This document shows, piece after piece, positions 1 through 64,000 of a stretch of 64,000 nucleotides of DNA. The position numbers were made by a program, and so were the translations under genes. This stretch comes from Brachybacterium ginsengisoli (GTDB lineage: Bacteria; Actinomycetota; Actinomycetes; Actinomycetales; Dermabacteraceae): NCBI RefSeq assembly GCF_002407065.1, contig NZ_CP023564.1:3410001-3474000 (forward strand), given 5' to 3'. The notes under the pieces were generated by a model. It made no database searches. It was not told the origin of the DNA and saw only the letters and a program-made list of their open reading frames with translations. Within the stretch, counting starts at the first letter, position 1, and every line of letters begins with the position of its first letter.

Positions 1-220
1 GGATCGCCGTCGGGACCGGGGTGGGGAGCCCCGTGGGATACGTGCGCTCCCGGGCGAGCAGGGCTGCGGGGAAGGCGTCGGTCACTGCTCCCTGGTCCAG
101 CAGGCGCCCGGCGAGGGAGCGCAGCACGTCCCCGTCGTCGGAGGCGTCCAGGTGCGCGACCACCACGTTCAGCCGCAGCGGCGGGCGGGGATCGGCAGGC
201 GGTGTCGGTTCGGTGCTCAT
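1..220 (-). CDS. PTS EIIA component, type 2 (galactitol/fructose-like), partial
   Basis: This is the N-terminal 73 codons of a gene that runs off the left edge. The ATG at 220 follows GGGAGG at a good distance. The translation contains FPAALLARE and then YPTGLPTPVPTAI. This matches the stretch just before the phosphorylated histidine (AIPH) in type-2 EIIA domains such as GatA; the histidine itself would lie outside the window. The product would accept phosphate from HPr and pass it to a sugar-specific EIIB. It is divergent from a SorC-type regulator, which is the usual arrangement of a sugar PTS operon with its regulator. The substrate cannot be told from this fragment. Confidence 0.75.
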   Translation of the reverse strand, partial: MSTEPTPPADPRPPLRLNVVVAHLDASDDGDVLRSLAGRLLDQGAVTDAFPAALLARERTYPTGLPTPVPTAI

Positions 221-336
221 GGTTCCTCCCGGGGGTCGCCCACGATTCTGACATCCCGGGCCCGCCGCCTGCGTACGCTGGGCGCTGACGCCCGCTCGCG
301 CCCCCGCGACCGGCAGGAACCTGCCCAGGAGCATCC

Positions 337-1293
337 ATGCCCGCCCCTCGTGACACCGCCGTCGTCGTGCGGGCCGCGCGCCTGTACTACGAGCAGGGCC
401 GCTCCCAGACCGAGGTCGCCGAGGCGCTCGACCTCTCCCGGTCCAACGTCTCCCGCATCCTCGCCCAGGCGCGGGACCGCGGCATCGTCGAGATCACGAT
501 CCACGACCCCGACGGGCCGCCCCAGCGGGACGAGGCGCTCGAGGTCGCGCTGCGCACCACCTTCTCCCTGCGTGAGGCGCATGTGGTCTCCGCTCCGCGC
601 ACCCCGGCGATGGAGTCGGTGGCGCGGGAGGGCGCGGCCGTGCTCACCGAGCGGCTCACCTCGGCGCGGAGCGTGGGCATCTCCTGGGGCGAGACGGTCC
701 AGCGCGTGGTCGCCGAGCTGGAGACCCTGCGCCCCCGACCCACACCCGAGGTGCTGCCCCTGGTGGGAGGGCACAGCACCCTGGATCAGTTCGACTCGGG
801 CGAGTCCGTGCTGCGGGTCCTCGCCTCCCGGATCGGCGCCACGCCGCGCACGCTCTACGCCCCGGCCGTCCTGGAGAGCGCGACGGCGGTCGCGACGCTG
901 CTCGGGGAGTCGAGCATCGGCGAGGTGCTCGCCGCGGCCGCCCGGGTGGAGCTCGCCCTGGTGGGCATCGGCTCGCTGGGCGTGCACTCCTCCGCGCACG
1001 TGCTGGACCTGATGCGGCTCAGCGCCGCCGAGCGCACCGCCTTCGAGGACCAGCAGCCCGTCGGCGACGTGTGCGGGCGCTTCGTCGACACCCACGGGGT
1101 GCCGCTGGGGGCGCCGACGGATCAGCGCGTGCTCGCGGTGACCTTCTCGGAGCTGCTGCGGATCCCCGAGGTGGTGGGCGTCGCGGCCGGAGCCGAGAAG
1201 GCGCCCGGCGTGCTCGGCGTGCTGCGCAGCGGCGCGATCCACACCGCGGTGCTCGACGTGGACCTGGCCCGCCAGGTCCTCGCCCTCTGCTGA
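337..1293 (+). CDS. SorC/DeoR-type sugar-binding transcriptional regulator
   Basis: A 318-residue cytoplasmic repressor or activator of the SorC family. Residues about 8-55 form a sigma-70-region-4-like helix-turn-helix, with QTEVAEALDLSRSNVSRIL as the recognition segment. The rest is the NagB-like sugar-phosphate binding domain. There GISWG, LVGG and the late GVAAG segment are the expected phosphate-loop landmarks. The start is preceded by CAGGAG at 5 nt. It faces the EIIA gene across 116 bp, so it probably controls that PTS operon in response to a phosphorylated sugar. The ligand is unknown. Confidence 0.88.
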   Translation: MPAPRDTAVVVRAARLYYEQGRSQTEVAEALDLSRSNVSRILAQARDRGIVEITIHDPDGPPQRDEALEVALRTTFSLREAHVVSAPRTPAMESVAREGAAVLTERLTSARSVGISWGETVQRVVAELETLRPRPTPEVLPLVGGHSTLDQFDSGESVLRVLASRIGATPRTLYAPAVLESATAVATLLGESSIGEVLAAAARVELALVGIGSLGVHSSAHVLDLMRLSAAERTAFEDQQPVGDVCGRFVDTHGVPLGAPTDQRVLAVTFSELLRIPEVVGVAAGAEKAPGVLGVLRSGAIHTAVLDVDLARQVLALC

Positions 1294-1315
1294 GCGCGCC
1301 GCACGCCCCGGACGG

Positions 1316-2203
1316 TCAGGCCTGGCCGGCGAGGACCTTCTCGAAGCGGGCGGTGAGCTCGTGGTCGACCGGCAGCTCGGCGTCGTCGAGGTGTGTGATC
1401 GGGGCGGCGAGCCGGGTCGAGGAGAGCAGCCAGGCGCCGTCGGAGCCGGCCACGTCCTCCACCGTCATCAGCTCCTCGCGTCCCTGGAGGCCCTCCTTCT
1501 CCAGCCAGGTGAAGAGGGAGGCGACGCTCGTGCCCGCCAGCACGCCGGCGCTCACCGGGGTGGTGAGGAACTCGTCGCCGCGGCGCACCAGCAGCGTGGA
1601 CGTCGGCCCCTCGAGCACGTAGCCGTCGCTCGCGCGGAACAGCACGTCGGCCGCCCCGCGGCGCTTGGCCTCGCGCACGGCGGCCATGTTCACGGCGTAG
1701 CTGAGCGTCTTCGCGCCCTGGAGCAGCCATGGGCTGGTCTCGGCGGCGGTGGTGGGCAGGCCGCGGTCCAGCACGGCGACCTTCATGCCGCTGCGGTACG
1801 GGCTCCAGTCGTCCGAGACCCGGGCGTGGATCCAGCAGGTGGGGACTCCGTCGCCCTCGATGCCGCGGGTGAGCATCACGCGCACGCTGAGCTCGGCGAC
1901 CGGGGCGTGGGCGGCGATCGCGGCATCGACGGCCTCGGCGATGACCTGCACGTCGGGCACGGGGAGCTCGATCTGGGCGGCGCTGCGGGCGAGCCGCGCG
2001 AGGTGGGGGCCGACGTTGACGGGCGCCCCGTCGAAGGCGCCGATGGTCTCGAAGACGCCGTCACCGCGGGTGGCGACGAGGTCGGTGACTGACAGCTGCG
2101 GCACGGTCGCGTCGGCCAGGTGGAACAGGGCCCCGCCATCGACCGGGGCGCCGGTGGCACCGGGGACGAGCACGAGGACCGGAGCGGGGCTGGTGGAGGT
2201 CAT
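1316..2203 (-). CDS. Aminotransferase class IV (aminodeoxychorismate lyase-like)
   Basis: A 295-residue PLP enzyme of fold type IV, the family of PabC, branched-chain aminotransferase and D-amino acid aminotransferase. Visible landmarks are GDGVFETIGAF near residue 45, the lysine segment GAKTLSYAVNMAA near 165 and the phosphate-binding end GVLAGTSV. The start has CAGGAG 8 nt upstream. PabC (4-amino-4-deoxychorismate to p-aminobenzoate plus pyruvate) is the most likely role, because actinobacterial pabC genes often look like this. No pabA/pabB neighbour is present, so D-amino acid transaminase remains possible. It converges with the SorC gene. Confidence 0.75.
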   Translation of the reverse strand: MTSTSPAPVLVLVPGATGAPVDGGALFHLADATVPQLSVTDLVATRGDGVFETIGAFDGAPVNVGPHLARLARSAAQIELPVPDVQVIAEAVDAAIAAHAPVAELSVRVMLTRGIEGDGVPTCWIHARVSDDWSPYRSGMKVAVLDRGLPTTAAETSPWLLQGAKTLSYAVNMAAVREAKRRGAADVLFRASDGYVLEGPTSTLLVRRGDEFLTTPVSAGVLAGTSVASLFTWLEKEGLQGREELMTVEDVAGSDGAWLLSSTRLAAPITHLDDAELPVDHELTARFEKVLAGQA

Positions 2204-2314
2204 GTCTGGGCTCCTGATCGGGGGGCCTCATAGAGGAAGAGGCGGTCCGACCAGGGTAGACCCGCGACCGCGCTCACCTCCCACCGAGCGCTCAGGAGGT
2301 GCGGCGAGGGCACC

Positions 2315-3475
2315 TCAGCGTCGCGCGGTGCCGCCCGTTCCCGCGCCGCCGGTGCCGATGCCGATGCCGCCCGAGCCGATCTCGTCCCCGACGGAGGAGG
2401 CGTCGCCGCCGTGGCCCATGGCGTCACCGAGCATCTCCAGCAGACGCTCCAGGAGCGTCGTGGGCCCCCCGTCGCTCACCCCGAGCGGGCTGTGCGCCCC
2501 GCCGCCAGCGCTCTGCGCGGGGCCCTCGGCCGTGGCCTGCAGCCCGCTCGTCGCGCTCGACGCCTCGCCACCGCCGGTCTCTGCACTCGCTCCTCCGGCG
2601 ACATCGGACGGCGCGGCATCGGCCCCTGCGGCATCGGACGCCGACGCACCACCGTCACCGCCACCGGAGCCGCCGCTGCCCGATCCACCAGTGGAACCGC
2701 CCCCGCCCTCACCGGCACCGGAGCCGCTGTCGGAACCGCTCTCACCGCCGCCGGGCGTCGAGCCCTCGCCGGCCGCCGCGGCACCGGCGTCCGCGCCGCC
2801 GCCCGCACCCGGTGCGGCGCTCTCCGCCGCCTCGCCGCCACCCGCCTCGCCGGGCCCTGCGGTCGAGGCCCCGATCAGATCGCTCAGCCCTGCCGCGGGC
2901 CCGAGGCCCGTCAGCAGGTTCTCGAGGCCCTGCCCGAGCCCGATCGCGCGCGAGACCAGGTCCGCGAGGAGGCCGCCCAGAGCGCTGCCGAGGAACGCCC
3001 CGAGGAAGGCTGCACGGCCCTCCGGAGTGCTGAGCACCTCCCGCAGCAGCGCCTCGAGCGGCCCCGCCGAGCCGCCCGGCCCACCGGGGGCGCCGAGGCC
3101 CGAGGCACCGCCGCCCAGCAGATCCCCCAGCAGATCCTCCGCGCGACGGAACACGTCCTGCAGGAACTCCCCCGGGCTCGACCAGCCGCCGCCGAATCCC
3201 CAGCCGTCGGGGGCGGAGGCCTCGTCCTGCGCGTCGGCGTGCTGGCCGAGGCGTCGTGCCTGGAGCCGGAGCTCGAACTCCTGGTCCTGCAGGCCCGCGC
3301 GCCCCACTCGGGACCAGTCGGCGCGGAAGCGCTCAGCGTCCTCGCCGTCCCACTCCAGGGAGTCGATGGTCGCGGACAGCGCGCTCTCGAGGTCGGCCAG
3401 GGCGGTGGCGCGGCGCGAGAGGACAGCGCTCATCGTGCGCAGAGCCTCGGTGTCCGCGCCCCAGAATCCGTTCAT
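2315..3475 (-). CDS. WXG100-like N-terminal helical hairpin with Gly/Ser/Ala-rich tail
   Basis: 386 residues. The first ~85 residues are alpha-helical with a WDG turn (SLEWDGEDAERFRADW near residue 40), the hallmark of WXG100/ESX-type proteins. The next 100 residues contain amphipathic helices (GEFLQDVFRRAEDLLGDLL; SRAIGLGQGLENLL). The last ~180 residues are low-complexity Gly, Ser, Ala and acidic. No EccC, EccD or partner WXG gene is nearby, so it is an orphan. A type VII secreted substrate or cell-wall-associated protein is an inference from the WXG motif. The ATG at 3475 is preceded by a G-rich stretch rather than a clean ribosome site. Confidence 0.6.
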   Translation of the reverse strand: MNGFWGADTEALRTMSAVLSRRATALADLESALSATIDSLEWDGEDAERFRADWSRVGRAGLQDQEFELRLQARRLGQHADAQDEASAPDGWGFGGGWSSPGEFLQDVFRRAEDLLGDLLGGGASGLGAPGGPGGSAGPLEALLREVLSTPEGRAAFLGAFLGSALGGLLADLVSRAIGLGQGLENLLTGLGPAAGLSDLIGASTAGPGEAGGGEAAESAAPGAGGGADAGAAAAGEGSTPGGGESGSDSGSGAGEGGGGSTGGSGSGGSGGGDGGASASDAAGADAAPSDVAGGASAETGGGEASSATSGLQATAEGPAQSAGGGAHSPLGVSDGGPTTLLERLLEMLGDAMGHGGDASSVGDEIGSGGIGIGTGGAGTGGTARR

Positions 3476-3638
3476 CCCCCGACGGCCCTCGCTCTCTCCT
3501 GCTCGCCGGTCGCGCCGGTCCCCCTGATGTCGGGTTCACAGTAGGCCGCGGTCCCCGGTTCGGGCGATGGGGAGGACTACCCATGCTCTGGCCTGCACCG
3601 ATGGACGATGAACGCCAGGTGGATCGCGGGTGTCCGGA

Positions 3639-4433
3639 TCAGCCGCCGAGGACGGCGATGACGCGCCCGCGCTCGCTCCAGACCACGTGGGTCTCCAGCG
3701 GGTCGCCGGGCACCTCGACCTCGATCAGGTCCACGCGGGAGCCGACGGGGGCGGTGCGCAGATCGGCGACGGCCAGCGCGTCGGCGGGCAGGCCCGAGAT
3801 GCCGGAGGCGGCGGGGTCCTGCAGCGGCACGTCGGTGGCGTCGGAGTCCTCGGACATCCCGAGGATCTCGGCGAAGAGGTGCTCGTCCATGAGCTGCTCG
3901 GCGGCCTCGTCGCGCTCGGACGCGGAGTCCTCGGCGGCCGGGCCGCGGGCGGCGAGCTCGGCGAGGGTGGCCTCGAGGGCGACGGCGAAGCGCTCGAGGT
4001 AGGAGGGGAGATCCTCGGCGGCGAGCTGCAGGGCGAGGTCCTCGCCGATGCCGTAGACGGCGCCGGGGGTGCCGTCCTCGTCCAGGGCCAGCACCACGGC
4101 CGCCTCGGGGGTCTCGTACAGCGGGTAGAAGCTGGTCGCGGCGCCGAGCAGGGTGTACGGGCCCACATCGGTGCGATCCTCGATCTGGAGGGTCAGCATC
4201 GTCAGCCCGCGCACGCGGATGCCGCCCAGCTCGTCGCCGATCTGCTCGAGGGCGGGCGGCGGGTCCGCCGCCACCTCCTCCTCGGTGACGGCGAGGCCCA
4301 GGATCGTCTCGGCGTCCTCGTCGTGGGTGTTCACCAGCGAGGCGAGACGGTCCAGGACCGGGCGGACGGAGGCCAGCGGCAGCACCTCGGCCTCGGTGGG
4401 CCAGGGCAGGGAGTTGTTCATCGGCGTGCTCAC
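3639..4433 (-). CDS. Uncharacterised acidic protein at the end of the NAD operon
   Basis: 264 residues, strongly acidic, with no signal peptide or membrane segment. The start is GTG at 4433, with an ATG at 4421 as alternative. It begins 4 bp after the cysteine desulfurase stop, so it is almost certainly co-transcribed and perhaps translationally coupled. The N-terminal half is a compact alpha/beta domain (TLLGAATSFYPLYETPEAA, then VYGIGEDLALQL). An acidic linker (residues about 150-185) and a small beta-rich C-terminus ending VIAVLGG follow. I do not recognise the family; a SUKH/SMI1-like fold is a weak possibility. Its position suggests a role tied to NAD supply or Fe-S assembly, which is inference. 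Confidence 0.75.
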   Translation of the reverse strand: MSTPMNNSLPWPTEAEVLPLASVRPVLDRLASLVNTHDEDAETILGLAVTEEEVAADPPPALEQIGDELGGIRVRGLTMLTLQIEDRTDVGPYTLLGAATSFYPLYETPEAAVVLALDEDGTPGAVYGIGEDLALQLAAEDLPSYLERFAVALEATLAELAARGPAAEDSASERDEAAEQLMDEHLFAEILGMSEDSDATDVPLQDPAASGISGLPADALAVADLRTAPVGSRVDLIEVEVPGDPLETHVVWSERGRVIAVLGG

Positions 4434-4437
4434 CCGC

Positions 4438-5598
4438 TCAGTCTGTCACGGCCCCCTGCGCGATGACCTCGACGAGCGCGGCGACCGCCGCCTCCGCCTG
4501 AGCCGGGGAGAGATCGCCGGGCAGCGTGCACCGCACGGCGCTCTGGGCGAGCTCGCGCGGGATGTCGAGAGCGGTGAGCACGTGGGAGGGCTCGTCGCTG
4601 CCGGCGGCGCAGGCCGAGCCGCTCGAGGCGATCACGCCCCGCTCGGCGAGGTCCAGCAGCACCGACTCCCCGCTGCGCCCGGGCAGGCAGAAGGAGAGGT
4701 GGCCGGGCAGGCGGGCGTCGCCGCGGCGCGGATCGGCGCCGGTCAGGAGGGCGTCGGGGCGGGCGGTGAGCACGGCCTCCAGGAGGAGGTCCCGCAGCGG
4801 GGACACGCGAGCCGCACGCTCGGTCCGTTCGGCCTCGGCGAGCTCGAGGGCGACGGCGAGCGCGACCGCGAAGGCGACGTTCTCGGTGCCCGAGCGGCGC
4901 GCGTTCTCCTGCCCGCCGCCGTGGATCACCGGCTCGAGCGGGAGGCGGCCGCGCACCATCGCCAGGCCGATCCCCTTGGGGGCGCCGACCTTGTGGCCGG
5001 AGAGGGTGAGGGCGTCGACGCCGAGGTCGCGCAGGTCGATCCAGCCGGCGGCCTGGACGGCGTCGGTGTGGATCAGCGCTCCCGCCTCGTGGGCGAGATC
5101 CGCGAGGGGACGGATGTCGGTGACCGTGCCGATCTCGTTGTTCGCCAGGGCGAGGCTGACCAGGGTGGTGTCCTCGCGGAGCACGCTTCGCAGCGCCTCG
5201 ACGGTGACGCTCCCGTCGGCCGCGAGCGGGACCGGCGAGACCTCGAAGCCGTGGACTCGTTCGAGGAAGCCGATGCTCTCGAGCACGGCGTCGTGCTCGG
5301 TCGCGGCGGTGACCAGGTGCTTCCCGCGCGGGGCGGCGAGGGCGAGCCCCTTGATCGCGAGGTTCGCGGCCTCGGTGCCCCCGGCGGTGAACACGATGTC
5401 GCTGCGGCGCACGCCGAGCACCGCGGCGACGCGTCGGCGGGCGTCCGCGAGACCGGCGGCGGCCGCCTCCCCCACCGCGTGGTGGCTGGAGGGGTTGCCG
5501 AAGGTGCCGGTGAGGTACGGCCAGGCCGCCTCGAGGGCCTCGCGCCGCACCGGGGTGGTCGCGGCGGTGTCGAGATACAGCATCGGCGAGGCGCTCAC
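4438..5598 (-). CDS. Cysteine desulfurase, NifS/IscS family
   Basis: A 386-residue PLP enzyme removing sulfur from cysteine to give alanine and an enzyme-bound persulfide. Seen in order are YLDTAATTPV (N-terminal hallmark), TEHDAV, HTDAVQAAG, the PLP lysine in SGHKVGAPKG, RSGTENV and the active-site cysteine loop SSGSACAAGSDEPSH. GTG at 5598 overlaps the nadC stop by 4 bp (GTGA). ATG at 5583 is an alternative start that would place the hallmark at the N-terminus. Being downstream of nadA, it most likely supplies sulfur for the [4Fe-4S] cluster of quinolinate synthase, as known for NifS-like proteins in other NAD operons. Confidence 0.9.
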   Translation of the reverse strand: MSASPMLYLDTAATTPVRREALEAAWPYLTGTFGNPSSHHAVGEAAAAGLADARRRVAAVLGVRRSDIVFTAGGTEAANLAIKGLALAAPRGKHLVTAATEHDAVLESIGFLERVHGFEVSPVPLAADGSVTVEALRSVLREDTTLVSLALANNEIGTVTDIRPLADLAHEAGALIHTDAVQAAGWIDLRDLGVDALTLSGHKVGAPKGIGLAMVRGRLPLEPVIHGGGQENARRSGTENVAFAVALAVALELAEAERTERAARVSPLRDLLLEAVLTARPDALLTGADPRRGDARLPGHLSFCLPGRSGESVLLDLAERGVIASSGSACAAGSDEPSHVLTALDIPRELAQSAVRCTLPGDLSPAQAEAAVAALVEVIAQGAVTD

Positions 5599-6455
5599 CG
5601 CCCGGCGCTGACCGTCATGTCCAGCCCCAGGTCGAGGTGGCGGGCGCTGTGGGTGAGCGCTCCGGAGGAGATGACGTCCACGCCGGTCAGAGCGATGTCC
5701 CGCACGGTCTCGAGGGTGACGGTGCCGCTGGCCTCGACCACGGCCCGGCCACCCACCCGGCGCACCCCCTCGACGAGATCCGCGAGGGAGAAGTTGTCGA
5801 GCATGATCACGTCGACCCCGCCGGCGAGCACGGGCTCGATCTGGTCCGGACGGTCCACCTCGACCTCGAGCACGGTGGTGTGGCCGAGGCGGTCGCGCGC
5901 ACGAAGGATCGCCTCGGTGAGGTCCAGGCCCTGCTGCTGGAGGACGGCGAGGTGGTTGTCCTTGGCCATCACCGCGTCGGAGAGCGAGAAGCGGTGGTTG
6001 ACCCCGCCGCCGCAGCGCACGGCGTGGCGCTCGAGGGCGCGCAGGCCCGGGGTGGTCTTGCGGGTGTCGGTGATGCGGGCACCGGTGCCGTCCACGGCGT
6101 CGACCATGCGCCGGGTGGCGGTGGCGATCCCGGACATCCGCTGGACGAGGTTCAGGGCGATCCGCTCGGCGCGGAGCACGGCCCGGGCGGGGCCGGTGAC
6201 CTCGGCCAGCACGTCCCCGGCCGCGAAGCGGTCGCCGTCGGCCGCGCAGGGGGTGAGGGTCGTGGCGGGGTCCGCGAGGCGGAAGGCCGCGGCGACCACG
6301 TCGATCCCGGCGAGCACGCCGTCCTCCCGGGCGGTGAGCTGCGCGGCGGCGATCGCGTCCGCGGGCAGGAACACCTCGCCGGTGAGGTCGCCCCAGGGGG
6401 CGTCCTCGAGCAGGGCGGCGGCGACGACGGCGTCGATCTGGGCGGTGGTCAGCAT
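5595..6455 (-). CDS. nadC: Nicotinate-nucleotide pyrophosphorylase (carboxylating), NadC
   Basis: 286 residues, normal length. It condenses quinolinate with PRPP to nicotinate mononucleotide plus CO2. Supporting motifs are EDAPWGDLT at the N-terminus, ERIALNLVQRMSGIAT, the substrate-binding ITDTRKTTPGLR, VRCGGGVNHR, AKDNHL and VDVIMLDNF in the barrel. The ATG at 6455 overlaps the nadB stop by 7 bp, and its own stop overlaps the desulfurase start. It is the third enzyme of the de novo pathway, in order after nadA and nadB. Confidence 0.96.
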   Translation of the reverse strand: MLTTAQIDAVVAAALLEDAPWGDLTGEVFLPADAIAAAQLTAREDGVLAGIDVVAAAFRLADPATTLTPCAADGDRFAAGDVLAEVTGPARAVLRAERIALNLVQRMSGIATATRRMVDAVDGTGARITDTRKTTPGLRALERHAVRCGGGVNHRFSLSDAVMAKDNHLAVLQQQGLDLTEAILRARDRLGHTTVLEVEVDRPDQIEPVLAGGVDVIMLDNFSLADLVEGVRRVGGRAVVEASGTVTLETVRDIALTGVDVISSGALTHSARHLDLGLDMTVSAGR

Positions 6456-8083
6456 GCGGGGGCCTCCGGGGTGAGCACGAGGGAGCGGTCGGGATGGTCT
6501 GCGGCGGGGCGGGCGGTGACGGGATGGTCTGCGGCGGGGTCGTCGAGCCGGTGGTGGGCGCCGACGGAGCCGGGTCGCGCCAGGGCGTGGGCGGTGAGGA
6601 GCCGGGCGAGATCCAGGAGGCTGCGGTCCTCGAGCTCCTCGGGCGTGGTGAGGCGGTCAGGGTCCGGGCTGTGCCACTCGGCCAGGCGTGCGGCGGCCTC
6701 GGCGAGCCCGTCGCCGCTGCGCAGCGGTCCGACGAGCTCCCACATCAGCTCCTGCAGCGCGGCGCGGGTCCAGTCCCGACCGGTCGCGGCCGGCGGGCCG
6801 ACGGTCGAAGCGGCCGACGGGGACGCGGTCATCGGCGCGGGCGCGATCGCGACTACGGGTACCTCGGCGGCCCCGGCCGCCGCCGCAGCACCGGTGCGCT
6901 CCCCGAGCACTGCTCCTTCGAGCAGCGAGTTCGAGGCGAGGCGGTTCGCGCCGTGCACGCCGCTGCGGGCGCACTCCCCCGCCGCGAACAGGCCGGGCAG
7001 GGTGGTGCGGCCCTCGAGGTCGGTGCGGATCCCGCCCATCCAGTAGTGGGCGGCGGGGGTGACGGGGACCGGCTCGCGGCTCCAGTCGATCCCGGCCCGA
7101 CGCACGGCCGCGTCGATCGTGGGGAAGCGTGTGCGCAGGCGGTCGGCCCCGATCCCGGTGGCGTCCAGCAGCACCGGTCGGCCGTGCTGGGCGGCCATGA
7201 CCTGCGCGATCGCGCGGGCGACCACGTCGCGGGGAGCGAGCTCCGCGCGAGGGTCGATCGCCGGCAGGAAGCGGTGGCCGTGCTCGTCGCGCAGCAGCGC
7301 CCCCTCTCCGCGCACGGCCTCGGAGACCAGGAAGGAGGACAGCGGTCCGGGCACGGCGAGGGCGGTGGGATGGAACTGGTAGAACTCGAGGTCCTCGAGC
7401 GCCGCCCCGGCCCGCCAGGCGGCGGCGATCCCGTCCCCGGTGGAGACTTCCGGGGTGGTGGTGTGGGCGTAGAGCTGTCCAGCGCCGCCGGTGGCGAGCA
7501 CCGTGGCACCGGCCCGCACCCGGCGGCGCGTCCCGTCGCCCGCCATCAGCTCGGCGCCCACCACGACCCCGCCCTCGACCAGCAGGTCCACCAGGGCGGT
7601 GCGCTCGGTCAGGGTGATCCGGCCGTCGCCGGCGGAGGCGGCGCGGCGCACGGCGGCGACCAGGGCGGCCTCGATCGCGGCGCCGGTGGCGTCCCCGCCG
7701 GCGTGCAGGATCCGGGGCCGGTCGTGGGCGCCCTCGAGGCCCAGGGCGAGTGCGCCGGAGTCCGTGCGATCGAACTCCACGCCGCGGTCCAGGAGGCTCT
7801 CGATCGCGGCGGGACCGCCCTCGCACAGCACCTGCACGGCCTCCGGATCGCCCAGCCCGGCGCCGGCGGCGAGGGTGTCCCGGGCGTGCGCGGCGGGGCT
7901 GTCGGCGGGGTCCACGGCACCTGCGATGCCGCCCTGGGCCCGCGCGGTCGCTCCCGCGGCGAGGTCGGCCTTGGTCACCACGAGCACCCGGGCCCGCTCG
8001 GAGGCGGCGAGCGCGGCGGTGAGCCCGGCGATGCCGGACCCGACCACCAGCACGTCGGTGCGCAGCTCCTCGAGGACGGCCAT
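6449..8083 (-). CDS. nadB: L-aspartate oxidase, NadB
   Basis: 544 residues. This FAD enzyme oxidises L-aspartate to iminoaspartate, the partner substrate of NadA. The N-terminus carries the FAD Rossmann motif VVGSGIAGLTAAL. ARAQGGIAGA, ATGGAGQLY, LEFYQFHPTAL, the catalytic-loop AHYWMGGI and the FAD-binding GVHGANRLASNSLLEG follow. A helical C-terminal domain comes after an Ala/Pro-rich linker. ATG 8083 lies 2 bp after the nadA stop, so the pair is coupled. The open frame continues much further upstream, but that part is antisense to nothing useful and lies inside nadA, so the start at 8083 is preferred. Confidence 0.95.
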   Translation of the reverse strand: MAVLEELRTDVLVVGSGIAGLTAALAASERARVLVVTKADLAAGATARAQGGIAGAVDPADSPAAHARDTLAAGAGLGDPEAVQVLCEGGPAAIESLLDRGVEFDRTDSGALALGLEGAHDRPRILHAGGDATGAAIEAALVAAVRRAASAGDGRITLTERTALVDLLVEGGVVVGAELMAGDGTRRRVRAGATVLATGGAGQLYAHTTTPEVSTGDGIAAAWRAGAALEDLEFYQFHPTALAVPGPLSSFLVSEAVRGEGALLRDEHGHRFLPAIDPRAELAPRDVVARAIAQVMAAQHGRPVLLDATGIGADRLRTRFPTIDAAVRRAGIDWSREPVPVTPAAHYWMGGIRTDLEGRTTLPGLFAAGECARSGVHGANRLASNSLLEGAVLGERTGAAAAAGAAEVPVVAIAPAPMTASPSAASTVGPPAATGRDWTRAALQELMWELVGPLRSGDGLAEAAARLAEWHSPDPDRLTTPEELEDRSLLDLARLLTAHALARPGSVGAHHRLDDPAADHPVTARPAADHPDRSLVLTPEAPAC

Positions 8084-8085
8084 GC

Positions 8086-9429
8086 TCAGCGCTCCGCGGT
8101 GGGTCGCACGGGGGCGGGGCGCACGGCGAGCATCCGCTCGAGGGCCACCCGCGCGGGCTCGGCGACGTCGGGACCGACGGTGATGCGGTTGCGCACCTCG
8201 CCCTCCACGAGCGACTCGAGCACCCAGGCGAGATATCCGGGATGGATGCGATACATCGTCGAGCAGGGGCACACCACCGGATCCAGGCAGAAGATCGTGT
8301 GCTGGGGATGCTCGGCGGCCAGGCGCTGGACGAGGTTGATCTCGGTGCCGATCGCGAAGGTGGTGGGCTCGGTCGCCGCCTCGATTTCCTTGCGGATGTA
8401 GTCGGTGGACCCGGCCTCGTCGGCCGCATCGACCACGGGCATCGGGCATTCGGGGTGCACGATGACGCGCACGCCGGGGTGCTCGGCGCGGGCGCGGTCG
8501 ATCTGGTCGGTGGTGAAGCGCTTGTGGACCGAGCAGAAGCCGTGCCACAGGATCACCTGCGCGGCCTGCAGGGTCTCCTCGTCGTTGCCGCCGAGGGGCC
8601 GGCGCGGGTTCCACATCGGCATCTGCTCGAGCGGGACGCCCATGGCCTTGGCGGTGTTGCGGCCCAGGTGCTGATCGGGGAAGAACAGCACCCGTCGGCC
8701 GCGCTCGAAGGCCCACTCGAGCACCGCGGAGGCGTTCGAGGAGGTGCACACGATCCCGCCGTGGCGGCCCACGAAACCCTTGATCGCGGCCGAGGAGTTC
8801 ATGTAGGTCACGGGGATCACGGGCGCGAGCCCCTCCCCCTCGGCGCCCACCGCGCCCTGCTCCGCGGTCTCGTCGGCGTAGAGCTCCATCAGCTGCTCCC
8901 ACGCCTCCTCGACCTGGTCGATGTCGGCCATGTCCGCCATCGAGCAGCCGGCGGCGAGGTTCGGGAGGATCACGGCCTGCTCGGGGGTCGAGAGCAGATC
9001 GGCGGTCTCGGCCATGAAGTGCACGCCGCAGAAGATGATCGCCTCGGCCTCGGTGCGGGCCTTCGCGGCGGTGGCGAGCTGGAAGGAGTCGCCCACGTAG
9101 TCGGCGTACTGGATCACCTCGTCGCGCTGGTAGAAGTGCCCGAGCACCACCACGCGGTCGCCGAGCTCCGCCTTCGCGGCGCGGATCCTGCGGTCCAGCT
9201 CCTCGGCGCCCGCCTCGCGGTACTCGGCCGGGATCTCTCCCTGGCGGGGTGCGGCGGCGGGGATCGCGTCGTCCATCGAGGCACCCGGGCCGTAGCCGGG
9301 GTCCCGGGCGTCCACGTCCCACGGGGCGTCCAGCAGGGTGGTCGCGCAGCCGGCGGCGGCGCCGCCCCTGTTCTGGGCGCGCAGGGTGAGGTCGACCGAG
9401 GCCGTGGGGCGGGCGGGAGTGGTGGTCAT
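8086..9429 (-). CDS. nadA: Quinolinate synthase, NadA (long form)
   Basis: 447 residues. This is the [4Fe-4S] enzyme joining iminoaspartate and dihydroxyacetone phosphate to quinolinate. Landmarks are VVLGHFYQRDEV, GDSFQLA, IIFCGVHFMAETA (first cluster cysteine), MNSSAAIKGFVG, CTSSNA (second), HPECPMPVV and LDPVVCPCSTMY near the C-terminus. The ~80-residue N-terminal extension is typical of actinobacterial long forms. ATG 9429 has a GGAGAG-type ribosome site. It starts 29 bp after nrtR and is the first enzyme gene of the operon. Confidence 0.96.
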   Translation of the reverse strand: MTTTPARPTASVDLTLRAQNRGGAAAGCATTLLDAPWDVDARDPGYGPGASMDDAIPAAAPRQGEIPAEYREAGAEELDRRIRAAKAELGDRVVVLGHFYQRDEVIQYADYVGDSFQLATAAKARTEAEAIIFCGVHFMAETADLLSTPEQAVILPNLAAGCSMADMADIDQVEEAWEQLMELYADETAEQGAVGAEGEGLAPVIPVTYMNSSAAIKGFVGRHGGIVCTSSNASAVLEWAFERGRRVLFFPDQHLGRNTAKAMGVPLEQMPMWNPRRPLGGNDEETLQAAQVILWHGFCSVHKRFTTDQIDRARAEHPGVRVIVHPECPMPVVDAADEAGSTDYIRKEIEAATEPTTFAIGTEINLVQRLAAEHPQHTIFCLDPVVCPCSTMYRIHPGYLAWVLESLVEGEVRNRITVGPDVAEPARVALERMLAVRPAPVRPTAER

Positions 9430-9458
9430 GTCGTGCTCTCCGGTGAGGGGTGAGGGGG

Positions 9459-10145
9459 TCACTGACCCGTGAGGGGGCCGTTGTCGGCCAGGTGGATGGA
9501 GCGGTCGTGGCGATAGAGGCGGGCGGGGCGATGGCGGCCGCCGGTGCGATAGGCGTCGGTGGCGACGAGCTGCCCGGAGCCCTCCATCTGGCGGCGGAAG
9601 TTGGCGGGGTCGAGGGTGCGCTGCAGCACCGCCTCGTGGACCCCGCGCAGCTCGGCGAGGGTGAAGGTCTCGCCGAGGAGGGCGGCGGCGATGCGCGAGT
9701 ACTCGACCTTGTTGCGCAGGCGCCACAGCGCGTACTCGACGATCAGCGAGTGGTCGAAGGCCAGCTCGGGGACCTCATCGGCCACGAACCACTGCACGTT
9801 CACGCCCGCGGCGCCGGCGTCGGCCTCCTCGGGGCGCACCAGCGCCCAGTAGACGACCGAGACGGTGCGCTCGGCGGCGTCGGGGGCGCGGTCGGGGCCG
9901 CCGAAGGCGTAGAGCTGCTCGAGGTACTGCGGGGTGAGGCGCGTGGTCTCGCGCAGCGAGCGCCCGGCCGCGGCGGCGAGCCCCTCCTCCGGCGCGAGCG
10001 GTCCGCCCGGCAGCGCCCAGCGCCCGCGATGGGGGTCGCGGATGCGACGCACGAGCGGGATCCACAGGGCCAGACGACGGGTGGTCGGGTGAGGCCGCAG
10101 GGCGAAGATGACCGTCGAGACGGCGAGGGAGATCTGAGCGCTCAT
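9459..10145 (-). CDS. nrtR: NrtR-type Nudix regulator of NAD biosynthesis
   Basis: 228 residues: an N-terminal Nudix-fold domain (WALPGGPLAPEEG near residue 50) joined to a C-terminal winged helix (FTLAELRGVHEAVL, then DPANFRRQME). NrtR proteins sense ADP-ribose and repress NAD genes. In the Nudix box the run after the GG is LAPEEGLAAAAGRSLRETT, keeping the R-L-E-T helix but lacking the usual REXXEE acids. This fits a sensor rather than a hydrolase. The ATG at 10145 is chosen over GTG at 10154 because AGGAGG (10154-10159) lies 8 nt before it and would be swallowed by the longer start. It leads the nadABC-nifS operon and is probably autoregulated. Confidence 0.92.
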   Translation of the reverse strand: MSAQISLAVSTVIFALRPHPTTRRLALWIPLVRRIRDPHRGRWALPGGPLAPEEGLAAAAGRSLRETTRLTPQYLEQLYAFGGPDRAPDAAERTVSVVYWALVRPEEADAGAAGVNVQWFVADEVPELAFDHSLIVEYALWRLRNKVEYSRIAAALLGETFTLAELRGVHEAVLQRTLDPANFRRQMEGSGQLVATDAYRTGGRHRPARLYRHDRSIHLADNGPLTGQ

Positions 10146-10159
10146 CAATGACACCTCCT

Positions 10160-10182
10160 GTTAAAGTCGCGGCGACCTTTAC
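10160..10182. promoter_or_regulatory. NrtR-box-like palindrome upstream of nrtR-nadABC
   Basis: A 23-bp inverted repeat. The left arm is GTTAAAGTCGC and the right arm, read on the other strand, is GTAAAGGTCGC: 9 of 11 positions match around one central base. It abuts the nrtR ribosome site and lies where the core promoter should be. A repressor bound here would block the whole operon. Assignment to NrtR is inferred from position and gene content. Confidence 0.75.
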
Positions 10183-10405
10183 TGTGACGAGGAGATTAGT
10201 TTCACGGTGACCAGAAGGGCACGCCCTTCCCGCAACCCGTGACCGGCGTCACAGGGTCGGTGACTCGAACTCCCCGGGACCCCCGCGCTGTGACCCCGCT
10301 CGCTCCGGCGCCACGCGAGGGAATCCCCGGGCACGCCGCTGCGCTGGGACGATGGCCGCCCTCGCGGTGCATCCCTCCCCCGGAGACCAGCAGGAAGCGC
10401 ACACC

Positions 10406-11713
10406 ATGAGCACCACCACCGCACCTCCGCCCCGCACCGGCGCCCCTCGGCGGGTGGCCTGGGCCTCCATGGTCGGCACCTCGCTGGAGCAGTTCGACTT
10501 CTACCTCTACGCCTACTTCTCGGCGTTCTTCGTGGGCCCGCTGTTCTTCGAGCCGCTCGGCGCCGCCGGCGCGGCCCTCGCCTCCTTCTCGACCATCGCG
10601 GTCTCCTTCGTGATCCGGCCCGTCGGCGCGCTCGTGTTCGGCCACCTCGGGGACCGCCACGGCCGACGCACCACGCTGCTGTGGACCGTGGCGCTGATGG
10701 GCGTGGCCACCGGGCTGATCGGCGTGCTGCCCACCTATGCGCAGGCGGGCTGGCTGGGCGCGATCGCCCTGGTGGTCCTGCGCCTGGTGCAGGGCATCTC
10801 GCTCGGCGGCGAATGGGGCGGATCCGTGCTGCTGGCCACCGAGCACGCGCACCCCGTGAAGAGGGCGTTCTACGCCGCGATCCCGCAGCTCGGCTCGCCG
10901 ATCGGCTCGATCCTGTCGGCGGCGGTGTTCCTCGTACTCACGCTGACCCTCCCCGAACAGGCGATGGCGACCTGGGGCTGGCGGGTGCCGTTCTTCCTCG
11001 CCGTGCCGCTGCTGCTGGTCTCCCTGTACCTGCGCCGCGCCGTCGAGGAGACCCCGGTGTTCGCGTCGATGGCGCGCAGCGGCGAGCGCGACCGTCGGCC
11101 GGTGCTGACCATGCTGCGCACCCGGCCGCTCGCGCTGATCATCGCGATCGGCGCCGCGCAGCTGGGCATCGGCTCCTACGCGCTGATGAACACGTACACG
11201 ATGAACTACGGCGCGACGGTGCTCGGGTTCCCGTACCTGCAGCTGCTGACCGCCGCGACCATCGGCGCCCTGCTCCAGCTGGTGACGGTGCCGGCGTTCG
11301 GGGCGCTGGCCGCCCGCATCGGCTCGGCGCCCGTGGTCGCCCTCGGTGCCTTGGGCACCGCCCTCATCGCGTTCCCGATGTACCACCTGCTGCAGTCCGC
11401 CGGGTTCGCCGCGCTGGTGGCGATGATGGTGATCGGCGGGATCCTGCCCACGATGTCCTGGGCCGCGCTCGGCGGGCTGATGAGCGACCTCTTCCCGGAC
11501 CGGTTCCGGCTCTCCGCGCTGTCGATGGCGTACGCGGTGGCGGCGACCGTGAGCGGCTTCGTGCCGCTGCTGACCTCAGCCTTCGGGACGTGGACCGCCC
11601 AGGCCTGGTGGCATCCGGGCGTGGTGCTCGTGATCCTCTCGGCGGTCACGCTGGTCGCCTCGCTCGCCGCGATCCGCGAGGGTCGACGGCGCGGCGAGCC
11701 GGTCCCCGCCTGA
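10406..11713 (+). CDS. MHS-family MFS transporter (metabolite:H+ symporter)
   Basis: 435 residues with 12 predicted membrane segments. The signature GHLGDRHGRRTTL sits between helices 2 and 3. VVLRLVQGISLGGEWGGSVLL is characteristic of the MHS branch (KgtP, ProP, ShiA, citrate carriers). WGWRVPFFLAVPLLLVSLYLRR and EETPVF follow helix 6, as usual in this family. ATG 10406 with AGGAAG upstream is chosen; the frame extends 18 codons further without a site. The substrate is an organic acid or a compatible solute and cannot be fixed from sequence. It converges with the FAD oxidoreductase; the stop codons are adjacent. Confidence 0.88.
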   Translation: MSTTTAPPPRTGAPRRVAWASMVGTSLEQFDFYLYAYFSAFFVGPLFFEPLGAAGAALASFSTIAVSFVIRPVGALVFGHLGDRHGRRTTLLWTVALMGVATGLIGVLPTYAQAGWLGAIALVVLRLVQGISLGGEWGGSVLLATEHAHPVKRAFYAAIPQLGSPIGSILSAAVFLVLTLTLPEQAMATWGWRVPFFLAVPLLLVSLYLRRAVEETPVFASMARSGERDRRPVLTMLRTRPLALIIAIGAAQLGIGSYALMNTYTMNYGATVLGFPYLQLLTAATIGALLQLVTVPAFGALAARIGSAPVVALGALGTALIAFPMYHLLQSAGFAALVAMMVIGGILPTMSWAALGGLMSDLFPDRFRLSALSMAYAVAATVSGFVPLLTSAFGTWTAQAWWHPGVVLVILSAVTLVASLAAIREGRRRGEPVPA

Positions 11714-12922
11714 TCAGCCGGGCGGGATCTGCCCGCGCAGGTCCGCGGGCGCGAGCTCGCCCTGCTGGGAGGCGGCGATGACCTCCCGGGCGCGGTCCAC
11801 CGCGTCCCAGGTGTTCCACAGCAGCACGCCCTCGACCGCGCCGTCCTCGAGGTAGTGGACGACGGCGGCTGTGTGCTCCTCGTTCCACTCCTCGCGCATC
11901 TCCAGGTGCGCGTCCAGGCGGCCCACGGCCTCGTAGCCGTCGTCGAAGAGGTCGGAGAAGAACAGCGGGGTGTGCTCGTAGGCCTCCTCGGCGCCGGCCA
12001 TGTTCCGGCCCGCGGTGGCCCCCGAGGCCTGGGCATGGTCGACGTGCTCGACATGGCGCAGCCCCAGCAGCGCATCGTCGAACAGGGCGATGTCGCCGGC
12101 GGCGTAGACGTCCGGCGCGCTGGTGCGCAGATACGGGTCCACGACCACGGCGCCGCGCTCGAGGTCGAGCCCGGCGGCCCCGGCGAGGGTCGTGCTCAGC
12201 TCGGCGCCGAGGCCCAGCACGGCGGCATCGGCCCGCAGCTCCTCGCCCGTCTCGGAGCGGAGCACCAGCTCGTCGCCGGTCTCGATGCCGGCCAGGCGGA
12301 AGCCGGGGACGAGGGTGATGCCGTGCCCGGTGTACACCTGCTCCAGGTGCTCGGTGATCGAGACGGGGAACATGTGGTCGAGGATCGCTCGTCCGGAATG
12401 GGCGAGCGTCACCTGGGTGTCCGTGCGGGTGAGCGCGGCGGCGACCTCGGTGCCGATGTATCCGCCGCCCACCACCGCGATCCGGGCGCCGTCGCGGGCG
12501 AGGCCGCGCAGGTGGCGGTAGTCGCCGACGGTGCGCAGGCTCAGCACCCGATCGTCGTGGACGTCCGGGAGATGGCGGGCGGTGGAGCCGGTGGCGAGGA
12601 GCGCCGTGCCGTAGTGGACGACCTGCCCGCGGGCGGTGACCACGGTGTGGGAGCCGGGGCACAGCTCGGTGACCAGCGTGGCCGTGAACAGCACGGCACC
12701 GGTCTCCTCCGCGGTGCGCAGGTCCTGGCTGTCAGGATCGTCGCTCTCCCCGTGCCAGAGATCCTTGGACAGCGCAGGGCGGTAGACGGGGCTGTGCGGA
12801 TCCGCCGAGAGGATCGCGATGCTCGCCTCGGGGGCGGCCTCGTGGAGTGCGCGGGCGGCGGCGTCCGCAGCGACTCCTCCACCGATGATCACGTGGTCGT
12901 AGCGATATCCGAGATCCGTCAT
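11714..12922 (-). CDS. FAD/NAD(P)-dependent oxidoreductase (ferredoxin-reductase-like)
   Basis: 402 residues of the two-dinucleotide-fold class: FAD motif IIGGGVAADAAARAL at the N-terminus, NAD(P)H motif VVGGGYIGTEVAAAL near 150, and the second FAD site VYAAGDIALFDD near 270. The C-terminal domain (VHYLEDGAVEGVLLWNTWD) resembles the reductase domain of ferredoxin/rubredoxin reductases. ATG 12922 has AAGGAG 7 nt upstream and excludes five extra codons. No ferredoxin, rubredoxin or P450 gene is adjacent, so the electron partner is unknown. Confidence 0.85.
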   Translation of the reverse strand: MTDLGYRYDHVIIGGGVAADAAARALHEAAPEASIAILSADPHSPVYRPALSKDLWHGESDDPDSQDLRTAEETGAVLFTATLVTELCPGSHTVVTARGQVVHYGTALLATGSTARHLPDVHDDRVLSLRTVGDYRHLRGLARDGARIAVVGGGYIGTEVAAALTRTDTQVTLAHSGRAILDHMFPVSITEHLEQVYTGHGITLVPGFRLAGIETGDELVLRSETGEELRADAAVLGLGAELSTTLAGAAGLDLERGAVVVDPYLRTSAPDVYAAGDIALFDDALLGLRHVEHVDHAQASGATAGRNMAGAEEAYEHTPLFFSDLFDDGYEAVGRLDAHLEMREEWNEEHTAAVVHYLEDGAVEGVLLWNTWDAVDRAREVIAASQQGELAPADLRGQIPPG

Positions 12923-12986
12923 CACGAGCTCCTTCACCGGGTGAATGGGCTCCCACGGTATTCCTGAGCCCTCGATGCGGCAATGA

Positions 12987-13904
12987 TCAGCCGGGCTCCG
13001 GTGCTTCGAGCTCCGGCGCCTCGGGCCGGTGCACGAAGGTCACCAGCACCACGGAGATCATCATCAGCAGCAGCCAGGCCACGAACTTCGTCAGCGGCAC
13101 CAGGTGCCACTGCGCGGACTGGTGCGGATAGATCCAGGCTCCGGCCCAGGTGCCCACGTTCTCCGCGACCCAGAGGAAGAACGCGACGCCCACGAAGGAG
13201 ACCAGGATCGGCATCCGCCGACGGGGTCCGGTGCGGTGGTTGCGGAAGCTCATCGCGCAGCGCGCGTAGAGCAGCACGACGGCCCCCACCAGCAGCCAGC
13301 GGATGTCCGGCAGGTAGTGGTGGGTGAAGAAGTTCGCGTAGATCGCGGCGGCGACCAGGGCCGTCGCCCAGATCGGCGGGTACCGGGTGAAGCGCAGGTC
13401 GAACAGGCGGAACACCCTCACCATGTACGAGCCGACGGCGGCGTACATGAACCCGCTGTAGAGGGGCACCCCACCGATCCGGAGCAGGCCGTCGACCTCG
13501 TAGGTCCACGAGCCCATGTGGGTCTTGAAGACCTCCATCACGGTGCCGACGACGTGGAACAGCAGGATCACCCACAGCTCCCGGCCGCCCTCGAGGCGGA
13601 GCACCAGCATCAGCACCTGCACCGCGACGGCGGCGAGCACCAGCGCGTCGCTGCGCACCAGCAGGGCGTCGTCGGGATAGATCAGGCGCGAGAGCACCAG
13701 GAGCACGAGCATCGCGGCACCGAAGATGCAGGCCCAGGCCTGCTTGGCCGTGAACACGGCGAACTCCAGGAGCCCGCGGCGCCACGGCCCGGCCTCGTCG
13801 GCGAGCGCCGCCATCCGGCGGTGCGCCCAGGCATCGAGCCGCTCCTCGAGCGGGGTGAAGGCGCGGTCCGGGAGGCTGCCGTTCTGCGCGCCGTCATCAG
13901 TCAT
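12987..13904 (-). CDS. DUF817 family integral membrane protein
   Basis: 305 residues. After a ~50-residue cytoplasmic N-terminus there are about eight hydrophobic segments. Conserved-looking membrane-face motifs are FHVVGTVMEVFKTHMGSW, PLYSGFMYAAVGSY, FFTHHYLPDIRW and WIYPHQSAQWHLVPL. These match the DUF817 (YoaT-like) family, which has no assigned function. The histidine-rich loops suggest a metal or cofactor site, which is inference. ATG 13904 is used; the frame runs 31 codons further through unlikely sequence. Confidence 0.8.
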   Translation of the reverse strand: MTDDGAQNGSLPDRAFTPLEERLDAWAHRRMAALADEAGPWRRGLLEFAVFTAKQAWACIFGAAMLVLLVLSRLIYPDDALLVRSDALVLAAVAVQVLMLVLRLEGGRELWVILLFHVVGTVMEVFKTHMGSWTYEVDGLLRIGGVPLYSGFMYAAVGSYMVRVFRLFDLRFTRYPPIWATALVAAAIYANFFTHHYLPDIRWLLVGAVVLLYARCAMSFRNHRTGPRRRMPILVSFVGVAFFLWVAENVGTWAGAWIYPHQSAQWHLVPLTKFVAWLLLMMISVVLVTFVHRPEAPELEAPEPG

Positions 13905-14046
13905 GGCCTGGACACTATGCACGTCAGAGCGGGTTCCGGCGCAGAGATCGAGCTGGAACTGGAGAGGAGTTGTGCGCGATCTGGGAGCGTCCAGCACGGA
14001 TCGCTCCGCACGGACCGCTCCGCCGGCCTCGGCGACCGCACGGAGC

Positions 14047-15216
14047 TCAGCCCTCGGCGAGGACCTCCTCCGCGGGGCGCGGACGGCGCAGCACGAGCAG
14101 CACCACCACCGCGATCAGGACCACAGCGGTGATCGCGAAGGGCACCGGGATCAGCGGATCGACGAGCACGAGCAGGGCACCCAGCGGCACACCCGTGTTC
14201 ACCCAGCGATCGCCGTGCCGGCGCAGCGCGAGCGCCCAGATGCCCAGCACGAAGACCGCGATCGGGATCGTGTAGGCGAAGGAGACCAGCGTGGGATCCA
14301 GCTCGCTGTCGCCCAGCAGGACGTCGACCTCCGCCGAGATGCCGGCGGAGAACGCCCCGGCGGCGGCGAAGATCAGGTAGTGGCCATAGCCGTAGGTCAG
14401 GCTGCTGCGCAGGGAGCGGATCGCGGTGTGGTGCGGGGGCCAGAAGTAGATCCACCACAGGGCGGCGGTGACGATCAGGGCCAGCAGGGCCAGAGCGATC
14501 AGGGGGCGCAGGTCCTCGGCGTGACCGAACGCGGCGATGATCGCGTTCGCCGAGGCCAGCAGGCTCTCGCCGAGCACGATGAGGGTGAAGCTGCCATAGC
14601 GCTCGGTGATGTGGTGAGGATGCCACGGCGTGCGCACGTCCCGCTCGGCGATCACCGGGACCGAGAGCTCGGCGAGCACGAGGACCACCATCACCACCAC
14701 CCACAGGTCCCGCGGCACCGGGAGGGCCAGCAGCCAGGCCACCTGCACCACGCCGATGCCCACGGCATAGGTCAGCGCGGTGCGCCGCATCCCCTCGGCG
14801 AAGGACGCCCGCACCCACTGCGCCACCATGGCCAGCCGCATCACCACGTACGCGATGATCACCAGGCGGAAGTCGGCGTCCTCGAAGGCCGGACCGATGC
14901 CCGCCGCGAGCACCAGCACCCCGGCCATCTGCACGAAGGTCAGCACCCGGTAGAGCCAGTCATCGGAGTCGAACGAGGTGGCGAACCAGGTGAAGTTCAT
15001 CCACGCCCACCAGATCGCGAAGAAGATCATCAGGTAGCTGCCGATGCCCGCCGCGACGTGGCCCTCGCTCAGCGCATGATGCAGCTGGACGCCCGCCGTC
15101 GAGACCGCGACGACGAACACGAGGTCGAAGAAGAGCTCGAGCGTGGAGGCGGCACGGCCCGACTCCTCGGGGTCGCGAGCGCGCAGAGGCAGGAGGCGGT
15201 CAGGGGCCGTGGTCAT
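14047..15216 (-). CDS. Low temperature requirement protein A (LtrA) family
   Basis: 389 residues, about ten membrane segments. The family hallmark appears at the N-terminus as ASTLELFFDLVFVVAVSTAG. HHITERYGSFTLIVLGESLLA in the middle and YGHYLIFAAAGAFSAG late in the protein are also typical of LtrA. Its biochemical role is unknown; the name comes from cold growth in Listeria. The start is ATG 15216, because TACCGT (15223-15228) sits exactly 6 nt before it, the leaderless pattern seen repeatedly in this window. ATG 15222 is the alternative. Confidence 0.85.
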   Translation of the reverse strand: MTTAPDRLLPLRARDPEESGRAASTLELFFDLVFVVAVSTAGVQLHHALSEGHVAAGIGSYLMIFFAIWWAWMNFTWFATSFDSDDWLYRVLTFVQMAGVLVLAAGIGPAFEDADFRLVIIAYVVMRLAMVAQWVRASFAEGMRRTALTYAVGIGVVQVAWLLALPVPRDLWVVVMVVLVLAELSVPVIAERDVRTPWHPHHITERYGSFTLIVLGESLLASANAIIAAFGHAEDLRPLIALALLALIVTAALWWIYFWPPHHTAIRSLRSSLTYGYGHYLIFAAAGAFSAGISAEVDVLLGDSELDPTLVSFAYTIPIAVFVLGIWALALRRHGDRWVNTGVPLGALLVLVDPLIPVPFAITAVVLIAVVVLLVLRRPRPAEEVLAEG

Positions 15217-15354
15217 GCGCATACGGTAGACGCCTGTCCGGATCGGCGGACGACACAGCCCTGGGGAGCTGGGGCGGGGACGCCGTCGCCCCCTATCCTC
15301 ACCCGAGGGGCCTCGACGCCGACGCCCACGCGCCCTTCTCTCCCCGGAGGCTCC

Positions 15355-16878
15355 ATGTCTGTCCTCGACCGCACCGCGATCATCGCCCCGGTGTCCTTCA
15401 ACCGCTGGCTGATCCCCGCCGCGGCCCTGGCCATCCACCTGTGCATCGGCCAGGTCTATGCGTTCAGCGTCTTCAAGATCCCCTTCCAGAGCCACTTCGG
15501 CGTCGGCGAGGTCGCCGTGGGCTGGATCTTCTCCCTCGCCATCGCGATGCTCGGCATCTCCTCCGCGATCGCCGGCACCTGGGTCGAGCGGGTGGGCCCG
15601 CGGATGGCGATGGTCGCCGCCGGCGGGTTCTGGGTGCTCGGCTTCCTCATCTCCTCGATCGGCATCGCGACCGGTCAGCTGTGGCTGGTCTACCTCGGCT
15701 ACGGGGTGATCGGCGGGATCGGCCTGGGCATCGGCTACATCGCCCCGGTCTCCACCCTCATGAAGTGGTTCCCGGACCGTCCCGGGCTCGCCACGGGCCT
15801 GGCCATCATGGGCTTCGGTGGCGGCGCGCTCATCGCGAGCCCCGCCTCGAACAAGCTGATGGCCCTGTTCGGCGGCGGCCCGGAGCCGGAGAACCTGGTC
15901 GCGGGCCTCACCCCCACCTTCCTCACGCTCGCCGTCTGCTACCTCCTGGCGATCGCGCTGGGCGCCTACGTGATCCGCCTGCCCCATCCCGACTGGGCGC
16001 CGAAGGGGTACGACCCCGCGGCCCAGCCTGTCAAGGCCACGCAGACCACCGGCTCCGTCTCGGCGAAGCAGGCGATCCGCACCCCGCAGTTCTGGCTGCT
16101 GTGGGTCGTGCTGTTCACGAACGTGACCGCCGGCATCGGCATCCTCGAGAACGCCGCGCCGATGGTCTCGGACGGTTTCGGCATCGCCGCCGCCGCGGCC
16201 GCGGGCTTCGTGGGGCTGCTGTCGCTGGCGAACATGGCCGGGCGCTTCGTCTGGTCCACCACCTCGGACTACCTGGGCCGCAAGGTCAACTACGCGCTGT
16301 ACCTGAGCGTCGGCGCAATCCTCTACGTGGTGCTCGCGACCGTGGGCTCGGCCTCGCTCGCCCTGTTCGTGCTCTCCGCGCTCGTGATCATCTCGTTCTA
16401 CGGCGGGGGCTTCGCGACGGTCCCGGCGTACCTCAAGGACCTCTTCGGCGTGTATCAGGTGGGCGCGATCCACGGCCGCCTGCTCACCGCCTGGTCGGCC
16501 GCCGGCATCGCCGGGCCGCTGCTGGTCAACAGCATCGTCGAGTCGCAGACCGCCGCCGGCCACTCCGGCATGGACCTGTACAAGCTCTCGATGTGGCTGA
16601 TGGCGGGCATCCTCGTGATCGGCTTCGTCGCCAACCTGCTGATCCGCAAGGTCAGCGCCTCCCACTTCGAGGACGAGTCCGTGGTCGCGCAGAAGAAGGA
16701 GGCCGACCGCGCCGGCGCCCACGAGGCGATCGACGGCAACGGAGGCGCCGAGGCCCATGCCCAGGCCGGTGCGAGCCACCGCATCGTGGCGATCACCCTC
16801 GCCGTGATCGTCGTCGCGGCGCTCGCCTACGGCCTGATCGAGACCGCCATCCGGGCCGTGGCCCTGTTCACCGCCTGA
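15355..16878 (+). CDS. MFS transporter, oxalate/formate antiporter (OFA) family
   Basis: 507 residues. The N-terminus has 12-TM MFS features of the OFA branch: HLCIGQVYAFSVFKIPF in helix 1, WIFSLAIAMLGISSAI in helix 2, GIGLGIGYIAPVSTLMKWFPDRPGLATG around helix 4, and RTPQFWLLWVVLF at the start of the second half. A charged C-terminal tail (FEDESVVAQKKEADRAGAHE) is followed by one extra hydrophobic helix, so 13 segments are likely. OFA members exchange mono- and dicarboxylates; the substrate here is unknown. TCCCCGGAGG provides the ribosome site. Confidence 0.88.
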   Translation: MSVLDRTAIIAPVSFNRWLIPAAALAIHLCIGQVYAFSVFKIPFQSHFGVGEVAVGWIFSLAIAMLGISSAIAGTWVERVGPRMAMVAAGGFWVLGFLISSIGIATGQLWLVYLGYGVIGGIGLGIGYIAPVSTLMKWFPDRPGLATGLAIMGFGGGALIASPASNKLMALFGGGPEPENLVAGLTPTFLTLAVCYLLAIALGAYVIRLPHPDWAPKGYDPAAQPVKATQTTGSVSAKQAIRTPQFWLLWVVLFTNVTAGIGILENAAPMVSDGFGIAAAAAAGFVGLLSLANMAGRFVWSTTSDYLGRKVNYALYLSVGAILYVVLATVGSASLALFVLSALVIISFYGGGFATVPAYLKDLFGVYQVGAIHGRLLTAWSAAGIAGPLLVNSIVESQTAAGHSGMDLYKLSMWLMAGILVIGFVANLLIRKVSASHFEDESVVAQKKEADRAGAHEAIDGNGGAEAHAQAGASHRIVAITLAVIVVAALAYGLIETAIRAVALFTA

Positions 16879-16963
16879 CCCGTCCGACCCTCCCTCCTGG
16901 TTCTCCACCGGCCCCGCCGCGTGCTTTGATGAGCACGCCCCACCCCACCACCCGGAGGTCACC

Positions 16964-18466
16964 ATGGGACGCGAGATCGGCACGACCGAATACACCCGTT
17001 CCCAACGCACCCGGTACCGCCGGGAGCTGCGTCGCAACCTCGACCTGTTCGAGACGTTCCTGGACACCGCGGAGTTCGTGGACGAGGGAACGGTGGGCGT
17101 CGAGCTCGAGATGAACCTCGCCCGGACCGACACCATGGCGCCGGCGCTGATCGCCGACCTGCTGCTGGAGGATCTGGACGACGAGGACTTCGTCCACGAG
17201 ATCGGCCGCTACAACCTCGAGGCGAACCTCCCGGTCACCCGCCCGCAGGGGGACGGGATCCGGGCGCTCGAGCGCGAGCTGACGGAGAAGATCGCCCGGG
17301 CCGATGACGCCGCACGAGCTCGGGACGCACGGGTGGTCCCCATCGGCCACCTGCCCACCATCACCCAGGAGCTCTTCGAGGGCGACGAGTGGCGGGCGCC
17401 CGGCGCCCGGTTCGAGGCGCTCGAGCGGACCGTCCTGGAGGCGCGGGGCGAGGAGATCTACCTGAGCATCGAGGGCGAGGGGAAGAGCAAGGGCCTCCAG
17501 GCGACCTTCGACTCGATCGCACCGGAGTCCGCGTGCACCTCGATGCAGCTGCATCTGCAGGTCCCGCCCGAGCAGTTCGCGGCCGCCTGGAACGCGGCCC
17601 AGGCGATCGCGGGACCCCAGGTCGCGCTCGCCGCGAACTCGCCCTTCCTGCTGGGCACCCGGCTCTGGCACGAGACGCGCATCCCCACCTTCGTGCAGGC
17701 CCTGGACACCCGGCCGCCCGAGTACCAGGCCCAGGGGGTGCGCCCCCGGGTGTGGTTCGGCGAACGCTGGATCACCTCGATGTTCGACCTCTTCGAGGAG
17801 AACGTGCGCCTGTTCCCGGCGCTGATCCCGGAGTCGCGGGAGATGGCCGAGGAGCCGTTGCTCACCGAGGGCTCGGCCCCGCGGCTGCACGAGCTGATGC
17901 TGCACAACGGGACCGTGTGGCGCTGGAACCGGCCGATCTACGATCCCGGCACGGACGTCCCCCACCTGCGTCTCGAGAACCGTCTGCTCCCCGCAGGGCC
18001 GACGCCCGCCGACATGGCCGCCAACGCCGCCTTCTTCTACGGGATCCTCCACTCGCTGGTGCACGAGCGGCGCCCGCTGTGGTCGCGGATGAGCTTCGAG
18101 CAGGCCGCGGAGGCGTTCCAGCAGTGCGCCCGCTGGGGGCTGGAGGCGCGCGTGCGCTGGCCCAAGGTGGGCCGCGTGCGGGTGGCGGACCTGCTGCAGG
18201 AGCAGCTGATCCCGCAGGCCATGGAGGGGTTGCGCAGCCTCGGGGCCGATCCGGACGTCGCCGAGCACTACGGCGAGATCCTCTCGGAGCGCGCCCGCAC
18301 CGGCCGCAACGGCGCCCGCTGGCAGATCGACACCGTCACCTCGCTCGAGCTGCGCGGCGCGAGCCGTCCCGAGGCGCTCGCGGAGATGACCCGGCTCTAT
18401 CGCGCCGCGGTGGACACCGGTGAGCCGGTCCACGCCTGGACGGTGCCGGCCCGGCAGCGGGGCTGA
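16964..18466 (+). CDS. Glutamate-cysteine ligase family protein
   Basis: 500 residues. The ATP-grasp-like GCS2 core is recognisable from TVGVELEMNL (metal/glutamate site) near residue 45, RYNLEANLP, AACTSMQLHLQV-type sequence near 190, ANSPFLLG and LRLENRLLPAGPTPADM. The ligase joins glutamate and cysteine as the first step of glutathione, mycothiol-side or ergothioneine-related thiol chemistry. In actinobacteria this subfamily is often an orphan and its acceptor is not proven. No egt genes flank it. AGGTCACC precedes ATG 16964. Confidence 0.8.
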   Translation: MGREIGTTEYTRSQRTRYRRELRRNLDLFETFLDTAEFVDEGTVGVELEMNLARTDTMAPALIADLLLEDLDDEDFVHEIGRYNLEANLPVTRPQGDGIRALERELTEKIARADDAARARDARVVPIGHLPTITQELFEGDEWRAPGARFEALERTVLEARGEEIYLSIEGEGKSKGLQATFDSIAPESACTSMQLHLQVPPEQFAAAWNAAQAIAGPQVALAANSPFLLGTRLWHETRIPTFVQALDTRPPEYQAQGVRPRVWFGERWITSMFDLFEENVRLFPALIPESREMAEEPLLTEGSAPRLHELMLHNGTVWRWNRPIYDPGTDVPHLRLENRLLPAGPTPADMAANAAFFYGILHSLVHERRPLWSRMSFEQAAEAFQQCARWGLEARVRWPKVGRVRVADLLQEQLIPQAMEGLRSLGADPDVAEHYGEILSERARTGRNGARWQIDTVTSLELRGASRPEALAEMTRLYRAAVDTGEPVHAWTVPARQRG

Positions 18467-18551
18467 GCCTCGGGACCACCCGGAGCACCACCGACGCCCA
18501 CAACGTGTCCACATCTCGGACCTCTGTCTCACGGAGCAGTACAGTGCTTCC

Positions 18552-19541
18552 ATGAGCACCCCCACCCCGACCCCCTCGGCAGCGAGCTCCGCCCGCGCCT
18601 CGGAGGACCGTTCCGCGCGCATCGCGGTGACGATCTTCCCCGCCCTGATCCTCCTCGCCGCAGCTATCGGCTTCTTCCTCCCGGACGTCGGCCAGTCCCT
18701 CGCGCCCTTCACCAGCATCTATCTGGGCGTGATCATGTTCGCGATGGGTCTGACGCTCACGATCCCGGACTTCTCCCTGGTGGCGCGGCGCCCGCTGCCG
18801 GTGCTGATCGGCGTGGTGGCCCAGTACGTGATCATGCCGCTCGTGGGCCTCGGGGTGACCATCCTCCTCCAGCTCCCGCCCGAGCTCGCCGTCGGCGTGA
18901 TCCTCGTCGGCTGCGCCCCCGGCGGCACCAGCTCGAACGTGATCACCTACCTGGCCAAGGCGGACACCGCCCTGTCGGTGACGATGACCTCGATCTCCAC
19001 CCTGCTCGCTCCGCTGCTCACGCCGCTGCTGACCCTGTGGCTGGCCGGCTCCTACCTGCCCGTGGACGCAGGCTCCATGGCGATGTCGATCGTGCAGATG
19101 GTGCTGATCCCCGTCGTCGGCGGCCTCGTGGTGCGCCTGCTGCTGGGCGGGCTCGTGGCCCGGATCCTGCCGGCCCTGCCGTGGATCAGCGTCGCCGGCA
19201 TCTCCCTCGTGGTCATCGCCGTGGTCAGCGGCTCGACCGAGGCGATCATGTCGGCCGGTGCGCTGGTGCTGGTCGCCGTGGTGCTGCACAACGGCCTCGG
19301 CTACCTGCTGGGCTACTGGGCCGCACGTCTGCTCCGCCAGGGCGAGCGCGCCGCCCGCACCACCTCCATCGAGGTGGGCATGCAGAACTCGGGCCTGGCC
19401 GCGACCCTCGCCGCGAGCGCCTTCTCCCCCGCCGCCGCCCTGCCCGCCGCGATCTTCTCGATCTGGCACAACCTCTCCGGCGCGATGCTGGCGATGTACT
19501 ACCGCCGCACCGCGGACAAGCATCAGGTCGACCCCACCTGA
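18552..19541 (+). CDS. Bile acid:sodium symporter family (BASS) transporter
   Basis: 329 residues, 10 membrane segments. IYLGVIMFAMGLTLTI, VILVGCAPGGTSSNVITYLA and TSIEVGMQNSGLAATLA are family signatures forming the two crossed helices of the sodium and substrate sites. Bacterial BASS proteins carry pantoate, pyruvate or similar organic anions, or Na+ conjugates, rather than bile acids. The stop is followed within 20 bp by a strong hairpin (19560-19598), so it ends its transcript. ATG 18552 is chosen; the open frame extends upstream into the ligase gene without a site. Confidence 0.88.
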   Translation: MSTPTPTPSAASSARASEDRSARIAVTIFPALILLAAAIGFFLPDVGQSLAPFTSIYLGVIMFAMGLTLTIPDFSLVARRPLPVLIGVVAQYVIMPLVGLGVTILLQLPPELAVGVILVGCAPGGTSSNVITYLAKADTALSVTMTSISTLLAPLLTPLLTLWLAGSYLPVDAGSMAMSIVQMVLIPVVGGLVVRLLLGGLVARILPALPWISVAGISLVVIAVVSGSTEAIMSAGALVLVAVVLHNGLGYLLGYWAARLLRQGERAARTTSIEVGMQNSGLAATLAASAFSPAAALPAAIFSIWHNLSGAMLAMYYRRTADKHQVDPT

Positions 19542-19559
19542 TCCCACCTCCCACCGTCT

Positions 19560-19598
19560 GACGGGCCGACGCACCGCACCTGCGGGCGTCGGTCCGTC
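19560..19598 (+). terminator. Hairpin after the BASS transporter gene
   Basis: GACGGGCCGACGC (19560-19572) pairs with GCGTCGGTCCGTC (19586-19598), 13 bp with one G-T pair. The loop can itself form CCGCA/TGCGG. There is no T-run, which is common for terminators at this GC content. Confidence 0.6.
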
Positions 19599-19708
19599 GT
19601 GCGTCGGCACGTCGGGCATCCGCCGTTCGCACGGGGAGTCCTCCCCATCGCGAGGCGAACACGTGTCAGATATCCTGATCGCCACCCCTCCCCTGCTTGG
19701 AAGAGACC

Positions 19709-20368
19709 ATGAGCAACCCCTACGGACTGCCCCCCGCCGCCCCGCGACCGCCCGAGGTCCCCGCGAAGAGCCGCACCGGGCTGTACATCGGCCTCGCCTG
19801 CGGGTGCCTCCTGCTCATCGTCGTGCTGATCGCCGTGATCGGCGGAGGCTTGTGGTTCTTCTCCACCAGCGGCGATCCGGAGAAGCCGACCGAGAGCCGG
19901 TCCGCCACCGAGGAGCCGACCGACGAGCCGACCGACGAGCCGACGGACGAGCCGACGGACGATCCCATCGAGGAGCCGACCGAGGACCCCTCGGACGATC
20001 CGACCGAAGCGGGCAGCTCCCTCACCATCTCCGCCTCCTCTCCGGAGGAGGGCACCACGCTCGACACGAAGAAGGAGACCGTCGAGACCGAGAACGGCAA
20101 GTTCGTGGGCGTGGCCGTGAACATCACGAACGACAGCGACCAGCAGATCGGCCTGAGCGGGGACAACTTCACCCTGGTCGGATCCGACGGCACCGCATAC
20201 ACGATCTTCTACGGCAGCTTCTCCACCGCCGGACCGCAGATCGAACCCGGCGAGGAGGCCACCGCCCTGCTGTACGTGGACGTCCCGGAGGACACGGAGA
20301 TCAGCTCCGTCACCTACACCGACCCGGTGGGCACGGGCGGCGAGAAGATCACCATCCCGGCGGGTTGA
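19709..20368 (+). CDS. Membrane-anchored protein with EPTD repeats and DUF4352-like domain
   Basis: 219 residues. A proline-rich cytoplasmic N-terminus (PYGLPPAAPRPPEVP) precedes one membrane helix (residues about 26-50, YIGLACGCLLLIVVLIAVIG). An extracellular acidic spacer built of EPTD repeats is next. The C-terminal ~110 residues are beta-sandwich (ENGKFVGVAVNITNDSDQ, FTLVGSDGTAY, IEPGEEATALLYVDVPE), resembling DUF4352, which mediates protein or ligand binding outside the cell. ATG 19709 has GGAAGAG upstream. The function is unknown. It is immediately followed by the ncRNA candidate. Confidence 0.85.
   Translation: MSNPYGLPPAAPRPPEVPAKSRTGLYIGLACGCLLLIVVLIAVIGGGLWFFSTSGDPEKPTESRSATEEPTDEPTDEPTDEPTDDPIEEPTEDPSDDPTEAGSSLTISASSPEEGTTLDTKKETVETENGKFVGVAVNITNDSDQQIGLSGDNFTLVGSDGTAYTIFYGSFSTAGPQIEPGEEATALLYVDVPEDTEISSVTYTDPVGTGGEKITIPAG
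19910..19966 (+). repeat. 12-bp in-frame tandem repeat coding for EPTD
   Basis: About four and a half copies of CGACGAGCCGAC with single-base variants inside the spacer of the membrane-anchored protein. The unit is a multiple of three, so copy number can change without a frameshift. Confidence 0.8.
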
Positions 20369-20380
20369 TCGACCACCCGA

Positions 20381-20606
20381 TATGATTCACTGAAAGTCCT
20401 GGTCAGCACCGTTTCCCGCGCTGGTGGGGCGGGACGTCCAGGGAAAGACCAGCCTCGCCACAGCCCCCTTTCCAGGAGAGGTCGTCTACTGGTCGCAACG
20501 CGTCACCGGAGGGCCCGCCGACTGAGGAGGAAGCGGGCACCGCAGTACCGGGGACGCGGGGGAAAGGGATGGCCCCGGCCCGTGGGGACGGGCCGGGGCA
20601 CTTTTC
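20381..20606 (+). ncRNA. Candidate structured small RNA (about 215 nt) with own -10 and terminator
   Basis: No gene covers this stretch. TATGAT at 20381-20386 is a near-perfect -10; no good -35 is seen. Downstream, nested complementary segments suggest a conserved RNA. CCCTTTCC (20466-20473) pairs with GGAAAGGG (20561-20568). CGCGTC-a-CCGG (20499-20509) pairs with CCGG-g-GACGCG (20548-20558). GCCCGC (20513-20518) pairs with GCGGGC (20533-20538). A 5' hairpin TCCCGC/GCGGGA lies near 20414-20434. CTGGTC (20399 and 20489) competes for one GACCAG (20447). A 10-bp GC hairpin plus TTTT ends it. It is not recognisable as SRP RNA, RNase P RNA, tmRNA or a riboswitch I know; a 6S/Ms1-type role is only a guess. 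Confidence 0.6.
20573..20605 (+). terminator. Strong intrinsic terminator of the ncRNA candidate
   Basis: CCCCGGCCCG (20573-20582), loop TGGGGA, then CGGGCCGGGG (20589-20598): a perfect 10-bp stem followed by CACTTTT. It reads on the plus strand. Confidence 0.88.
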
Positions 20607-20645
20607 TGTCGGGGGCACTTTTCTTTCCGGGGCACTTTTGTTTCC
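20595..20645 (+). repeat. 17-bp tandem repeat (x3) of the terminator tail
   Basis: Three head-to-tail units starting GGGGCACTTTT at 20595, 20612 and 20629, each exactly 17 bp with one to three differences. The first unit contains the 3' arm end and the T-tract of the terminator, so the tail of the terminator has been copied twice. Confidence 0.85.
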
Positions 20646-20673
20646 GGGGCCATGCGGCACCGAACCACGACCC

Positions 20674-21162
20674 TCAGGCGGCGGCCCGGCCCGATTCCCG
20701 CCGCGTCTGCCGTGCGGCGGCGTTCACCGCGCCGAGATGCACCACCGCCACGACGGCGGCGACCGCGAGAACCGTGGTCAGCACGATGAGCGGTTCGCTG
20801 CGCAGCAGCTGAGGGATCAGACGTGCGGGCACCAGGGCGGCGAAGGCGAAGGCCGCCAGGGTGCCGAGGTAGGACCCGACCATGAAGCCTCGATGGATCG
20901 CGACGTTGCCCGCCCGGATCCCGACGATCGCGGCGACCATGCACACCAGCGTCCAGATCGACAGCCCGTGCAACCAGGAGAAGCCGTCCGGGACGATCCA
21001 GAAGCTCGAGATGCACACCGTGAGCATCGCGCCCACCCAGCTCGCCCCGAGCAGCCGGTGCGCGAGGTCTCGGCGCCGGCGCAGGATCTGCAGGGGCCCG
21101 AGCAGCAGGACGTAGATCGCCGCGAGAGCATGCAGCGTGATCACTGGCGTGAGGGCATCCAT
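20674..21162 (-). CDS. DUF2306 family membrane protein
   Basis: 162 residues, five hydrophobic segments. The arrangement HALAAIYVLLLGPLQILRRRRDLAHRLLGASWV, then WLHGLSIWTL and GNVAIHRGFMVGSYLG, with intramembrane histidines, is typical of DUF2306, a four-helix family possibly related to haem-binding membrane proteins. ATG 21162 is used rather than 21189, because the likely promoter lies between them and would give a leaderless message. It is divergent from a MerR regulator, which probably controls it. Confidence 0.78.
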   Translation of the reverse strand: MDALTPVITLHALAAIYVLLLGPLQILRRRRDLAHRLLGASWVGAMLTVCISSFWIVPDGFSWLHGLSIWTLVCMVAAIVGIRAGNVAIHRGFMVGSYLGTLAAFAFAALVPARLIPQLLRSEPLIVLTTVLAVAAVVAVVHLGAVNAAARQTRRESGRAAA

Positions 21163-21171
21163 GCAGTGCAC

Positions 21172-21227
21172 GATAGTCCTGCTATCCATGACCCGCCATC
21201 AAGATAGTCGCAGGTCGGCGCGCTATC
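21172..21227. promoter_or_regulatory. Divergent MerR/DUF2306 promoter region with GATAG/CTATC pairs
   Basis: Two inverted repeats of GATAG and CTATC: 21172-21186 (5-bp spacer) and 21203-21227 (15-bp spacer). On the minus strand TTGATG (21197-21202) and ACTATC (21172-21177) are separated by 19 bp, the over-long spacer typical of MerR-activated promoters. The downstream start codon is only 9 nt further. Confidence 0.55.
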
Positions 21228-21262
21228 CAAGGGCGTAATGGGACGCCAGGGAGGAGCCCCTC

Positions 21263-21931
21263 ATGCAGCTGTCCGAACTCGCCCGTGCCAGCGGGGTCTC
21301 TCCCGCGTCGATCAAGTTCTACCGACGAGAAGGACTGCTTCCCGCCGGGGACCGTGTGACTGCCACCCGCCAGGAGTACGGAGCGGCCCATCTCGAGCGC
21401 CTCGCGCTGATCCAGGTGCTGCGGGAGGTCGCCGAGGCCCCGATCGCCCGCATCGCTCGCCTCACCGCCGTTCTCGACGACCCGGAGCGACCTCTGATCG
21501 ATGCCCTCGCGGAGGCGCAGCTGATTTCGCTGGGCCTGTCCGAGCAGGGCGCGGGGGACGCCCCGGATCACGAGGAGCACCCGTCGATCCTCCCCCTGCT
21601 GGCACGGCTGGGCTGGCCCGATGCGGAGTCCGCGCCGCGGCGCGCCCTGGACGACCTCCTGCGAACGCTCGACGGCTGGGAGATCCCGACGGACATCGAG
21701 GTGCTGCACCGCTATGCCGCTCCGATGGCCGAGATCGCCCGCGCCGACGTCTCCTCGCTGCAGGGCTACGGCGGGGAGGGTGAGGAGCCCGAGGTCAGCG
21801 ACGATGTGCAGGTGATGCGAGCGGTGGCTGGAGCGATGGCTTTCGACCGGTTGGTCCGGCTGCTGCGGGCGCTGGGCCACGCCTCGTTCAGCATCCTGGA
21901 GACGGAGCAGGCTCCTCCCGGACCCGACTGA
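21263..21931 (+). CDS. MerR family transcriptional regulator
   Basis: 222 residues. The N-terminal winged helix is clear: MQLSELARASGVSPASIKFYRREGLLPAGD, then RQEYGAAHLERLALIQVLRE with the second HTH and the start of the dimer helix. The remaining ~130 residues are a helical effector domain of no recognised type, lacking cysteine clusters, so a metal sensor is unlikely. It carries GGGAGGAG 7 nt before ATG. By position it should regulate the divergent DUF2306 gene and itself. Confidence 0.9.
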   Translation: MQLSELARASGVSPASIKFYRREGLLPAGDRVTATRQEYGAAHLERLALIQVLREVAEAPIARIARLTAVLDDPERPLIDALAEAQLISLGLSEQGAGDAPDHEEHPSILPLLARLGWPDAESAPRRALDDLLRTLDGWEIPTDIEVLHRYAAPMAEIARADVSSLQGYGGEGEEPEVSDDVQVMRAVAGAMAFDRLVRLLRALGHASFSILETEQAPPGPD

Positions 21932-21944
21932 GGTCCGGTCGGCG

Positions 21945-21996
21945 CAGGTCAGCGCCTCAGGTCAGCGCCGCAGGTCAGCACCGCAGGTCAGCGCCG
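21945..21996. repeat. 13-bp tandem repeat (x4) across a stop codon
   Basis: Four exact-length units of CAGGTCAGCGCCG, with one or two substitutions, at 21945, 21958, 21971 and 21984. The stop codon of the minus-strand gene lies in the last unit (TCA at 21988-21990). Each unit carries a TGA on that strand, and because 13 is not a multiple of three they fall in different frames. Confidence 0.9.
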
Positions 21997-22797
21997 CAGA
22001 TCGATCCCGAACACGCGCCGGATCTGCGCCACCGCGTGACGGGTGAAGCGGCGGTCCGAGGGGGTCGAGGCGAACGGGAGCACGAGACCCGGATGGTCGG
22101 GATGGGTGACCCGTCCGTGGGTGGCGCCGGGAGTCACCACGAACCCCTCCCCCTCCATGCGGCGCAGCAGCTCCCGTCGGGATGTCGGATGCCGGGTCCC
22201 CTGACCCCCGCGAGCGCTCGGCCCGGCGGCCTCCTCGGCGATGTCCAGCGCCGGCTCGTACTCCTCCGGTCGCACCGACAGCGCGTAACGGGTGGAGAAC
22301 AGGCCGATCACGGCGTTGTCCGCGCGGCGCACCTGCGCCACCAGCTCACCGCGGAGGAAGTGGTCGCTCGCGCCGGAGTCCGCGGTCCAGGCGTCCTCCG
22401 GGTCGGCGATGGTCTGCACGATCTGCTCGGCGCGCAGACCGCTCACGCCCACGGTGCGGATGTCCTCGTCCACGATCCGCAGCGGGCGCGGCAGCGGGCG
22501 CGGGTCCTCGGGCCGCAGGGAGTGCACGGCACCGGGCGGCGGCGCGGGCACGGGACGCGGCAGCTCGACGGTGCGGGCGCGCTGCCGTGCGGTCGGGGCC
22601 GACGTCGAGGCGGTCTCCAGAACAGTGCCGGAGCCCGGCGACGCCGCCTCGCCCGACGGTTCCACGGCGGGCGGGCGACCGCTCGCGCTCCAGTCCACGG
22701 GCCGCACGCGCTGGGCGGGGTCGGTGCTGCGCCGCAGCGCCCTCGGAGTGGGTCGCGGCGCGCCCGAGCCGGGTCCGTCGTCGCTGTCCTGCGTCAT
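21988..22797 (-). CDS. Uncharacterised protein with C-terminal HicA-like segment
   Basis: 269 residues. Residues 1-100 are disordered, Pro/Arg/Ala-rich. A middle globular part (EDIRTVGVSGLRAEQIVQTIADPEDAW then DNAVIGLFSTRYALSV) looks like a small alpha/beta domain. The last ~65 residues, SRRELLRRMEGEGFVVTPGATHGRVTHP..LVLPFASTPSDRRFTRHAVAQIRRVFGIDL, follow the order of a HicA mRNA-interferase fold: helix, G-F, G-x-x-H, strand, then helix ending in GI. No HicB neighbour is present, so it is not a standard toxin-antitoxin pair. ATG 22797, 7 nt after GGGAGG, is preferred to GTG 22803. Confidence 0.7.
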   Translation of the reverse strand: MTQDSDDGPGSGAPRPTPRALRRSTDPAQRVRPVDWSASGRPPAVEPSGEAASPGSGTVLETASTSAPTARQRARTVELPRPVPAPPPGAVHSLRPEDPRPLPRPLRIVDEDIRTVGVSGLRAEQIVQTIADPEDAWTADSGASDHFLRGELVAQVRRADNAVIGLFSTRYALSVRPEEYEPALDIAEEAAGPSARGGQGTRHPTSRRELLRRMEGEGFVVTPGATHGRVTHPDHPGLVLPFASTPSDRRFTRHAVAQIRRVFGIDLRR

Positions 22798-22888
22798 CTC
22801 CACGCCTCCCCGTCGGTCCGATCGCTCCCTGAGATGGTGACATGCCCCGTCGGTCCACTAGCGTGTCGCCCGTCGACGATCACTTCAG

Positions 22889-23464
22889 ATGAGGTTCCGC
22901 GTGTCCACTCGCACCACCCCCCTCCGCCCCACCGCCGCCCGTCTCCTCGGGGCGGTGTTCGCCCTGACCCTGCTCGCCGGCTGCAGCGACGGGTCGTCGG
23001 AGCCCGAGGAGTCGGCCGCCGGGACGTCCGCCTCGGATGCCGGCGGCGAGAAGGGCGGGACCTCCGACGACGGTGGCGCGGCGGACGGCGACACGACGGC
23101 CGGCGGTGCGTCCGACGGCGGCGGCAGGACCGCCGCCGCGGTGCCGCAGGACCCCTACGCCGTCACCCCCGCACCCGACGGCTTCACCGCTCCGGACCCG
23201 TGCACCGGCGAGGGCGCCTACTACGTGAAGGTCGACGGGACGGCCACGCCCGAGCTCCCGGAGCGGGCCGGGGAGACGCTGACCATCTCGGCGGACGGGA
23301 TCTCGGGCGATGACGCCCAGCTGACCGCCACCCTCGGCGACGGCTCATCCCGTCCGATCGAGGACATGACCCTCGGCGAGACCGCCTCCATCGACCTGTG
23401 GACGATCTCGGTCACGAGCGTCTGCGCGGACACGAACCTGATCGAGTTCGACCTCATCGACTGA
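22889..23464 (+). CDS. Secreted lipoprotein of unknown function
   Basis: 191 residues. A basic N-terminus and hydrophobic stretch end in the lipobox LLAGC, so it should be lipid-anchored outside the membrane. About 55 residues of Gly/Ser/Asp-rich linker follow. A ~110-residue domain with two cysteines (DPCTGEGAYYVKVDG and TSVCADTNLIEFDL) probably forms a disulfide. I do not recognise the domain. GTG 22901, preceded by GAGG, is an equally plausible start and leaves the lipobox intact. Its last codons overlap the convergent downstream gene by 11 bp. Confidence 0.78.
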   Translation: MRFRVSTRTTPLRPTAARLLGAVFALTLLAGCSDGSSEPEESAAGTSASDAGGEKGGTSDDGGAADGDTTAGGASDGGGRTAAAVPQDPYAVTPAPDGFTAPDPCTGEGAYYVKVDGTATPELPERAGETLTISADGISGDDAQLTATLGDGSSRPIEDMTLGETASIDLWTISVTSVCADTNLIEFDLID

Positions 23465-24008
23465 GGTCCCCCGCGCCGTCCCGCTCGACCGGGCCTCGCT
23501 CGCGCACTCCGCGCTCGCCCGTCCCCCGAGATCCCGAGGGGTGCAGGTCCCGGTGCTCACGCCGGCGGCGCAGCACCCAGAAGCCCGAGGTCACGAGGGC
23601 GAGGGTTCCCGCGGTCAGACCCGCCACGTCGGTTCCCGCGCGGACCCGCTCCTCGACGCCGGTGCAGGGCCGCTCCCCGGTCCCCTCGATGTCGCAGGGA
23701 CCCGCGCGCGCAGAGTCGTCCGGGACCGGAGAGGTCGCGTCGTCGAGCTCCCCCAGCACCGACGACCTCCCGGGGAGCGGATGCGGGTCGGCCTCTGCGG
23801 AGAGCGCCGCGGTGAGGGACACCGGGCTGATCGCCACGAGCGGCGTCATCGGCAGCGCCTGCCAGGTGATGCCCAGCGCCAGGGCCCCGGCGAGCGCGAC
23901 CGGCCTCAGCAGCGCGGCGCCCCTCTGCATCACGGCACCCTTCTGCAGCACGGCACCTCCGGGCAGAGGGCGCGGCGCAGTCGGTGACTGATTGCGGCAG
24001 CGACGCAC
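23454..24008 (-). CDS. Small membrane/exported protein with two hydrophobic segments
   Basis: 184 residues. A hydrophobic segment near residues 34-60 (LLRPVALAGALALGITWQ) could be a signal or anchor. A ~65-residue extracellular stretch with one cysteine pair (GPCDIEG, RPCTGVE) follows. A C-terminal helix (VAGLTAGTLALVTSGFWVL) ends with RRRREHR, so the tail stays inside. GTG 24008 is chosen because AAGGAGG lies directly upstream; the longer frame has no such site. No family is recognised. Confidence 0.62.
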   Translation of the reverse strand: MRRCRNQSPTAPRPLPGGAVLQKGAVMQRGAALLRPVALAGALALGITWQALPMTPLVAISPVSLTAALSAEADPHPLPGRSSVLGELDDATSPVPDDSARAGPCDIEGTGERPCTGVEERVRAGTDVAGLTAGTLALVTSGFWVLRRRREHRDLHPSGSRGTGERGVRERGPVERDGAGDLSR

Positions 24009-24163
24009 GGAACCTCCTTGATCGGTGCGGGTGTCCCGGCATCCCATCAGCGCGCGATGAACGACGACGAAGGCCCGTGTGGCCGCGAGGTGGCCCCGGA
24101 GCGTCGACCTGGCGGGGCCGGTCCAGGGCGCACAGCGGGCCGCGGGCGCGGCATGATGGAGGG

Positions 24164-26824
24164 ATGCCCGTCCCGCCCTCCGCAGCCCCCGCCGCCTCCG
24201 AGGCCGCGCCGCATCGCTTCGACCTCGGGGTGATCGGTGCCGGGCTGCCCGTCGCCGCCGCGCAGGACGCTCTGGAGACGGCCGCGCGGAGCGGGGCGCT
24301 GGTGGTCACCGCACCGCCCGGCACCGGCAAGACCACGCTGGTGCCGCCTCTGGTGGCGAACCTCGCCGACGGCCTGACCCTCGTGACCCAGCCGCGCCGG
24401 GTGGCGGTCCGTGCGGCCGCGCGCCGCCTCGCCCACCTGGACGGCTCGTCCCTCGGCGGCCCGGTGGGCTTCACGGTGCGCGGCCAGCGCGAGGTGGGCG
24501 CCGGGACCCGGCTCGAGATGCTCACGCCGGGCGTGCTTCTGCGCCGGCTGCTCGCGGATCCGGAGCTGCCGGGCGTCGCCGCGGTGGTGCTCGATGAGGT
24601 CCACGAGCGGTCCCTGGAGACGGACCTGCTGCTGGGGATGCTCGCCGAGGCCCGGCAGCTGCGGGAGGACCTGCTGGTCGGAGCGATGTCCGCGACGCTC
24701 GACGCGGCCGCGGTGGCCACGGTGCTGGACGGCGCCGCGATCGTGGAGGTCCCCAGCGCCCTGCACCCGCTGAGCATCGACCACTCGCCCTCGCCCGTGC
24801 CGCGACTCGATGTCCGCGGCGTGACGCGCGAGTACCTCGATCACCTCGCCCGCACCGCGGCGAGGGCGCAGCGCGAGCAGGGCAGCGATGCGCTCGTCTT
24901 CGTGCCCGGTGCCCGCGAGGTCGACGAGGTGGTCGCCCGCGTGCAGGGGCTGGTCGGCGGAGACGTCGAGGTGCTGCCCCTCCACGGCCGACTGCCTGCG
25001 GTCCAGCAGGACCGTGCCACCGGCGGCCGCCGTCCCGGGGAGGTGCCGAGGATCGTGGTCTCCACCGCCCTCGCGGAGAGCTCCCTCACCGTGCCCGGCG
25101 TGCACCTGGTCGTCGATGCCGGGCTCTCCCGCGAGGTGCGCCGGGACCGGGGGCGGGACATGTCGGGCCTGGTCACGGTCAGCGCCTCGCGGGCGGCGAT
25201 CGAGCAGAGGGCCGGCCGAGCGGCGCGTCAGGGCCCCGGCCGCGCGGTGCGGGTGTTCTCCGAGACGGAGCTGGCGGGGATGCCCGCGCAGTCGCCGCCC
25301 GAGATCTCCTCCGCGGACCTCACCGACGCCGCTCTGTGGCTGGCCTGTTGGGGCACGCCGCGCGGCGACGGCCTGCCGCTGCTGACCTCCCCGCCGCCTG
25401 CCGAGATCTGCGCGGCGGAGCAGACGCTGCAGGCCCTCGGCCTGGTCGACGAGGAGGGACGGCCCACCGCCTCGGGCACGCGCGTGGCCCGTCTGCCCGT
25501 CGGGGTGCGCGAGGCCCGCGCCCTGCTCGACGGCGCCCGGCAGCTGCCCGGCCGCGATGGCGCCCGGACGGCCGCCGAGGTCGTCGCCGCGGTCTCCGAC
25601 GACCACCGCCCGGCGGGTGCGGATCTCCCCCGCCTGCTCGCCGATCTCCGTGCGGGCCGCGCCCCGGGCGCGGAGCGCTGGCGGCGCGAGCGGGACCGCC
25701 TGACCCGGATCGCCCGTGACGCCCCCATAGATCGATCAGGCACCCGATCCGGTGCTGCTCGATCCGCCGCCGCCCGGTCCTCCATCGACCGGTCCCCCAT
25801 CGACCGGTCCCCGGAATCGTCGGATCCCGCGCACCAGGCCGGCACCGTGCTCGCCCTCGCCCGGCCCGAGCGCATCGCGCGCCGCACCGCCACAGGGTCC
25901 CGCTCGTATCTGCTCGCCTCCGGCACCCGCGCCGCCCTGCCGGAGGGCAGCGCACTCGCCACCTCGCCATGGCTGGTGGTGTGGGAGGTCCAGCGTGCCG
26001 AGGGTCGTGCGGCCGACGGCACCGGTGCGGTGATCCGCGCCGCCGCCCCGCTGACCGAGACAGACGCCCTGCACCTCGGCGCCGGGCTGCTGGTCCAGGA
26101 GCGCACCGCCGTTCTGGACGGCACCGCGGTGCGGGCGAGGGAGCGTCGGGCGCTCGGCGCGATCGAGCTGTCCTCGACCCCGGTGGCCGCAACCCCGGCG
26201 GACACCGTCCCGGCGGTCCTCTCGGCGGTGCGGACCCGCGGGCTCTCGGCGCTGCCCGCGGATCCCGCGGCCCTCGCCCTGCGCTCCCGGCTGGCCCTGA
26301 TCCGTCGTGAGCTCGGCGACCCCTGGCCCGCCATGGACGAGGAGTCGCTGCTGGCGGAGCTCGAGACCTGGTTGGCTCCGCAGGTGTTGGGCCGGAGCCC
26401 TCGCCTCTCCGCGATCGACCAGGTGGGCGGGCTGCGGCATCTGCTGCCCTGGCCGGAGGCGTCGGAGCTCGCATCCCTGGCCCCGGAACGGCTCGCCGTC
26501 CCCTCGGGCGGCACCGCCCGCATCGACTACCCGGCGCCGGATGCGGAGGACGGCCGACCGGTGGTCTCGGTGAAGCTCCAGGAGGTGTTCGGCCTCGCCG
26601 AGACCCCGCGCCTGGTGCGGGACCGGGTGCCGGTGCTGTTCCATCTGCTCTCGCCGGCCCGTCGGCCGCTCGCGGTCACCGACGATCTGCGCTCCTTCTG
26701 GAACGGCCCCTACCAGGACGTGCGCAAGGAGATGCGCGGCCGCTACCCCCGCCATCCCTGGCCGGAGGATCCGTGGTCCGCCCCGGCCACCGCCCGCACG
26801 ACCCGCGGCGCCCGACGGTCCTGA
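24164..26824 (+). CDS. hrpB: ATP-dependent RNA helicase, HrpB type (DEAH family)
   Basis: 886 residues. Helicase motifs in order are GTGKTT (residue ~53), TQPRRVAV (Ia), LDEVHERS (II), MSATLD (III), DALVFVPGAREVDEV (IV), VSTALAESSLTVPGV (V) and IEQRAGRAARQGPG (VI). HrpB-specific parts are the helical SADLTDAALWLACWG domain and the C-terminus ending PLAVTDDLRSFWNGPYQDVRKEMRGRYPRHPWPEDPW. Its physiological RNA target is unknown. Residues about 525-565 are a low-complexity Ser/Arg/Asp insertion. Start ATG 24164: CATGAT lies 6 nt upstream, the leaderless pattern. Confidence 0.93.
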   Translation: MPVPPSAAPAASEAAPHRFDLGVIGAGLPVAAAQDALETAARSGALVVTAPPGTGKTTLVPPLVANLADGLTLVTQPRRVAVRAAARRLAHLDGSSLGGPVGFTVRGQREVGAGTRLEMLTPGVLLRRLLADPELPGVAAVVLDEVHERSLETDLLLGMLAEARQLREDLLVGAMSATLDAAAVATVLDGAAIVEVPSALHPLSIDHSPSPVPRLDVRGVTREYLDHLARTAARAQREQGSDALVFVPGAREVDEVVARVQGLVGGDVEVLPLHGRLPAVQQDRATGGRRPGEVPRIVVSTALAESSLTVPGVHLVVDAGLSREVRRDRGRDMSGLVTVSASRAAIEQRAGRAARQGPGRAVRVFSETELAGMPAQSPPEISSADLTDAALWLACWGTPRGDGLPLLTSPPPAEICAAEQTLQALGLVDEEGRPTASGTRVARLPVGVREARALLDGARQLPGRDGARTAAEVVAAVSDDHRPAGADLPRLLADLRAGRAPGAERWRRERDRLTRIARDAPIDRSGTRSGAARSAAARSSIDRSPIDRSPESSDPAHQAGTVLALARPERIARRTATGSRSYLLASGTRAALPEGSALATSPWLVVWEVQRAEGRAADGTGAVIRAAAPLTETDALHLGAGLLVQERTAVLDGTAVRARERRALGAIELSSTPVAATPADTVPAVLSAVRTRGLSALPADPAALALRSRLALIRRELGDPWPAMDEESLLAELETWLAPQVLGRSPRLSAIDQVGGLRHLLPWPEASELASLAPERLAVPSGGTARIDYPAPDAEDGRPVVSVKLQEVFGLAETPRLVRDRVPVLFHLLSPARRPLAVTDDLRSFWNGPYQDVRKEMRGRYPRHPWPEDPWSAPATARTTRGARRS
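25783..25812 (+). repeat. 15-bp in-frame duplication inside hrpB
   Basis: CATCGACCGGTCCCC occurs twice in a row, coding IDRSP twice within the non-conserved linker of the helicase. Confidence 0.8.
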
Positions 26825-26898
26825 AGCCCCGGCGACGTCGGGCCGGCACCGGGGTCGATCTCCCGGCTTCGCCCAGGCGGCCCTGGCACGATGGGCCC

Positions 26899-27366
26899 AT
26901 GCGTCTGCTCTCCGCCCCCTCTCGCCTGTACCGCGTGCTGGCCTTCGCCGAAGCGGTCACCTGGACCCTGCTCCTGGCGGGCATGGTGGTGAAGTACGTG
27001 CTGCACGCCGGCGAGATGCTGGTGCGGATCGGCGGCGGCCTGCACGGCTTCGTCTTCCTCTCCTACCTGGTGGTGACGGTGCTGGTCGCGGTCGATCAGC
27101 GGTGGAAGCTGACGGACCTGCTGCTGGGCATCGGCTCCGCGCTGATCCCGTACCTCACGGTGCCCTTCGAGCGCTCCGCCGAGCGGCGCGGGCTGCTCGG
27201 GGACCGCTGGCGCCTGCGCGAGGAGCCGGCCCGCACCGCTCCCGAGAAGGTGGTGGGGCTCGCGCTGCGCCGCCCGCTGCCGGCGGCGCTGATCGCGATC
27301 GTGGGCGTCGCGGTCGTGTTCTCGATCCTCCTCTCGCTGGGCCCGCCCACCGAGTGGTTCTCCTGA
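26899..27366 (+). CDS. DUF3817 family membrane protein
   Basis: 155 residues, four predicted helices. LYRVLAFAEAVTWTLLLAGMVVKY, GGGLHGFVFLSYLVVTVLVAVDQRWK and GIGSALIPYLTVPFERSAERRG are the DUF3817 pattern. The family is found almost only in actinobacteria and has no proven function. CACGAT is 6 nt before ATG, so the message is probably leaderless and independent of hrpB, 72 bp upstream. Confidence 0.87.
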   Translation: MRLLSAPSRLYRVLAFAEAVTWTLLLAGMVVKYVLHAGEMLVRIGGGLHGFVFLSYLVVTVLVAVDQRWKLTDLLLGIGSALIPYLTVPFERSAERRGLLGDRWRLREEPARTAPEKVVGLALRRPLPAALIAIVGVAVVFSILLSLGPPTEWFS

Positions 27367-27388
27367 CCCACGCCGGGCACCTGCCGGC

Positions 27389-28498
27389 TCACCCTCCGGC
27401 CGGGGACTCCCCGCGCGGCGGGGCGATCGGGTCGATCCGCACCACCTCGCCGTCGCGCAGGTGCAGCCGGTCGATCTCCACGACCGGCCGCCGCCGGCCC
27501 AGACGCGGCTCCGCAGGCTGATCCGTCTCCGGGGGCAGCGCCTCCCCGAAGCACACCCCGCAGTCCTGCACCGCCAGGGCCTGCGAACGCCGGGCCTCCC
27601 AGCCCACCTGCGCCGCCTGGGAGGCTCGGATCCAGGGCCCGCCCACGGGACGGCAGGGACCGCAGCCGTCCGTGCCCTGCAGCGGGCACTGCGCGGGCCG
27701 GGCCGTGACCAGCAGCGTCAGCCCTCGCATCTCCTCGATCCGCGGGTCCGCGCCCGTGGGGATCACGTCGAGCCCCTGCGGACCGAGCCTCAGCACCGCG
27801 CCCTGCCCGTGCGCGACGGCGACGGTCAGGGCGCTCTCCAGCGCCTGGTCGGGATGGGCGGCCAGCAGGTCCTCACGAACGGCGGCGGCCGGCTCGAACC
27901 AGTCGCGCCGCGGGCCGACGAGCGCCCCGAGAGCGACCGGTCCCCCACGACGGCGCAGCTCCTCGGCGATGGCCGGCCGACGGAACCAGCTGTGCTGGGG
28001 CGGCCGGATGACGCCGCGCCGCCGCACCTGCTCGCGCCCTCCCCGCACCGCGGCATCCTGCGGGTTCTCGGGCGGCGTCGCCCCCGCGAGCACTCCTTCG
28101 CGGCTGGGCCGGGCGGGGGCCTGCGGAGGGTCGGGACGCATCTCGAACGGCGCCTCCGAGCCGCTGAGGTCCGCGACCACGATCCCCTCGGGACGGAGTG
28201 TGGGCAGCACGGGGCCGAGCGCCGGCACCACCAGCCAGGTGTGCTCGAGCACGAGCGGGGCGCGGTCCCGCAGCGTCGCGCGCACCAGCGCGGAGGGCGG
28301 TGGTGACGTGGGCTCGCGCCGTCGGAAGCCCTCGCGATCGGGCCCGGCGCCCTCCGGGACGGGCTCCTGGTGCTCCACCTCGTGCAGTCGCGGGTCCGCG
28401 CTCGCGGTGATCGGCCCGACGCCGGGCAGGTCGAGCTCGATGAGCTGGTCCCGCCAGCTCGCGGTGGTCCGGTACGTGGTCTCGTCGTCCAGGGACAT
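27389..28498 (-). CDS. Uncharacterised protein with C-terminal cysteine pairs
   Basis: 369 residues, soluble, no signal peptide. The N-terminal half has a hydrophobic beta core (LVLEHTWLVVPALGPVLPTL). The middle is Arg/Pro-rich. The C-terminal third carries CPLQGTDGCGPC and DCGVCFGE, four or five cysteines in CxxC-like spacing that could bind zinc or an Fe-S cluster. A strongly basic-acidic tail ends the protein. ATG 28498 follows GGAAGGA. It converges with the DUF3817 gene and is divergent from rlmC. I do not recognise the family. Confidence 0.75.
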   Translation of the reverse strand: MSLDDETTYRTTASWRDQLIELDLPGVGPITASADPRLHEVEHQEPVPEGAGPDREGFRRREPTSPPPSALVRATLRDRAPLVLEHTWLVVPALGPVLPTLRPEGIVVADLSGSEAPFEMRPDPPQAPARPSREGVLAGATPPENPQDAAVRGGREQVRRRGVIRPPQHSWFRRPAIAEELRRRGGPVALGALVGPRRDWFEPAAAVREDLLAAHPDQALESALTVAVAHGQGAVLRLGPQGLDVIPTGADPRIEEMRGLTLLVTARPAQCPLQGTDGCGPCRPVGGPWIRASQAAQVGWEARRSQALAVQDCGVCFGEALPPETDQPAEPRLGRRRPVVEIDRLHLRDGEVVRIDPIAPPRGESPAGG

Positions 28499-28697
28499 GG
28501 TCGTCCTTCCGATCCGGCCCGCAGGGCCGCCTGACCGGATGGGCGGTCGCCCTCCGGCCGGGTCTTCCTCGACGGGCACCGGGTCGGTTCCGGTTGCCGC
28601 GCGGCCTCTGTCGAGGAAGTCCGGCCGCGTCTCGTGACCCGTCTGCGACGGTAGCGGCGGGGTCCGACAGCCGACGGAGCGCCCGTAGACTCCTCGC

Positions 28698-29873
28698 GTG
28701 CGCTGCCCTCATTTCGACTCCGGCGCGTGCAGGTCCTGCACGCTGCTGGACCTCCCCCGCCCTCGGCAGCTCGCGGAGGGCCGTGGCCGCGTCGAGCAAC
28801 TGCTGGCCCCGTTCCTCCTCCCCGGGGTGCAGTGGGACCTCCCGATCGTCGGCGCCGAGGAGGGGTTCCGCGCCCGCGGCAAGATGGCGGTGGGCGGCAC
28901 GGCCCAGGCCCCGGTGCTCACGCTGCCCGGCCAGTCCGCCGGCACCGACCTGTGCGACTGCCCGCTGTACCCGCCGGGGGTCGAGGCGGTGCTCGACGGG
29001 GCGAAGGCGCTGATCCGACGCGCGCAGGTGCCGCCCTATGACGTGGCCCGGCGCCGCGGCGAGATCAAGAACGTGCTGGTGACCGCCTCCCCTGACGGCG
29101 AGCATCTGCTGCGCCTGGTGCTGCGCAGCGAGCGGGCGCTGGAGAGGATCCGCGAGCACCTGCCCGCACTGCTGGACGCCCACCCCTCCGTCGTCGCGGT
29201 CACGGCGAACGTCCACCCCGAGCACACCACAGCGGTCGAGGGCGAGCAGGAGATCCATCTCGCCGGAGCCGCCTCGATCGCGGTCCGCACGGGGGACGTC
29301 ACCCTGTTCGCCCGCCCTCGGTCGTTCCTGCAGACCCACACAGAGGTCGCCGGGCAGCTGTACCGCCAGGGCGCCGCCTGGGTGCGCGAGATCGCCGCGG
29401 AGCACGCTCTCGACCAGGGCCCCGCGGCCCCGCGCATCTGGGACCTGTACTGCGGTCTCGGCGGCTTCGCCCTCCACATCGCGCTGGCCGTCCCCGACGC
29501 CCACCTCACCGGCGTCGAGGTCTCGCCGCAGGCGATCGACGGCGCCCGCGAGGCGGCGACGGCAGCGGGCATCAGCTCGGCGACCTTCCTCGTGGACGAC
29601 GCGACCCGCTGGGCGATCACCGCGGCCGACGGCCCCGAGGGCCCGCCGGAGGTGGTCGTCGTGAACCCGCCGCGACGCGGGCTGGGCGGCGAGCTCTCCG
29701 CCTGGCTGGAGCGCTCCGGCGTGCAGGACGTCGTCTACTCCAGCTGCAACCCCGAGACCCTCGCCACGGATCTCGCGGCGATGCCCTCGCTGCGCGTCGT
29801 CGCAGGTCGCTACGTCGACATGTTCCCGCACACCGCCCACGCCGAGGTGATCGTGCGCCTGCGTCGCCGCTGA
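28698..29873 (+). CDS. rlmC: 23S rRNA (uracil-C5)-methyltransferase, RlmC/RumB-like
   Basis: 391 residues. The N-terminal CPHFDSGACRSC plus a later DLCDCP give the four cysteines of the [4Fe-4S] cluster seen in RumA/RlmC-type enzymes. The Rossmann methyltransferase part has IWDLYCGLGGFALHIA (SAM loop), GVEVSPQAIDGA, VVVNPPRRGLG and the catalytic cysteine in VYSSCNPETLA. It methylates a specific uridine of 23S rRNA (U747 in E. coli); site specificity here is inferred. The TRAM domain is absent, as in RlmC. The start is GTG: TAGACT lies 6 nt upstream, so it is leaderless. Confidence 0.9.
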   Translation: MRCPHFDSGACRSCTLLDLPRPRQLAEGRGRVEQLLAPFLLPGVQWDLPIVGAEEGFRARGKMAVGGTAQAPVLTLPGQSAGTDLCDCPLYPPGVEAVLDGAKALIRRAQVPPYDVARRRGEIKNVLVTASPDGEHLLRLVLRSERALERIREHLPALLDAHPSVVAVTANVHPEHTTAVEGEQEIHLAGAASIAVRTGDVTLFARPRSFLQTHTEVAGQLYRQGAAWVREIAAEHALDQGPAAPRIWDLYCGLGGFALHIALAVPDAHLTGVEVSPQAIDGAREAATAAGISSATFLVDDATRWAITAADGPEGPPEVVVVNPPRRGLGGELSAWLERSGVQDVVYSSCNPETLATDLAAMPSLRVVAGRYVDMFPHTAHAEVIVRLRRR

Positions 29874-29934
29874 CGGCCACGCACCCGCCAAGACCTGGCA
29901 CAGTGGGTCCCGACCCCGCCTTCCAAGGAGATCC

Positions 29935-30636
29935 ATGACCCCCACCCCGCAGAGCCAGCTGACCGACGTCACCCGCACCGTCACGGAGGCGGGGCGCGCG
30001 CATGTCGTCTCTCTCTCGCAGACCTTCGAGGTGCACCCCGAGGAGCTGTGGTCCGCCCTGACCATCGGCTCCCACCTGGAGGTGTGGTTCGGCCGGGCGA
30101 GCGGCGAGGCGGTCGAGGGCGGCCGCTACGAGCTGCCCGACATGGAGACCGGCGGCACCGTCCTCGCCGCCGAGGAGCCCCACCGACTGCTGCTGACCTG
30201 GGAGTTCGGCAAGAGCTCGAGCGAGATGGAGCTCCTGGTGGAGCCCGCCGAGAACGAGGAGGCCGAGCAGGAGGACTCCGCGGACCAGGCGGACGCTCCC
30301 ACGGAGGCCAGCGCCGCCGCACCCGCCGCACGGTTCACCCTGCGCCACACCGTCCCGGCGGACGCCCACTGGCAGACCTTCGGCCCGGCCGCGACCGGCT
30401 GCGGCTGGGACGCGGCGCTCTACGCGCTGGCGCTGCACCTCGAGGACCCGTCTGCCGATCTGCTCCCGCGCCTGGGCGACTTCGCGGTCTCCCCCGAGGG
30501 CGCCGAGTTCACGCGCGCCACGGCGGACGCCTGGTTCGAGGCGCACGTCGCCTCCGGCGCGGACCGGAAGCCGGCCCGCAAGGCGTCGGTGCGGACCGCC
30601 GCGTTCTACCTCGGCGAGGAGCCGGAGCTGTCGTGA
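29935..30636 (+). CDS. SRPBCC/AHSA1-domain protein
   Basis: 233 residues with the START/Bet v1-like helix-grip fold: LSQTFEVHPEELWSALTIGSHLEVWFG at the N-terminus, GGRYELPDMETGGTV, then HRLLLTWEFGKSSSEMELLVEP, and after an acidic insert HTVPADAHWQTFGPAATGCGWDAALYALALHL. Such proteins bind hydrophobic ligands or resemble the Hsp90 activator Aha1. A ~45-residue C-terminal extension is unusual. AAGGAG is 4 nt before ATG. The stop overlaps the asparaginase start (GTGA), so the two are co-translated. Confidence 0.85.
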   Translation: MTPTPQSQLTDVTRTVTEAGRAHVVSLSQTFEVHPEELWSALTIGSHLEVWFGRASGEAVEGGRYELPDMETGGTVLAAEEPHRLLLTWEFGKSSSEMELLVEPAENEEAEQEDSADQADAPTEASAAAPAARFTLRHTVPADAHWQTFGPAATGCGWDAALYALALHLEDPSADLLPRLGDFAVSPEGAEFTRATADAWFEAHVASGADRKPARKASVRTAAFYLGEEPELS

Positions 30637-31622
30637 GCCTTCCCGTCACCCTGCTGACCCTGGGCGGCACCATCTTCATGACCCAGGGCGCCGACGGCGG
30701 CCATGCCGCCCCGGACGCCGCCGCCGGCGAGCGCCTCGCGAGCACCCTGATCGACGGGGTCGAGCTCACCGCGCACGAGATCGCGAACGTCTCCTCGTCG
30801 GACGTGCGCCCCCACCACCTGGCCGAGGTGCTCGAGCGGGCACGGCAGGCGGTCGACGCCGGCGCCCGCGGGGTGGTGCTCACCCACGGCACCGACACCC
30901 TCGAGGAGTCCGCGTTCCTCCTGAACCGGTACTGGGACCGCGAGGCCCCGCTGGTGGTCACCGGGGCGATGCGGCCGGCCAGCGCGCTGGGGGCCGACGG
31001 TCCCTCCAACCTCCACGACGCGGTGCGCACCGCGGCCTCGCCGCAGGCCCGGGGCGCCGGGGTCCTCGTCGTGTTCGACGCCCACGTGCACCTGGCCGAC
31101 CAGGTCACCAAGGCGTCCTCGCGCTCGGTCTCGGCCTTCGCCTCCGCCCCGTCGGGCCCGCTCGCGATCGTCGACGGCGCCGAGCTGCGCCTCCTGCAGC
31201 TCGTGCCCGAGCGCGTCGCGCGACGGACCGGCTCGCCCACGGAGCACCTGCCGGCGGTGCCGGCCCTGATGGCCGGGCTCGACGAGGACCTCGACCTGCT
31301 CGACCACCTGCCGGAAGGGACGCTCGCAGGGCTGGTGATCGCCGGGGTGGGGATGGGGCACGTCTCCCCCGTCGCGATGCCGCGCCTGCGCCGGCTGCTG
31401 GAGGCCGGTGTGCCCGTGGTGGTCGCGACCCGCATCGCCTCGGGCGGCACCTCCACCCACCACTACGCCTACCCCGGCAGCGAGGTGGACCTGCTCGAGG
31501 CGGGCGCGATCATGGCCGGCCACCTGCCGCCCGCGAAGGCCCGCCTGCTGCTGCAGGCGCTGCTCGCCGAGGACGCGACAGCCGGGACGATCCGCGAGGA
31601 GTTCGCGGCCTACGCGTCCTGA
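30633..31622 (+). CDS. L-asparaginase, type I/II-like
   Basis: 329 residues. It hydrolyses L-asparagine to aspartate and ammonia. The first catalytic threonine is in LLTLGGTIFMTQ and the second in VLTHGTDTLEESAF. TGAMRPASALGADGPSNLHDAV completes the active-site loop, with the lysine in VTKASS further on. GTG 30633 overlaps the upstream stop by 4 bp. There is no signal peptide, so a cytoplasmic enzyme is expected. The aspartate product could feed nadB, but nothing in the sequence links them. Confidence 0.92.
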   Translation: MSLPVTLLTLGGTIFMTQGADGGHAAPDAAAGERLASTLIDGVELTAHEIANVSSSDVRPHHLAEVLERARQAVDAGARGVVLTHGTDTLEESAFLLNRYWDREAPLVVTGAMRPASALGADGPSNLHDAVRTAASPQARGAGVLVVFDAHVHLADQVTKASSRSVSAFASAPSGPLAIVDGAELRLLQLVPERVARRTGSPTEHLPAVPALMAGLDEDLDLLDHLPEGTLAGLVIAGVGMGHVSPVAMPRLRRLLEAGVPVVVATRIASGGTSTHHYAYPGSEVDLLEAGAIMAGHLPPAKARLLLQALLAEDATAGTIREEFAAYAS

Positions 31623-31691
31623 GCGGCGGCGCCGGTCTCGTAGGTCGCAGCGAGGCGCGATGCAGCCCTCCGCGCCCAGTAAGGTCGCCGG

Positions 31692-32513
31692 GTGGACCTT
31701 CGCAGCGCAGCAGACCTCGCCATCACCCTCGCCCGCCAGGCCGGCGACTTCGCCGTCGCCGAGCAGGACACCGCCCGGATCGAGGCGAAGGGCGCCGGCT
31801 CGGACCTCGTCACCCATGTGGATCGCGAGGCGGAGCGGCGGATCGTGGCCGCGCTGCGCGAGCAGTATCCGGAGCACTCGATCCTCGGTGAGGAGGAGGG
31901 CGAGCAGGGTGCCGCGGCCGGGGCGCGCCACCGCTGGCTGATCGATCCGCTGGACGGCACGAACAACTACGTGCTCGGACTGGACGTGTACGGCGTGTGC
32001 ATCACCCTGTGCGAGGGAGAGCAGCCGGTGATGGCCGTCGTGCACGACTCCCCGCGCCGACGCACCTGCTGGGCGATCGCCGGGCAGGGCGCGTGGCTCA
32101 CCCTCGGCGAGGGGCAGGAGCCGCGGCGCCTGGACCTCGGTGCCGCCGATCCCCTGGACCGCACCACCATCGCCTTCACCCAGGGCTACGAGGTCGGGCA
32201 CGACGACGAGCGGCGCAACGCCCTGTTCGCCGCCATGGAGCGGGGCACGAAGCGGGTGCTGCGCAGCTGGGCGCCCTCCTCGGACTGGGGCCTGCTGGCC
32301 GCCGGGCGTCTCGGGGCGATGGTCGCCTATCGCAACGAGATCTGGGACCGCGTGGGCGGCACCCTGATCACCCTCGAGGCCGGCGGCGAGCTGTGCACCG
32401 ACCCGTCGGGCGAGCTGATCGTGGTCGGGAAGCCGCAGACGGTGCGGGAGCTGGATGCGCTCCTCGGCGTCACCGGGCCGACGACCCGGCCGGAACCCTC
32501 AGCATCTCGTTGA
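31692..32513 (+). CDS. Inositol monophosphatase family phosphatase
   Basis: 273 residues. Metal-binding motifs are all present: GEEEGEQ (motif with E), WLIDPLDGTNNYVLG (DPLDGT) and, in place of the usual WDxAAG, EIWDRVGGTLITLEAGG. The last keeps the aspartate but has RVGG instead of AAG. Substrates may be inositol phosphate, fructose-1,6-bisphosphate or histidinol phosphate; the altered WD motif is seen in divergent members. GTG 31692 has TAAGGT 6 nt upstream (leaderless). The 3' end overlaps the convergent phosphodiesterase by 44 bp. Confidence 0.85.
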   Translation: MDLRSAADLAITLARQAGDFAVAEQDTARIEAKGAGSDLVTHVDREAERRIVAALREQYPEHSILGEEEGEQGAAAGARHRWLIDPLDGTNNYVLGLDVYGVCITLCEGEQPVMAVVHDSPRRRTCWAIAGQGAWLTLGEGQEPRRLDLGAADPLDRTTIAFTQGYEVGHDDERRNALFAAMERGTKRVLRSWAPSSDWGLLAAGRLGAMVAYRNEIWDRVGGTLITLEAGGELCTDPSGELIVVGKPQTVRELDALLGVTGPTTRPEPSASR

Positions 32514-33828
32514 CCACGGCGCCGTCGGCCTCGGGGAGCTGCAGGCCCAGCAGGTGGGCGAAGGTCACCGCCTCGTCGGGGACGGTGCAGCGGGCGAAGC
32601 GCCCGCCCTCGGCGATGTCGGGGCCGGCCATCGCGAAGACGGCCTGGATGTCCTGCTCGGGCAGGTGCCCGTGCTGGGAGATGAGGAACGCGTAGTCCTC
32701 GTCGAAGCGGCCGTACAGGGACCGGCCCTCCCAGAGGTTCTGGAAGTTCGTGCCGCTGGTGCCCTCGAGGATCCCCAGGAACGGGCCGGAGTAGCCGTAG
32801 TCCTCGCGCATGTCCTCCAGCGGGTGGAAGGCCTGCACCGGGATCTCGGGGTCCTCGACCCAGTCCGCGACGAGCCCGAGCACCCGCTCTCGCGCCGCCT
32901 CGCCGGCCTCGGGGTGCAGGTGGAGCTGGCCGGTGAGCCCGCAGCCGTGCACCCAGGCGTCCCAGCCCGCGACCTCCCCTGCCTCATCCAGGCGCACGAG
33001 CCCCTGCTCGGCGAGCTCGTGATTGGCGCGGAAGCACCGGCCCACCTCGACGTGCCCGTGGTCGGAGACGATCGCGACGTTGGTCTCCTCCGCGACCCCG
33101 GCCTCCTCGAGGGCGGCGAGGATCTCGCCGATCCACCCGTCGACCCGCTCGAACGCCTCCTTCACCTCGAGGGTGAAGCGCCCGGTGCCGTGGCGGGCGG
33201 AGTCGACGTCGACCAGGTGCACGAACAGCACCTCCGGGCGCTCCCGCCGGATGATGTCGGTGGCGACGGCGGTGTTGAAACGGCCGAAGCGGTGCTTGCG
33301 GTCCCAGCCGATCTCCGCCGCATGGCGGTCCACATAGGCGCGGCCCCGCTCCGAGGCGGCATCGCGCAGCACCTCGAGGGTGGGCTCGAGCCCGGCGAGG
33401 TCCCAGATCTCCGGCACGGCGATGTCGATCGACGGGGACCAGCCGGTGACCGGCCAGCCCACCGTCGCCGAGGTGAGGCCCTGCTCGGCGGCGAGGTCGA
33501 AGAGGGTGGGGCAGGCGATGTCGCGGGCGTCCCAGAACCAGTCGGGGAACCTCTCCCCGGGCGTGACCCTCTCGTTCGCATAGATGCCGTGGCCGGCGGC
33601 GGTGCGGCCGGTGGTCTGCGCGGTGTGGTTGGGGTAGGTCACCGTCGGGTAGATCGCCTCCGCGCTGCCCCAGGTCCCGCCGAGGATCCGTGCGAAGTGC
33701 GGCAGGGTGCGCGCGAAGGGCACGTCGACCACGCTCATGGCGTCCACGGAGATCACCACCAGGCGGCGGTGCTCACCCTCGGCGGAGGATGTCTCGGCGG
33801 GCGGGGCGGTCAGGACGGTGTCGCTCAC
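32470..33828 (-). CDS. Alkaline phosphatase superfamily, nucleotide pyrophosphatase/phosphodiesterase-like
   Basis: 452 residues. The NPP-type active site is visible: VVISVDAM (metal Asp), AIYPTVTYPNHTAQTTGR with the nucleophilic Thr, HLVDVDSARHGTG (metal Asp/His), VAIVSDHGH (metal Asp-His) and ISQHGHLPE late (metal His). No signal peptide is seen, so it is probably cytoplasmic, unlike secreted NPPs. It likely cleaves a phosphodiester or phosphonate; the substrate is unknown. The C-terminus overlaps the convergent phosphatase gene by 44 bp. Confidence 0.88.
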   Translation of the reverse strand: MSDTVLTAPPAETSSAEGEHRRLVVISVDAMSVVDVPFARTLPHFARILGGTWGSAEAIYPTVTYPNHTAQTTGRTAAGHGIYANERVTPGERFPDWFWDARDIACPTLFDLAAEQGLTSATVGWPVTGWSPSIDIAVPEIWDLAGLEPTLEVLRDAASERGRAYVDRHAAEIGWDRKHRFGRFNTAVATDIIRRERPEVLFVHLVDVDSARHGTGRFTLEVKEAFERVDGWIGEILAALEEAGVAEETNVAIVSDHGHVEVGRCFRANHELAEQGLVRLDEAGEVAGWDAWVHGCGLTGQLHLHPEAGEAARERVLGLVADWVEDPEIPVQAFHPLEDMREDYGYSGPFLGILEGTSGTNFQNLWEGRSLYGRFDEDYAFLISQHGHLPEQDIQAVFAMAGPDIAEGGRFARCTVPDEAVTFAHLLGLQLPEADGAVVNEMLRVPAGSSAR

Positions 33829-33958
33829 GACGGGCTCCTCGGGGCAGGTGGTGGGTGCGCTCCCACGCTAGGAGCCCCCGACCACCGCCCGAGGTCGGCG
33901 TGGTGAACCCTCGGCGAACAGGCGTCACCTCGCCGTTCACCCTCGACCCGGTCGCCGC

Positions 33959-34381
33959 TCAGGGATTGCGGCAGAGGCAGAACGGGTGCCCGGCCGGGTC
34001 GACGTAGACCTTGAAGCTGCCCGTCCCCGAGGGCTGGGTCTCGTGCACGTCCGCCCCGAGCGCGAGGGCCCGCGGCTCCGCGGCCTCGATGTCCGAGACG
34101 GCGAAGTCGAGGTGGAACTGCTGGGGGTGGGTGCCGGCCGGCCAGGTGGGGCGGGTGTAGTCGTCGATCCGCTGGAAGGCGAGGGTCATCTGCCCGTCGG
34201 GCTCGTCGTCGGAGACCCGGCCGCGCGGGGGCGTGAGCTCGGCCCAGTCCTCGTCGCTCCCGTCCTCGACGCGCCAGCCCATCAGCTTGGCGTAGAAGGT
34301 CGCGAGCGCCAGGGCGTCGGGGCAGTCCAGGACGACGGTGTCGAGAAGGGGGATGACAGGTTCCTGATCCAGGTTCTCCAT
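33959..34381 (-). CDS. VOC (glyoxalase/bleomycin-resistance fold) family protein
   Basis: 140 residues with two beta-alpha-beta-beta-beta units: LDTVVLDCPDALALATFYAKLMGWRVE and HLDFAVSDIEAAEPRALALGADV, then VYVDPAGHPFCLCRNP. This is the pattern of the large actinobacterial glyoxalase-like family. The usual metal positions are only partly kept, and the substrate is unknown. It is divergent from the sulfurtransferase gene with 180 bp between. Confidence 0.88.
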   Translation of the reverse strand: MENLDQEPVIPLLDTVVLDCPDALALATFYAKLMGWRVEDGSDEDWAELTPPRGRVSDDEPDGQMTLAFQRIDDYTRPTWPAGTHPQQFHLDFAVSDIEAAEPRALALGADVHETQPSGTGSFKVYVDPAGHPFCLCRNP

Positions 34382-34561
34382 GGCCTCACCGTAGGAGACA
34401 CGACCCCGCGGCGGAAGGGGTTCGGCCGACGGGCTTCCACCGGCGGGTCGCACCCAGGGTGATGTCCGCCCGTGGCGGAGCCCTGCGGATGCCATCGCGG
34501 CGCCCGCGGTGACAGACTGGAGATACACGCCGTGCGCCATCGACCGTCGAAAGGTGAACTG

Positions 34562-35476
34562 ATGACCGTTCCTGCTGACCCCACCCCTGCCCTGCAGGAC
34601 TACGCCCGCCCCGAGAAGCTCGTGACCACCCAGTGGCTCGCCGATCAGCTCGCCTCCGGACGGTCCGAGGACCTGGTCGTCGTCGAGTCCGACGAGGACG
34701 TGCTGCTGTACGAGACCGGCCACATCCCCGGCGCGGTCAAGATCGACTGGCACCTGGACCTCAACGACCCGGTCACCCGGGACTACGTCGACGGCGCCGG
34801 CTTCGCGACGCTCATGGACGCCTCCGGCATCCGCCGCGACACCACCGTGGTGATCTACGGCGACAAGTCCAACTGGTGGGCCGCCTACGCCCTGTGGGTC
34901 TTCGAGCTGTTCGGCCACGAGGACGTGCGCCTGCTCGACGGCGGCCGCGCCGCCTGGCAGGCCGAGGGCCGCGAGATGACCACCTCCGACGAGGGCATCC
35001 CGGCCGCGACGACGGGATACCCGGTCGTGGAGCGCGAGGACGCCCCGATCCGCGCCTACCGCGAGGACGTGCTGGACTTCCTGGGCGGGCCGCTGATCGA
35101 CGTCCGCTCCCCGCAGGAGTACTCCGGCGAGCGCACCCACATGCCGGACTACCCGCAGGAGGGCACCGTCCGCGGCGGGCACATCCCCACCGCCCGCTCC
35201 GTGCCGTGGGCCCGCGCCGCCGCCGAGGACGGCCGCTTCCGCTCCCGCGCCGAGCTCGAGACGATCTACCAGGCGGAGCTCGGCTTCGACACCGCCTCCC
35301 CGACGGTCGTGTACTGCCGCATCGGCGAGCGCTCCTCGCACACGTGGTTCGTGCTCACCTACCTGCTCGGCTTCGAGAACGTGCGCAACTACGACGGCTC
35401 CTGGACCGAGTGGGGCAACGGCGTGCGCCTGCCGATCGCGCAGGGCACCGAGCCCGGCGAGGTCCCCGCCCGATGA
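34562..35476 (+). CDS. Thiosulfate/3-mercaptopyruvate sulfurtransferase (two rhodanese domains)
   Basis: 304 residues. The N-terminal inactive rhodanese domain contains [19 protein letters not shown] and [19 protein letters not shown]. The C-terminal active domain contains [13 protein letters not shown] and the persulfide cysteine in [17 protein letters not shown]. It transfers sulfane sulfur to cyanide or thiols. The CRIGERS loop is the thiosulfate-type form common in actinobacteria. The stop overlaps the sufE start by 4 bp (ATGA), suggesting that the two cooperate in sulfur trafficking. GAAAGGTGA precedes ATG 34562. Confidence 0.93.
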
Positions 35477-35943
35477 CCGGCCCCGCCGACCAGACCGAGG
35501 GCACCGCCCTGCCCGAGGGCTTCGCGGAGATCGCGGACGACTTCCACGCGGTCACCGGACGTGACCGTCTGCAGATGCTGCTGGAGTTCGCCGACGGCCT
35601 GCCCGCGCTGCCCGAGCGCTACGCGGACCATCCCGAGCTGCTCGAGCCCGTGCCCGAGTGCCAGTCGCCGATCTTCCTGGCCACGGAGGTGGAGGGCACC
35701 GGCCGCGAGGCCACCGCGCGCCTGTTCTTCTCCGCCCCGCCGGAGGCGCCCACGACCCGCGGCTTCGCCGCGATCCTCGCCGAGGCGCTCGACGGTCGCA
35801 CCGTCGGCGAGGTGCTCGAGACCCCCGAGTCGGTCACCGGCGCGCTGGGGCTCGCGGAGGTGGTGAGCCCCCTGCGCCTGAACGGCATGGCGGGGATGCT
35901 GGCCCGGATCAAGCGTCAGCTGCGGGAGAAGTCCGGCGCCTGA
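35473..35943 (+). CDS. sufE: SufE-family sulfur acceptor
   Basis: 156 residues. The conserved cysteine lies in [16 protein letters not shown], and AERFADH-like [14 protein letters not shown] precedes it. The C-terminal [15 protein letters not shown] matches SufE. SufE accepts persulfide from a cysteine desulfurase for Fe-S assembly. Here it is fused in operon to a rhodanese rather than to sufS, a pairing seen in many actinobacteria, so the rhodanese may be a donor or the pair may be a separate sulfur-transfer route. Confidence 0.92.
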
Positions 35944-35945
35944 GC

Positions 35946-36791
35946 TCAGGGCCGGGGCGGCTTCCGCGGAGGGTTCCTCGACGGGGTGCGGGTGCTCCCG
36001 TACCGCTCGTACGCCTTCTCGGCCCCGGTGCGCAGAGCGCCGAAGGCGGCCCGTCCGGCCTCGGTCTGCGCGAACTCGAAGGCCGCCCGGGCACGTCGAC
36101 CGAAGTCGGCGCGCTCCTCCGCGGTGGCGTCCTCGTCACCGGGGCCACCGGTGGGCGAGGCGAACTCGTCCTCGACCTCCCCGCGCTGGACCCGGGCGTG
36201 ACGGTCCCGGGCCACCTTCAGCTCGAGCGGCACCCGCACCTGGCGCACCAGCACCGCGCGGATGTCCCCGCGGATCTGCTCGGCCTGCTGGGCGAGGTGC
36301 TCCTCGAGGCTCTCGGTCCCCTCCCCCAGCACATGGGCGCGGCACAGCAGGTAGGACGCGAGATCCGAGGCGACCTCCGGGGAGAGTCCGTAGGCGTCGG
36401 AGGAGCCGCGTGCGTCCCGCAGCGCCACCGCGTCGTCGCGCTCGAGCGGGCTCGGCACGATGTCCACGGCGCTGAGGACGTCCTCGACGAAGGCGTGGAA
36501 GCGCGCATCGCCCGGGACGTCCGCCCGGCGCAGCTCGGCCCGACCGATGTCCTCCGGCGGCAGCGGCACGCGGGCCACCCCCTCCCGGGCGAACTCGTCC
36601 TGCGCCGCACGGCGCAGCAGGCGGCGCGCCGCGCGCTCCACATGACCGGCGTCCGCATCGCGGGGGATCCCCGGGTCCACGGCCCGCGCGTCGGCGACCA
36701 CGGTCGCCTGCAGGGATGAGGACTCGGCGCGTCGGCGCACCGTGGCCGGGAGCGCGGCGAGCCGTTCCCGGAACGTGTAGATCTGCACCAT
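35946..36791 (-). CDS. Uncharacterised helical charged protein
   Basis: 281 residues, rich in Arg, Glu and Ala, with no membrane segment. It starts MVQIYTFRERLAALPATVRRRAESSSL and ends in a basic Pro/Arg tail. Sequence between is mostly amphipathic helix (ASDLASYLLCRAHVLGEGTESLEEHLAQQAEQI). AGGAGG is 7 nt before ATG 36791. It converges tightly with sufE (2 bp between stops). No known family is recognised. Confidence 0.72.
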   Translation of the reverse strand: MVQIYTFRERLAALPATVRRRAESSSLQATVVADARAVDPGIPRDADAGHVERAARRLLRRAAQDEFAREGVARVPLPPEDIGRAELRRADVPGDARFHAFVEDVLSAVDIVPSPLERDDAVALRDARGSSDAYGLSPEVASDLASYLLCRAHVLGEGTESLEEHLAQQAEQIRGDIRAVLVRQVRVPLELKVARDRHARVQRGEVEDEFASPTGGPGDEDATAEERADFGRRARAAFEFAQTEAGRAAFGALRTGAEKAYERYGSTRTPSRNPPRKPPRP

Positions 36792-36917
36792 GCGTGGACC
36801 TCCTGAGGAGCGGACTGGTGACCCCATCGTACGGAGCATCATCGATCCCGGACGGTCCGGGCGGCGGGAGCGGTCGCCGAGTACGGTCGAGGTCCCCGAC
36901 CCGAGGAGGATCCCGGC

Positions 36918-38276
36918 ATGGCGATCGCCGACCCCACCGCCGACGAGCTGGCCCTGCTGCAGGACGAGGCCGTCCGCATCACCCGCGAGCTCATCCGCAT
37001 CGACACCTCCAACTTCGGCGGGAACGACCCCGCCACCTGGGGACCGGGCGAGGCCGAGGCGGCCGATCACGTGGTGGGCCTGCTCCGGGAGGTGGGGCTG
37101 GAGCCGACGGTGCTCGAGTCCGCTCCGGGACGGCCCAGCGTGCTGGTGCGGATCCCGGGCGAGGATCCCTCGCGCGGCGGGCTGGTCCTGCACGGCCATC
37201 TCGACGTGGTCCCGGCCCGGGCCGAGGACTGGACGGTGGACCCCTTCGGCGCCGAGATCATCGACGGCATGATCCACGGCCGCGGCGCGGTGGACATGAA
37301 GGACATGCTCGGGATGCTCCTGTCGGTGGCCCGTCATCTCGCGCGCTCGGGGCGACGGCCTCCCCGAGACCTGCTGTTCGCCTTCTTCGCCGACGAGGAG
37401 AACGGCAGCGTCTGGGGCGCCCAGTGGCTGGTGGACAACCACCCCGAGCTCTTCGACGGCATGACCGAGGCGATCAGCGAGGTGGGCGGCTACTCGATCA
37501 CCCTGCCGAAGGAGGAGACCGGGGAGGACGTGCGCGCCTACCTGGTCCAGACCGCCGAGAAGGGGCTGGCCTGGGGACGGCTGCGGGCCCATGGCCGCGC
37601 CGGTCACGGCTCGGTCCCCAACGACGAGAACGCCATCGTGCGACTGGCCCGGGCGATCGCCGCGATCGACGAGCACCGCTTCCCGATCGAGTGCATCGCC
37701 AGCGTGCGCGCCCTGTTCGACGGGATCACCGAGATCACCGGCACCGGCTGGAGCGAGGAGGACGTCGAGGCCGTCCTGCCGCTCACGGGAGGGGCCCGCC
37801 ACTTCGTCTCCGGCACGCTGCGCGACTCCGCGAACCTCACGATGCTCACCAGCGGGTACAAGGTCAACGTGATCCCGCAGACGGCGGAGGCCGGCTTCGA
37901 CTGCCGCTTCCTTCCCGATCACCAGGAGCACGTGCTCGCGCTGCTGGACGAGCTCAGCGGCGAGCACGTCGAGGTGATCGTCGACCACGTGGGCGTCTCG
38001 GTGGACTCGCCGCGCAGCTCACCGCTGATCGACGCCATGGCCGCCGCCGTCGAGGCGGAGGATCCGGGGGCACGGGTGCTGCCGTACTGCCTCAGCGCCG
38101 GCACCGACAACAAGTCGCTGAGCGCGCTGGGCATCGCCGGCTATGGCTTCGCGCCGCTGCAGCTTCCGGCCGATCTCGACTTCGCCCCGCTGTTCCACGG
38201 GGTCGACGAGCGGGTTCCGGTGGACGCCGTGCGCTTCGGCGCGCGCGTGCTGCTGCGTCTGGTCGGGGGCTGCTGA
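36918..38276 (+). CDS. M20 family metallopeptidase (dipeptidase/deacylase-like)
   Basis: 452 residues. The di-zinc site is complete: LVLHGHLDVVPA (His, Asp), GRGAVDMKDM (bridging Asp), FFADEENGSVWGAQWL (general base Glu, zinc Glu), SEVGGYS and, near the end, FHGVDERVPV (zinc His). The lid domain contains HGRAGHGSVPND. This subgroup is annotated as dipeptidase or acetylornithine-deacetylase-like, and the exact substrate is open. GAGGAGGA precedes the ATG. It converges with the TetR gene. Confidence 0.9.
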   Translation: MAIADPTADELALLQDEAVRITRELIRIDTSNFGGNDPATWGPGEAEAADHVVGLLREVGLEPTVLESAPGRPSVLVRIPGEDPSRGGLVLHGHLDVVPARAEDWTVDPFGAEIIDGMIHGRGAVDMKDMLGMLLSVARHLARSGRRPPRDLLFAFFADEENGSVWGAQWLVDNHPELFDGMTEAISEVGGYSITLPKEETGEDVRAYLVQTAEKGLAWGRLRAHGRAGHGSVPNDENAIVRLARAIAAIDEHRFPIECIASVRALFDGITEITGTGWSEEDVEAVLPLTGGARHFVSGTLRDSANLTMLTSGYKVNVIPQTAEAGFDCRFLPDHQEHVLALLDELSGEHVEVIVDHVGVSVDSPRSSPLIDAMAAAVEAEDPGARVLPYCLSAGTDNKSLSALGIAGYGFAPLQLPADLDFAPLFHGVDERVPVDAVRFGARVLLRLVGGC

Positions 38277-38288
38277 GCCCCGGAGGGG

Positions 38289-38969
38289 TCAGTCCTCCTC
38301 TTCGTCGGCCTTGACCTGGCGGCAGATCTCGAGGAGCTCCAGCGCCCCCGTGGGCGCCCCGGGCTCGATGCCGGTGTACCAGGACGGCGCCTGGATCAGG
38401 ATCGTGTCCAGCAGGCCGGAGGCGTCGAGGGCGTCCTCGACCGCGGCCTCCTCGCGGGTGTCCATCAGCCAGTGCACGCACAGCGTCAGGGTGGCGCCCA
38501 CGATCGCCCGACGGGTGTCCTCGGTCCGCAGGTGCTCGGGCACCTCGTCGCCGAGGTGGTGCACGGCGATGCCGTGCAGCTCGGTCATGGCCTCGACCAG
38601 ACTCATGTACGTCAGGTGGGAGAACTTCCACTCCAGCGCGCCGCGCAGGAAGTGGTGGTGGCGCTCCACGTAGGCCGTCAGCATCCCGAACCCGAAGCGG
38701 ATCCCCTGGTGGAGGGAGCCGCTGTCCCGGGTGTAGGCGACTCCGCGTTCGAGGGCTCGGTCGAACATCTGCGTCAGCATCGCGCCCATGAGGGCGTCGA
38801 GGCCGGAGAAGTGGCTGTAGAAGGCGGCCCGGCTGACACCCGCTCGCTTCGCCAGGGCGTTGACCGTCACCTCGCCGTCGGCGACGGTGAGGTCACGGGC
38901 GGCGGCGAAGATCGCGGCCCGGGTCCGTGCGGGGCGGGGGTCCTGTGCTCGCTCATTCGTGCTGGGCAT
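38289..38969 (-). CDS. TetR family transcriptional regulator
   Basis: 226 residues. The N-terminal HTH is TRAAIFAAARDLTVADGEVTVNALAKRAGVSRAAFYSHFSGLDAL. The C-terminal helical ligand domain has VERHHHFLRGALEWK and a run of hydrophobic helices of no specific recognised subtype. TACGAT ends exactly 6 nt before ATG 38969, so the transcript is probably leaderless. It is divergent from the gene at 39040 with only 70 bp between and may control it. Confidence 0.9.
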   Translation of the reverse strand: MPSTNERAQDPRPARTRAAIFAAARDLTVADGEVTVNALAKRAGVSRAAFYSHFSGLDALMGAMLTQMFDRALERGVAYTRDSGSLHQGIRFGFGMLTAYVERHHHFLRGALEWKFSHLTYMSLVEAMTELHGIAVHHLGDEVPEHLRTEDTRRAIVGATLTLCVHWLMDTREEAAVEDALDASGLLDTILIQAPSWYTGIEPGAPTGALELLEICRQVKADEEED

Positions 38970-39039
38970 TGCGTCATCGTAGCCTCGTGGACTGCACGGG
39001 GAGCGCCGGTCTCGAGGTGCGGTGCGGCAGGATGGGGCC

Positions 39040-39891
39040 ATGGCGACCTTCCTGTCCGGCCTGTCCGGCCGAGGATCACCTCTCAGCCACCCCCTGCTCG
39101 ACGGTCTGCGAGGGCAGGCGATCGTGCACACCCGCGTGGCGGCGAGAGGCACCTGGACCGTCACGGCGCGGGGGTGGGTCCTCCACTCGCGCAGCCAGGA
39201 GCTCGAGGGGCCGGGGCTCTCCACCGCCTCTCCCGCAGCCGTCGGCCTGCGCGACCCGCGCGTGGTGGGCACCTCGATCCAGCACGCCGAGATGCTCGAC
39301 TCCCATCTCTCCCTCACCCTGCAGACCGCCCAGGGCCCGCTCCGGCTGAGCACGCCCCCGCGCTGGCAGCTGGACGGCCCGCGCGGCGCCCACCTCGTCG
39401 TCGAGGAGGACGGATCCCTCCTCGAGCGCGCCCCCGGCGCACCGCTGCATGCCACCGAGGAGGCGCTGGCCGAGCATGCCGGCTCCGCCCGCAGCGGGAT
39501 CGAGGAGCGGCTGCTGACGCTGGGACGCGAGCAGTGGCTGCACCCCGGCCACGTGGTGAGCGTGCTCGCGAATGCCGGGGCGCTGGAGGATGCGGAGTTC
39601 GAGCGGCGCGGACCGCTGCTGCTCGCACGGCTGCTGGCGCGCGGCGAGATCCGCGCCGGGTTCGTGACCGCGGGCGTGTTCTCCGCCTGGGACCTCCCTC
39701 TCGCAGAGGTCGTCGAGCACGTGGCGACCACCTGGGCGGCGATCGGCGGCCGCACCCCGGGGCCCGACATGATCGCCTGGTTCGAGCTGTCCGGGGCGGG
39801 TCGCGCCGCGGTCGGTGCCCGCGGCGCCCGGGCCACGTCCCCGGGGATGTCCGGCTACGACTCCCCCGGCGTGGTCGGCGGGTTCCGCTGA
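39040..39891 (+). CDS. Uncharacterised protein divergent from TetR
   Basis: 283 residues, soluble. The first ~110 residues are beta-rich (VHTRVAARGTWTVTARGWVLHS, SLTLQTAQGPLRLSTPPRW). The second half is helical with REQWLHPGHVVSVLANAGALEDAEFERRGPLLLARLLARGE and EVVEHVATTWAAIGGR. I recognise no family. CAGGAT lies 6 nt before ATG, as in other leaderless genes here. A regulator-target pair with the divergent TetR gene is possible. Confidence 0.75.
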   Translation: MATFLSGLSGRGSPLSHPLLDGLRGQAIVHTRVAARGTWTVTARGWVLHSRSQELEGPGLSTASPAAVGLRDPRVVGTSIQHAEMLDSHLSLTLQTAQGPLRLSTPPRWQLDGPRGAHLVVEEDGSLLERAPGAPLHATEEALAEHAGSARSGIEERLLTLGREQWLHPGHVVSVLANAGALEDAEFERRGPLLLARLLARGEIRAGFVTAGVFSAWDLPLAEVVEHVATTWAAIGGRTPGPDMIAWFELSGAGRAAVGARGARATSPGMSGYDSPGVVGGFR

Positions 39892-39978
39892 TCCCTGCAC
39901 GGTCCCCCTGGGCGCGGTGCTCACCACGGCGCGGGCACGGATACCCTGTGGGGGACCACGTCGAGAAAGGCGCTCGAG

Positions 39979-40260
39979 ATGCCCGCACGAACCGTGAAGG
40001 TCGCCAGCTCCAGCGGCCTCCATGCCCGCCCTGCCGCGATCTTCTCCCAGGCGGCCAGCGAACAGTCCGTCCCGGTGACGATCGAGACGGCGAGCTCGGC
40101 CCCGGTGAAGGCCTCCAGCATCCTCATGCTGCTGACGCTGGACGTCGGCCACGGCGACGAGGTGACCCTGCGCGCCGAGGGCGAGAGCGCCGAGGAGTCC
40201 CTGGACCTGCTGGCCGCGCTGCTGGAGAAGAACCTCGACGAGGAGTTCCAGGACCACTGA
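39979..40260 (+). CDS. ptsH: Phosphocarrier protein HPr
   Basis: 93 residues. The phosphorylated His15 is in SSGLHARPAAIFSQAA, and the regulatory serine region is KASSILMLLTLDVGHGDEV (Ser46/47). HPr carries phosphate from enzyme I to EIIA domains, including the partial EIIA at the left edge. It is a single-gene unit closed by a strong terminator 45 bp downstream. The regulatory serine is kept, but whether an HPr kinase exists is unknown. Confidence 0.95.
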   Translation: MPARTVKVASSSGLHARPAAIFSQAASEQSVPVTIETASSAPVKASSILMLLTLDVGHGDEVTLRAEGESAEESLDLLAALLEKNLDEEFQDH

Positions 40261-40305
40261 GCCCTGACCTCCTGCACCAGGACCGCAGCGCAGGACGGCA
40301 CAGCA

Positions 40306-40339
40306 CGAAGGCCCCCACCGGATCCGGTGGGGGCCTTCG
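40306..40339. terminator. Bidirectional palindromic terminator between ptsH and tRNA-Ser
   Basis: A perfect 34-bp palindrome, CGAAGGCCCCCACCG-GATC-CGGTGGGGGCCTTCG, so both strands form the same 15-bp stem. It can end ptsH from the left and the tRNA transcript from the right. Confidence 0.88.
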
Positions 40340-40366
40340 TCGACCTGGATCTCTCCAGGTCAGGAG

Positions 40367-40452
40367 CGGTAGCGGCGGGATTTGAACCCGCGGTGGCTAT
40401 TAACCACACATCATTTCGAGTGATGCACCTTCGGCCGCTCGGACACGCTACC
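40367..40452 (-). tRNA. tRNA-Ser (anticodon CGA)
   Basis: An 86-nt class II tRNA. The acceptor stem GGTAGCG pairs with CGCTACC, and the discriminator is G. The anticodon arm CATCA-CTCGAAA-TGATG has anticodon CGA, reading UCG. There is a long variable arm, and the T-arm is GCGGG-TTCAAAT-CCCGC. CCA is not encoded. Confidence 0.96.
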
Positions 40453-40459
40453 GTCGGAC

Positions 40460-40489
40460 ATCTTAACCGTCCCGACCTCGTGCGTTCAA
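40460..40489 (-). promoter_or_regulatory. Promoter of tRNA-Ser
   Basis: On the minus strand TTGAAC (40484-40489), an 18-bp spacer and TAAGAT (40460-40465), ending 7 nt before the mature tRNA 5' end. Confidence 0.7.
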
Positions 40490-40516
40490 ACTCCTCGCCC
40501 GCGGACTTGAGTCACA

Positions 40517-41377
40517 TCACTCGTGCCCGGGCCGACGGACCACCGTGACGTTCCCGGTCGCATGCAGGAGGACCGCGTGCGCCGTGGACCCGAACGCCCC
40601 TCGGCTCAGACCGCGATGACCGATCACCAGCATCCTCGCGCCGGTGGCCGCGCCCAGCAGCCCTTCCGCGACCGTGCGGTCCTCGATCATCAGGGTCTGG
40701 ACCTCGAGCCCGTCGTGACGTGCCGCGGCCCGGGCCCGGCCCTGCTCGAGGATCCCCCGTGAGCGGCTCCCCGCGCCCCAGGCCTCGGCGCCGCTCCCGT
40801 AGGGCGCATGGGACCCGGCCAGCACGTGGACCACGCGCAGGGCGATGCCCCAGGCCGCCGCGAGATCGGCCGCCTCGTCGACCGCTGCCTCCGCCGCCTC
40901 GGAGCCGTCGTGGGCGACGACCACCGGCCCCGCGCGATGCTGGTCGGAACGGATCACGGCCACCGGGCAGCCGGCGTCGTGCAGGATGCCTCGGCTGACG
41001 GAGCCGAGCAGCGCCCCCATCACCGCGCCGAGCCCGCGGGTCCCCACCACCAGGAGCCCCGTGCGCTCGGAGATCGTCTCGAGCGCCTCTCGCGGCTGGC
41101 CGGGGAGGAGCTCCGCGGTGACCGCGAGGTCGGGATGCTCGGCCGCCACCCGCTCGGCGGCGTCGTCGAGCAGTCGCAGGGCCTGGTTGCGGGGGCCGGC
41201 CGGGTCGATGACGGGGATGCCCGTCATCCCCTGACCGAGCAGGGGCCAGGTCCAGGCATGGACGAGATGGAGCCCGCTGCCCGTGCTCCGGGCGAGGTCT
41301 GCGGCCCAGCGGACGGCCGCCATCGCCGCTGTGGTGTCGTCGTAGCCCACCACGATGTCCTGACCGGTGATGCCCAT
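40517..41377 (-). CDS. Universal stress protein with two UspA domains
   Basis: 286 residues forming two tandem Usp domains. Domain 1 starts DIVVGYDDTTAAMAAVRWAAD and ends with the ATP loop VVGTRGLGAVMGALLGSVSRGILHDAGCPVAVI. Domain 2 starts PVVVAHDGSEAAEAAVDEA and ends MLVIGHRGLSRGAFGSTAHAVLLHATGNVTVV. Both keep G-x-x-G plus nine-residue G-S spacing for ATP binding, so it is an ATP-binding type. GGGAGG is 8 nt before ATG 41377. It is typically induced by starvation or hypoxia. Confidence 0.93.
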   Translation of the reverse strand: MGITGQDIVVGYDDTTAAMAAVRWAADLARSTGSGLHLVHAWTWPLLGQGMTGIPVIDPAGPRNQALRLLDDAAERVAAEHPDLAVTAELLPGQPREALETISERTGLLVVGTRGLGAVMGALLGSVSRGILHDAGCPVAVIRSDQHRAGPVVVAHDGSEAAEAAVDEAADLAAAWGIALRVVHVLAGSHAPYGSGAEAWGAGSRSRGILEQGRARAAARHDGLEVQTLMIEDRTVAEGLLGAATGARMLVIGHRGLSRGAFGSTAHAVLLHATGNVTVVRRPGHE

Positions 41378-41472
41378 GGCACATACCTCCCGTGCGGCCG
41401 GGAACAGGTGATGCCAGGATACGCCCGGCCTCCCCCGGGCGGCCAGCGCCGCGGCGGACGGGACGAGCGCGC

Positions 41473-42438
41473 TCAACGTTCTCCGGAAGGGCTCCCGTCC
41501 GCAGCGCACCTGTCGTCGTCTCCCTCGTCTCCGTCGTCCTGCCCGTCCTCCCAGTCCCAGCGCAGCCCGAGGGTCCCCGGCCCGAAGCGCGCCTCGCTGA
41601 CCTGCAGCCGGCCCCGATGATCCAGGCGGACGTCCGTGATCGACTCCCCGGACTCCGTGCGCTGGTAGCGATGGCAGTCCACCGGCCGACGGTCACCGCG
41701 GAACTCCACCTCGAGGAGCACGTCGTTGGATCGCCGCGGCAGGCTGTAGAGCACGGCGGTCACATCGGTCGCCCGGGCCCCCAGCTCGACCCGGTAGGCG
41801 AGCGAGGCGACCTGGCCGGCGTCGAGCGTCCCGTCGATCACGAACTCGACGCCGTAGACGCGGCGCTCCGGCCGATTCACCCGCCGCCCGATCGAGCACC
41901 CGTCGAGCGCCGTGAAGATCGGTGCGACGTTCGGCTCCGACTCCTCCAGGACGTACACGGCCGGCAGGCGGCACACCCCCGATTCGAGGGCCCGCACGAT
42001 CAGCCGGAAGTCGAAGCTCTGGCGCTCCCGGGCCGTGTCGATGACGGCGAGCTGATGGACCACCCGCTCGTGGGCGTACTGCTGGGCCAAGAGGAACCCC
42101 AGCTCCTCGAGCGCGTCATGGAACACCTCCTTGCTGGAGAGATGGCCGAGGTGATCCGCGGTCCGCACCGCGCGGCCCCGCAGGCGGGGCCCGCCGACCA
42201 GCTCGGCGAGCGACTCGGGTGATCTCCCCAGCAGCTCCTCCAGCGCCGCGATCACCCCCAGGGACTTCTCGCCGCTGGGAAGGCTCCTGCCGGACTGCCA
42301 GTTGCTCAGCGTGGCGACGCTGACCGGACGGTGCCGGGCCCGCAGCCGCTGGGAGATCGAGGTCAGTGTCAGGCCGCTCTGCACGATCGCCGCCCGCAGC
42401 TCCGCCGCGAACGCCCCACCCTCAGCAGCAGCCGTCAT
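41473..42438 (-). CDS. XRE-type HTH regulator with large unknown C-terminal domain
   Basis: 321 residues. The N-terminal ~75 residues form a Cro/CI helix-turn-helix (LTLTSISQRLRARHRPVSVATLSNWQSGRSLP). The remaining 240 residues have a mixed alpha/beta domain (SFDFRLIVRALESGVCRLPAVYVLEESEPNVAPIF and VEFVIDGTLDAGQVASLAYRVELG) and end in a very acidic tail (DGQDDGDEGDDD). I do not recognise the C-terminal family. ATG 42438 is preferred to the longer frame. It is divergent from the oligopeptidase pair and may control it through the inverted repeat at 42501-42513. Confidence 0.78.
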   Translation of the reverse strand: MTAAAEGGAFAAELRAAIVQSGLTLTSISQRLRARHRPVSVATLSNWQSGRSLPSGEKSLGVIAALEELLGRSPESLAELVGGPRLRGRAVRTADHLGHLSSKEVFHDALEELGFLLAQQYAHERVVHQLAVIDTARERQSFDFRLIVRALESGVCRLPAVYVLEESEPNVAPIFTALDGCSIGRRVNRPERRVYGVEFVIDGTLDAGQVASLAYRVELGARATDVTAVLYSLPRRSNDVLLEVEFRGDRRPVDCHRYQRTESGESITDVRLDHRGRLQVSEARFGPGTLGLRWDWEDGQDDGDEGDDDRCAADGSPSGER

Positions 42439-42500
42439 GCCCCCAGCATCCCTCCACGGACTCCGAACGGCCACCCTGATCAGATCGCGGTCGCTGCCGT

Positions 42501-42538
42501 TCAGTATTTCTGACAAACCTCTGAAAAGGCCACAGTAG
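42501..42538 (+). promoter_or_regulatory. Candidate promoter and operator upstream of the oligopeptidase pair
   Basis: CTGACA (42510-42515), a 17-bp spacer and CAGTAG (42533-42538). TCAG-TATTT-CTGA (42501-42513) overlaps the -35 as an inverted repeat, possibly the XRE operator. The next gene starts about 285 nt downstream, implying a long 5' UTR. Confidence 0.4.
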
Positions 42539-42829
42539 CCTCTATGACGGGCCTCACAGACGGGTCCGGGAGGAGTCTACGGAGAAGAGGGCAGATGGGG
42601 GACCTCGTGGACGATGCGGCACCGGGGAGGACCCTGCGCCGCCGCGCCCGGCCCGGCCGCACCGTCTGTCCGATCGCCACAGGATCCTTCCCGATCGGCG
42701 AAGACGCCGACAGGGCATCGCCCCGTGTCGACAGAGGTGTCAGCAGTCCGCTCCGCACCTGACGAACCGATGAGACCGCCCCTCGCCCCACTCGCGGCGG
42801 CTCGGCCTCCCGAGAGGAAAGCCGTACCC
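42539..42829 (+). other. Long leader region before the oligopeptidase pair, no gene seen
   Basis: About 290 bases between the candidate promoter and ATG 42830. A 72-codon open frame starts at 42544, but it is Arg/Gly-rich and unlike a protein. I see no convincing riboswitch fold. Confidence 0.4.
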
Positions 42830-44968
42830 ATGACTCAGCACATCACCGCCTCCCCGAGGGTGCCTTCCTCCCGGGCCGCACAGCGATCGCCGCTGCTCCC
42901 GCCCGCCCCCGTGCCCCGCCCCCTGGATCGGACGCTGTTCGGTGACACCGTCCACGTCCCCTATCGCTGGCTGCGTGACTACCGTTCCAGCGAGGTCACC
43001 GCGCACTTCGCCGCCGAGAACGCCTACACCGACGCGCGGACCGCGCATCTGGCGCCCCTGATCTCCGACCTCCAGGCGGCCGCCGACGCCCCCGTCTCCC
43101 CCGTCGGCCTGACCGCCCCTGTGCTCCTCGACGGCTGGTGGTACATCGATCGCTGCGACCCCGTCGGTGGCTCCACCCTCTCGCGCGTGCGCGACCACGA
43201 ACACCTGCACGGTCCGGCCGGCGTGCCCGTGATCGAGCAGGGGCACCTCCTGGAGGGCGAGCAGATCCTGGTCGAGGACTGCCGGACGATGATCGGATTC
43301 GCCGTCTCCCCGGACAGCCGCCTGCTCGCCCGCGCCGAGGCGGCCCTCGGCGGATGCCGGCTGATCGTGACCGAGGCCGCGACCGGCGAGGTCCTCGACA
43401 GCGCCGTCGAGGGCGCCGGCCCGGATCTCGTCTTCTCCGCCGACTCCCAGCACCTGCTCCACACCCGTCTGGACGACCTGGGGCGTCGCCACGAGGTACG
43501 CAGCCACCGTCTGGGCACCACGGCCCGCGAGGACGCCCTCCTGCTCGAGGAGCCGGACCACTGGGCGCAGCTCGAGCTCACCCGTTCACGGGACGGCTCC
43601 GCGCTGCTGATCCGCTCCGACTCGCCCCGGGGCGGCGAGGTCTGGCTGACCGACCTCGCCGCGACGGCCGGCCCGCCGCGATCGCTCACCGGTCGCGTCA
43701 CCGGCACCACGCCGCCGCTCCTCGAGCATGCCGGGGATCGGCTGCTGGTGATCCACGAGGACCGCGGGACCCGCCGGAGCGTGCTCAGCGAGACGAGCCT
43801 CGAGACCACCGGCGCCCTGACGGACCTGCAGACGCTGCTCACCGCCCGGGAGGGCGAGCACTTCGAGTCCGTCGAGGCGTTCGCCGGGGTCATCGCTCTC
43901 CAGCTGCGTGATCAGGGCGTCCCCGCGGTGCGCCTGATCCCCCGCCGTGAGGACGGCTCCCTCGACGCCGGTGCCGTGCAGGTCGCGGGGCCGGGCGGGG
44001 AGCTGGATGCCGTGCGCCTCGAGCCCGCACCCGCCTGGGGGAGCCGACGGATCCGCTGCCGACTGGACGGCTTCCTCACCCCGGGAACGCTGGTCGAGCA
44101 CGACCTGGAGACCGGCGAGAGCATCGAGCTGCTGCGCGAGGAGCACCCCGGGTTCGATCCCGAGCGATACGTGGCGCACCGGCTCTGGGCGACCTCGCCG
44201 GACGGCACCCTCGTGCCGATCTCGCTGCTCGCTCCGAGGGACCTGCCCCGCGATGGCAGCGCTCCCGCGGTGCTCTTCGGCAACGGCGCGTTCGGCACCA
44301 CCACCGATCCGCGGCTGCGCCCCGAGTTCCGGACCTTCGCCGACCGCGGCGTCGTGGTGGCCATCGCCCATGTGCGCGGCGGCGGCGAGATGGGCCCGCA
44401 GTGGCACCGACAGGGGCGCGGCGCGCACAAGCAGAACTCCTTCGCCGATCTCGTCGCCTGCGCCGACCTCCTGGTGGAGACCGGCTGGGTCTCGCCGGAT
44501 CGGATCGGACTCATCGGCCACGGCGCCGGCGGCCTGCTCGCGGCGGGCGCGTCGAACCTCGCCCCGGACCGCTTCCGTGCCCTCCTGACCGTGATGCCCC
44601 TGGCGGATCCGCTCGAGGCGCTGCTCGATCCGGACGTGATGCTCACGCTCGAGGAGTGGGCCGAGTGGGGCGACCCCGCCGAGGACGAGGCGACCTACCG
44701 CGACCTGCGCGGGTACACCCCCACGGAGAACATCCGCGCGGAGCAGTACCCGGCGGTCTACGCCTGGACGGCGCACGAGGGGACCGAGGTCCCACCGGGG
44801 TGCGCCGCGACCTGGATCGCGACCCTGCGTGACACGGTCACCTCGAGCCCCGAGGAGCGACCGATCCTGCTGCGCACCATGCCCACGCCGGGCACCGGAG
44901 GCGACCCGCGGAGGGAGGGCGTGGCCTGGCTCCTGGACCAGCTGGGCGCGACTACCCTCGGAGCATGA
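42830..44968 (+). CDS. Oligopeptidase B-like protein lacking the catalytic triad (pseudopeptidase)
   Basis: 712 residues: an N-terminal seven-bladed propeller (about 70-430) and a C-terminal alpha/beta-hydrolase domain of the S9A family. It aligns along its length with the next gene at a constant offset of 16 residues at all three active-site positions. There the nucleophile Ser is Gly565 (GHGAGG instead of GRSAGG), the Asp is Gly651 (HEGTEV for LNDTRV) and the His is Thr689 (PGTGG for AGHGG). Other structural motifs remain (FGTTTDPRLRPEF, HVRGGGEMGPQWH, NLAPDRF). It cannot be a serine peptidase by the known mechanism. A regulatory or substrate-binding partner of the next gene is inferred. 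GAGAGGAAA precedes ATG 42830. Confidence 0.9.
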   Translation: MTQHITASPRVPSSRAAQRSPLLPPAPVPRPLDRTLFGDTVHVPYRWLRDYRSSEVTAHFAAENAYTDARTAHLAPLISDLQAAADAPVSPVGLTAPVLLDGWWYIDRCDPVGGSTLSRVRDHEHLHGPAGVPVIEQGHLLEGEQILVEDCRTMIGFAVSPDSRLLARAEAALGGCRLIVTEAATGEVLDSAVEGAGPDLVFSADSQHLLHTRLDDLGRRHEVRSHRLGTTAREDALLLEEPDHWAQLELTRSRDGSALLIRSDSPRGGEVWLTDLAATAGPPRSLTGRVTGTTPPLLEHAGDRLLVIHEDRGTRRSVLSETSLETTGALTDLQTLLTAREGEHFESVEAFAGVIALQLRDQGVPAVRLIPRREDGSLDAGAVQVAGPGGELDAVRLEPAPAWGSRRIRCRLDGFLTPGTLVEHDLETGESIELLREEHPGFDPERYVAHRLWATSPDGTLVPISLLAPRDLPRDGSAPAVLFGNGAFGTTTDPRLRPEFRTFADRGVVVAIAHVRGGGEMGPQWHRQGRGAHKQNSFADLVACADLLVETGWVSPDRIGLIGHGAGGLLAAGASNLAPDRFRALLTVMPLADPLEALLDPDVMLTLEEWAEWGDPAEDEATYRDLRGYTPTENIRAEQYPAVYAWTAHEGTEVPPGCAATWIATLRDTVTSSPEERPILLRTMPTPGTGGDPRREGVAWLLDQLGATTLGA

Positions 44969-47076
44969 CCGCCGAGCTCCCTGCCGCCCCGACCCCCGAG
45001 CACCGTCCCACCGAGCGGATCTTCCACGGCGACACCGTGGTGGACCCCTTCGAGTGGATGCGGGACAAGACCGATCCCGAGGTGATCGCCCACCTCGAGG
45101 CGGAGAACGCCTACGCCGACGCGCGCACCGCCCACCTCGACGGGCTCCGCGCCGCGCTGGTGGAGGAGTTCGTGGGCCACACGCAGGAGACCGACCTGTC
45201 GGTGCCCGTGCGCCGCGGCGACTGGTGGTACATCACCCGCACCACCGCCGGGGACGACTACCCGAAGTTCACCCGCGTCGCCGACGCCGGCGCCCTCCCG
45301 CAGGTCGAGCCGGGCGTGATGCTCGAGGGCGAGCAGGTGCTGCTCGACGCCCAGGCCGAGGCCGCCGGCGCCGAGTTCTACTCGCTCGGCGGGCTCGCCC
45401 CCTCCCCCGACCACACCCTGTTCGCCTCCGCGGTCGACACCGCGGGCGACGAGCGCTTCACCCTCCGCGTCACCGACATCGCCTCCGGCGAGGTCATCGA
45501 CGAGGCCGTGACCGGCACCGGCTACGGCCTCGCGTTCTCCGCCGACCAGGAGTGGCTGTTCTACGCCCGGGTCGACGACGCCTGGCGCCAGCACCAGATC
45601 TGGCGCCACCGCATCGGGAGCACGGCGAGCGAGGACGTGCTGGTCATCGAGGAGCCCGACGAGCGCTTCATGATCGGGTTCGACCGCTCGCGCGACGGCT
45701 CGACACTGGTGATCCAGGCCGGCTCCACCTCCACCACCGAGGCCTGGACGCTGGATCTGACGGACCCGACGTCGGCCCCCGTGCCCGCCGGCGGCCGACG
45801 CGACGGCGTGGACTACGCCCTCGAGCACGCCGGGGACCGCCTGCTGGTGGTCCACAACGACGGCCACCAGGGCTTCGCGCTCGCCCAGGCCCCGCTCGAC
45901 GCCCCCCACCAGTGGGAGGAGCTGCTGGTCGCGGCCGACGGCGAGCGCCTGCTCGCGGTCGAGGCCTTCGCCGGCTTCGTCGCCCTTGAGCTGCGCAGCG
46001 GCGGACTCGCCTCGGTGCGGCTGATCCCGCGTGCGGCCGACGGGTCCCTGCTGGTCGCCGAGGCCGCCGACCTCACCCACGGCGGCGAGCTGGACACCGT
46101 CGAGCTCGACACCAACCCCAACTGGGACCAGACCACGGTGCGCTACCAGCTCACCAGCATGCTCACCCCGCCCACCGTCGCCGAGCGCGAGGTCGCCACC
46201 GGCGAGAGCAGCGTCCTGCGCGTCACGCCGGTGCCGAACTACGACCCGTCGCTGTACGTCGAGCGGCGCGAGTGGGCCACCGCGGAGGACGGCACCGCGA
46301 TCCCGCTGAGCGTCGTGGCACGCCGCGACGTCGCCGCCGACGGCACCGCGCCCGGCTACCTCTACGGCTACGGCTCCTACGAGGTCTCCATCGACCCGTC
46401 GTTCGTGCCCACCCGGCTGTCCCTGCTGGATCGCGGCGTGGTCATCGCGATCGCGCACGTGCGCGGCGGCGGCGAGATGGGCCGCGACTGGTACGAGCAC
46501 GGGAAGCTGCTCGAGAAGAAGAACTCCTTCAGCGACTTCGTGGCCGCGGCCGCGCACCTCACCGACTCCGGCCTGGTCGCCGCAGGCCGGCTCGGGGCGG
46601 AGGGGCGCAGCGCGGGCGGTCTGCTCATGGGCGGCATCGCGAACCTCGCCCCCGAGCGGTTCCGGGCCGTCATCGCAGGAGTGCCGTTCGTCGATGCGCT
46701 CACCACGATCCTGGACCCCAGCCTGCCGCTGACCGTGGGCGAGTGGGAGGAATGGGGCGACCCGCTGCACGATGCGGAGGTGTACGCGTACATGAAGGAG
46801 TACACGCCGTACGAGAACATCACCGCGGTCGAGTACCCGGCGATCTTCGCCTCCACCTCCCTGAACGACACCCGCGTGTTCTTCGTCGAGCCCGCCAAGT
46901 GGGTCGCGCGCCTGCGCGAGACGGTCACCTCGGACCAGGCGGAGCGGCCCATCCTGTTCCGCTGCGAGATGGTCGCCGGGCACGGCGGGCGCTCGGGCCG
47001 CTACCGCAAGTGGGAGCAGCGCGCCGACGAGCTGGCCTGGCTGCTCGACCAGCTGGGAGCCTCCGAGCGGGTCTGA
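44965..47076 (+). CDS. ptrB: Oligopeptidase B (S9A prolyl oligopeptidase family), active form
   Basis: 703 residues. It cleaves short peptides after basic residues and is cytoplasmic. The triad is intact: Ser549 in EGRSAGGLL, Asp635 in LNDTRVFFVEPAKW and His673 in VAGHGGRSGRYRKWEQ. The N-terminal FEWMRDKTDPEVIAHLEAENAYAD and HVRGGGEMGRDWYEHGKLLEKKNSF are family hallmarks. ATG 44965 overlaps the stop of the catalytically dead paralogue by 4 bp (ATGA), so the two products are made together, probably in equal amounts. Confidence 0.95.
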   Translation: MTAELPAAPTPEHRPTERIFHGDTVVDPFEWMRDKTDPEVIAHLEAENAYADARTAHLDGLRAALVEEFVGHTQETDLSVPVRRGDWWYITRTTAGDDYPKFTRVADAGALPQVEPGVMLEGEQVLLDAQAEAAGAEFYSLGGLAPSPDHTLFASAVDTAGDERFTLRVTDIASGEVIDEAVTGTGYGLAFSADQEWLFYARVDDAWRQHQIWRHRIGSTASEDVLVIEEPDERFMIGFDRSRDGSTLVIQAGSTSTTEAWTLDLTDPTSAPVPAGGRRDGVDYALEHAGDRLLVVHNDGHQGFALAQAPLDAPHQWEELLVAADGERLLAVEAFAGFVALELRSGGLASVRLIPRAADGSLLVAEAADLTHGGELDTVELDTNPNWDQTTVRYQLTSMLTPPTVAEREVATGESSVLRVTPVPNYDPSLYVERREWATAEDGTAIPLSVVARRDVAADGTAPGYLYGYGSYEVSIDPSFVPTRLSLLDRGVVIAIAHVRGGGEMGRDWYEHGKLLEKKNSFSDFVAAAAHLTDSGLVAAGRLGAEGRSAGGLLMGGIANLAPERFRAVIAGVPFVDALTTILDPSLPLTVGEWEEWGDPLHDAEVYAYMKEYTPYENITAVEYPAIFASTSLNDTRVFFVEPAKWVARLRETVTSDQAERPILFRCEMVAGHGGRSGRYRKWEQRADELAWLLDQLGASERV

Positions 47077-47179
47077 ACCGGGCCGGGGCCGGCTCGGCCG
47101 GGCGGGCCGCCGGGCTGGGCCGGGGTGAGCTGAGCCGCCGCACGAGGAGCGCTGGCGACGCGGAGCCGGGCCGAAGTGT

Positions 47180-47247
47180 CACGCGATGGCGTATGGCGAC
47201 GAGAGGTGGCGATATAGCCAGCTCTCGTCGCCATACGCCATCGTGTG
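47180..47247. repeat. Long near-perfect hairpin palindrome after ptrB
   Basis: A perfect 22-bp inverted repeat, 47184-47205 with 47222-47243 (arm begins CGATGGCGTATGG). It extends inward by TGGC/GCCA around GATATA after one mismatch and outward by four more pairs including a wobble, giving about 30 paired bases. There is no T-run on either side. It may be a terminator between convergent genes or a REP-type repeat. Confidence 0.9.
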
Positions 47248-47369
47248 CACAGGATCCGGGACTCGGGGCGGGGTCGACCGCGGTGAGGCCTGGTGCGCGG
47301 GAGACGGACCGGTGAGCAGGAGGGGGACCGGTGCGCAGCGGGGAGCCCGGTGCGCAGGAGACAGAACGG

Positions 47370-49421
47370 TCAGGACCAGCTGACCTCGTCGCCCACGGCG
47401 TTGGTGTAGACGAGGGCCGGCTGGTCCCCCAGCTCGCCCCGATAGTGCAGCTCGAGCGACGTGCACTCCTTCGGCTCGAGGAGGACGGGCGGCTGCTCCT
47501 CGGTGATGACCGGGGTCAGCTCGGTCCCGCCCTCGCCGCGCAGCGCGTAGTCCGAGCTCTGGACGGTGTTCTGGACCTCGCGCTCCGCGGTCTCCCCGGC
47601 GGGAGTCTTCCCCAGGCTGTCGATGCCCCCGCAGACGGTCACGTCGACGATGAACTCCCCCTCCCCGCCAGCGGAGGAGGGAGAAGTGGCGGGGACGGGC
47701 TGGTGCACGGTGATGTCCGTGCCGTTGGTGAGCTCCACCGTCTCGGTCCACGACGGGGAGCGCTCGATCCAGGCGGGGCCGCTGTTCTGGTGGTGGATCA
47801 TGACGCCGACGAACCCGAAGAACAGCAGACCGGGGCTGAGAACGAGCAGGCACCCGAAAAGGGCCCCGGGGAGACCGGAGAAGTCCCGACGGTGGGACCA
47901 TCCCCGCTGGGTCACCCGCGGCACCCCGTGGAGCGCCGCGTCCAGATCCCGCGTGAACGCCTTCCTCCCGACGAGCGCGGACGACGACACACGGATCAGC
48001 TCTCCCGTGTGGGCGAGCAGCCACACCGCACCCGGGGGCTGGTCCCACACGGCGATCACCCGGGTGAGGTCCACGGTCGCCGTGTCCGGGAGCTCCGCGC
48101 GCGGCGAGACGTCATTGACCATCCCGGAGCCGCTGACATGGAGGGTCGTGAGGGAGAGCCGCGCCCGCGTGGAAGTGTCCCCGTTCCCCAACATCGCCGA
48201 CCGCATCGAGCCACGGTAGGTCTCCGCCGGCGCCGAGGGATCCTCCTCGACGGGCCCGACCACCGGCAGTGCGGACAGTCGCGCGTGCTCGCGGAGGGAG
48301 AGCAGTGCCGGGTCCAGGCAGATGTGGAGGCTGCGCTGGGCCGCGACGAGCGCCTCGTGGACGCCCTGCGCGGTCGGCTCCATCGCGGGAGACAGGCCGT
48401 GCACGCGCTGCTCCCGCTCGCAGCGCGCCGAGGAGATGCTGTCCGCGATCGCCTCCTCCACGGCGGATCCGGGGAGGTCGTCCAGGTCCTGGAGCAGAGC
48501 GGTGAACAGGTCGGGCCGCCGCTCCGGCGCGAGGAATGTCCGGAAGCTGAGCACGACGTGCAGACCCTCCCCCATGCCCGTCATCCGGCTCGTGACGTCG
48601 ACGGGCTCTGAGCGTTCCAGGGCGAGGGTGCCGTCGAGGGTGCGGTCGAGGGTGCGCACGAGGCAGCTGCGCACGAGCTCCGCGGCCACGATCCCGTCGG
48701 CGGTGCGCGGCACCATCATCGACAGCACCTCGTGACCCCGTTCCGGAATCGGCACCACCGAGGCACGGTTCCCTCCCTGCGGCCAGGCCTCGGGGTCCCG
48801 GCGCCAGCGGGGCGTGCCCTCGGCCCAGCGGCGCCCCAGCCCCGCACCGCGCAGCGGGCCGACGGCGAAGGCCGCGCCGACCAGCGACTCCTGATCCGTC
48901 CAGAACACGCAGGGCACGTCACCGCGGCGAGGGTCGAGCTCGCGCAGCAGCCGGCGCGCGGCATCCTGCGTGCCCTCGGTCTCGAACCGGAAGAGCTGCA
49001 GCGCGGCACCGCTCGGGCCGGTCCGCAGCAGCACGTCCTCGAGCCACGGCAGTTCGGAGACGTGCCCGGGGGTCAGGCCGGTGGTGTCGAGGGTGCTCGT
49101 GAACAGGTCGGGCAGGCCGGCCCAGGCGGCCCGGACCCCCTCCAGCTCACCCCGGAGGCTCAGGCCGCAGACGTCGGAGCCGATCTTGACCTCCGCCCGG
49201 ACTGCGCCCGGGCGCCCCAGCTCCAGGGCCAGCGCCTCGAGCGCGAGCACCAGCGAGCCGGCGTGCTCGACGCGTTCGTCGAGTGTGCCGCGACCCCAGA
49301 GCACGCCGATCTCGACCTCTCCCGTCGCCGTGCTCTGCTCCGGCTCGACCAGCTGCCAGTTCTCGCCCTGCCAGGCCCTCGTCACCGGGTCATGGGGCCT
49401 GCGGGAGGGAGGGTGGAGCAC
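47370..49421 (-). CDS. Membrane protein with possible degenerate M16 peptidase region
   Basis: 683 residues. The first ~430 residues are soluble. LWGRGTLDERVEHAGSLVLALEALALE has the layout of an M16 (insulinase) active-site helix, but the zinc HxxEH would read LxxEA, so it would be inactive. Repeating alpha/beta units continue. Around 455-500 is a small beta domain (VIAVWDQPPGAVWLLAHTGELIRVSSSALVG). One membrane helix (about 512-540, LPGALFGCLLVLSPGLLFFGFVGVMI) follows. The last ~145 residues would be outside and contain two cysteines. The M16 relation is a weak inference. GTG 49421 is assumed. Confidence 0.65.
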   Translation of the reverse strand: MLHPPSRRPHDPVTRAWQGENWQLVEPEQSTATGEVEIGVLWGRGTLDERVEHAGSLVLALEALALELGRPGAVRAEVKIGSDVCGLSLRGELEGVRAAWAGLPDLFTSTLDTTGLTPGHVSELPWLEDVLLRTGPSGAALQLFRFETEGTQDAARRLLRELDPRRGDVPCVFWTDQESLVGAAFAVGPLRGAGLGRRWAEGTPRWRRDPEAWPQGGNRASVVPIPERGHEVLSMMVPRTADGIVAAELVRSCLVRTLDRTLDGTLALERSEPVDVTSRMTGMGEGLHVVLSFRTFLAPERRPDLFTALLQDLDDLPGSAVEEAIADSISSARCEREQRVHGLSPAMEPTAQGVHEALVAAQRSLHICLDPALLSLREHARLSALPVVGPVEEDPSAPAETYRGSMRSAMLGNGDTSTRARLSLTTLHVSGSGMVNDVSPRAELPDTATVDLTRVIAVWDQPPGAVWLLAHTGELIRVSSSALVGRKAFTRDLDAALHGVPRVTQRGWSHRRDFSGLPGALFGCLLVLSPGLLFFGFVGVMIHHQNSGPAWIERSPSWTETVELTNGTDITVHQPVPATSPSSAGGEGEFIVDVTVCGGIDSLGKTPAGETAEREVQNTVQSSDYALRGEGGTELTPVITEEQPPVLLEPKECTSLELHYRGELGDQPALVYTNAVGDEVSWS

Positions 49422-49434
49422 CCGGAGATCCTAT

Positions 49435-49462
49435 CGGACTGTCGGGCTCGGACTGTCGGGCT
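49435..49462. repeat. 14-bp tandem duplication downstream of the SDR gene
   Basis: CGGACTGTCGGGCT occurs twice in a row, between the start of the membrane-protein gene and the stop of the SDR gene. Confidence 0.85.
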
Positions 49463-49502
49463 CGACTCTCCCGCACCGGGCCGCCGACCTGCGGCAGCGC
49501 AG

Positions 49503-50306
49503 TCAGCTGATCAGGTAGCCGCCGTCGACGGGGATCTCCGCGCCGTTGACCATCGAGGCGGCGTCGGAGGCGAGCCACACGGCGACGTCGGAGACCTCGC
49601 GGGGCTGGGCGAACCGGGACTGCGGGATGCGCGCGAGCATCGGGGCGGCCTTCTCGGGCTGGTCGCCCCAGACGGTCTGCCCCATGTCCGTGAGCACCAC
49701 GGTCGGGCAGATCGAGTTGGCGCGCACTCCACGGGGCCCGAGCTCGAGCGCAAGGGTGCGGGTGGCCATGACCAGACCGGCCTTCGCGGTGCTGTAGGCA
49801 TAGTGCTCGGCCAGAGGCCGCAGCGCCGCGGCGGAGGCGATGGTGACGATGGCCCCGCCGCCGTGCTCGGCCATGGCCGCCCCGGCCCGGGCGGCGAGCA
49901 GCGCAGGTGCGCGGAGGTTCACCCGCAGGGTCTGATCGAAGTGTGCCGTGTCCAGGCGGTCCACCGTCTCCGGATGGGAGATGCCGGCGTTGTTGACCAG
50001 CACGTCGAGCGGGCCCGGGCCCTCGAGCAGGGTGCTCGCCTCGTCCCAGAGCCGGTCGGCGACGTCGGCCTCCCCGAGGTCCGCCGCCAGCACGGCGGTG
50101 CGCACGCCGTGCTCGTCGGCGAGCCGACGGGCCGCCTGCTGGAGCGGATCGGCGTCACGGGCGGTCAGCACCAGATCGGCGCCGGCGGCGGCGTACGCCC
50201 GGGCGATGTCCGCCCCGATCCCCCGGCTCGCGCCCGTGATCAGGGCGCGCCGCCCGGCGAGGGGGCGGACGCCGGAGGGGCCGGAACCTGAATCGATCGC
50301 TGTCAT
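49503..50306 (-). CDS. Short-chain dehydrogenase/reductase
   Basis: 267 residues, classical SDR. The cofactor loop is ALITGASRGIGADIA. VLVNNAGIS, the catalytic Ser in VTIASAAALRP and Tyr/Lys in YAYSTAKAG, and the C-terminal PVDGGYLIS are all present. TARDAD after beta-2 has Arg where NADPH enzymes carry a basic residue, so NADP(H) is likely. The substrate is unknown. It lies just upstream (in the minus direction, downstream) of metQ with a repeat between. Confidence 0.93.
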   Translation of the reverse strand: MTAIDSGSGPSGVRPLAGRRALITGASRGIGADIARAYAAAGADLVLTARDADPLQQAARRLADEHGVRTAVLAADLGEADVADRLWDEASTLLEGPGPLDVLVNNAGISHPETVDRLDTAHFDQTLRVNLRAPALLAARAGAAMAEHGGGAIVTIASAAALRPLAEHYAYSTAKAGLVMATRTLALELGPRGVRANSICPTVVLTDMGQTVWGDQPEKAAPMLARIPQSRFAQPREVSDVAVWLASDAASMVNGAEIPVDGGYLIS

Positions 50307-50363
50307 CGATCCAGGTTACGGCCCCTCGGGGAGAGCGCGCGGGCGGCTCAGAGAGCCGAACTG

Positions 50364-50417
50364 CTCAGAACGCCGGGATGACTCAGAACGCCGGGATGAC
50401 TCAGAACGCCGGGATGA
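50364..50417. repeat. 18-bp tandem repeat (x3) duplicating the metQ 3' end
   Basis: Three identical-length units of CTCAGAACGCCGGGATGA. On the minus strand each codes VIPAF-stop, so the last five codons and the stop of metQ have been copied twice more downstream, in frame. Confidence 0.92.
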
Positions 50418-51246
50418 CCGAGCCGTCGGTGTAGGTGGTCTCGATGAACTTCTTGACCTCGGCGCTGTGCAGCAGCTCGTCGAGCTTGACGATGCCGGCG
50501 TTGTCCTTGTCCGCCGCGCGGCACACGAGCATGTTCGAGTAGGGGCTGCCCTCGCCCGCCTCCAGCACGATGGCCTCCTCGGACGGCTTCAGGCCGGCCT
50601 CGAGGGCGTAGTTTCCGTTGACCACGCCGGCGGCGAAGTCCGAGAGGGTGCGCGGGATCTGCGCGGCCTCGATCTCGGTGAACGTCAGGTTCTTGGGGTT
50701 GTCCTGGATGTCGGCGGTGGTCGCGTCGACGGACTCCACGCCCTCGGCGAGGGTGATCACGTCGTTGTCGGCCAGCAGGCTCAGGCCGCGGCCGCGGTTG
50801 GCGGGGTCGCTCGAGATCGCGATCTCGTCGCCGTCCTTCAGCTCGTCGAGGCTCTTGATGGTCTCCGAGTACAGGCCCATCGGCTCGATGTGCACACCCT
50901 CGAAGCCGTGGAACTCGTAGCCCTTCTCCTCGGTCTGGGACTCCAGGAAGTTGGGGGTCTGGTAGAAGTTCGCGTCGAGGTCGCCGTCGTTCAGCGCCTG
51001 GTTCGGGATCTGGTAGTCGGTGTAGGGCGTGATGGTCAGCGTGAGGCCGGCGTCCGCGGCGAGCTCGTCCTGGATGTACTGGAGGATCTCGGCGTGGGGC
51101 TTGGGCGAGGCGCCCACGGCGATCTCGGTGACGCCGCCCTCCTCCGTGGGGCCCTCGGGGCCGCCGGCGCCGCAGGCGGCGAGGGCGAGCGCGCCGAGGC
51201 CGGCGCCGGAGAGGGTCAGCAGGGTGCGGCGGGGGAATGTAGTCAT
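50401..51246 (-). CDS. metQ: Methionine ABC transporter substrate-binding lipoprotein, MetQ
   Basis: 281 residues. A twin-Arg-free signal peptide ends in the lipobox ALAAC, so the mature protein is lipid-anchored outside. The NlpA/MetQ domain contains EIAVGASPKPHAEILQYI, YTDYQIPNQALNDGDLDANFYQTPNFLE, IAISSDPANRGRGLSLL and the conserved VNGNYALEAGL. It binds L- or D-methionine. It is the last gene of metN-metI-metQ, with a 31-bp gap after metI. Confidence 0.95.
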   Translation of the reverse strand: MTTFPRRTLLTLSGAGLGALALAACGAGGPEGPTEEGGVTEIAVGASPKPHAEILQYIQDELAADAGLTLTITPYTDYQIPNQALNDGDLDANFYQTPNFLESQTEEKGYEFHGFEGVHIEPMGLYSETIKSLDELKDGDEIAISSDPANRGRGLSLLADNDVITLAEGVESVDATTADIQDNPKNLTFTEIEAAQIPRTLSDFAAGVVNGNYALEAGLKPSEEAIVLEAGEGSPYSNMLVCRAADKDNAGIVKLDELLHSAEVKKFIETTYTDGSVIPAF

Positions 51247-51277
51247 GGGAGCTCCTGGGTGAAGGGGTGGGAGAGGA

Positions 51278-51964
51278 TCAGCGGGCACGGTGGTCGACGA
51301 CCCGGGCGAGCCAGGTGCCGAGGGCCTGGATGGCGATGACCAGGGCGACCAGCAGCAGCACGGTCGCCACCATCACCACGTTGTCGTAGCTCTGGTAGCC
51401 CATGCGGGTGGCGAGGTCGCCGAGGCCCTTGCCGCCCACCACACCGGCCATGGCGGTGTAGCCGACGACGGCGATGGTGGTGGTGGTCAGCGAGCCGATG
51501 ATGCCGGGCAGCGCCTCGGGCAGGAGCACCTGGCGGATGACCTGCCAGCGGGTGGCGCCCATCATCTGGGTCGCCTCGATCTTGCCCGCGGCGATCTCGC
51601 GCAGGTTGATCTCGATCAGACGGGCGAGGAACGGGATCGCGGAGACCGTCAACGCGAACATCGCGGCGTTCGGCCCGGTCACGCGGCCCACCACGAAGCG
51701 GGTCACGGGGATCAGCGCGATGATGAGGATGATGAACGGGAAGGACCTGCCCACGTTCACCACGAAGCCCACCACGCGGTTCACCCAGCGGGCGAGCGAG
51801 CCGTGGGACTTCTCCGTCTCGAACAGCAGGATGCCCAGCGGCAGCCCGATCAGGGTCGCGAACAGCATCGTGCCGGCGGTCATGTACAGCGTGATCAGCG
51901 CGTTGGACCACAGGCTGGTGTTGGAGTCCCAGGTCGTGAAGACCGGGTTCTGGAGCCACTCCAT
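51278..51964 (-). CDS. metI: Methionine ABC transporter permease, MetI
   Basis: 228 residues, five membrane segments. LITLYMTAGTMLFATLIGLPLGILLF at the start, RSFPFIILIIALIPVTRFVVG and the EAA loop QVLLPEALPGIIGSLTTTTIAVVGYTAMAGVVGGKGLGDLA are diagnostic of MetI. The ATG overlaps the metN stop by one base (TGATG), so the two are coupled. Confidence 0.95.
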   Translation of the reverse strand: MEWLQNPVFTTWDSNTSLWSNALITLYMTAGTMLFATLIGLPLGILLFETEKSHGSLARWVNRVVGFVVNVGRSFPFIILIIALIPVTRFVVGRVTGPNAAMFALTVSAIPFLARLIEINLREIAAGKIEATQMMGATRWQVIRQVLLPEALPGIIGSLTTTTIAVVGYTAMAGVVGGKGLGDLATRMGYQSYDNVVMVATVLLLVALVIAIQALGTWLARVVDHRAR

Positions 51965-52980
51965 CAGGCGGTCACCTCCTTCGCGACGACGCCCTCGGCA
52001 TCGAGCTCGGTCAGGAAGGCGGCCAGGCCCTCGGGGCTGATGGGCTTGTCATCGTGGTTGCGCAGCGCGAGCTGCACGCGGCCCACCTGACGCCCGTTGA
52101 TGGTCTCGATGATCCCGGCGACGATGCTGGCGTGGGCGCCGTGCGCCTCCGCCAGCCGGATCAGGTCCTCGGTGGTGCGGAAGCGACCGGTCTGGCCGTA
52201 GTCGCAGTTCACGAGCACCGCGTCGATGCCGGTCGGTGCCGGCGGCAGCGGGATCAGCTCGCCGGAGAGCGGGCCGTGGGGGTCGCCGGCCACGTCGAGC
52301 AGGTCGCCGGTCTGGGAGATCCGCCCGTCCTCCAGCAGGGTCACGGTGTCGCACACCTCGCGCACCACGCCCATCTCGTGGGTGATGATCACGATCGTGA
52401 TGCCGAGCCGCTCGCGCAGGTCCTTGAGCAGGCCGAGGATCTGCCGGGTGGTGCCGCCGTCGAGCGCGCTGGTGGGCTCGTCGCACAGCAGCACCTTGGG
52501 CTCGGCGGCGAGGCCGCGGGCGATGCCGACGCGCTGGATCTGGCCGCCGGAGAGCTGCGCGGGGTGGTTGTGCTCGCGGCCGGTGAGGCCCACGAGCTCC
52601 ACCAGCTCGGCGACGCGGCGCTCGCGCTCGGCACGGGGAACCCCGGCGATCTCGAGCGGATGGGCGATGTTCTGGGCGGCGGTGCGGGAGTCCAGCAGGT
52701 TCGCGTGCTGGAACACCATGCCGATGTTGCGGCGGGCGGCGCGCAGCGCGGAGCCGTCGAGGGCGGCGATGTCGGTGCCGCCCACCTCGACGCGCCCGGA
52801 CGTGGGCTTCTCGAGCCCGGTCAGGCAGCGGATGAGGGTGGACTTCCCGGCGCCGGAGCGGCCGACGATCCCGTGGATGCGCCCGGCGTCGAGGTGGAGG
52901 TCGATCCCGCCGAGCGCGACGACGGGGTCTCCGCCGCCAGGTGCGGGGAAGACCTTCGTGAGGCTGTCGAGAGTGATCAC
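51964..52980 (-). CDS. metN: Methionine ABC transporter ATP-binding protein, MetN
   Basis: 338 residues. Walker A GRSGAGKSTLIRCL, Q-loop FQHANLL, signature LSGGQIQRVGIARGL, Walker B VLLCDEPTSALD and switch IITHEMGVV are present. The C-terminal ~85 residues are a NIL domain (TGRFRTTEDLIRLAEAHGAHASIVAGIIETINGRQVGRVQL), which binds methionine and inhibits transport. GTG 52980 is chosen because it puts the conserved MITLDSLTKVF at the N-terminus. TTGAAT lies 6 nt upstream and no ribosome site exists, so it may be leaderless. Confidence 0.94.
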   Translation of the reverse strand: MITLDSLTKVFPAPGGGDPVVALGGIDLHLDAGRIHGIVGRSGAGKSTLIRCLTGLEKPTSGRVEVGGTDIAALDGSALRAARRNIGMVFQHANLLDSRTAAQNIAHPLEIAGVPRAERERRVAELVELVGLTGREHNHPAQLSGGQIQRVGIARGLAAEPKVLLCDEPTSALDGGTTRQILGLLKDLRERLGITIVIITHEMGVVREVCDTVTLLEDGRISQTGDLLDVAGDPHGPLSGELIPLPPAPTGIDAVLVNCDYGQTGRFRTTEDLIRLAEAHGAHASIVAGIIETINGRQVGRVQLALRNHDDKPISPEGLAAFLTELDAEGVVAKEVTA

Positions 52981-53235
52981 CACAGGATTCAAGCATCGCG
53001 GGTCCACCCGACTGAAGCATTGGTTCATCTGCCGCAACAAACGTCACAGGCCTGCACTTCCGTCTCACGGCGCGTGTGGACGGGGTCACGCGGCCTCGTC
53101 TGACATCTGTCACGGGCAGCCCGTGAACGGTGCACCAGGGCTCGTGATGGGGCGCCCTACGGCGCGGCGCCGGGAGCGACCAGGCTGGAGCCATCACCCC
53201 GGAGACATCTCTCCACCGACCCGGAAGGACACCCC

Positions 53236-53736
53236 ATGTTCCAGGATCTCCTCGTCCAGCTCCACCACCTCGTCTCCGACCTCGCGCCGTGGCAGCAGGT
53301 CCTCGCCCTCGTCCCGGCCGGGGCGATCCCCTTCATCGAAAGCTATCTCGGGGCCTTCCTCGGCACCAGCCTCGGCATCCACCCGGCGATCGCGGTCCCC
53401 GCGGCGGTGCTGGGAAACCTCGTGGCGACCTTCGTGATGATCGCCCTCGCCGGTCGCACCCGCGACGCCGTCACCCGCGGCCGGGGCGAGCGCCCCGCCA
53501 CGGAGCGCAGGCCCTCCCGCTTCCGGGCGAAGGTCGCCGCCGCCCTGGGGAAGTACGGGGTGCCGGGCGTGGCCCTCATGGGGCCCTTCGTGGTCGCCTC
53601 CCAGATCACCGGCCCCACCCTGGTCGCGCTCGGCGCCGCCCGCAGCACGGTCTACCTGTGGACGGGCATCTCCATCGTGGCCTGGGGCATCGCGTTCGGC
53701 GTCTTCGGCAGCCTCTTCCTCGGCGTCATCTCCTGA
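53236..53736 (+). CDS. Small multidrug-export/DedA-like membrane protein
   Basis: 166 residues, four hydrophobic segments. VLALVPAGAIPFIESYLGAFLGTSLGIHPAIAVPAAVLGNL and KYGVPGVALMGPFVVASQITGPTLVALGAARSTVYLW match the short family labelled small multidrug export, distantly like DedA. Transport activity is unproven for most members. A basic loop separates the halves. It is followed by the 13-bp repeat array. Confidence 0.8.
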   Translation: MFQDLLVQLHHLVSDLAPWQQVLALVPAGAIPFIESYLGAFLGTSLGIHPAIAVPAAVLGNLVATFVMIALAGRTRDAVTRGRGERPATERRPSRFRAKVAAALGKYGVPGVALMGPFVVASQITGPTLVALGAARSTVYLWTGISIVAWGIAFGVFGSLFLGVIS

Positions 53737-53750
53737 CCCGATAGCCTGCA

Positions 53751-53813
53751 CCCCAGGCCATCACCCCAGGCCATCACCCCAGGCCGTCACCCCAGGCCGT
53801 CACCCCAGGCCGC
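53751..53813. repeat. 13-bp tandem repeat (x4.8) between membrane-protein and kinase genes
   Basis: Units of CCCCAGGCCATCA at 53751, 53764, 53777 and 53790 (the last two with ATCA changed to GTCA) and a partial fifth, all exactly 13 bp apart. Confidence 0.92.
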
Positions 53814-53822
53814 CGGCCGATC

Positions 53823-55013
53823 ATGCCCGAGGAGAGGACTGCTGTGGAGACCAGCCCAGGTCGTCAGTGGAGCGTGTTCTACGCCTACACGGCGTGGTCG
53901 ATCGTGATCGTGCTGGCCATGTTCCCCCTGGGCGCGGCGCTGGCCCTGGGCGTCCGGGTCCCGGGGCTGGTGGATGTCGCCCCCGTGGCCTCCTCCGTTC
54001 TCCTCGCGCAGATCGTGCTCAGCGCCTGGTCCGGCCACCGCTCCCTCCGGGCCTGGTCGCGGGCTGAGCTGTCCGCCGTGCGGGACCGCTGGGGCATGCC
54101 CCAGGTGGGCCGCCTCCCCTCGGACCTGGCGCTCGTCGTGGCCGCGGCGCCCTCGCTCCTGATCGTGGTCCTGCACCTGCTGGATCTCGCCGCGGAGCCC
54201 CTGGTCATCATCTCCCTGGTCCTGCTCGCCGTGACGGTGCTGATGCGGTGGCGCTGGGAGATCGGAGCCGTCGGCACCGCGGTGTGCGTGCTCGCGCTGC
54301 TGCTGGCGGGGCGTCCCGTCCCCGAGGTGGTGGCCCTCGGCGCGCTGGTGATCGCGTTGGTGCTCACCGTGCGCCTGTCGCTGTGGCTGGCCGCGATGGT
54401 GCGCGAGCTGGACGACGCCCGGCAGGCGCAGGCCCAGCTCGCCGTCGCCGAGGAGCGCCTGCGCTTCGCCCGGGACCTGCACGACGTCACCGGGCGGGAC
54501 CTCTCCGTCATCGCCGTGAAGGCGGAGCTCGTCGCGCAGCTCGCCGAGCGCGAGGACGCCCGCGCGGTCGAGCACAGCCGCGAGGTCGCCCAGATCGCCC
54601 GCGGCTCCCTCTCCGAGATCCGCGGTCTGGTGCGCGGCTATCGCGAGGCCGATCTCGCCACCGAGCTGCGCGGCACCGCCTCCCTGCTGCGCTCCGCGCA
54701 GGTCGAGGTCACGATCGACGGCGCGGCGGAGGACGTCCCGGCCCGCCACCGCGGCACCGCCGCCTGGGTGCTGCGGGAGGCCGGCACCAACATCCTGCGC
54801 CACGCCGACCCGTCGGCCGTGCGCATCACCCTCGGGGCCGACGGGATCGCCCTCGTCAACGACGGCGCCCCCGGCCCGGCCGAGGTGCCCGAGGGCAGCG
54901 GCCTGACCGGGATGCGCGAGCGCCTCGCCCGCGGCTCCTCGCTGGGCGTCCGCCGCGAGGGCGGCACCTTCACCCTCGACCTCCGCTTCGATCCCTCTGG
55001 AGAGCCCCGATGA
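53823..55013 (+). CDS. Sensor histidine kinase, NarL/DesK type
   Basis: 396 residues. Five or six membrane helices fill residues 20-195 without a large external loop, so it senses within or near the membrane. The HisKA_3 dimerisation box is AEERLRFARDLHDVTGRDLSVIAVKAEL (phospho-His in DLHD). A short HATPase_c follows, with AAWVLREAGTNILRHA (N box) and GSGLTGMRERLA (G box). It is in an operon with the response regulator (ATGA overlap). Its position between two ABC importers suggests control of nutrient uptake, which is inference. Confidence 0.92.
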   Translation: MPEERTAVETSPGRQWSVFYAYTAWSIVIVLAMFPLGAALALGVRVPGLVDVAPVASSVLLAQIVLSAWSGHRSLRAWSRAELSAVRDRWGMPQVGRLPSDLALVVAAAPSLLIVVLHLLDLAAEPLVIISLVLLAVTVLMRWRWEIGAVGTAVCVLALLLAGRPVPEVVALGALVIALVLTVRLSLWLAAMVRELDDARQAQAQLAVAEERLRFARDLHDVTGRDLSVIAVKAELVAQLAEREDARAVEHSREVAQIARGSLSEIRGLVRGYREADLATELRGTASLLRSAQVEVTIDGAAEDVPARHRGTAAWVLREAGTNILRHADPSAVRITLGADGIALVNDGAPGPAEVPEGSGLTGMRERLARGSSLGVRREGGTFTLDLRFDPSGEPR

Positions 55014-55633
55014 CCGACTCCCCCGCCCCGCTGCGCGTGATCCTCGTGGACGACGAGAACCTGATCCGCTCCGCGCTCGCGACCATGCTCTCCCTCGAGG
55101 AGGACCTCCAGGTGGTGGGCGAGGCCGCGTCCGTGGTCGCCGGTGCGAGCCTCGCCGCGACCGAGCGGCCGGACGTCGCGGTGCTGGACCTGCAGCTGCC
55201 CGACGGCGACGGCCTCGAGCTCGCCGACCGGATCGCGCAGGCCTCCCCCACCACGCGCTGCCTGATCCTCACCTCCCATGCGAGGCCCGGCTACCTCAAG
55301 CGCGCGCTGGCCCAGGGGGTGCTGGGCTTCCTGCCCAAGACGACCTCCGCCGATCAGCTGGCCCGCGCGGTGCGCTCGGTCCACGGCGGCAGGCGCGTCA
55401 TCGACCCCGAGCTCGCCGCCGAGACGATCTCCTCCGGCGACTCCCCGCTCACCCCGCGCGAGGCGGACGTGCTGGAGTACGCGGCCGACGGCGCGACCGT
55501 GGACCGGATCGCGAGCCGCGCCCACCTCGCCGAGGGCACCGTGCGCAACTACCTCTCGAGCGCCCAGGCGAAGCTGCAGGCCGCGAACCGGCACGAGGCG
55601 GTCGCGATCGCGCGCCGCCAGGGCTGGATCTGA
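55010..55633 (+). CDS. Response regulator, NarL/LuxR type
   Basis: 207 residues. The receiver domain has VDDENLIRSAL, phospho-acceptor VLDLQLPDGDG, ILTSHARPGYL and the FLPKTT lysine. The C-terminal LuxR HTH is LTPREADVLEYAADGATVDRIASRAHLAEGTVRNYLSSAQAKL. It is the cognate partner of the upstream kinase. The stop is 3 bp from that of the convergent ABC operon. Confidence 0.94.
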   Translation: MTDSPAPLRVILVDDENLIRSALATMLSLEEDLQVVGEAASVVAGASLAATERPDVAVLDLQLPDGDGLELADRIAQASPTTRCLILTSHARPGYLKRALAQGVLGFLPKTTSADQLARAVRSVHGGRRVIDPELAAETISSGDSPLTPREADVLEYAADGATVDRIASRAHLAEGTVRNYLSSAQAKLQAANRHEAVAIARRQGWI

Positions 55634-55636
55634 GGC

Positions 55637-56662
55637 TCAGGCCCCCGCGCCCTCGGCGAAGCTCGCGTCGACGATCGACGCCACGTCGAGCGGCTCGGTG
55701 TAGGTGATCTGCTCGGCCTCGATCCAGACCTTCTGCATGGCCTCGAGCTGGTCGGGCTGCGGGGCGAGGTCGGGGAGGTAGGTGTACATCGGCGAGGCCT
55801 TGAGCACCTCGACCTCCTGGCCGAGCGTCTCGGCGAGGATCGAGTAGACCTCCTCGGACTGCGTGCCGTCGGCGGAGAGCTCCTGGGCTCCCTTCGCCAG
55901 GGCGGTGAAGAAGGTCTGCGCGAGCTCGCCGCCCACGAAGGTCTCGGAGTACAGCACGCCGGTGCCGGTGGTGCCCTTCTTCGGGACCGCGAGCGGCGAG
56001 GCGACGCCCGCCTCCTCCATCGCGGTGGAGAAGGGCGCCGACGGCGTCCCCGCGGAGACCGAGCCGTTGACGATCGCGGGCTCCTGGTCGGGGGTGGCGA
56101 GGTTGGAGACCTCCACGTCGTTCAAGGTCAGCCCGGCCTCCTCGAGCATCGCGGCCAGCAGGTACCCGCCGGTCGCGCCCGGACCGCCGGCCACGCCGAT
56201 CTTGTGGCCCTTGAGGTCGGCGACGTCGGTGATGGTGCCGTCGTCGAGGAGCTTCTGGCTGACCTCGAGCGCGGTGGGCGAGTTCTCGGGGTCGCCCGGG
56301 GAGATGCCCATGGAGCCGACGATCTTGAAGGCCAGGCCCTGGTCCAGCGCGTTGAACATGCCGGCGCTGAAGCCCGCGATCATCACGTCGAGCTGGTCGT
56401 TGGCGAGCATCGGGATGCCGTCCTGGCCGGACTTCAGCGGGGTCAGCTCGAGGGTGATGCCCGCGTCCTCGAAATGACCCATCGCGTCGGCGACGTAGAG
56501 CGGCGCGAACAGGGCGGAGGGCACGTGGCCCACCCGGACCGTGCCGGAGTCGCCGGAGCCGGAGCCCCCGGAGTCCTTGCCGGTGACGGCCGGGCCGCAC
56601 GCGGCGAGGGCGCCGCCGAGGGCGGTGGCGGAGGCGAGGGAGAGGAGGGTGCGTCGTCGCAT
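55637..56662 (-). CDS. ABC transporter substrate-binding lipoprotein, NMT1/THI5-SsuA type
   Basis: 341 residues. The signal peptide ends in lipobox ALAAC. Then VRVGHVPSALFAPLYVADAMGHFEDAGITLELTPLKSGQDGIPMLANDQLDVMIAG gives the standard NMT1/SsuA N-lobe, with VADLKGHKIGVAGGPGATG in the hinge. Ligands of this group are thiamine precursors, sulfonates, taurine or nitrate. The divergent Cys/Met-type PLP enzyme makes a sulfur compound plausible. It is third in the ATPase-permease-binding-protein operon. Confidence 0.88.
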   Translation of the reverse strand: MRRRTLLSLASATALGGALAACGPAVTGKDSGGSGSGDSGTVRVGHVPSALFAPLYVADAMGHFEDAGITLELTPLKSGQDGIPMLANDQLDVMIAGFSAGMFNALDQGLAFKIVGSMGISPGDPENSPTALEVSQKLLDDGTITDVADLKGHKIGVAGGPGATGGYLLAAMLEEAGLTLNDVEVSNLATPDQEPAIVNGSVSAGTPSAPFSTAMEEAGVASPLAVPKKGTTGTGVLYSETFVGGELAQTFFTALAKGAQELSADGTQSEEVYSILAETLGQEVEVLKASPMYTYLPDLAPQPDQLEAMQKVWIEAEQITYTEPLDVASIVDASFAEGAGA

Positions 56663-56699
56663 CAGGGGTCCTTGGGGTGTGTGGTGGGTACGGGGTGGG

Positions 56700-57542
56700 T
56701 CAGCTCGTGCGCCGCCAGGGCAGCAGCAGCTTCTCGCTGCGGCTGAGCAGCGTGGTCAGGACAGCACCGATGATGCCGATGACCAGCAAGCCCACGTAGA
56801 GCTTCTCCGGGATGAACAGCTGCCAGGAGTTCCAGATCAGATAGCCGAGGCCGGTGGTGGAGGCCCCCGTGAACTCGACGGCGGTGACCACCACGACGGC
56901 GGTGCCGGTGGCGGTCTTCAGCCCGGCGAAGACGAACGGCATCGCCCCGGGCAGGATCACGAAGCGGAAGCGGTCGAAGCCCGTCGCGCCGTAGGCGGAG
57001 CCCGCCTCGAGCAGCTTGCGGTCGATCGCCCAGACCCCGGAGACCGTCGCGATCTGCATGACGAAGAAGGTCGTGATGAACACGGCGATGATCTTCGGCA
57101 GCTCGGTGGGCCCGAAGATCATCAGCAGGATCGGGAAGATCGCGATCTTGGGCAGCGGGTACAGCGCGCTGAACAGCGGCCCGAGGGCCGCGTTCAGGGC
57201 CCGCGAGGAGCCCATCAGCAGGCCCACGCCGATGCCGACGATCGCGCCGAGGCCCCCGCCCACCAGCAGACGCATGAGGGTGGGGCCGGTGTGGTGCCAC
57301 AGCTCGCCGTCCAGCGCCATCATCCACAGCGCGGCGAGGATCTTGGTGGGCGGCGGGAAGAAGCGCGGGTCGATGATCAGCAGACGCGCGCACAGCTCCC
57401 ACAGCAGCACCAGCACGATCGGGGCGGCGATGGAGAGCACCAGATCACGGGTGCGCAGCCGGTTCTCCCGCGTGCGGTGGGCGCGGGCCGCGACGAGGGT
57501 GCGTTCGGCGCGCTCGTCGGCCGACGGTCCGGTGGTGCTCAT
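56700..57542 (-). CDS. ABC transporter permease, SsuC/TauC/ThiX type
   Basis: 280 residues, six membrane helices after a 30-residue cytoplasmic N-terminus. HTGPTLMRLLVGGGLGAIVGIGVGLLMG, LYPLPKIAIFPILLMIFG and the EAA loop RFVILPGAMPFVFAGLKTATGTAVVVVTAVEFTGASTTGLGYLI are typical of sulfonate/thiamine-precursor importers. The start overlaps the ATPase stop by 4 bp. Confidence 0.9.
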   Translation of the reverse strand: MSTTGPSADERAERTLVAARAHRTRENRLRTRDLVLSIAAPIVLVLLWELCARLLIIDPRFFPPPTKILAALWMMALDGELWHHTGPTLMRLLVGGGLGAIVGIGVGLLMGSSRALNAALGPLFSALYPLPKIAIFPILLMIFGPTELPKIIAVFITTFFVMQIATVSGVWAIDRKLLEAGSAYGATGFDRFRFVILPGAMPFVFAGLKTATGTAVVVVTAVEFTGASTTGLGYLIWNSWQLFIPEKLYVGLLVIGIIGAVLTTLLSRSEKLLLPWRRTS

Positions 57543-58327
57543 GCGGTCTCCTCGGCGGTGCGCACGTCATCGCGCAGCAGGTTCCAGATGCGCGAGCGCA
57601 GCTCCCCGAACTCGGGGCTGCGCTCGATGTCGAAGGAGCGGGGGCGCTCGAAGGGGATCGTGATGTCCTCCCGCAGGGTGCCCGGGCGTCCCGACATCAC
57701 GATCACGCGGTCGCTGAGGATGATCGACTCGTCGATGTCGTGCGTGACCATGAGGACCGTCTTGCGCTCCTGCTCCCACAGGGCGATGAGCTCCTCCTGC
57801 ATGAGCATGCGGGTCTGGGCGTCCAGCGCCCCGAGCGGCTCGTCCATCAGCAGCACCGGGGAGCCGGTGGCGAAGGCGCGGGCGATCGCGACCCGCTGGC
57901 GCATGCCGCCGGAGAGCTGGTGGGGGTAGGAGTCCGCGAAGTCGGTGAGCCGCACGCGGGCCAGCCAGTCGCGGGCGGTGGTCAGGCGCTCGCGGGTGGG
58001 CACCCCCGCCATGCGCAGGCCGAAGGCGACGTTGTCCAGCACCGTCATCCACGGGAACACCCCGTGCTCCTGGAACACGAAGGCGGCGGGCACGGGATGC
58101 TCGGCCCCGGTGATCGTGACCTCGCCGACGGTGCGCTCCTCGAGGCCGCCGAGGATCCGCAGGAAGGTCGACTTGCCGCAGCCGGAGGGGCCGACGATGC
58201 AGGTGAACGAGCCCGGCTCGAGGGTCAGGGAGAAGTTCTCGAGGGCCCAGACCGGGTCTCCCCCGGAGAAGAAGACCTTCGAGACGTCCTCGGCGACGAC
58301 CGTCGATGACGACGCACCTGTGTTCAT
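57539..58327 (-). CDS. ABC transporter ATP-binding protein, SsuB/TauB/ThiZ type
   Basis: 262 residues. Walker A VGPSGCGKSTFLRIL, Q-loop VFQEHGVFPWMTV, signature LSGGMRQRVAIARA, Walker B VLLMDEPLGALD and VTHDIDESIILSDRV. The segment FPWMTVLDNVAFGL is the SsuB/TauB form. ATG 58327 has GAGGAG 6 nt upstream. It leads the importer operon and faces the PLP enzyme across 121 bp. Confidence 0.92.
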   Translation of the reverse strand: MNTGASSSTVVAEDVSKVFFSGGDPVWALENFSLTLEPGSFTCIVGPSGCGKSTFLRILGGLEERTVGEVTITGAEHPVPAAFVFQEHGVFPWMTVLDNVAFGLRMAGVPTRERLTTARDWLARVRLTDFADSYPHQLSGGMRQRVAIARAFATGSPVLLMDEPLGALDAQTRMLMQEELIALWEQERKTVLMVTHDIDESIILSDRVIVMSGRPGTLREDITIPFERPRSFDIERSPEFGELRSRIWNLLRDDVRTAEETA

Positions 58328-58448
58328 GGCTGCTCCTCGACGTGCCGGCGACGGCGCCACTGTACTCGCGGACCGAATGGCGAGACGCGATGACCACACC
58401 CCGGACAAGTCCTGGGAGGGCCTGCCCGGCAGGGCGGACAATGGCCGC

Positions 58449-59558
58449 ATGGACTCCGACCCCGCGCTGCTCGCCGACATGCTCCACCACCGCACGGGGT
58501 CGCTGCCCGCCGGCTCCCCGGTCGCCCTGCCGCTGACGCCCGCGAGCACCTATGCCCTGCCCGGCACCATCGACGCCCCCTTCACCTACGGCCGCGCGGG
58601 CGGTCCCACCTGGTCGGCGCTCGAGGAGGCGCTCGGCGTGCTCGAGCAGGCGGAGACGGTGGTCCTCCCCTCGGGCATGGCGGCGATCTCGGCGGTGCTG
58701 CTCACCCATCTGACCCGGGGCGACCGGGTGCTGCTGCCGTCGGACGGCTACTACGCGACCCGTCGTCTGGCCGAGCAGTTCCTGACCCCGGTCGGGGTCG
58801 AGGTGGTGCTGCGCCCCACGGCGGAGTACGCGCAGCAGGACCTGGACGGGTTCACCGTGGTGCTCGTGGAGACCCCATCGAACCCGGCCCTGGACCTCTG
58901 CGACATCGCCGAGGTCTCGGCGCGGGCCCACGCCGCCGGCGCGCTGGTGGTCGTGGACAACACGACCCTCACCCCGCTCGGTCAGCGGCCGCTGGAGCTG
59001 GGGGCCGACGTGGTCGTCGCCTCGGACACCAAGGCCCCGAACGGCCACTCCGACGCGCTGCTCGGCCATGTCGCGACCCGTCGGCCGGATGTCCTGGAGC
59101 GGGTGCGGCAATGGCGCACCCTCGCCGGCGGGATCCCGGGGCAGCTGGAGACCTGGCTGGTCCACCGCGGCCTGGAGACCCTCGAGCTGCGCTTCGACCG
59201 GATGTGCTCGAGCGCCCTGGTCCTCGCCGAGCGCCTCGAGGAGCATCCGGCCACCCGGGACGTGGTCCATCCCGGTCTCCCGAGCCATCCGCAGCACGAG
59301 CTCGCCTCTCGGCAGATGGCGCGGGCCGGCTCCCTCATCGGCTTCGCCCTGCCCGACGCGGAGACCGCCGAGCGCTTCCTCGAGCGTGCTCGCCGGGTGG
59401 TGTCGGCGACCAGCTTCGGCGGCGTGCACACCAGCGCCGAGCGGCGCGCCCGCTGGGGCGATGCGGTCCCGGAGGGGTTCGTGCGCCTCTCCGTGGGCTG
59501 CGAGCCGACCGAGGAGCTGTGGGCGGATCTCGAGCAGGCGCTGCGCGGGCTCGGCTGA
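58449..59558 (+). CDS. Cys/Met-metabolism PLP enzyme (cystathionine gamma-synthase/lyase family)
   Basis: 369 residues. VVLPSGMAAISAVL and GYYATRR bind PLP phosphate. LVETPSNPALDLCDI, VVDNTTLTPLGQRPLELGADVVVASDTKAPNGHSD contain the aspartate and the PLP lysine (TK), and GHSDALLG is family-specific. The C-terminal VRLSVGCEPTEELWADLEQAL is also typical. Gamma-synthase, gamma-lyase and methionine gamma-lyase cannot be separated here. The active-site tyrosine region FTYGRAGGPTW differs from the usual YSRxxNPT (RAGGPT). GACAAT is 6 nt before ATG (leaderless). Confidence 0.88.
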   Translation: MDSDPALLADMLHHRTGSLPAGSPVALPLTPASTYALPGTIDAPFTYGRAGGPTWSALEEALGVLEQAETVVLPSGMAAISAVLLTHLTRGDRVLLPSDGYYATRRLAEQFLTPVGVEVVLRPTAEYAQQDLDGFTVVLVETPSNPALDLCDIAEVSARAHAAGALVVVDNTTLTPLGQRPLELGADVVVASDTKAPNGHSDALLGHVATRRPDVLERVRQWRTLAGGIPGQLETWLVHRGLETLELRFDRMCSSALVLAERLEEHPATRDVVHPGLPSHPQHELASRQMARAGSLIGFALPDAETAERFLERARRVVSATSFGGVHTSAERRARWGDAVPEGFVRLSVGCEPTEELWADLEQALRGLG

Positions 59559-59587
59559 CCCGCAGCCTGCTCAGCGCCTGCTTGAGT

Positions 59588-60049
59588 TCAGCGGCGGCGC
59601 CGGGCGCGGAAGAACTCGCGCAGCAGGTCGCCGCACTCCTGCTCGCGCAGGCCGGTGACGAGCTCCACCCGATGGTTCAGCCGGGGCTCGCGCACCAGGT
59701 CGTAGAGGGATCCGGCAGCGCCCGCCTTGGGGTCGGGGGCGCCGACGACGAGGCGCCGGATGCGCGCGAGCACGATCGCCCCGGCGCACATCGTGCACGG
59801 CTCGAGGGTGACCACGAGGGTGCAGTCGGTGAGGTTCCAGCGGCCCGTGACCTGCGCCGCCCGGCGCAGCGCCAGGATCTCGGCGTGGGCGGTGGGGTCC
59901 TCGTCGGCCTCGCGCCGATTGCCGGCGGTGGCGAGCACGGTCCCGTCGGGGGCGACGACGACCGCCCCGATCGGGACGTCGGCCGGCTCACGGGCGGCGG
60001 CGGCGCGGGCCTCGTCGAGGGCCAGGCCCATCAGCTCGTCATCGGTCAT
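59588..60049 (-). CDS. tadA: tRNA-specific adenosine deaminase, TadA
   Basis: 153 residues. It converts A34 to inosine in tRNA-Arg(ACG). The zinc site is DPTAHAEILALR and VTLEPCTMCAGAIVLARI (HAE and PCxxC). VPIGAVVV and the C-terminal LNHRVELVTGL...CGDLLREFF are the TadA form. ATG 60049 is used. Confidence 0.93.
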   Translation of the reverse strand: MTDDELMGLALDEARAAAAREPADVPIGAVVVAPDGTVLATAGNRREADEDPTAHAEILALRRAAQVTGRWNLTDCTLVVTLEPCTMCAGAIVLARIRRLVVGAPDPKAGAAGSLYDLVREPRLNHRVELVTGLREQECGDLLREFFRARRRR

Positions 60050-60086
60050 GGAGACATTGTGGCCCGTCCCTCCCGCATCCCGACCC

Positions 60087-60629
60087 TCAGACCCGCTCCC
60101 CCACCACGCGGTACCGCGCCTCGAGGAGAGCGCCGTTGGTGCCGTGCTCGAGGAGCTCGAGGTCGAAGCTGCCGCCCAGCAGCGGCTTGCCGGCGCCGAG
60201 GGTGACCGGGGCGATCGAGACGAAGAGCTCGTCGAGCATCCCGGCACGGGCGAACTCGGCGGCGAGCCCTCCGCCGCCCACGATCCACACGTCCTTCCCG
60301 TCGGCCGCCTCCTCGAGCGCGGCGCGGTGCCCGGCGGGCGGCCCCGACACCACGGTGACGCCGTCGCGCTCGAGGTCCGGGGCGCGATGCGTGAACAGGA
60401 AGGTGGGCTGGGTGTAGATCCAGGCTCCCTCGACATCGGATTCGTGAGCGACCACCCAGTCGTAGGTGGAGCGTCCGGTGACGATCGCGCCCACCTCGGC
60501 GAGGAAGTCGTCGTACGGCAGGATGCTCTCCTCGCCGGTGGGCTGGGACAGGAGCCAGTCGAGGCTGTCGTGCTCGTCGGCGAGGAAGCCGTCCAGCGTG
60601 GTGGCGGTGAAGAAGCGGTAGCGGGTCAT
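60087..60629 (-). CDS. RibD C-terminal/dihydrofolate reductase-like protein
   Basis: 180 residues: YRFFTATTLDGFLADEHDSLDWL, VTGRSTYDWV, LFTHRAPDLE, VWIVGGGGLAAEFARAGMLDELFVSIAPVTLGAGKPLLGG. This is the fold of the RibD reductase domain, with the NADPH loop VGGGGLA. Small stand-alone members are common in actinobacteria and their substrate is unknown. No riboflavin gene is nearby. Confidence 0.9.
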   Translation of the reverse strand: MTRYRFFTATTLDGFLADEHDSLDWLLSQPTGEESILPYDDFLAEVGAIVTGRSTYDWVVAHESDVEGAWIYTQPTFLFTHRAPDLERDGVTVVSGPPAGHRAALEEAADGKDVWIVGGGGLAAEFARAGMLDELFVSIAPVTLGAGKPLLGGSFDLELLEHGTNGALLEARYRVVGERV

Positions 60630-60734
60630 CCTCGAAGTATCCGCGCGACGGCTCGGCGTGAGAACCCCCTCGGCAGGGCCGCGACCGCCGCCGATGAGGG
60701 GGCGCGGCGCCCTCGGCTCCGGTAGATTCGCCCC

Positions 60735-61373
60735 ATGCGCGTACTCGAGATCGACCATCCCCTCGTCGCCCACAAGCTGTCGGTGCTGCGCGATCGCGCC
60801 ACCCACTCCTCCGTGTTCCGTCAGCTCGCCGACGAGCTGGTGACCCTCCTGGCCTACGAGGCCACCCGCAACGTCGCCGTGGCTCCGGTCCAGATCCAGA
60901 CCCCGGTGACCGAGATGACCGGCACGAAGCTCGCGAGCCCCAAGCCGATGGTGGTGCCGATCCTGCGCGCCGGCCTCGGCATGCTCGACGGCCTCACCCG
61001 GCTCCTCCCCACCGCGGAGGTGGGCTTCCTGGGCATGGTCCGCAACGACGAGACGCTCGAGGTGACCACCTACGCGAACCGTCTGCCCGACGACCTCACC
61101 GGCCGGCAGTGCTTCGTGCTCGATCCGATGCTGGCCACCGGCCACACCCTCATCGCCTCGGTCGAGTACCTGCATGAGCGCGGCGCCCGCGACATCACCT
61201 GCGTGACCCTGCTGGCGGCCCCGGAGGGCCTCGCCACCATGCAGGAGCGCGTGGATCCGTCGATCAACCTCACGATCGTCACCGCCGCGATCGACGAGAA
61301 GCTCGACGAGAAGGGCTACATCGTGCCCGGCCTCGGCGACGCGGGCGACCGCCTCTTCGGCGTCGTCGACTGA
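60735..61373 (+). CDS. upp: Uracil phosphoribosyltransferase
   Basis: 212 residues. It converts uracil and PRPP to UMP in pyrimidine salvage. [27 protein letters not shown], the PRPP loop [19 protein letters not shown] and the C-terminal [18 protein letters not shown] are diagnostic. TAGATT lies exactly 6 nt before ATG, so the mRNA is probably leaderless. A hairpin 40 bp downstream ends it. Confidence 0.97.
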
Positions 61374-61412
61374 CACCCCGGGGCTGCCGTCCATCGGCGC
61401 CCCGCACCCTCC

Positions 61413-61465
61413 ATCGGGGGCCGACGGACCAGGGACCCACGAGTCCCGCCCCGTCGGCCCCCGAT
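61413..61465 (+). terminator. Hairpin after upp
   Basis: ATCGGGGGCCGACGG (61413-61427) is perfectly complementary to 61451-61465. The loop forms a second small stem, GGGAC/GTCCC. There is no T-run. It probably ends upp. Confidence 0.7.
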
Positions 61466-61572
61466 TGCATCCAGCCCCTGACCTGCAGCGTCGCCGCGCA
61501 CGTCGAGGCCCATGTTTCGGAATGTGGACGGCCTCTTGCCCCTCGGGACGGGTCCGGGGCATGATTCCAGCC

Positions 61573-61686
61573 ATGTCCACGAACGCCGCGTTCCGCGAGA
61601 CCACCCGCCGGGTGGTCAGCTCCGCGATGCGTTCGATGATGCGAATGATGATGATGCCGATGATGCATCGTCAGCCGAGCCTCTGA
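61573..61686 (+). CDS. Methionine-rich 37-residue microprotein, leaderless
   Basis: MSTNAAFRETTRRVV, then SSAMRSMMRMMMMPMMHRQPSL: ten of 37 residues are methionine, clustered in the second half with arginines. CATGAT ends 7 nt before the ATG, and TTGCCC lies 18 bp further upstream, a complete leaderless promoter. It could be a leader peptide whose translation reports methionyl-tRNA supply, a methionine-rich metal (Cu) binder, or a small membrane-active peptide. It is 169 bp upstream of the winged-helix gene. No homologue is known to me. Confidence 0.6.
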   Translation: MSTNAAFRETTRRVVSSAMRSMMRMMMMPMMHRQPSL

Positions 61687-61855
61687 GCGCTCACGACTCC
61701 TCCGAGATCGGCTGACAGGAGCCGGCCGGAAGGCGCGGGCTCCAGGTGCCACCGGGAGCACACCCCCTGAACGATCCGCCTGAGGGCGTCGATCCCAGGG
61801 ATCCCGGGTCCACCACCCGCCGCGCGAACGCGCCGCATCTCGGAGACATCGCATC

Positions 61856-62614
61856 ATGACCATCACCCTGGATCGCCCCACCACTGCCACCACCGCCCGC
61901 TCCGCCTCCCGCCCGCTGTACCGGGTCGGCGGCACGGCCCCGCGACCGCGTCCCGCGACGGACGCCGTCACGATCACCCTGACCGTCACCCTCCCGGCCG
62001 GCACCGGCGACGTCGAGACCGCCGTGGTCGCCGACGAGCTCCGCACCGGCGCCCAGCGTCTGGTCGGTGCGCGCCACGGCCGCACCACCGTGGCGGTGAG
62101 CAGCCCGAACAGCTTCGCCGCCGCCGACCGCTCCGCCCGGACGACCCTGCCGCCCCGCGGCCAGGGTGCGGCACCCGTGACCCCGCTGCGCCCGCGCCGC
62201 ACCGGCGTGGTCTCCCCCAACTCCCCCGCCCGCCGGGATGCGGAGGCCGCCCGCCGTCGCGCCCTGCAGGCCACTGCGGTGAGCCCCTCGAGCCCTTCTG
62301 TGGCCCCTGAAGACAGCCTGGTCATCGACCTGTTCGGCCGCCGGGTGCGGATCGACGGACAGGACGTCGACTTCACGTACAAGGAGTTCGAGCTGCTCGC
62401 CCAGCTGGCGAACAACGCGCGACGCACCATCAGCCGCACCGAGCTCATGGAGACGGTCTGGGCCGAGGCGCCCGAGGACACCGGCGAGCGCACGGTCGAC
62501 GTGCACGTGCGACGGGTCCGCACCAAGCTGGGCCGCTACCGCCGCCTGATCTCGACGGTGCGCGGCGCGGGCTACCGCCTCGATCCCGGCAGCGACGTGG
62601 CGATCCTCGGCTGA
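61856..62614 (+). CDS. Orphan OmpR/PhoB-type winged-helix DNA-binding protein
   Basis: 252 residues. The C-terminal ~95 residues are a complete trans_reg_C domain: LVIDLFGRRVRIDGQDVDFTYKEFELLAQLANNARRTISRTELMETVW, DTGERTVDVHVRRVRTKLGRYRRLISTVRGAGYRL. There is no receiver domain. The N-terminal part holds a short beta segment (VTITLTVTLPAG) and a Pro/Arg/Ser-rich linker. Such receiver-less regulators respond to unknown signals. A 169-bp leader lies between it and the Met-rich microprotein. Confidence 0.88.
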   Translation: MTITLDRPTTATTARSASRPLYRVGGTAPRPRPATDAVTITLTVTLPAGTGDVETAVVADELRTGAQRLVGARHGRTTVAVSSPNSFAAADRSARTTLPPRGQGAAPVTPLRPRRTGVVSPNSPARRDAEAARRRALQATAVSPSSPSVAPEDSLVIDLFGRRVRIDGQDVDFTYKEFELLAQLANNARRTISRTELMETVWAEAPEDTGERTVDVHVRRVRTKLGRYRRLISTVRGAGYRLDPGSDVAILG

Positions 62615-62635
62615 TCCGTTGATCCGCTGATCCGC
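62612..62635. repeat. 8-bp tandem repeat (x3) spanning the winged-helix stop codon
   Basis: TGATCCGT-TGATCCGC-TGATCCGC. The first TGA is the real stop; the other two fall in the two other frames because the unit is 8 bp. Confidence 0.9.
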
Positions 62636-62645
62636 CGCAGAATGC

Positions 62646-62701
62646 GACGAGCGGCCCGGAGCACTCAACCGACAGTGTCGGGGGCTCACGGACCGCTCGT
62701 C
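62646..62701 (+). terminator. Compound hairpin after the winged-helix gene
   Basis: GACGAGCGG (62646-62654) pairs with CCGCTCGTC (62693-62701). Inside, CCG/CGG, AGC/GCT and CCGAC/GTCGG extend the structure. It is probably a terminator without a T-run. Confidence 0.65.
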
Positions 62702-63173
62702 AGGCCTGTCGTCCGTCAGGGGTGGGTGCGGGCGAACAGGCTGGACGGGCTGTCATAGGTGGGGGAACCTGACATCAATGCCCGTCCGGCCGCTCCCCAG
62801 GAGGGGGGTCTTGAGGAACGGCACATCTATAAAATTTTCAACGTCTTCCGACAACGGAAGCGTATCAGCAGATTCAGGATTCAACTCCTGTCCCGCCGCC
62901 GACGTCACACCCCGAGGGGCGATGTCGTCGTGCTGTCGAGTCTAGGCCTTCGCTCCGCTGATGTAAACGCGTCAGTATTGAACGTTCTTGCAGGTGACGT
63001 CCAGATTTCAGACAGGTGACCCTTAGTCTCGGTCACGCCAATCCTTCGTCATGGGCGGACAAAACCGGGAGGCGGCACCGGAGATCGGGCGCCACCTCGT
63101 GTCCGATATGCCCGATTGTAGACCGGATGAGCCCGAAGCGCTCGCCCCGCCCTCGACGGCCGGCACGCCGCCG
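62702..63173. other. Gene-free stretch with an AT-rich patch and small hairpins
   Basis: About 470 bases without a believable gene. Bases 62820-62905 and 62950-63060 are much richer in A/T than anything else here (for example TCTATAAAATTTTCAAC). Two clear hairpins are CTTCCG-ACAA-CGGAAG (62845-62860) and CAGGA-TTCAAC-TCCTG. An 86-codon frame at 62759 has codon use unlike the neighbours. It may be a decayed insertion or an undescribed RNA. Confidence 0.45.
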
Positions 63174-63932
63174 TCACGGGAGAATTGTGAGGACCGTCGC
63201 ATCGTCGTGGACCTTGCGCGGACGCTGCCCGGGCTCCCGTCGCGCCTCCGCCTCGCGCAGCTCCCGCAGCAAGGCCCGAGGGTCCTCGCGCAGCGCTCGC
63301 GAGAGGGAGGCGACGTCATGGTCACCCAGGTCGTCGATCGTGCGGGTGATCCCGTCGGAGACCAGGTGGCCGGCGCGCAGCGAGGCCAGCGACGTCTCCC
63401 CCACCAGCGCCTGCGCAGCGGCCTCGGGCTCGTGGCGGGCCACCCAGAACCCGCCGGGGGCGTTGCGCCGGGCCTCGATCGCCTCGCCGCTCGATCCCCC
63501 TCCCGATTCCTCCGCCACCACCTGCTCGACCCGCGGATCGGTCACCCGGCGCATGCTCCCGTCCCGGAGCTCGAGCAGCAGGGAGGAGTCGCACAGCACC
63601 AGATGCTCGAGCCGTTCCTCGTCCCACCGCACCACGACCACCGTCGCCGAGGGACCACCCTGCTCCAGGTCGCACTCCCCCTCGTGGAGCCCGCGGACGT
63701 CCTCGATGGCGTCGGCCAGTGCACGGCGCAGCGGCCGGGCCGGATCCTGAGCGCGGTCCAGCAGCCGTGCGGCGAGCACGTGGGAGAACCAGGCGACGCT
63801 GTGATGGCATCCCGCCCGATATCGCGCGGGCACCCCCGCGCCGTCCAGGACCACGGCGACGCGTCCGAGCACACCGCCGGCATCCTCGTTCGGAGCGGAG
63901 GCCGCCGGATCGGTCAGCAGAGTGGTGTGCAC
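63174..63932 (-). CDS. PP2C-like serine/threonine phosphatase family protein
   Basis: 252 residues. The metal-binding landmarks of PP2C are partly visible: VAVVLDGAG at the N-terminus (DGxG), GGPSATVVVVRW, LCDSSLLLEL and the C-terminal DDATVLTIL (DDxT). The region between lacks the full GD(G) motif, so it is a divergent member that may be weakly active or a pseudophosphatase. The start is GTG 63932: TACAGT is exactly 6 nt upstream (leaderless). Confidence 0.7.
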   Translation of the reverse strand: MHTTLLTDPAASAPNEDAGGVLGRVAVVLDGAGVPARYRAGCHHSVAWFSHVLAARLLDRAQDPARPLRRALADAIEDVRGLHEGECDLEQGGPSATVVVVRWDEERLEHLVLCDSSLLLELRDGSMRRVTDPRVEQVVAEESGGGSSGEAIEARRNAPGGFWVARHEPEAAAQALVGETSLASLRAGHLVSDGITRTIDDLGDHDVASLSRALREDPRALLRELREAEARREPGQRPRKVHDDATVLTILP

Positions 63933-63980
63933 GCCGCCACTGTAGGCACCGCCGCACGGCGGACGGGGCCCCAGCGCCCG

Positions 63981-64000
63981 TAGAGTGGACCCGGACCATG
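63981..64000 (+). promoter_or_regulatory. -10 box and start codon of a gene leaving the window
   Basis: TAGAGT (63981-63986) is followed 11 nt later by ATG at 63998-64000, the last bases of the window. It probably starts a plus-strand gene divergent from the PP2C-like gene. Confidence 0.45.

Follow-up and report, generated by a model that had tools for sequence, protein, structure and literature searches.

A predicted pseudo-oligopeptidase B, kept under purifying selection, is encoded beside an intact paralogue in Brachybacterium

Introduction

DPP6 and DPP10 of animals are described as inactive peptidases of subfamily S9B that serve as ancillary subunits of Kv4 channels (PMC4350108, PMC4873792). 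In the account given of DPP10 the catalytic serine has been replaced by glycine and the role of the protein is non-enzymatic (PMC4350108). Among prokaryotes, a survey of serine proteases reports 42 inactive homologues among 966 proteins (PMC2605481). For oligopeptidase B (OpB), the closed state of the Trypanosoma brucei enzyme is described as one in which Glu172 of the propeller holds Arg650 (PMC3827171); this Arg/Glu switch is said not to fit the OpB of Serratia proteamaculans, and bacterial OpB may differ (PMC8533160). A search of the open-licence literature found no description of an inactive OpB paralogue beside its parent.

Here we describe such a pair in Brachybacterium ginsengisoli. The window, by which we mean the whole stretch of 64,000 nucleotides that was analysed (contig NZ_CP023564.1, 3,410,001 to 3,474,000), is part of a closed genome of 3.95 Mb, and gene and codon positions in this genome are given as positions in the window.

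Results

Two adjoining genes on the forward strand encode related proteins. The first, D (42830..44968, +), encodes a pseudo-oligopeptidase B of 712 amino acids in which the triad is lost, and the second, A (44965..47076, +), an oligopeptidase B of 703 amino acids with the triad Ser549/Asp635/His673 intact. An earlier sequence-only reading of this DNA had placed the pair here, with an intact frame of 712 codons for D and a constant offset of 16 residues between the active-site columns. Its coordinates proved correct on checking, the translation of D has 712 residues, and Ser549, Asp635 and His673 of A align with Gly565, Gly651 and Thr689 of D. The two proteins are 44% identical across 707 columns by BLASTP (46% by MAFFT), and both match the Peptidase_S9_N and Peptidase_S9 domains. 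The NCBIfam equivalog PRK10115 has a cut-off of 1313 bits, and both proteins score below it (D 222.5, A 478.8). The solved structure closest to D by sequence is 4bp8 (E 8.1e-65), and D groups with OpB, by sequence and in the tree, rather than with the S9B subfamily of DPP6 and DPP10. The S9 domains and a whole-length match in fold place D within the OpB family, and judged by these comparisons it is a paralogue of OpB.

An AlphaFold2 model of D, made from a 10-row alignment, has a mean pLDDT of 74.7 and a pTM of 0.73; A modelled likewise gave 79.5 and 0.81. Foldseek matches the D model to OpB from end to end (7zjz, E 3.5e-49; 4bp9, 2.0e-45). Comparison with S9A structures bears out the view that the fold persists, with propeller and hydrolase domain retained throughout the model. 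Four active-site loops of the D model have low confidence (486-494, 601-612, 649-655 and 686-690). We rejected this as a peculiarity of D, the A model being low at the matching loops (471-475, 587-593, 635-638 and 671-680). The hydrolase loop 518-533 has low confidence in the D model alone.

For the active site we compared 18 copies of D, comprising 17 intact ones and one without its 5' part (G013), with 43 copies of A, 34 from the genus and nine from other genera. The catalytic serine is replaced by glycine in 18 of 18 D copies (Gly565 codon, 44522..44524, +). The aspartate is replaced by glycine in 17 (Gly651, 44780..44782, +) and by histidine in one (G036), and the histidine, replaced by Thr689 in the window (44894..44896, +), is present in none of the 18, the loop around it being shortened. 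The corresponding codons of A are those of Ser549 (46609..46611, +), Asp635 (46867..46869, +) and His673 (46981..46983, +), and all 43 A copies keep all three residues. Loss of the Ser, Asp and His columns, each in 18/18 D and 0/43 A, is too regular to be chance. The sequence-only reading had allowed that the loss might be a recent mutation, with the triad kept by homologues in related species; no D copy keeps any part of it, so this does not apply. The substrate-side motifs that it had found missing are indeed gone from D, where EPAKW has become CAATW and GHGGRSGR has become GTGG followed by an 8-column gap.

Residues described for T. brucei OpB (PMC3827171) were mapped by hand through the alignment to 4bp8 and counted in 17 D and 43 A. 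The oxyanion Tyr (Tyr482) is present in 43/43 A and in 1/17 D. The equivalent of the active-site Arg650 is Arg in every A; in D it is Asp in 12 copies, Glu in three, Gly in one and Gln in one. The equivalent of Glu172, the propeller latch, is Glu in 43/43 A and a gap in 17/17 D. On the substrate side, Glu609 of D (44654..44656, +), equivalent to the T. brucei Glu607 that binds the P1 Arg, is kept in 17/17, while the equivalent of Glu655, likewise assigned to the P1 Arg, is Glu in 7/17. The position of T. brucei Glu609, another acidic residue of the pocket, is Glu in just 1/17 D. The equivalent of Phe589 is Phe in the 43 A, and Leu (15), Met (1) or Gln (1) in D. On the triad, and on the oxyanion Tyr and active-site Arg, D falls outside the enzyme-type OpB. 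By this mapping the catalytic groups and the closing switch of D are gone and one substrate Glu is fixed.

Thirty-three positions are fixed in D (at least 16/17) to a residue other than that of A. With nearness taken as distance along the sequence and not in space, 14 of the 33 are no more than 8 residues from an active-site or substrate position, a range that takes in 129 of 691 positions (p 0.0014). Once the active-site and substrate positions themselves are excluded, 11 of 30 are near (p 0.016). Sites of D conserved as in A are near in 34 of 159 cases, and the 33 differ from these as well (Fisher p 0.012). The D-specific residues include Cys176 and His526, fixed in 17/17 D, and Cys544, in 16/17, which would be in keeping with D having gained some other reaction through a different set of residues. 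However, His is presumably usual at the 526 position in prolyl oligopeptidases and His526 is not clearly new, and on an unsystematic look no known catalytic arrangement was recognised in D. We hold a new catalysis to be the most improbable of the readings considered here.

The 38 genus genomes searched, the window genome among them, all gave an S9 match of some kind, and copies of D and A were taken from 44 stretches (35 of the genus, nine of other genera of the family). An intact D is present in 17 of the 38. One further genome (G013) has a D without its 5' part, the adjoining HTH gene being absent too. In another (G027) D has frame breaks, and A and other genes are broken as well, which indicates an assembly fault. 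D was not found in the other 19, three of which (G015, G026 and G030) also yielded no full-length A. In the family search, nine genomes of five other genera had one OpB each, plus more distant S9 matches. In the order, matches at E <= 1e-60 were found in 143 of 297 genomes; 19 of these belong to Brachybacterium, and the 124 outside it had one match each, at most the best 3 candidates per genome being scored. A search of the phylum with A matched 73 of 396 genomes (best 2 candidates per genome scored), with two matches in G000 and in G663, those of G663 being fragments on two contigs. The tandem order, proposed earlier as something to look for across actinobacterial genomes, recurs within the genus but was not seen in the sampled relatives outside it. 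Nor was a second full-length OpB seen in those relatives, where a very diverged copy could be missed.

In a tree of 60 proteins D forms a single clade (support 100/100) that branches from among the live OpB copies of the genus, with a stem length of 1.07 changes per site. One subclade of A has 19 members: the copies of the 17 genomes with an intact D, that of G002, in which no D was found, and that of G013 with its cut D. The most likely history is therefore that D was present by the time of this subclade's ancestor and was lost or cut at least twice within it. Uniting D with the 19 live subclade copies in one clade costs next to nothing relative to the best tree (lnL 0.48 lower, p 0.448), and the test also fails to reject a topology that sets D outside every live copy in the genus (lnL 18.9 lower, p-AU 0.108). 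D is a long branch, and its origin from elsewhere appears the less likely course; D would have arisen by tandem duplication of the genus's own OpB.

The stop of D and the start of A overlap by ATGA (44965..44968, +), as the sequence-only reading had noted when it concluded that the dead and the live protein are produced jointly. The overlap of 4 bases occurs in 10 of 18 pairs, and elsewhere the genes are separated by 16 bases (G004), by 74 to 129 bases (six pairs) or by 3636 bases (G014). The interval in G014 (L068, 7586-10441) is occupied on the opposite strand by genes for an ABC transporter and a TipA-like MerR regulator. Within the last codons of D, 12 bases 5' of the start of A, stands a -10-like box, TACCCT (44953..44958, +). 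The pattern TANNNT is found at -12/-13 before A in 30/34 genus copies and 9/9 copies of other genera, and in all 18 D-A pairs, lying inside the D gene in 10 of them. In three more copies it stands at -16, probably because the start was called a few bases too far 5', and in G017 no box precedes the called start. At the other offsets from -8 to -21 it does not occur before A, and its background in the 44 stretches is 0.0008 per position. Most genomes without D also carry the box before A. Before D itself, TANNNT is found in 0/17 at all offsets from -8 to -21.

In Actinobacteria, a box placed near -12 is a reported mark of leaderless genes (PMC3160421). The box of A suggests that this gene has a leaderless promoter of its own, and A is thus probably independent of D for its expression. 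Given that box, we rejected the overlap as a ground for inferring joint expression, which is further undercut by the eight pairs that lack it; read-through transcription from D into A may nonetheless occur. The pair carries a warning for the reading of genomes, as an ATGA overlap here appears to come without downstream dependence and with a promoter signal inside the upstream gene.

D is preceded by a purine-rich leader, GAGAGGAAAG (42812..42821, +), which is Shine-Dalgarno-like in the window; leaders of D in the 17 genomes contain GAAAG in 14 and AGGA in eight. Divergent from D lies an HTH_31-like gene (41473..42516, -), whose score of 24.5 bits is below the Pfam cut-off of 27. It adjoins D in 16 of the 17 intact-D genomes, is also found near A in G002 and G022, and is a possible candidate regulator of D. 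A palindrome between the two genes, spotted by eye in some genomes as an operator, was dropped after a shuffle test in which at least 3 of 20 block shuffles reached it in 16/17 genomes. In G020 none of 20 did, but there the repeat differs and is placed elsewhere.

On the other side of the pair, a frame of 683 amino acids (47370-49421, -) has no Pfam match and no counterpart in the other 43 stretches compared. Further along lie MetQ and MetI genes (50401-51964, -). The identity of MetQ to its genus relatives is bimodal, at about 50-58% or 64-86%, whereas that of the neighbouring MetN keeps to about 73-87%; this is the pattern that a swap of MetQ and MetI in some species would leave.

Under the codon model GY+F3X4 the omega of the 17 D is 0.141, a value that, like all those given here, is approximate, as even the closest pairs have many synonymous changes (YN00 dS 0.5 and 0.8). 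Setting omega to 1 worsens the fit for D by 1659 log-likelihood units. The 17 A of the same genomes have an omega of about 0.06 (0.061-0.062), and A in 15 genus genomes outside the subclade 0.070. By halves, omega is 0.131 for the propeller and 0.133 for the hydrolase part of D, and 0.066 and 0.048 for those of A. The codon tree of the 17 genomes has a length of 12.9 for D vs 5.5 for A. Mean identity is 54.6% (propeller) and 63.6% (hydrolase) within D, and 81.4% and 88.6% within A. Pairwise YN00 dN/dS is 0.090 for D and 0.050 for A between G009 and G023, and 0.097 and 0.028 between G003 and G037. Constraint on D is weaker than on A, yet far from neutral in both halves, and the dN/dS near 1 by which simple decay was to be recognised is not what we find, D being at about 0.14. 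By the loss of residues across its orthologues and purifying selection at the protein level, D classes as a conserved pseudopeptidase.

That D evolves about twice as fast as A also fits partial relaxation. D might even be a remnant that is losing its function under weak constraint, its 3' end for example being held because it carries the promoter of A; the loss in G002, the cut in G013 and the position of the A box inside D in 10/18 pairs would agree with this. Yet 17 D frames are intact, omega is far below 1 and alike in propeller and hydrolase, and 33 sites have been newly fixed in D, and a promoter at the 3' end is unable to account for constraint across 712 codons. We regard a relaxed remnant as improbable.

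D could alternatively be a heteromeric regulator that pairs with A by way of the hydrolase domains and so inhibits, activates or stabilises the live enzyme. In 17 of 18 pairs the two genes are near neighbours (gap -4 to 129 bases), and D is best conserved in its hydrolase half, an order that A shares. T. brucei OpB is reported to dimerise through its hydrolase domains with cross salt bridges Asp621-Arg633 (PMC3827171), and at these positions a Glu of A faces an Arg of D on one side in 5/17 pairs. On the other side, however, D is never acidic, and A of the window genome has Ala608 and Thr620, while gamma-proteobacterial OpB is described as monomeric (PMC8533160). Nine columns are special to the A of D-bearing genomes, but all nine read the same in G002, where D is missing, and in G013, where it is cut, which suggests shared descent. 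Omega of A hardly differs between genomes with D (0.062) and those without (0.070), the genes stand 3636 bases apart in G014, and A has its own -10-like box. Hence among the special A columns, omega and the salt-bridge positions we found no clear co-adaptation of A to D, and we judge a heteromeric regulator unlikely.

Discussion

The reading that we favour, with a probability of roughly 0.6, is that D is a selected non-catalytic binding protein and not an obligate part of A. The promoter signal of A weighs for a separate binding role of D over that of a bound subunit, and so does A itself, which exhibits neither a change in constraint nor private co-changes with D. Against the favoured reading, the absence of D in G002 and its truncation in G013, within its own subclade, mark it as dispensable. 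D would be transcribed on a separate message that starts with a leader and may be controlled by the divergent HTH gene, and A would keep its own leaderless promoter. With its two-domain shell and one substrate Glu retained, and the former active-site Arg mostly acidic, D may bind, but not hydrolyse, a small basic ligand or peptide, or it may dock on a partner. Its role would then be that of a sensor, a trap or a scaffold, and not that of an obligate A subunit. Binding in the cavity as the mechanism of D is a tentative proposal, and one that we are inclined to doubt.

A more particular version has OpB duplicated in place and D turned into a dedicated non-cutting receptor or trap, its cavity emptied and more acidic, for the basic peptides that A would cut, the pair thereby setting peptide signals. 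The Glu at the T. brucei Glu609 position in 1/17 D and the loss of Phe589 in 17/17 make the binding of basic peptides doubtful, and we consider this version rather unlikely. The pair offers a natural experiment on what roles the OpB shell has besides cutting. Controls are at hand in species that have the pair, species with the live gene alone, one species in which the twin is lost and one in which it is cut.

Among known systems D is closest to OpB of subfamily S9A (S. proteamaculans, 7zjz/7ne7; T. brucei, 4bp8/4bp9), with which it shares the two-domain fold over the whole length and one P1 Glu; it differs in having no equivalents of the Ser, Asp, His, Arg650 and Glu172, the oxyanion Tyr being lost in 16/17. 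Human prolyl endopeptidase-like protein (PREPL) is a related S9 protein for which non-hydrolytic functions are described, but it is reported to retain hydrolase activity and Ser559, whereas D is without the triad (PMC11385081). Tb927.9.12980 of T. brucei is an S9-clan pseudopeptidase predicted, as D is, by sequence; it is however BEM46-like and not OpB, and the OpB-like genes of T. brucei are listed in the same source as peptidases (PMC4376731). The inactive homologues in the prokaryotic serine protease survey are of the same general kind as D, their catalytic residues being absent, but that survey is described as covering five families, among them S1, S8, S12 and S14 (PMC2605481). Pseudopeptidases are therefore already known as a kind, and an inactive OpB twin beside its live parent would be a new form of it.

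The nearest parallel in function is with DPP6 and DPP10, which like D combine a propeller with a hydrolase domain. With the Ser-to-Gly change described for DPP10, a sister subfamily has undergone an event of the same kind, and D shows in bacteria this change familiar from an animal protein. They differ in that DPP6 and DPP10 are animal S9B proteins on ion channels, while D is a bacterial protein of S9A type beside a live relative. As a non-cutting binding protein D is, by this analogy, most likely comparable to DPP6 and DPP10, and if D is indeed a peptide receptor or trap, it would be the counterpart, in bacterial S9A, of what DPP6 and DPP10 represent, a peptidase turned regulator.
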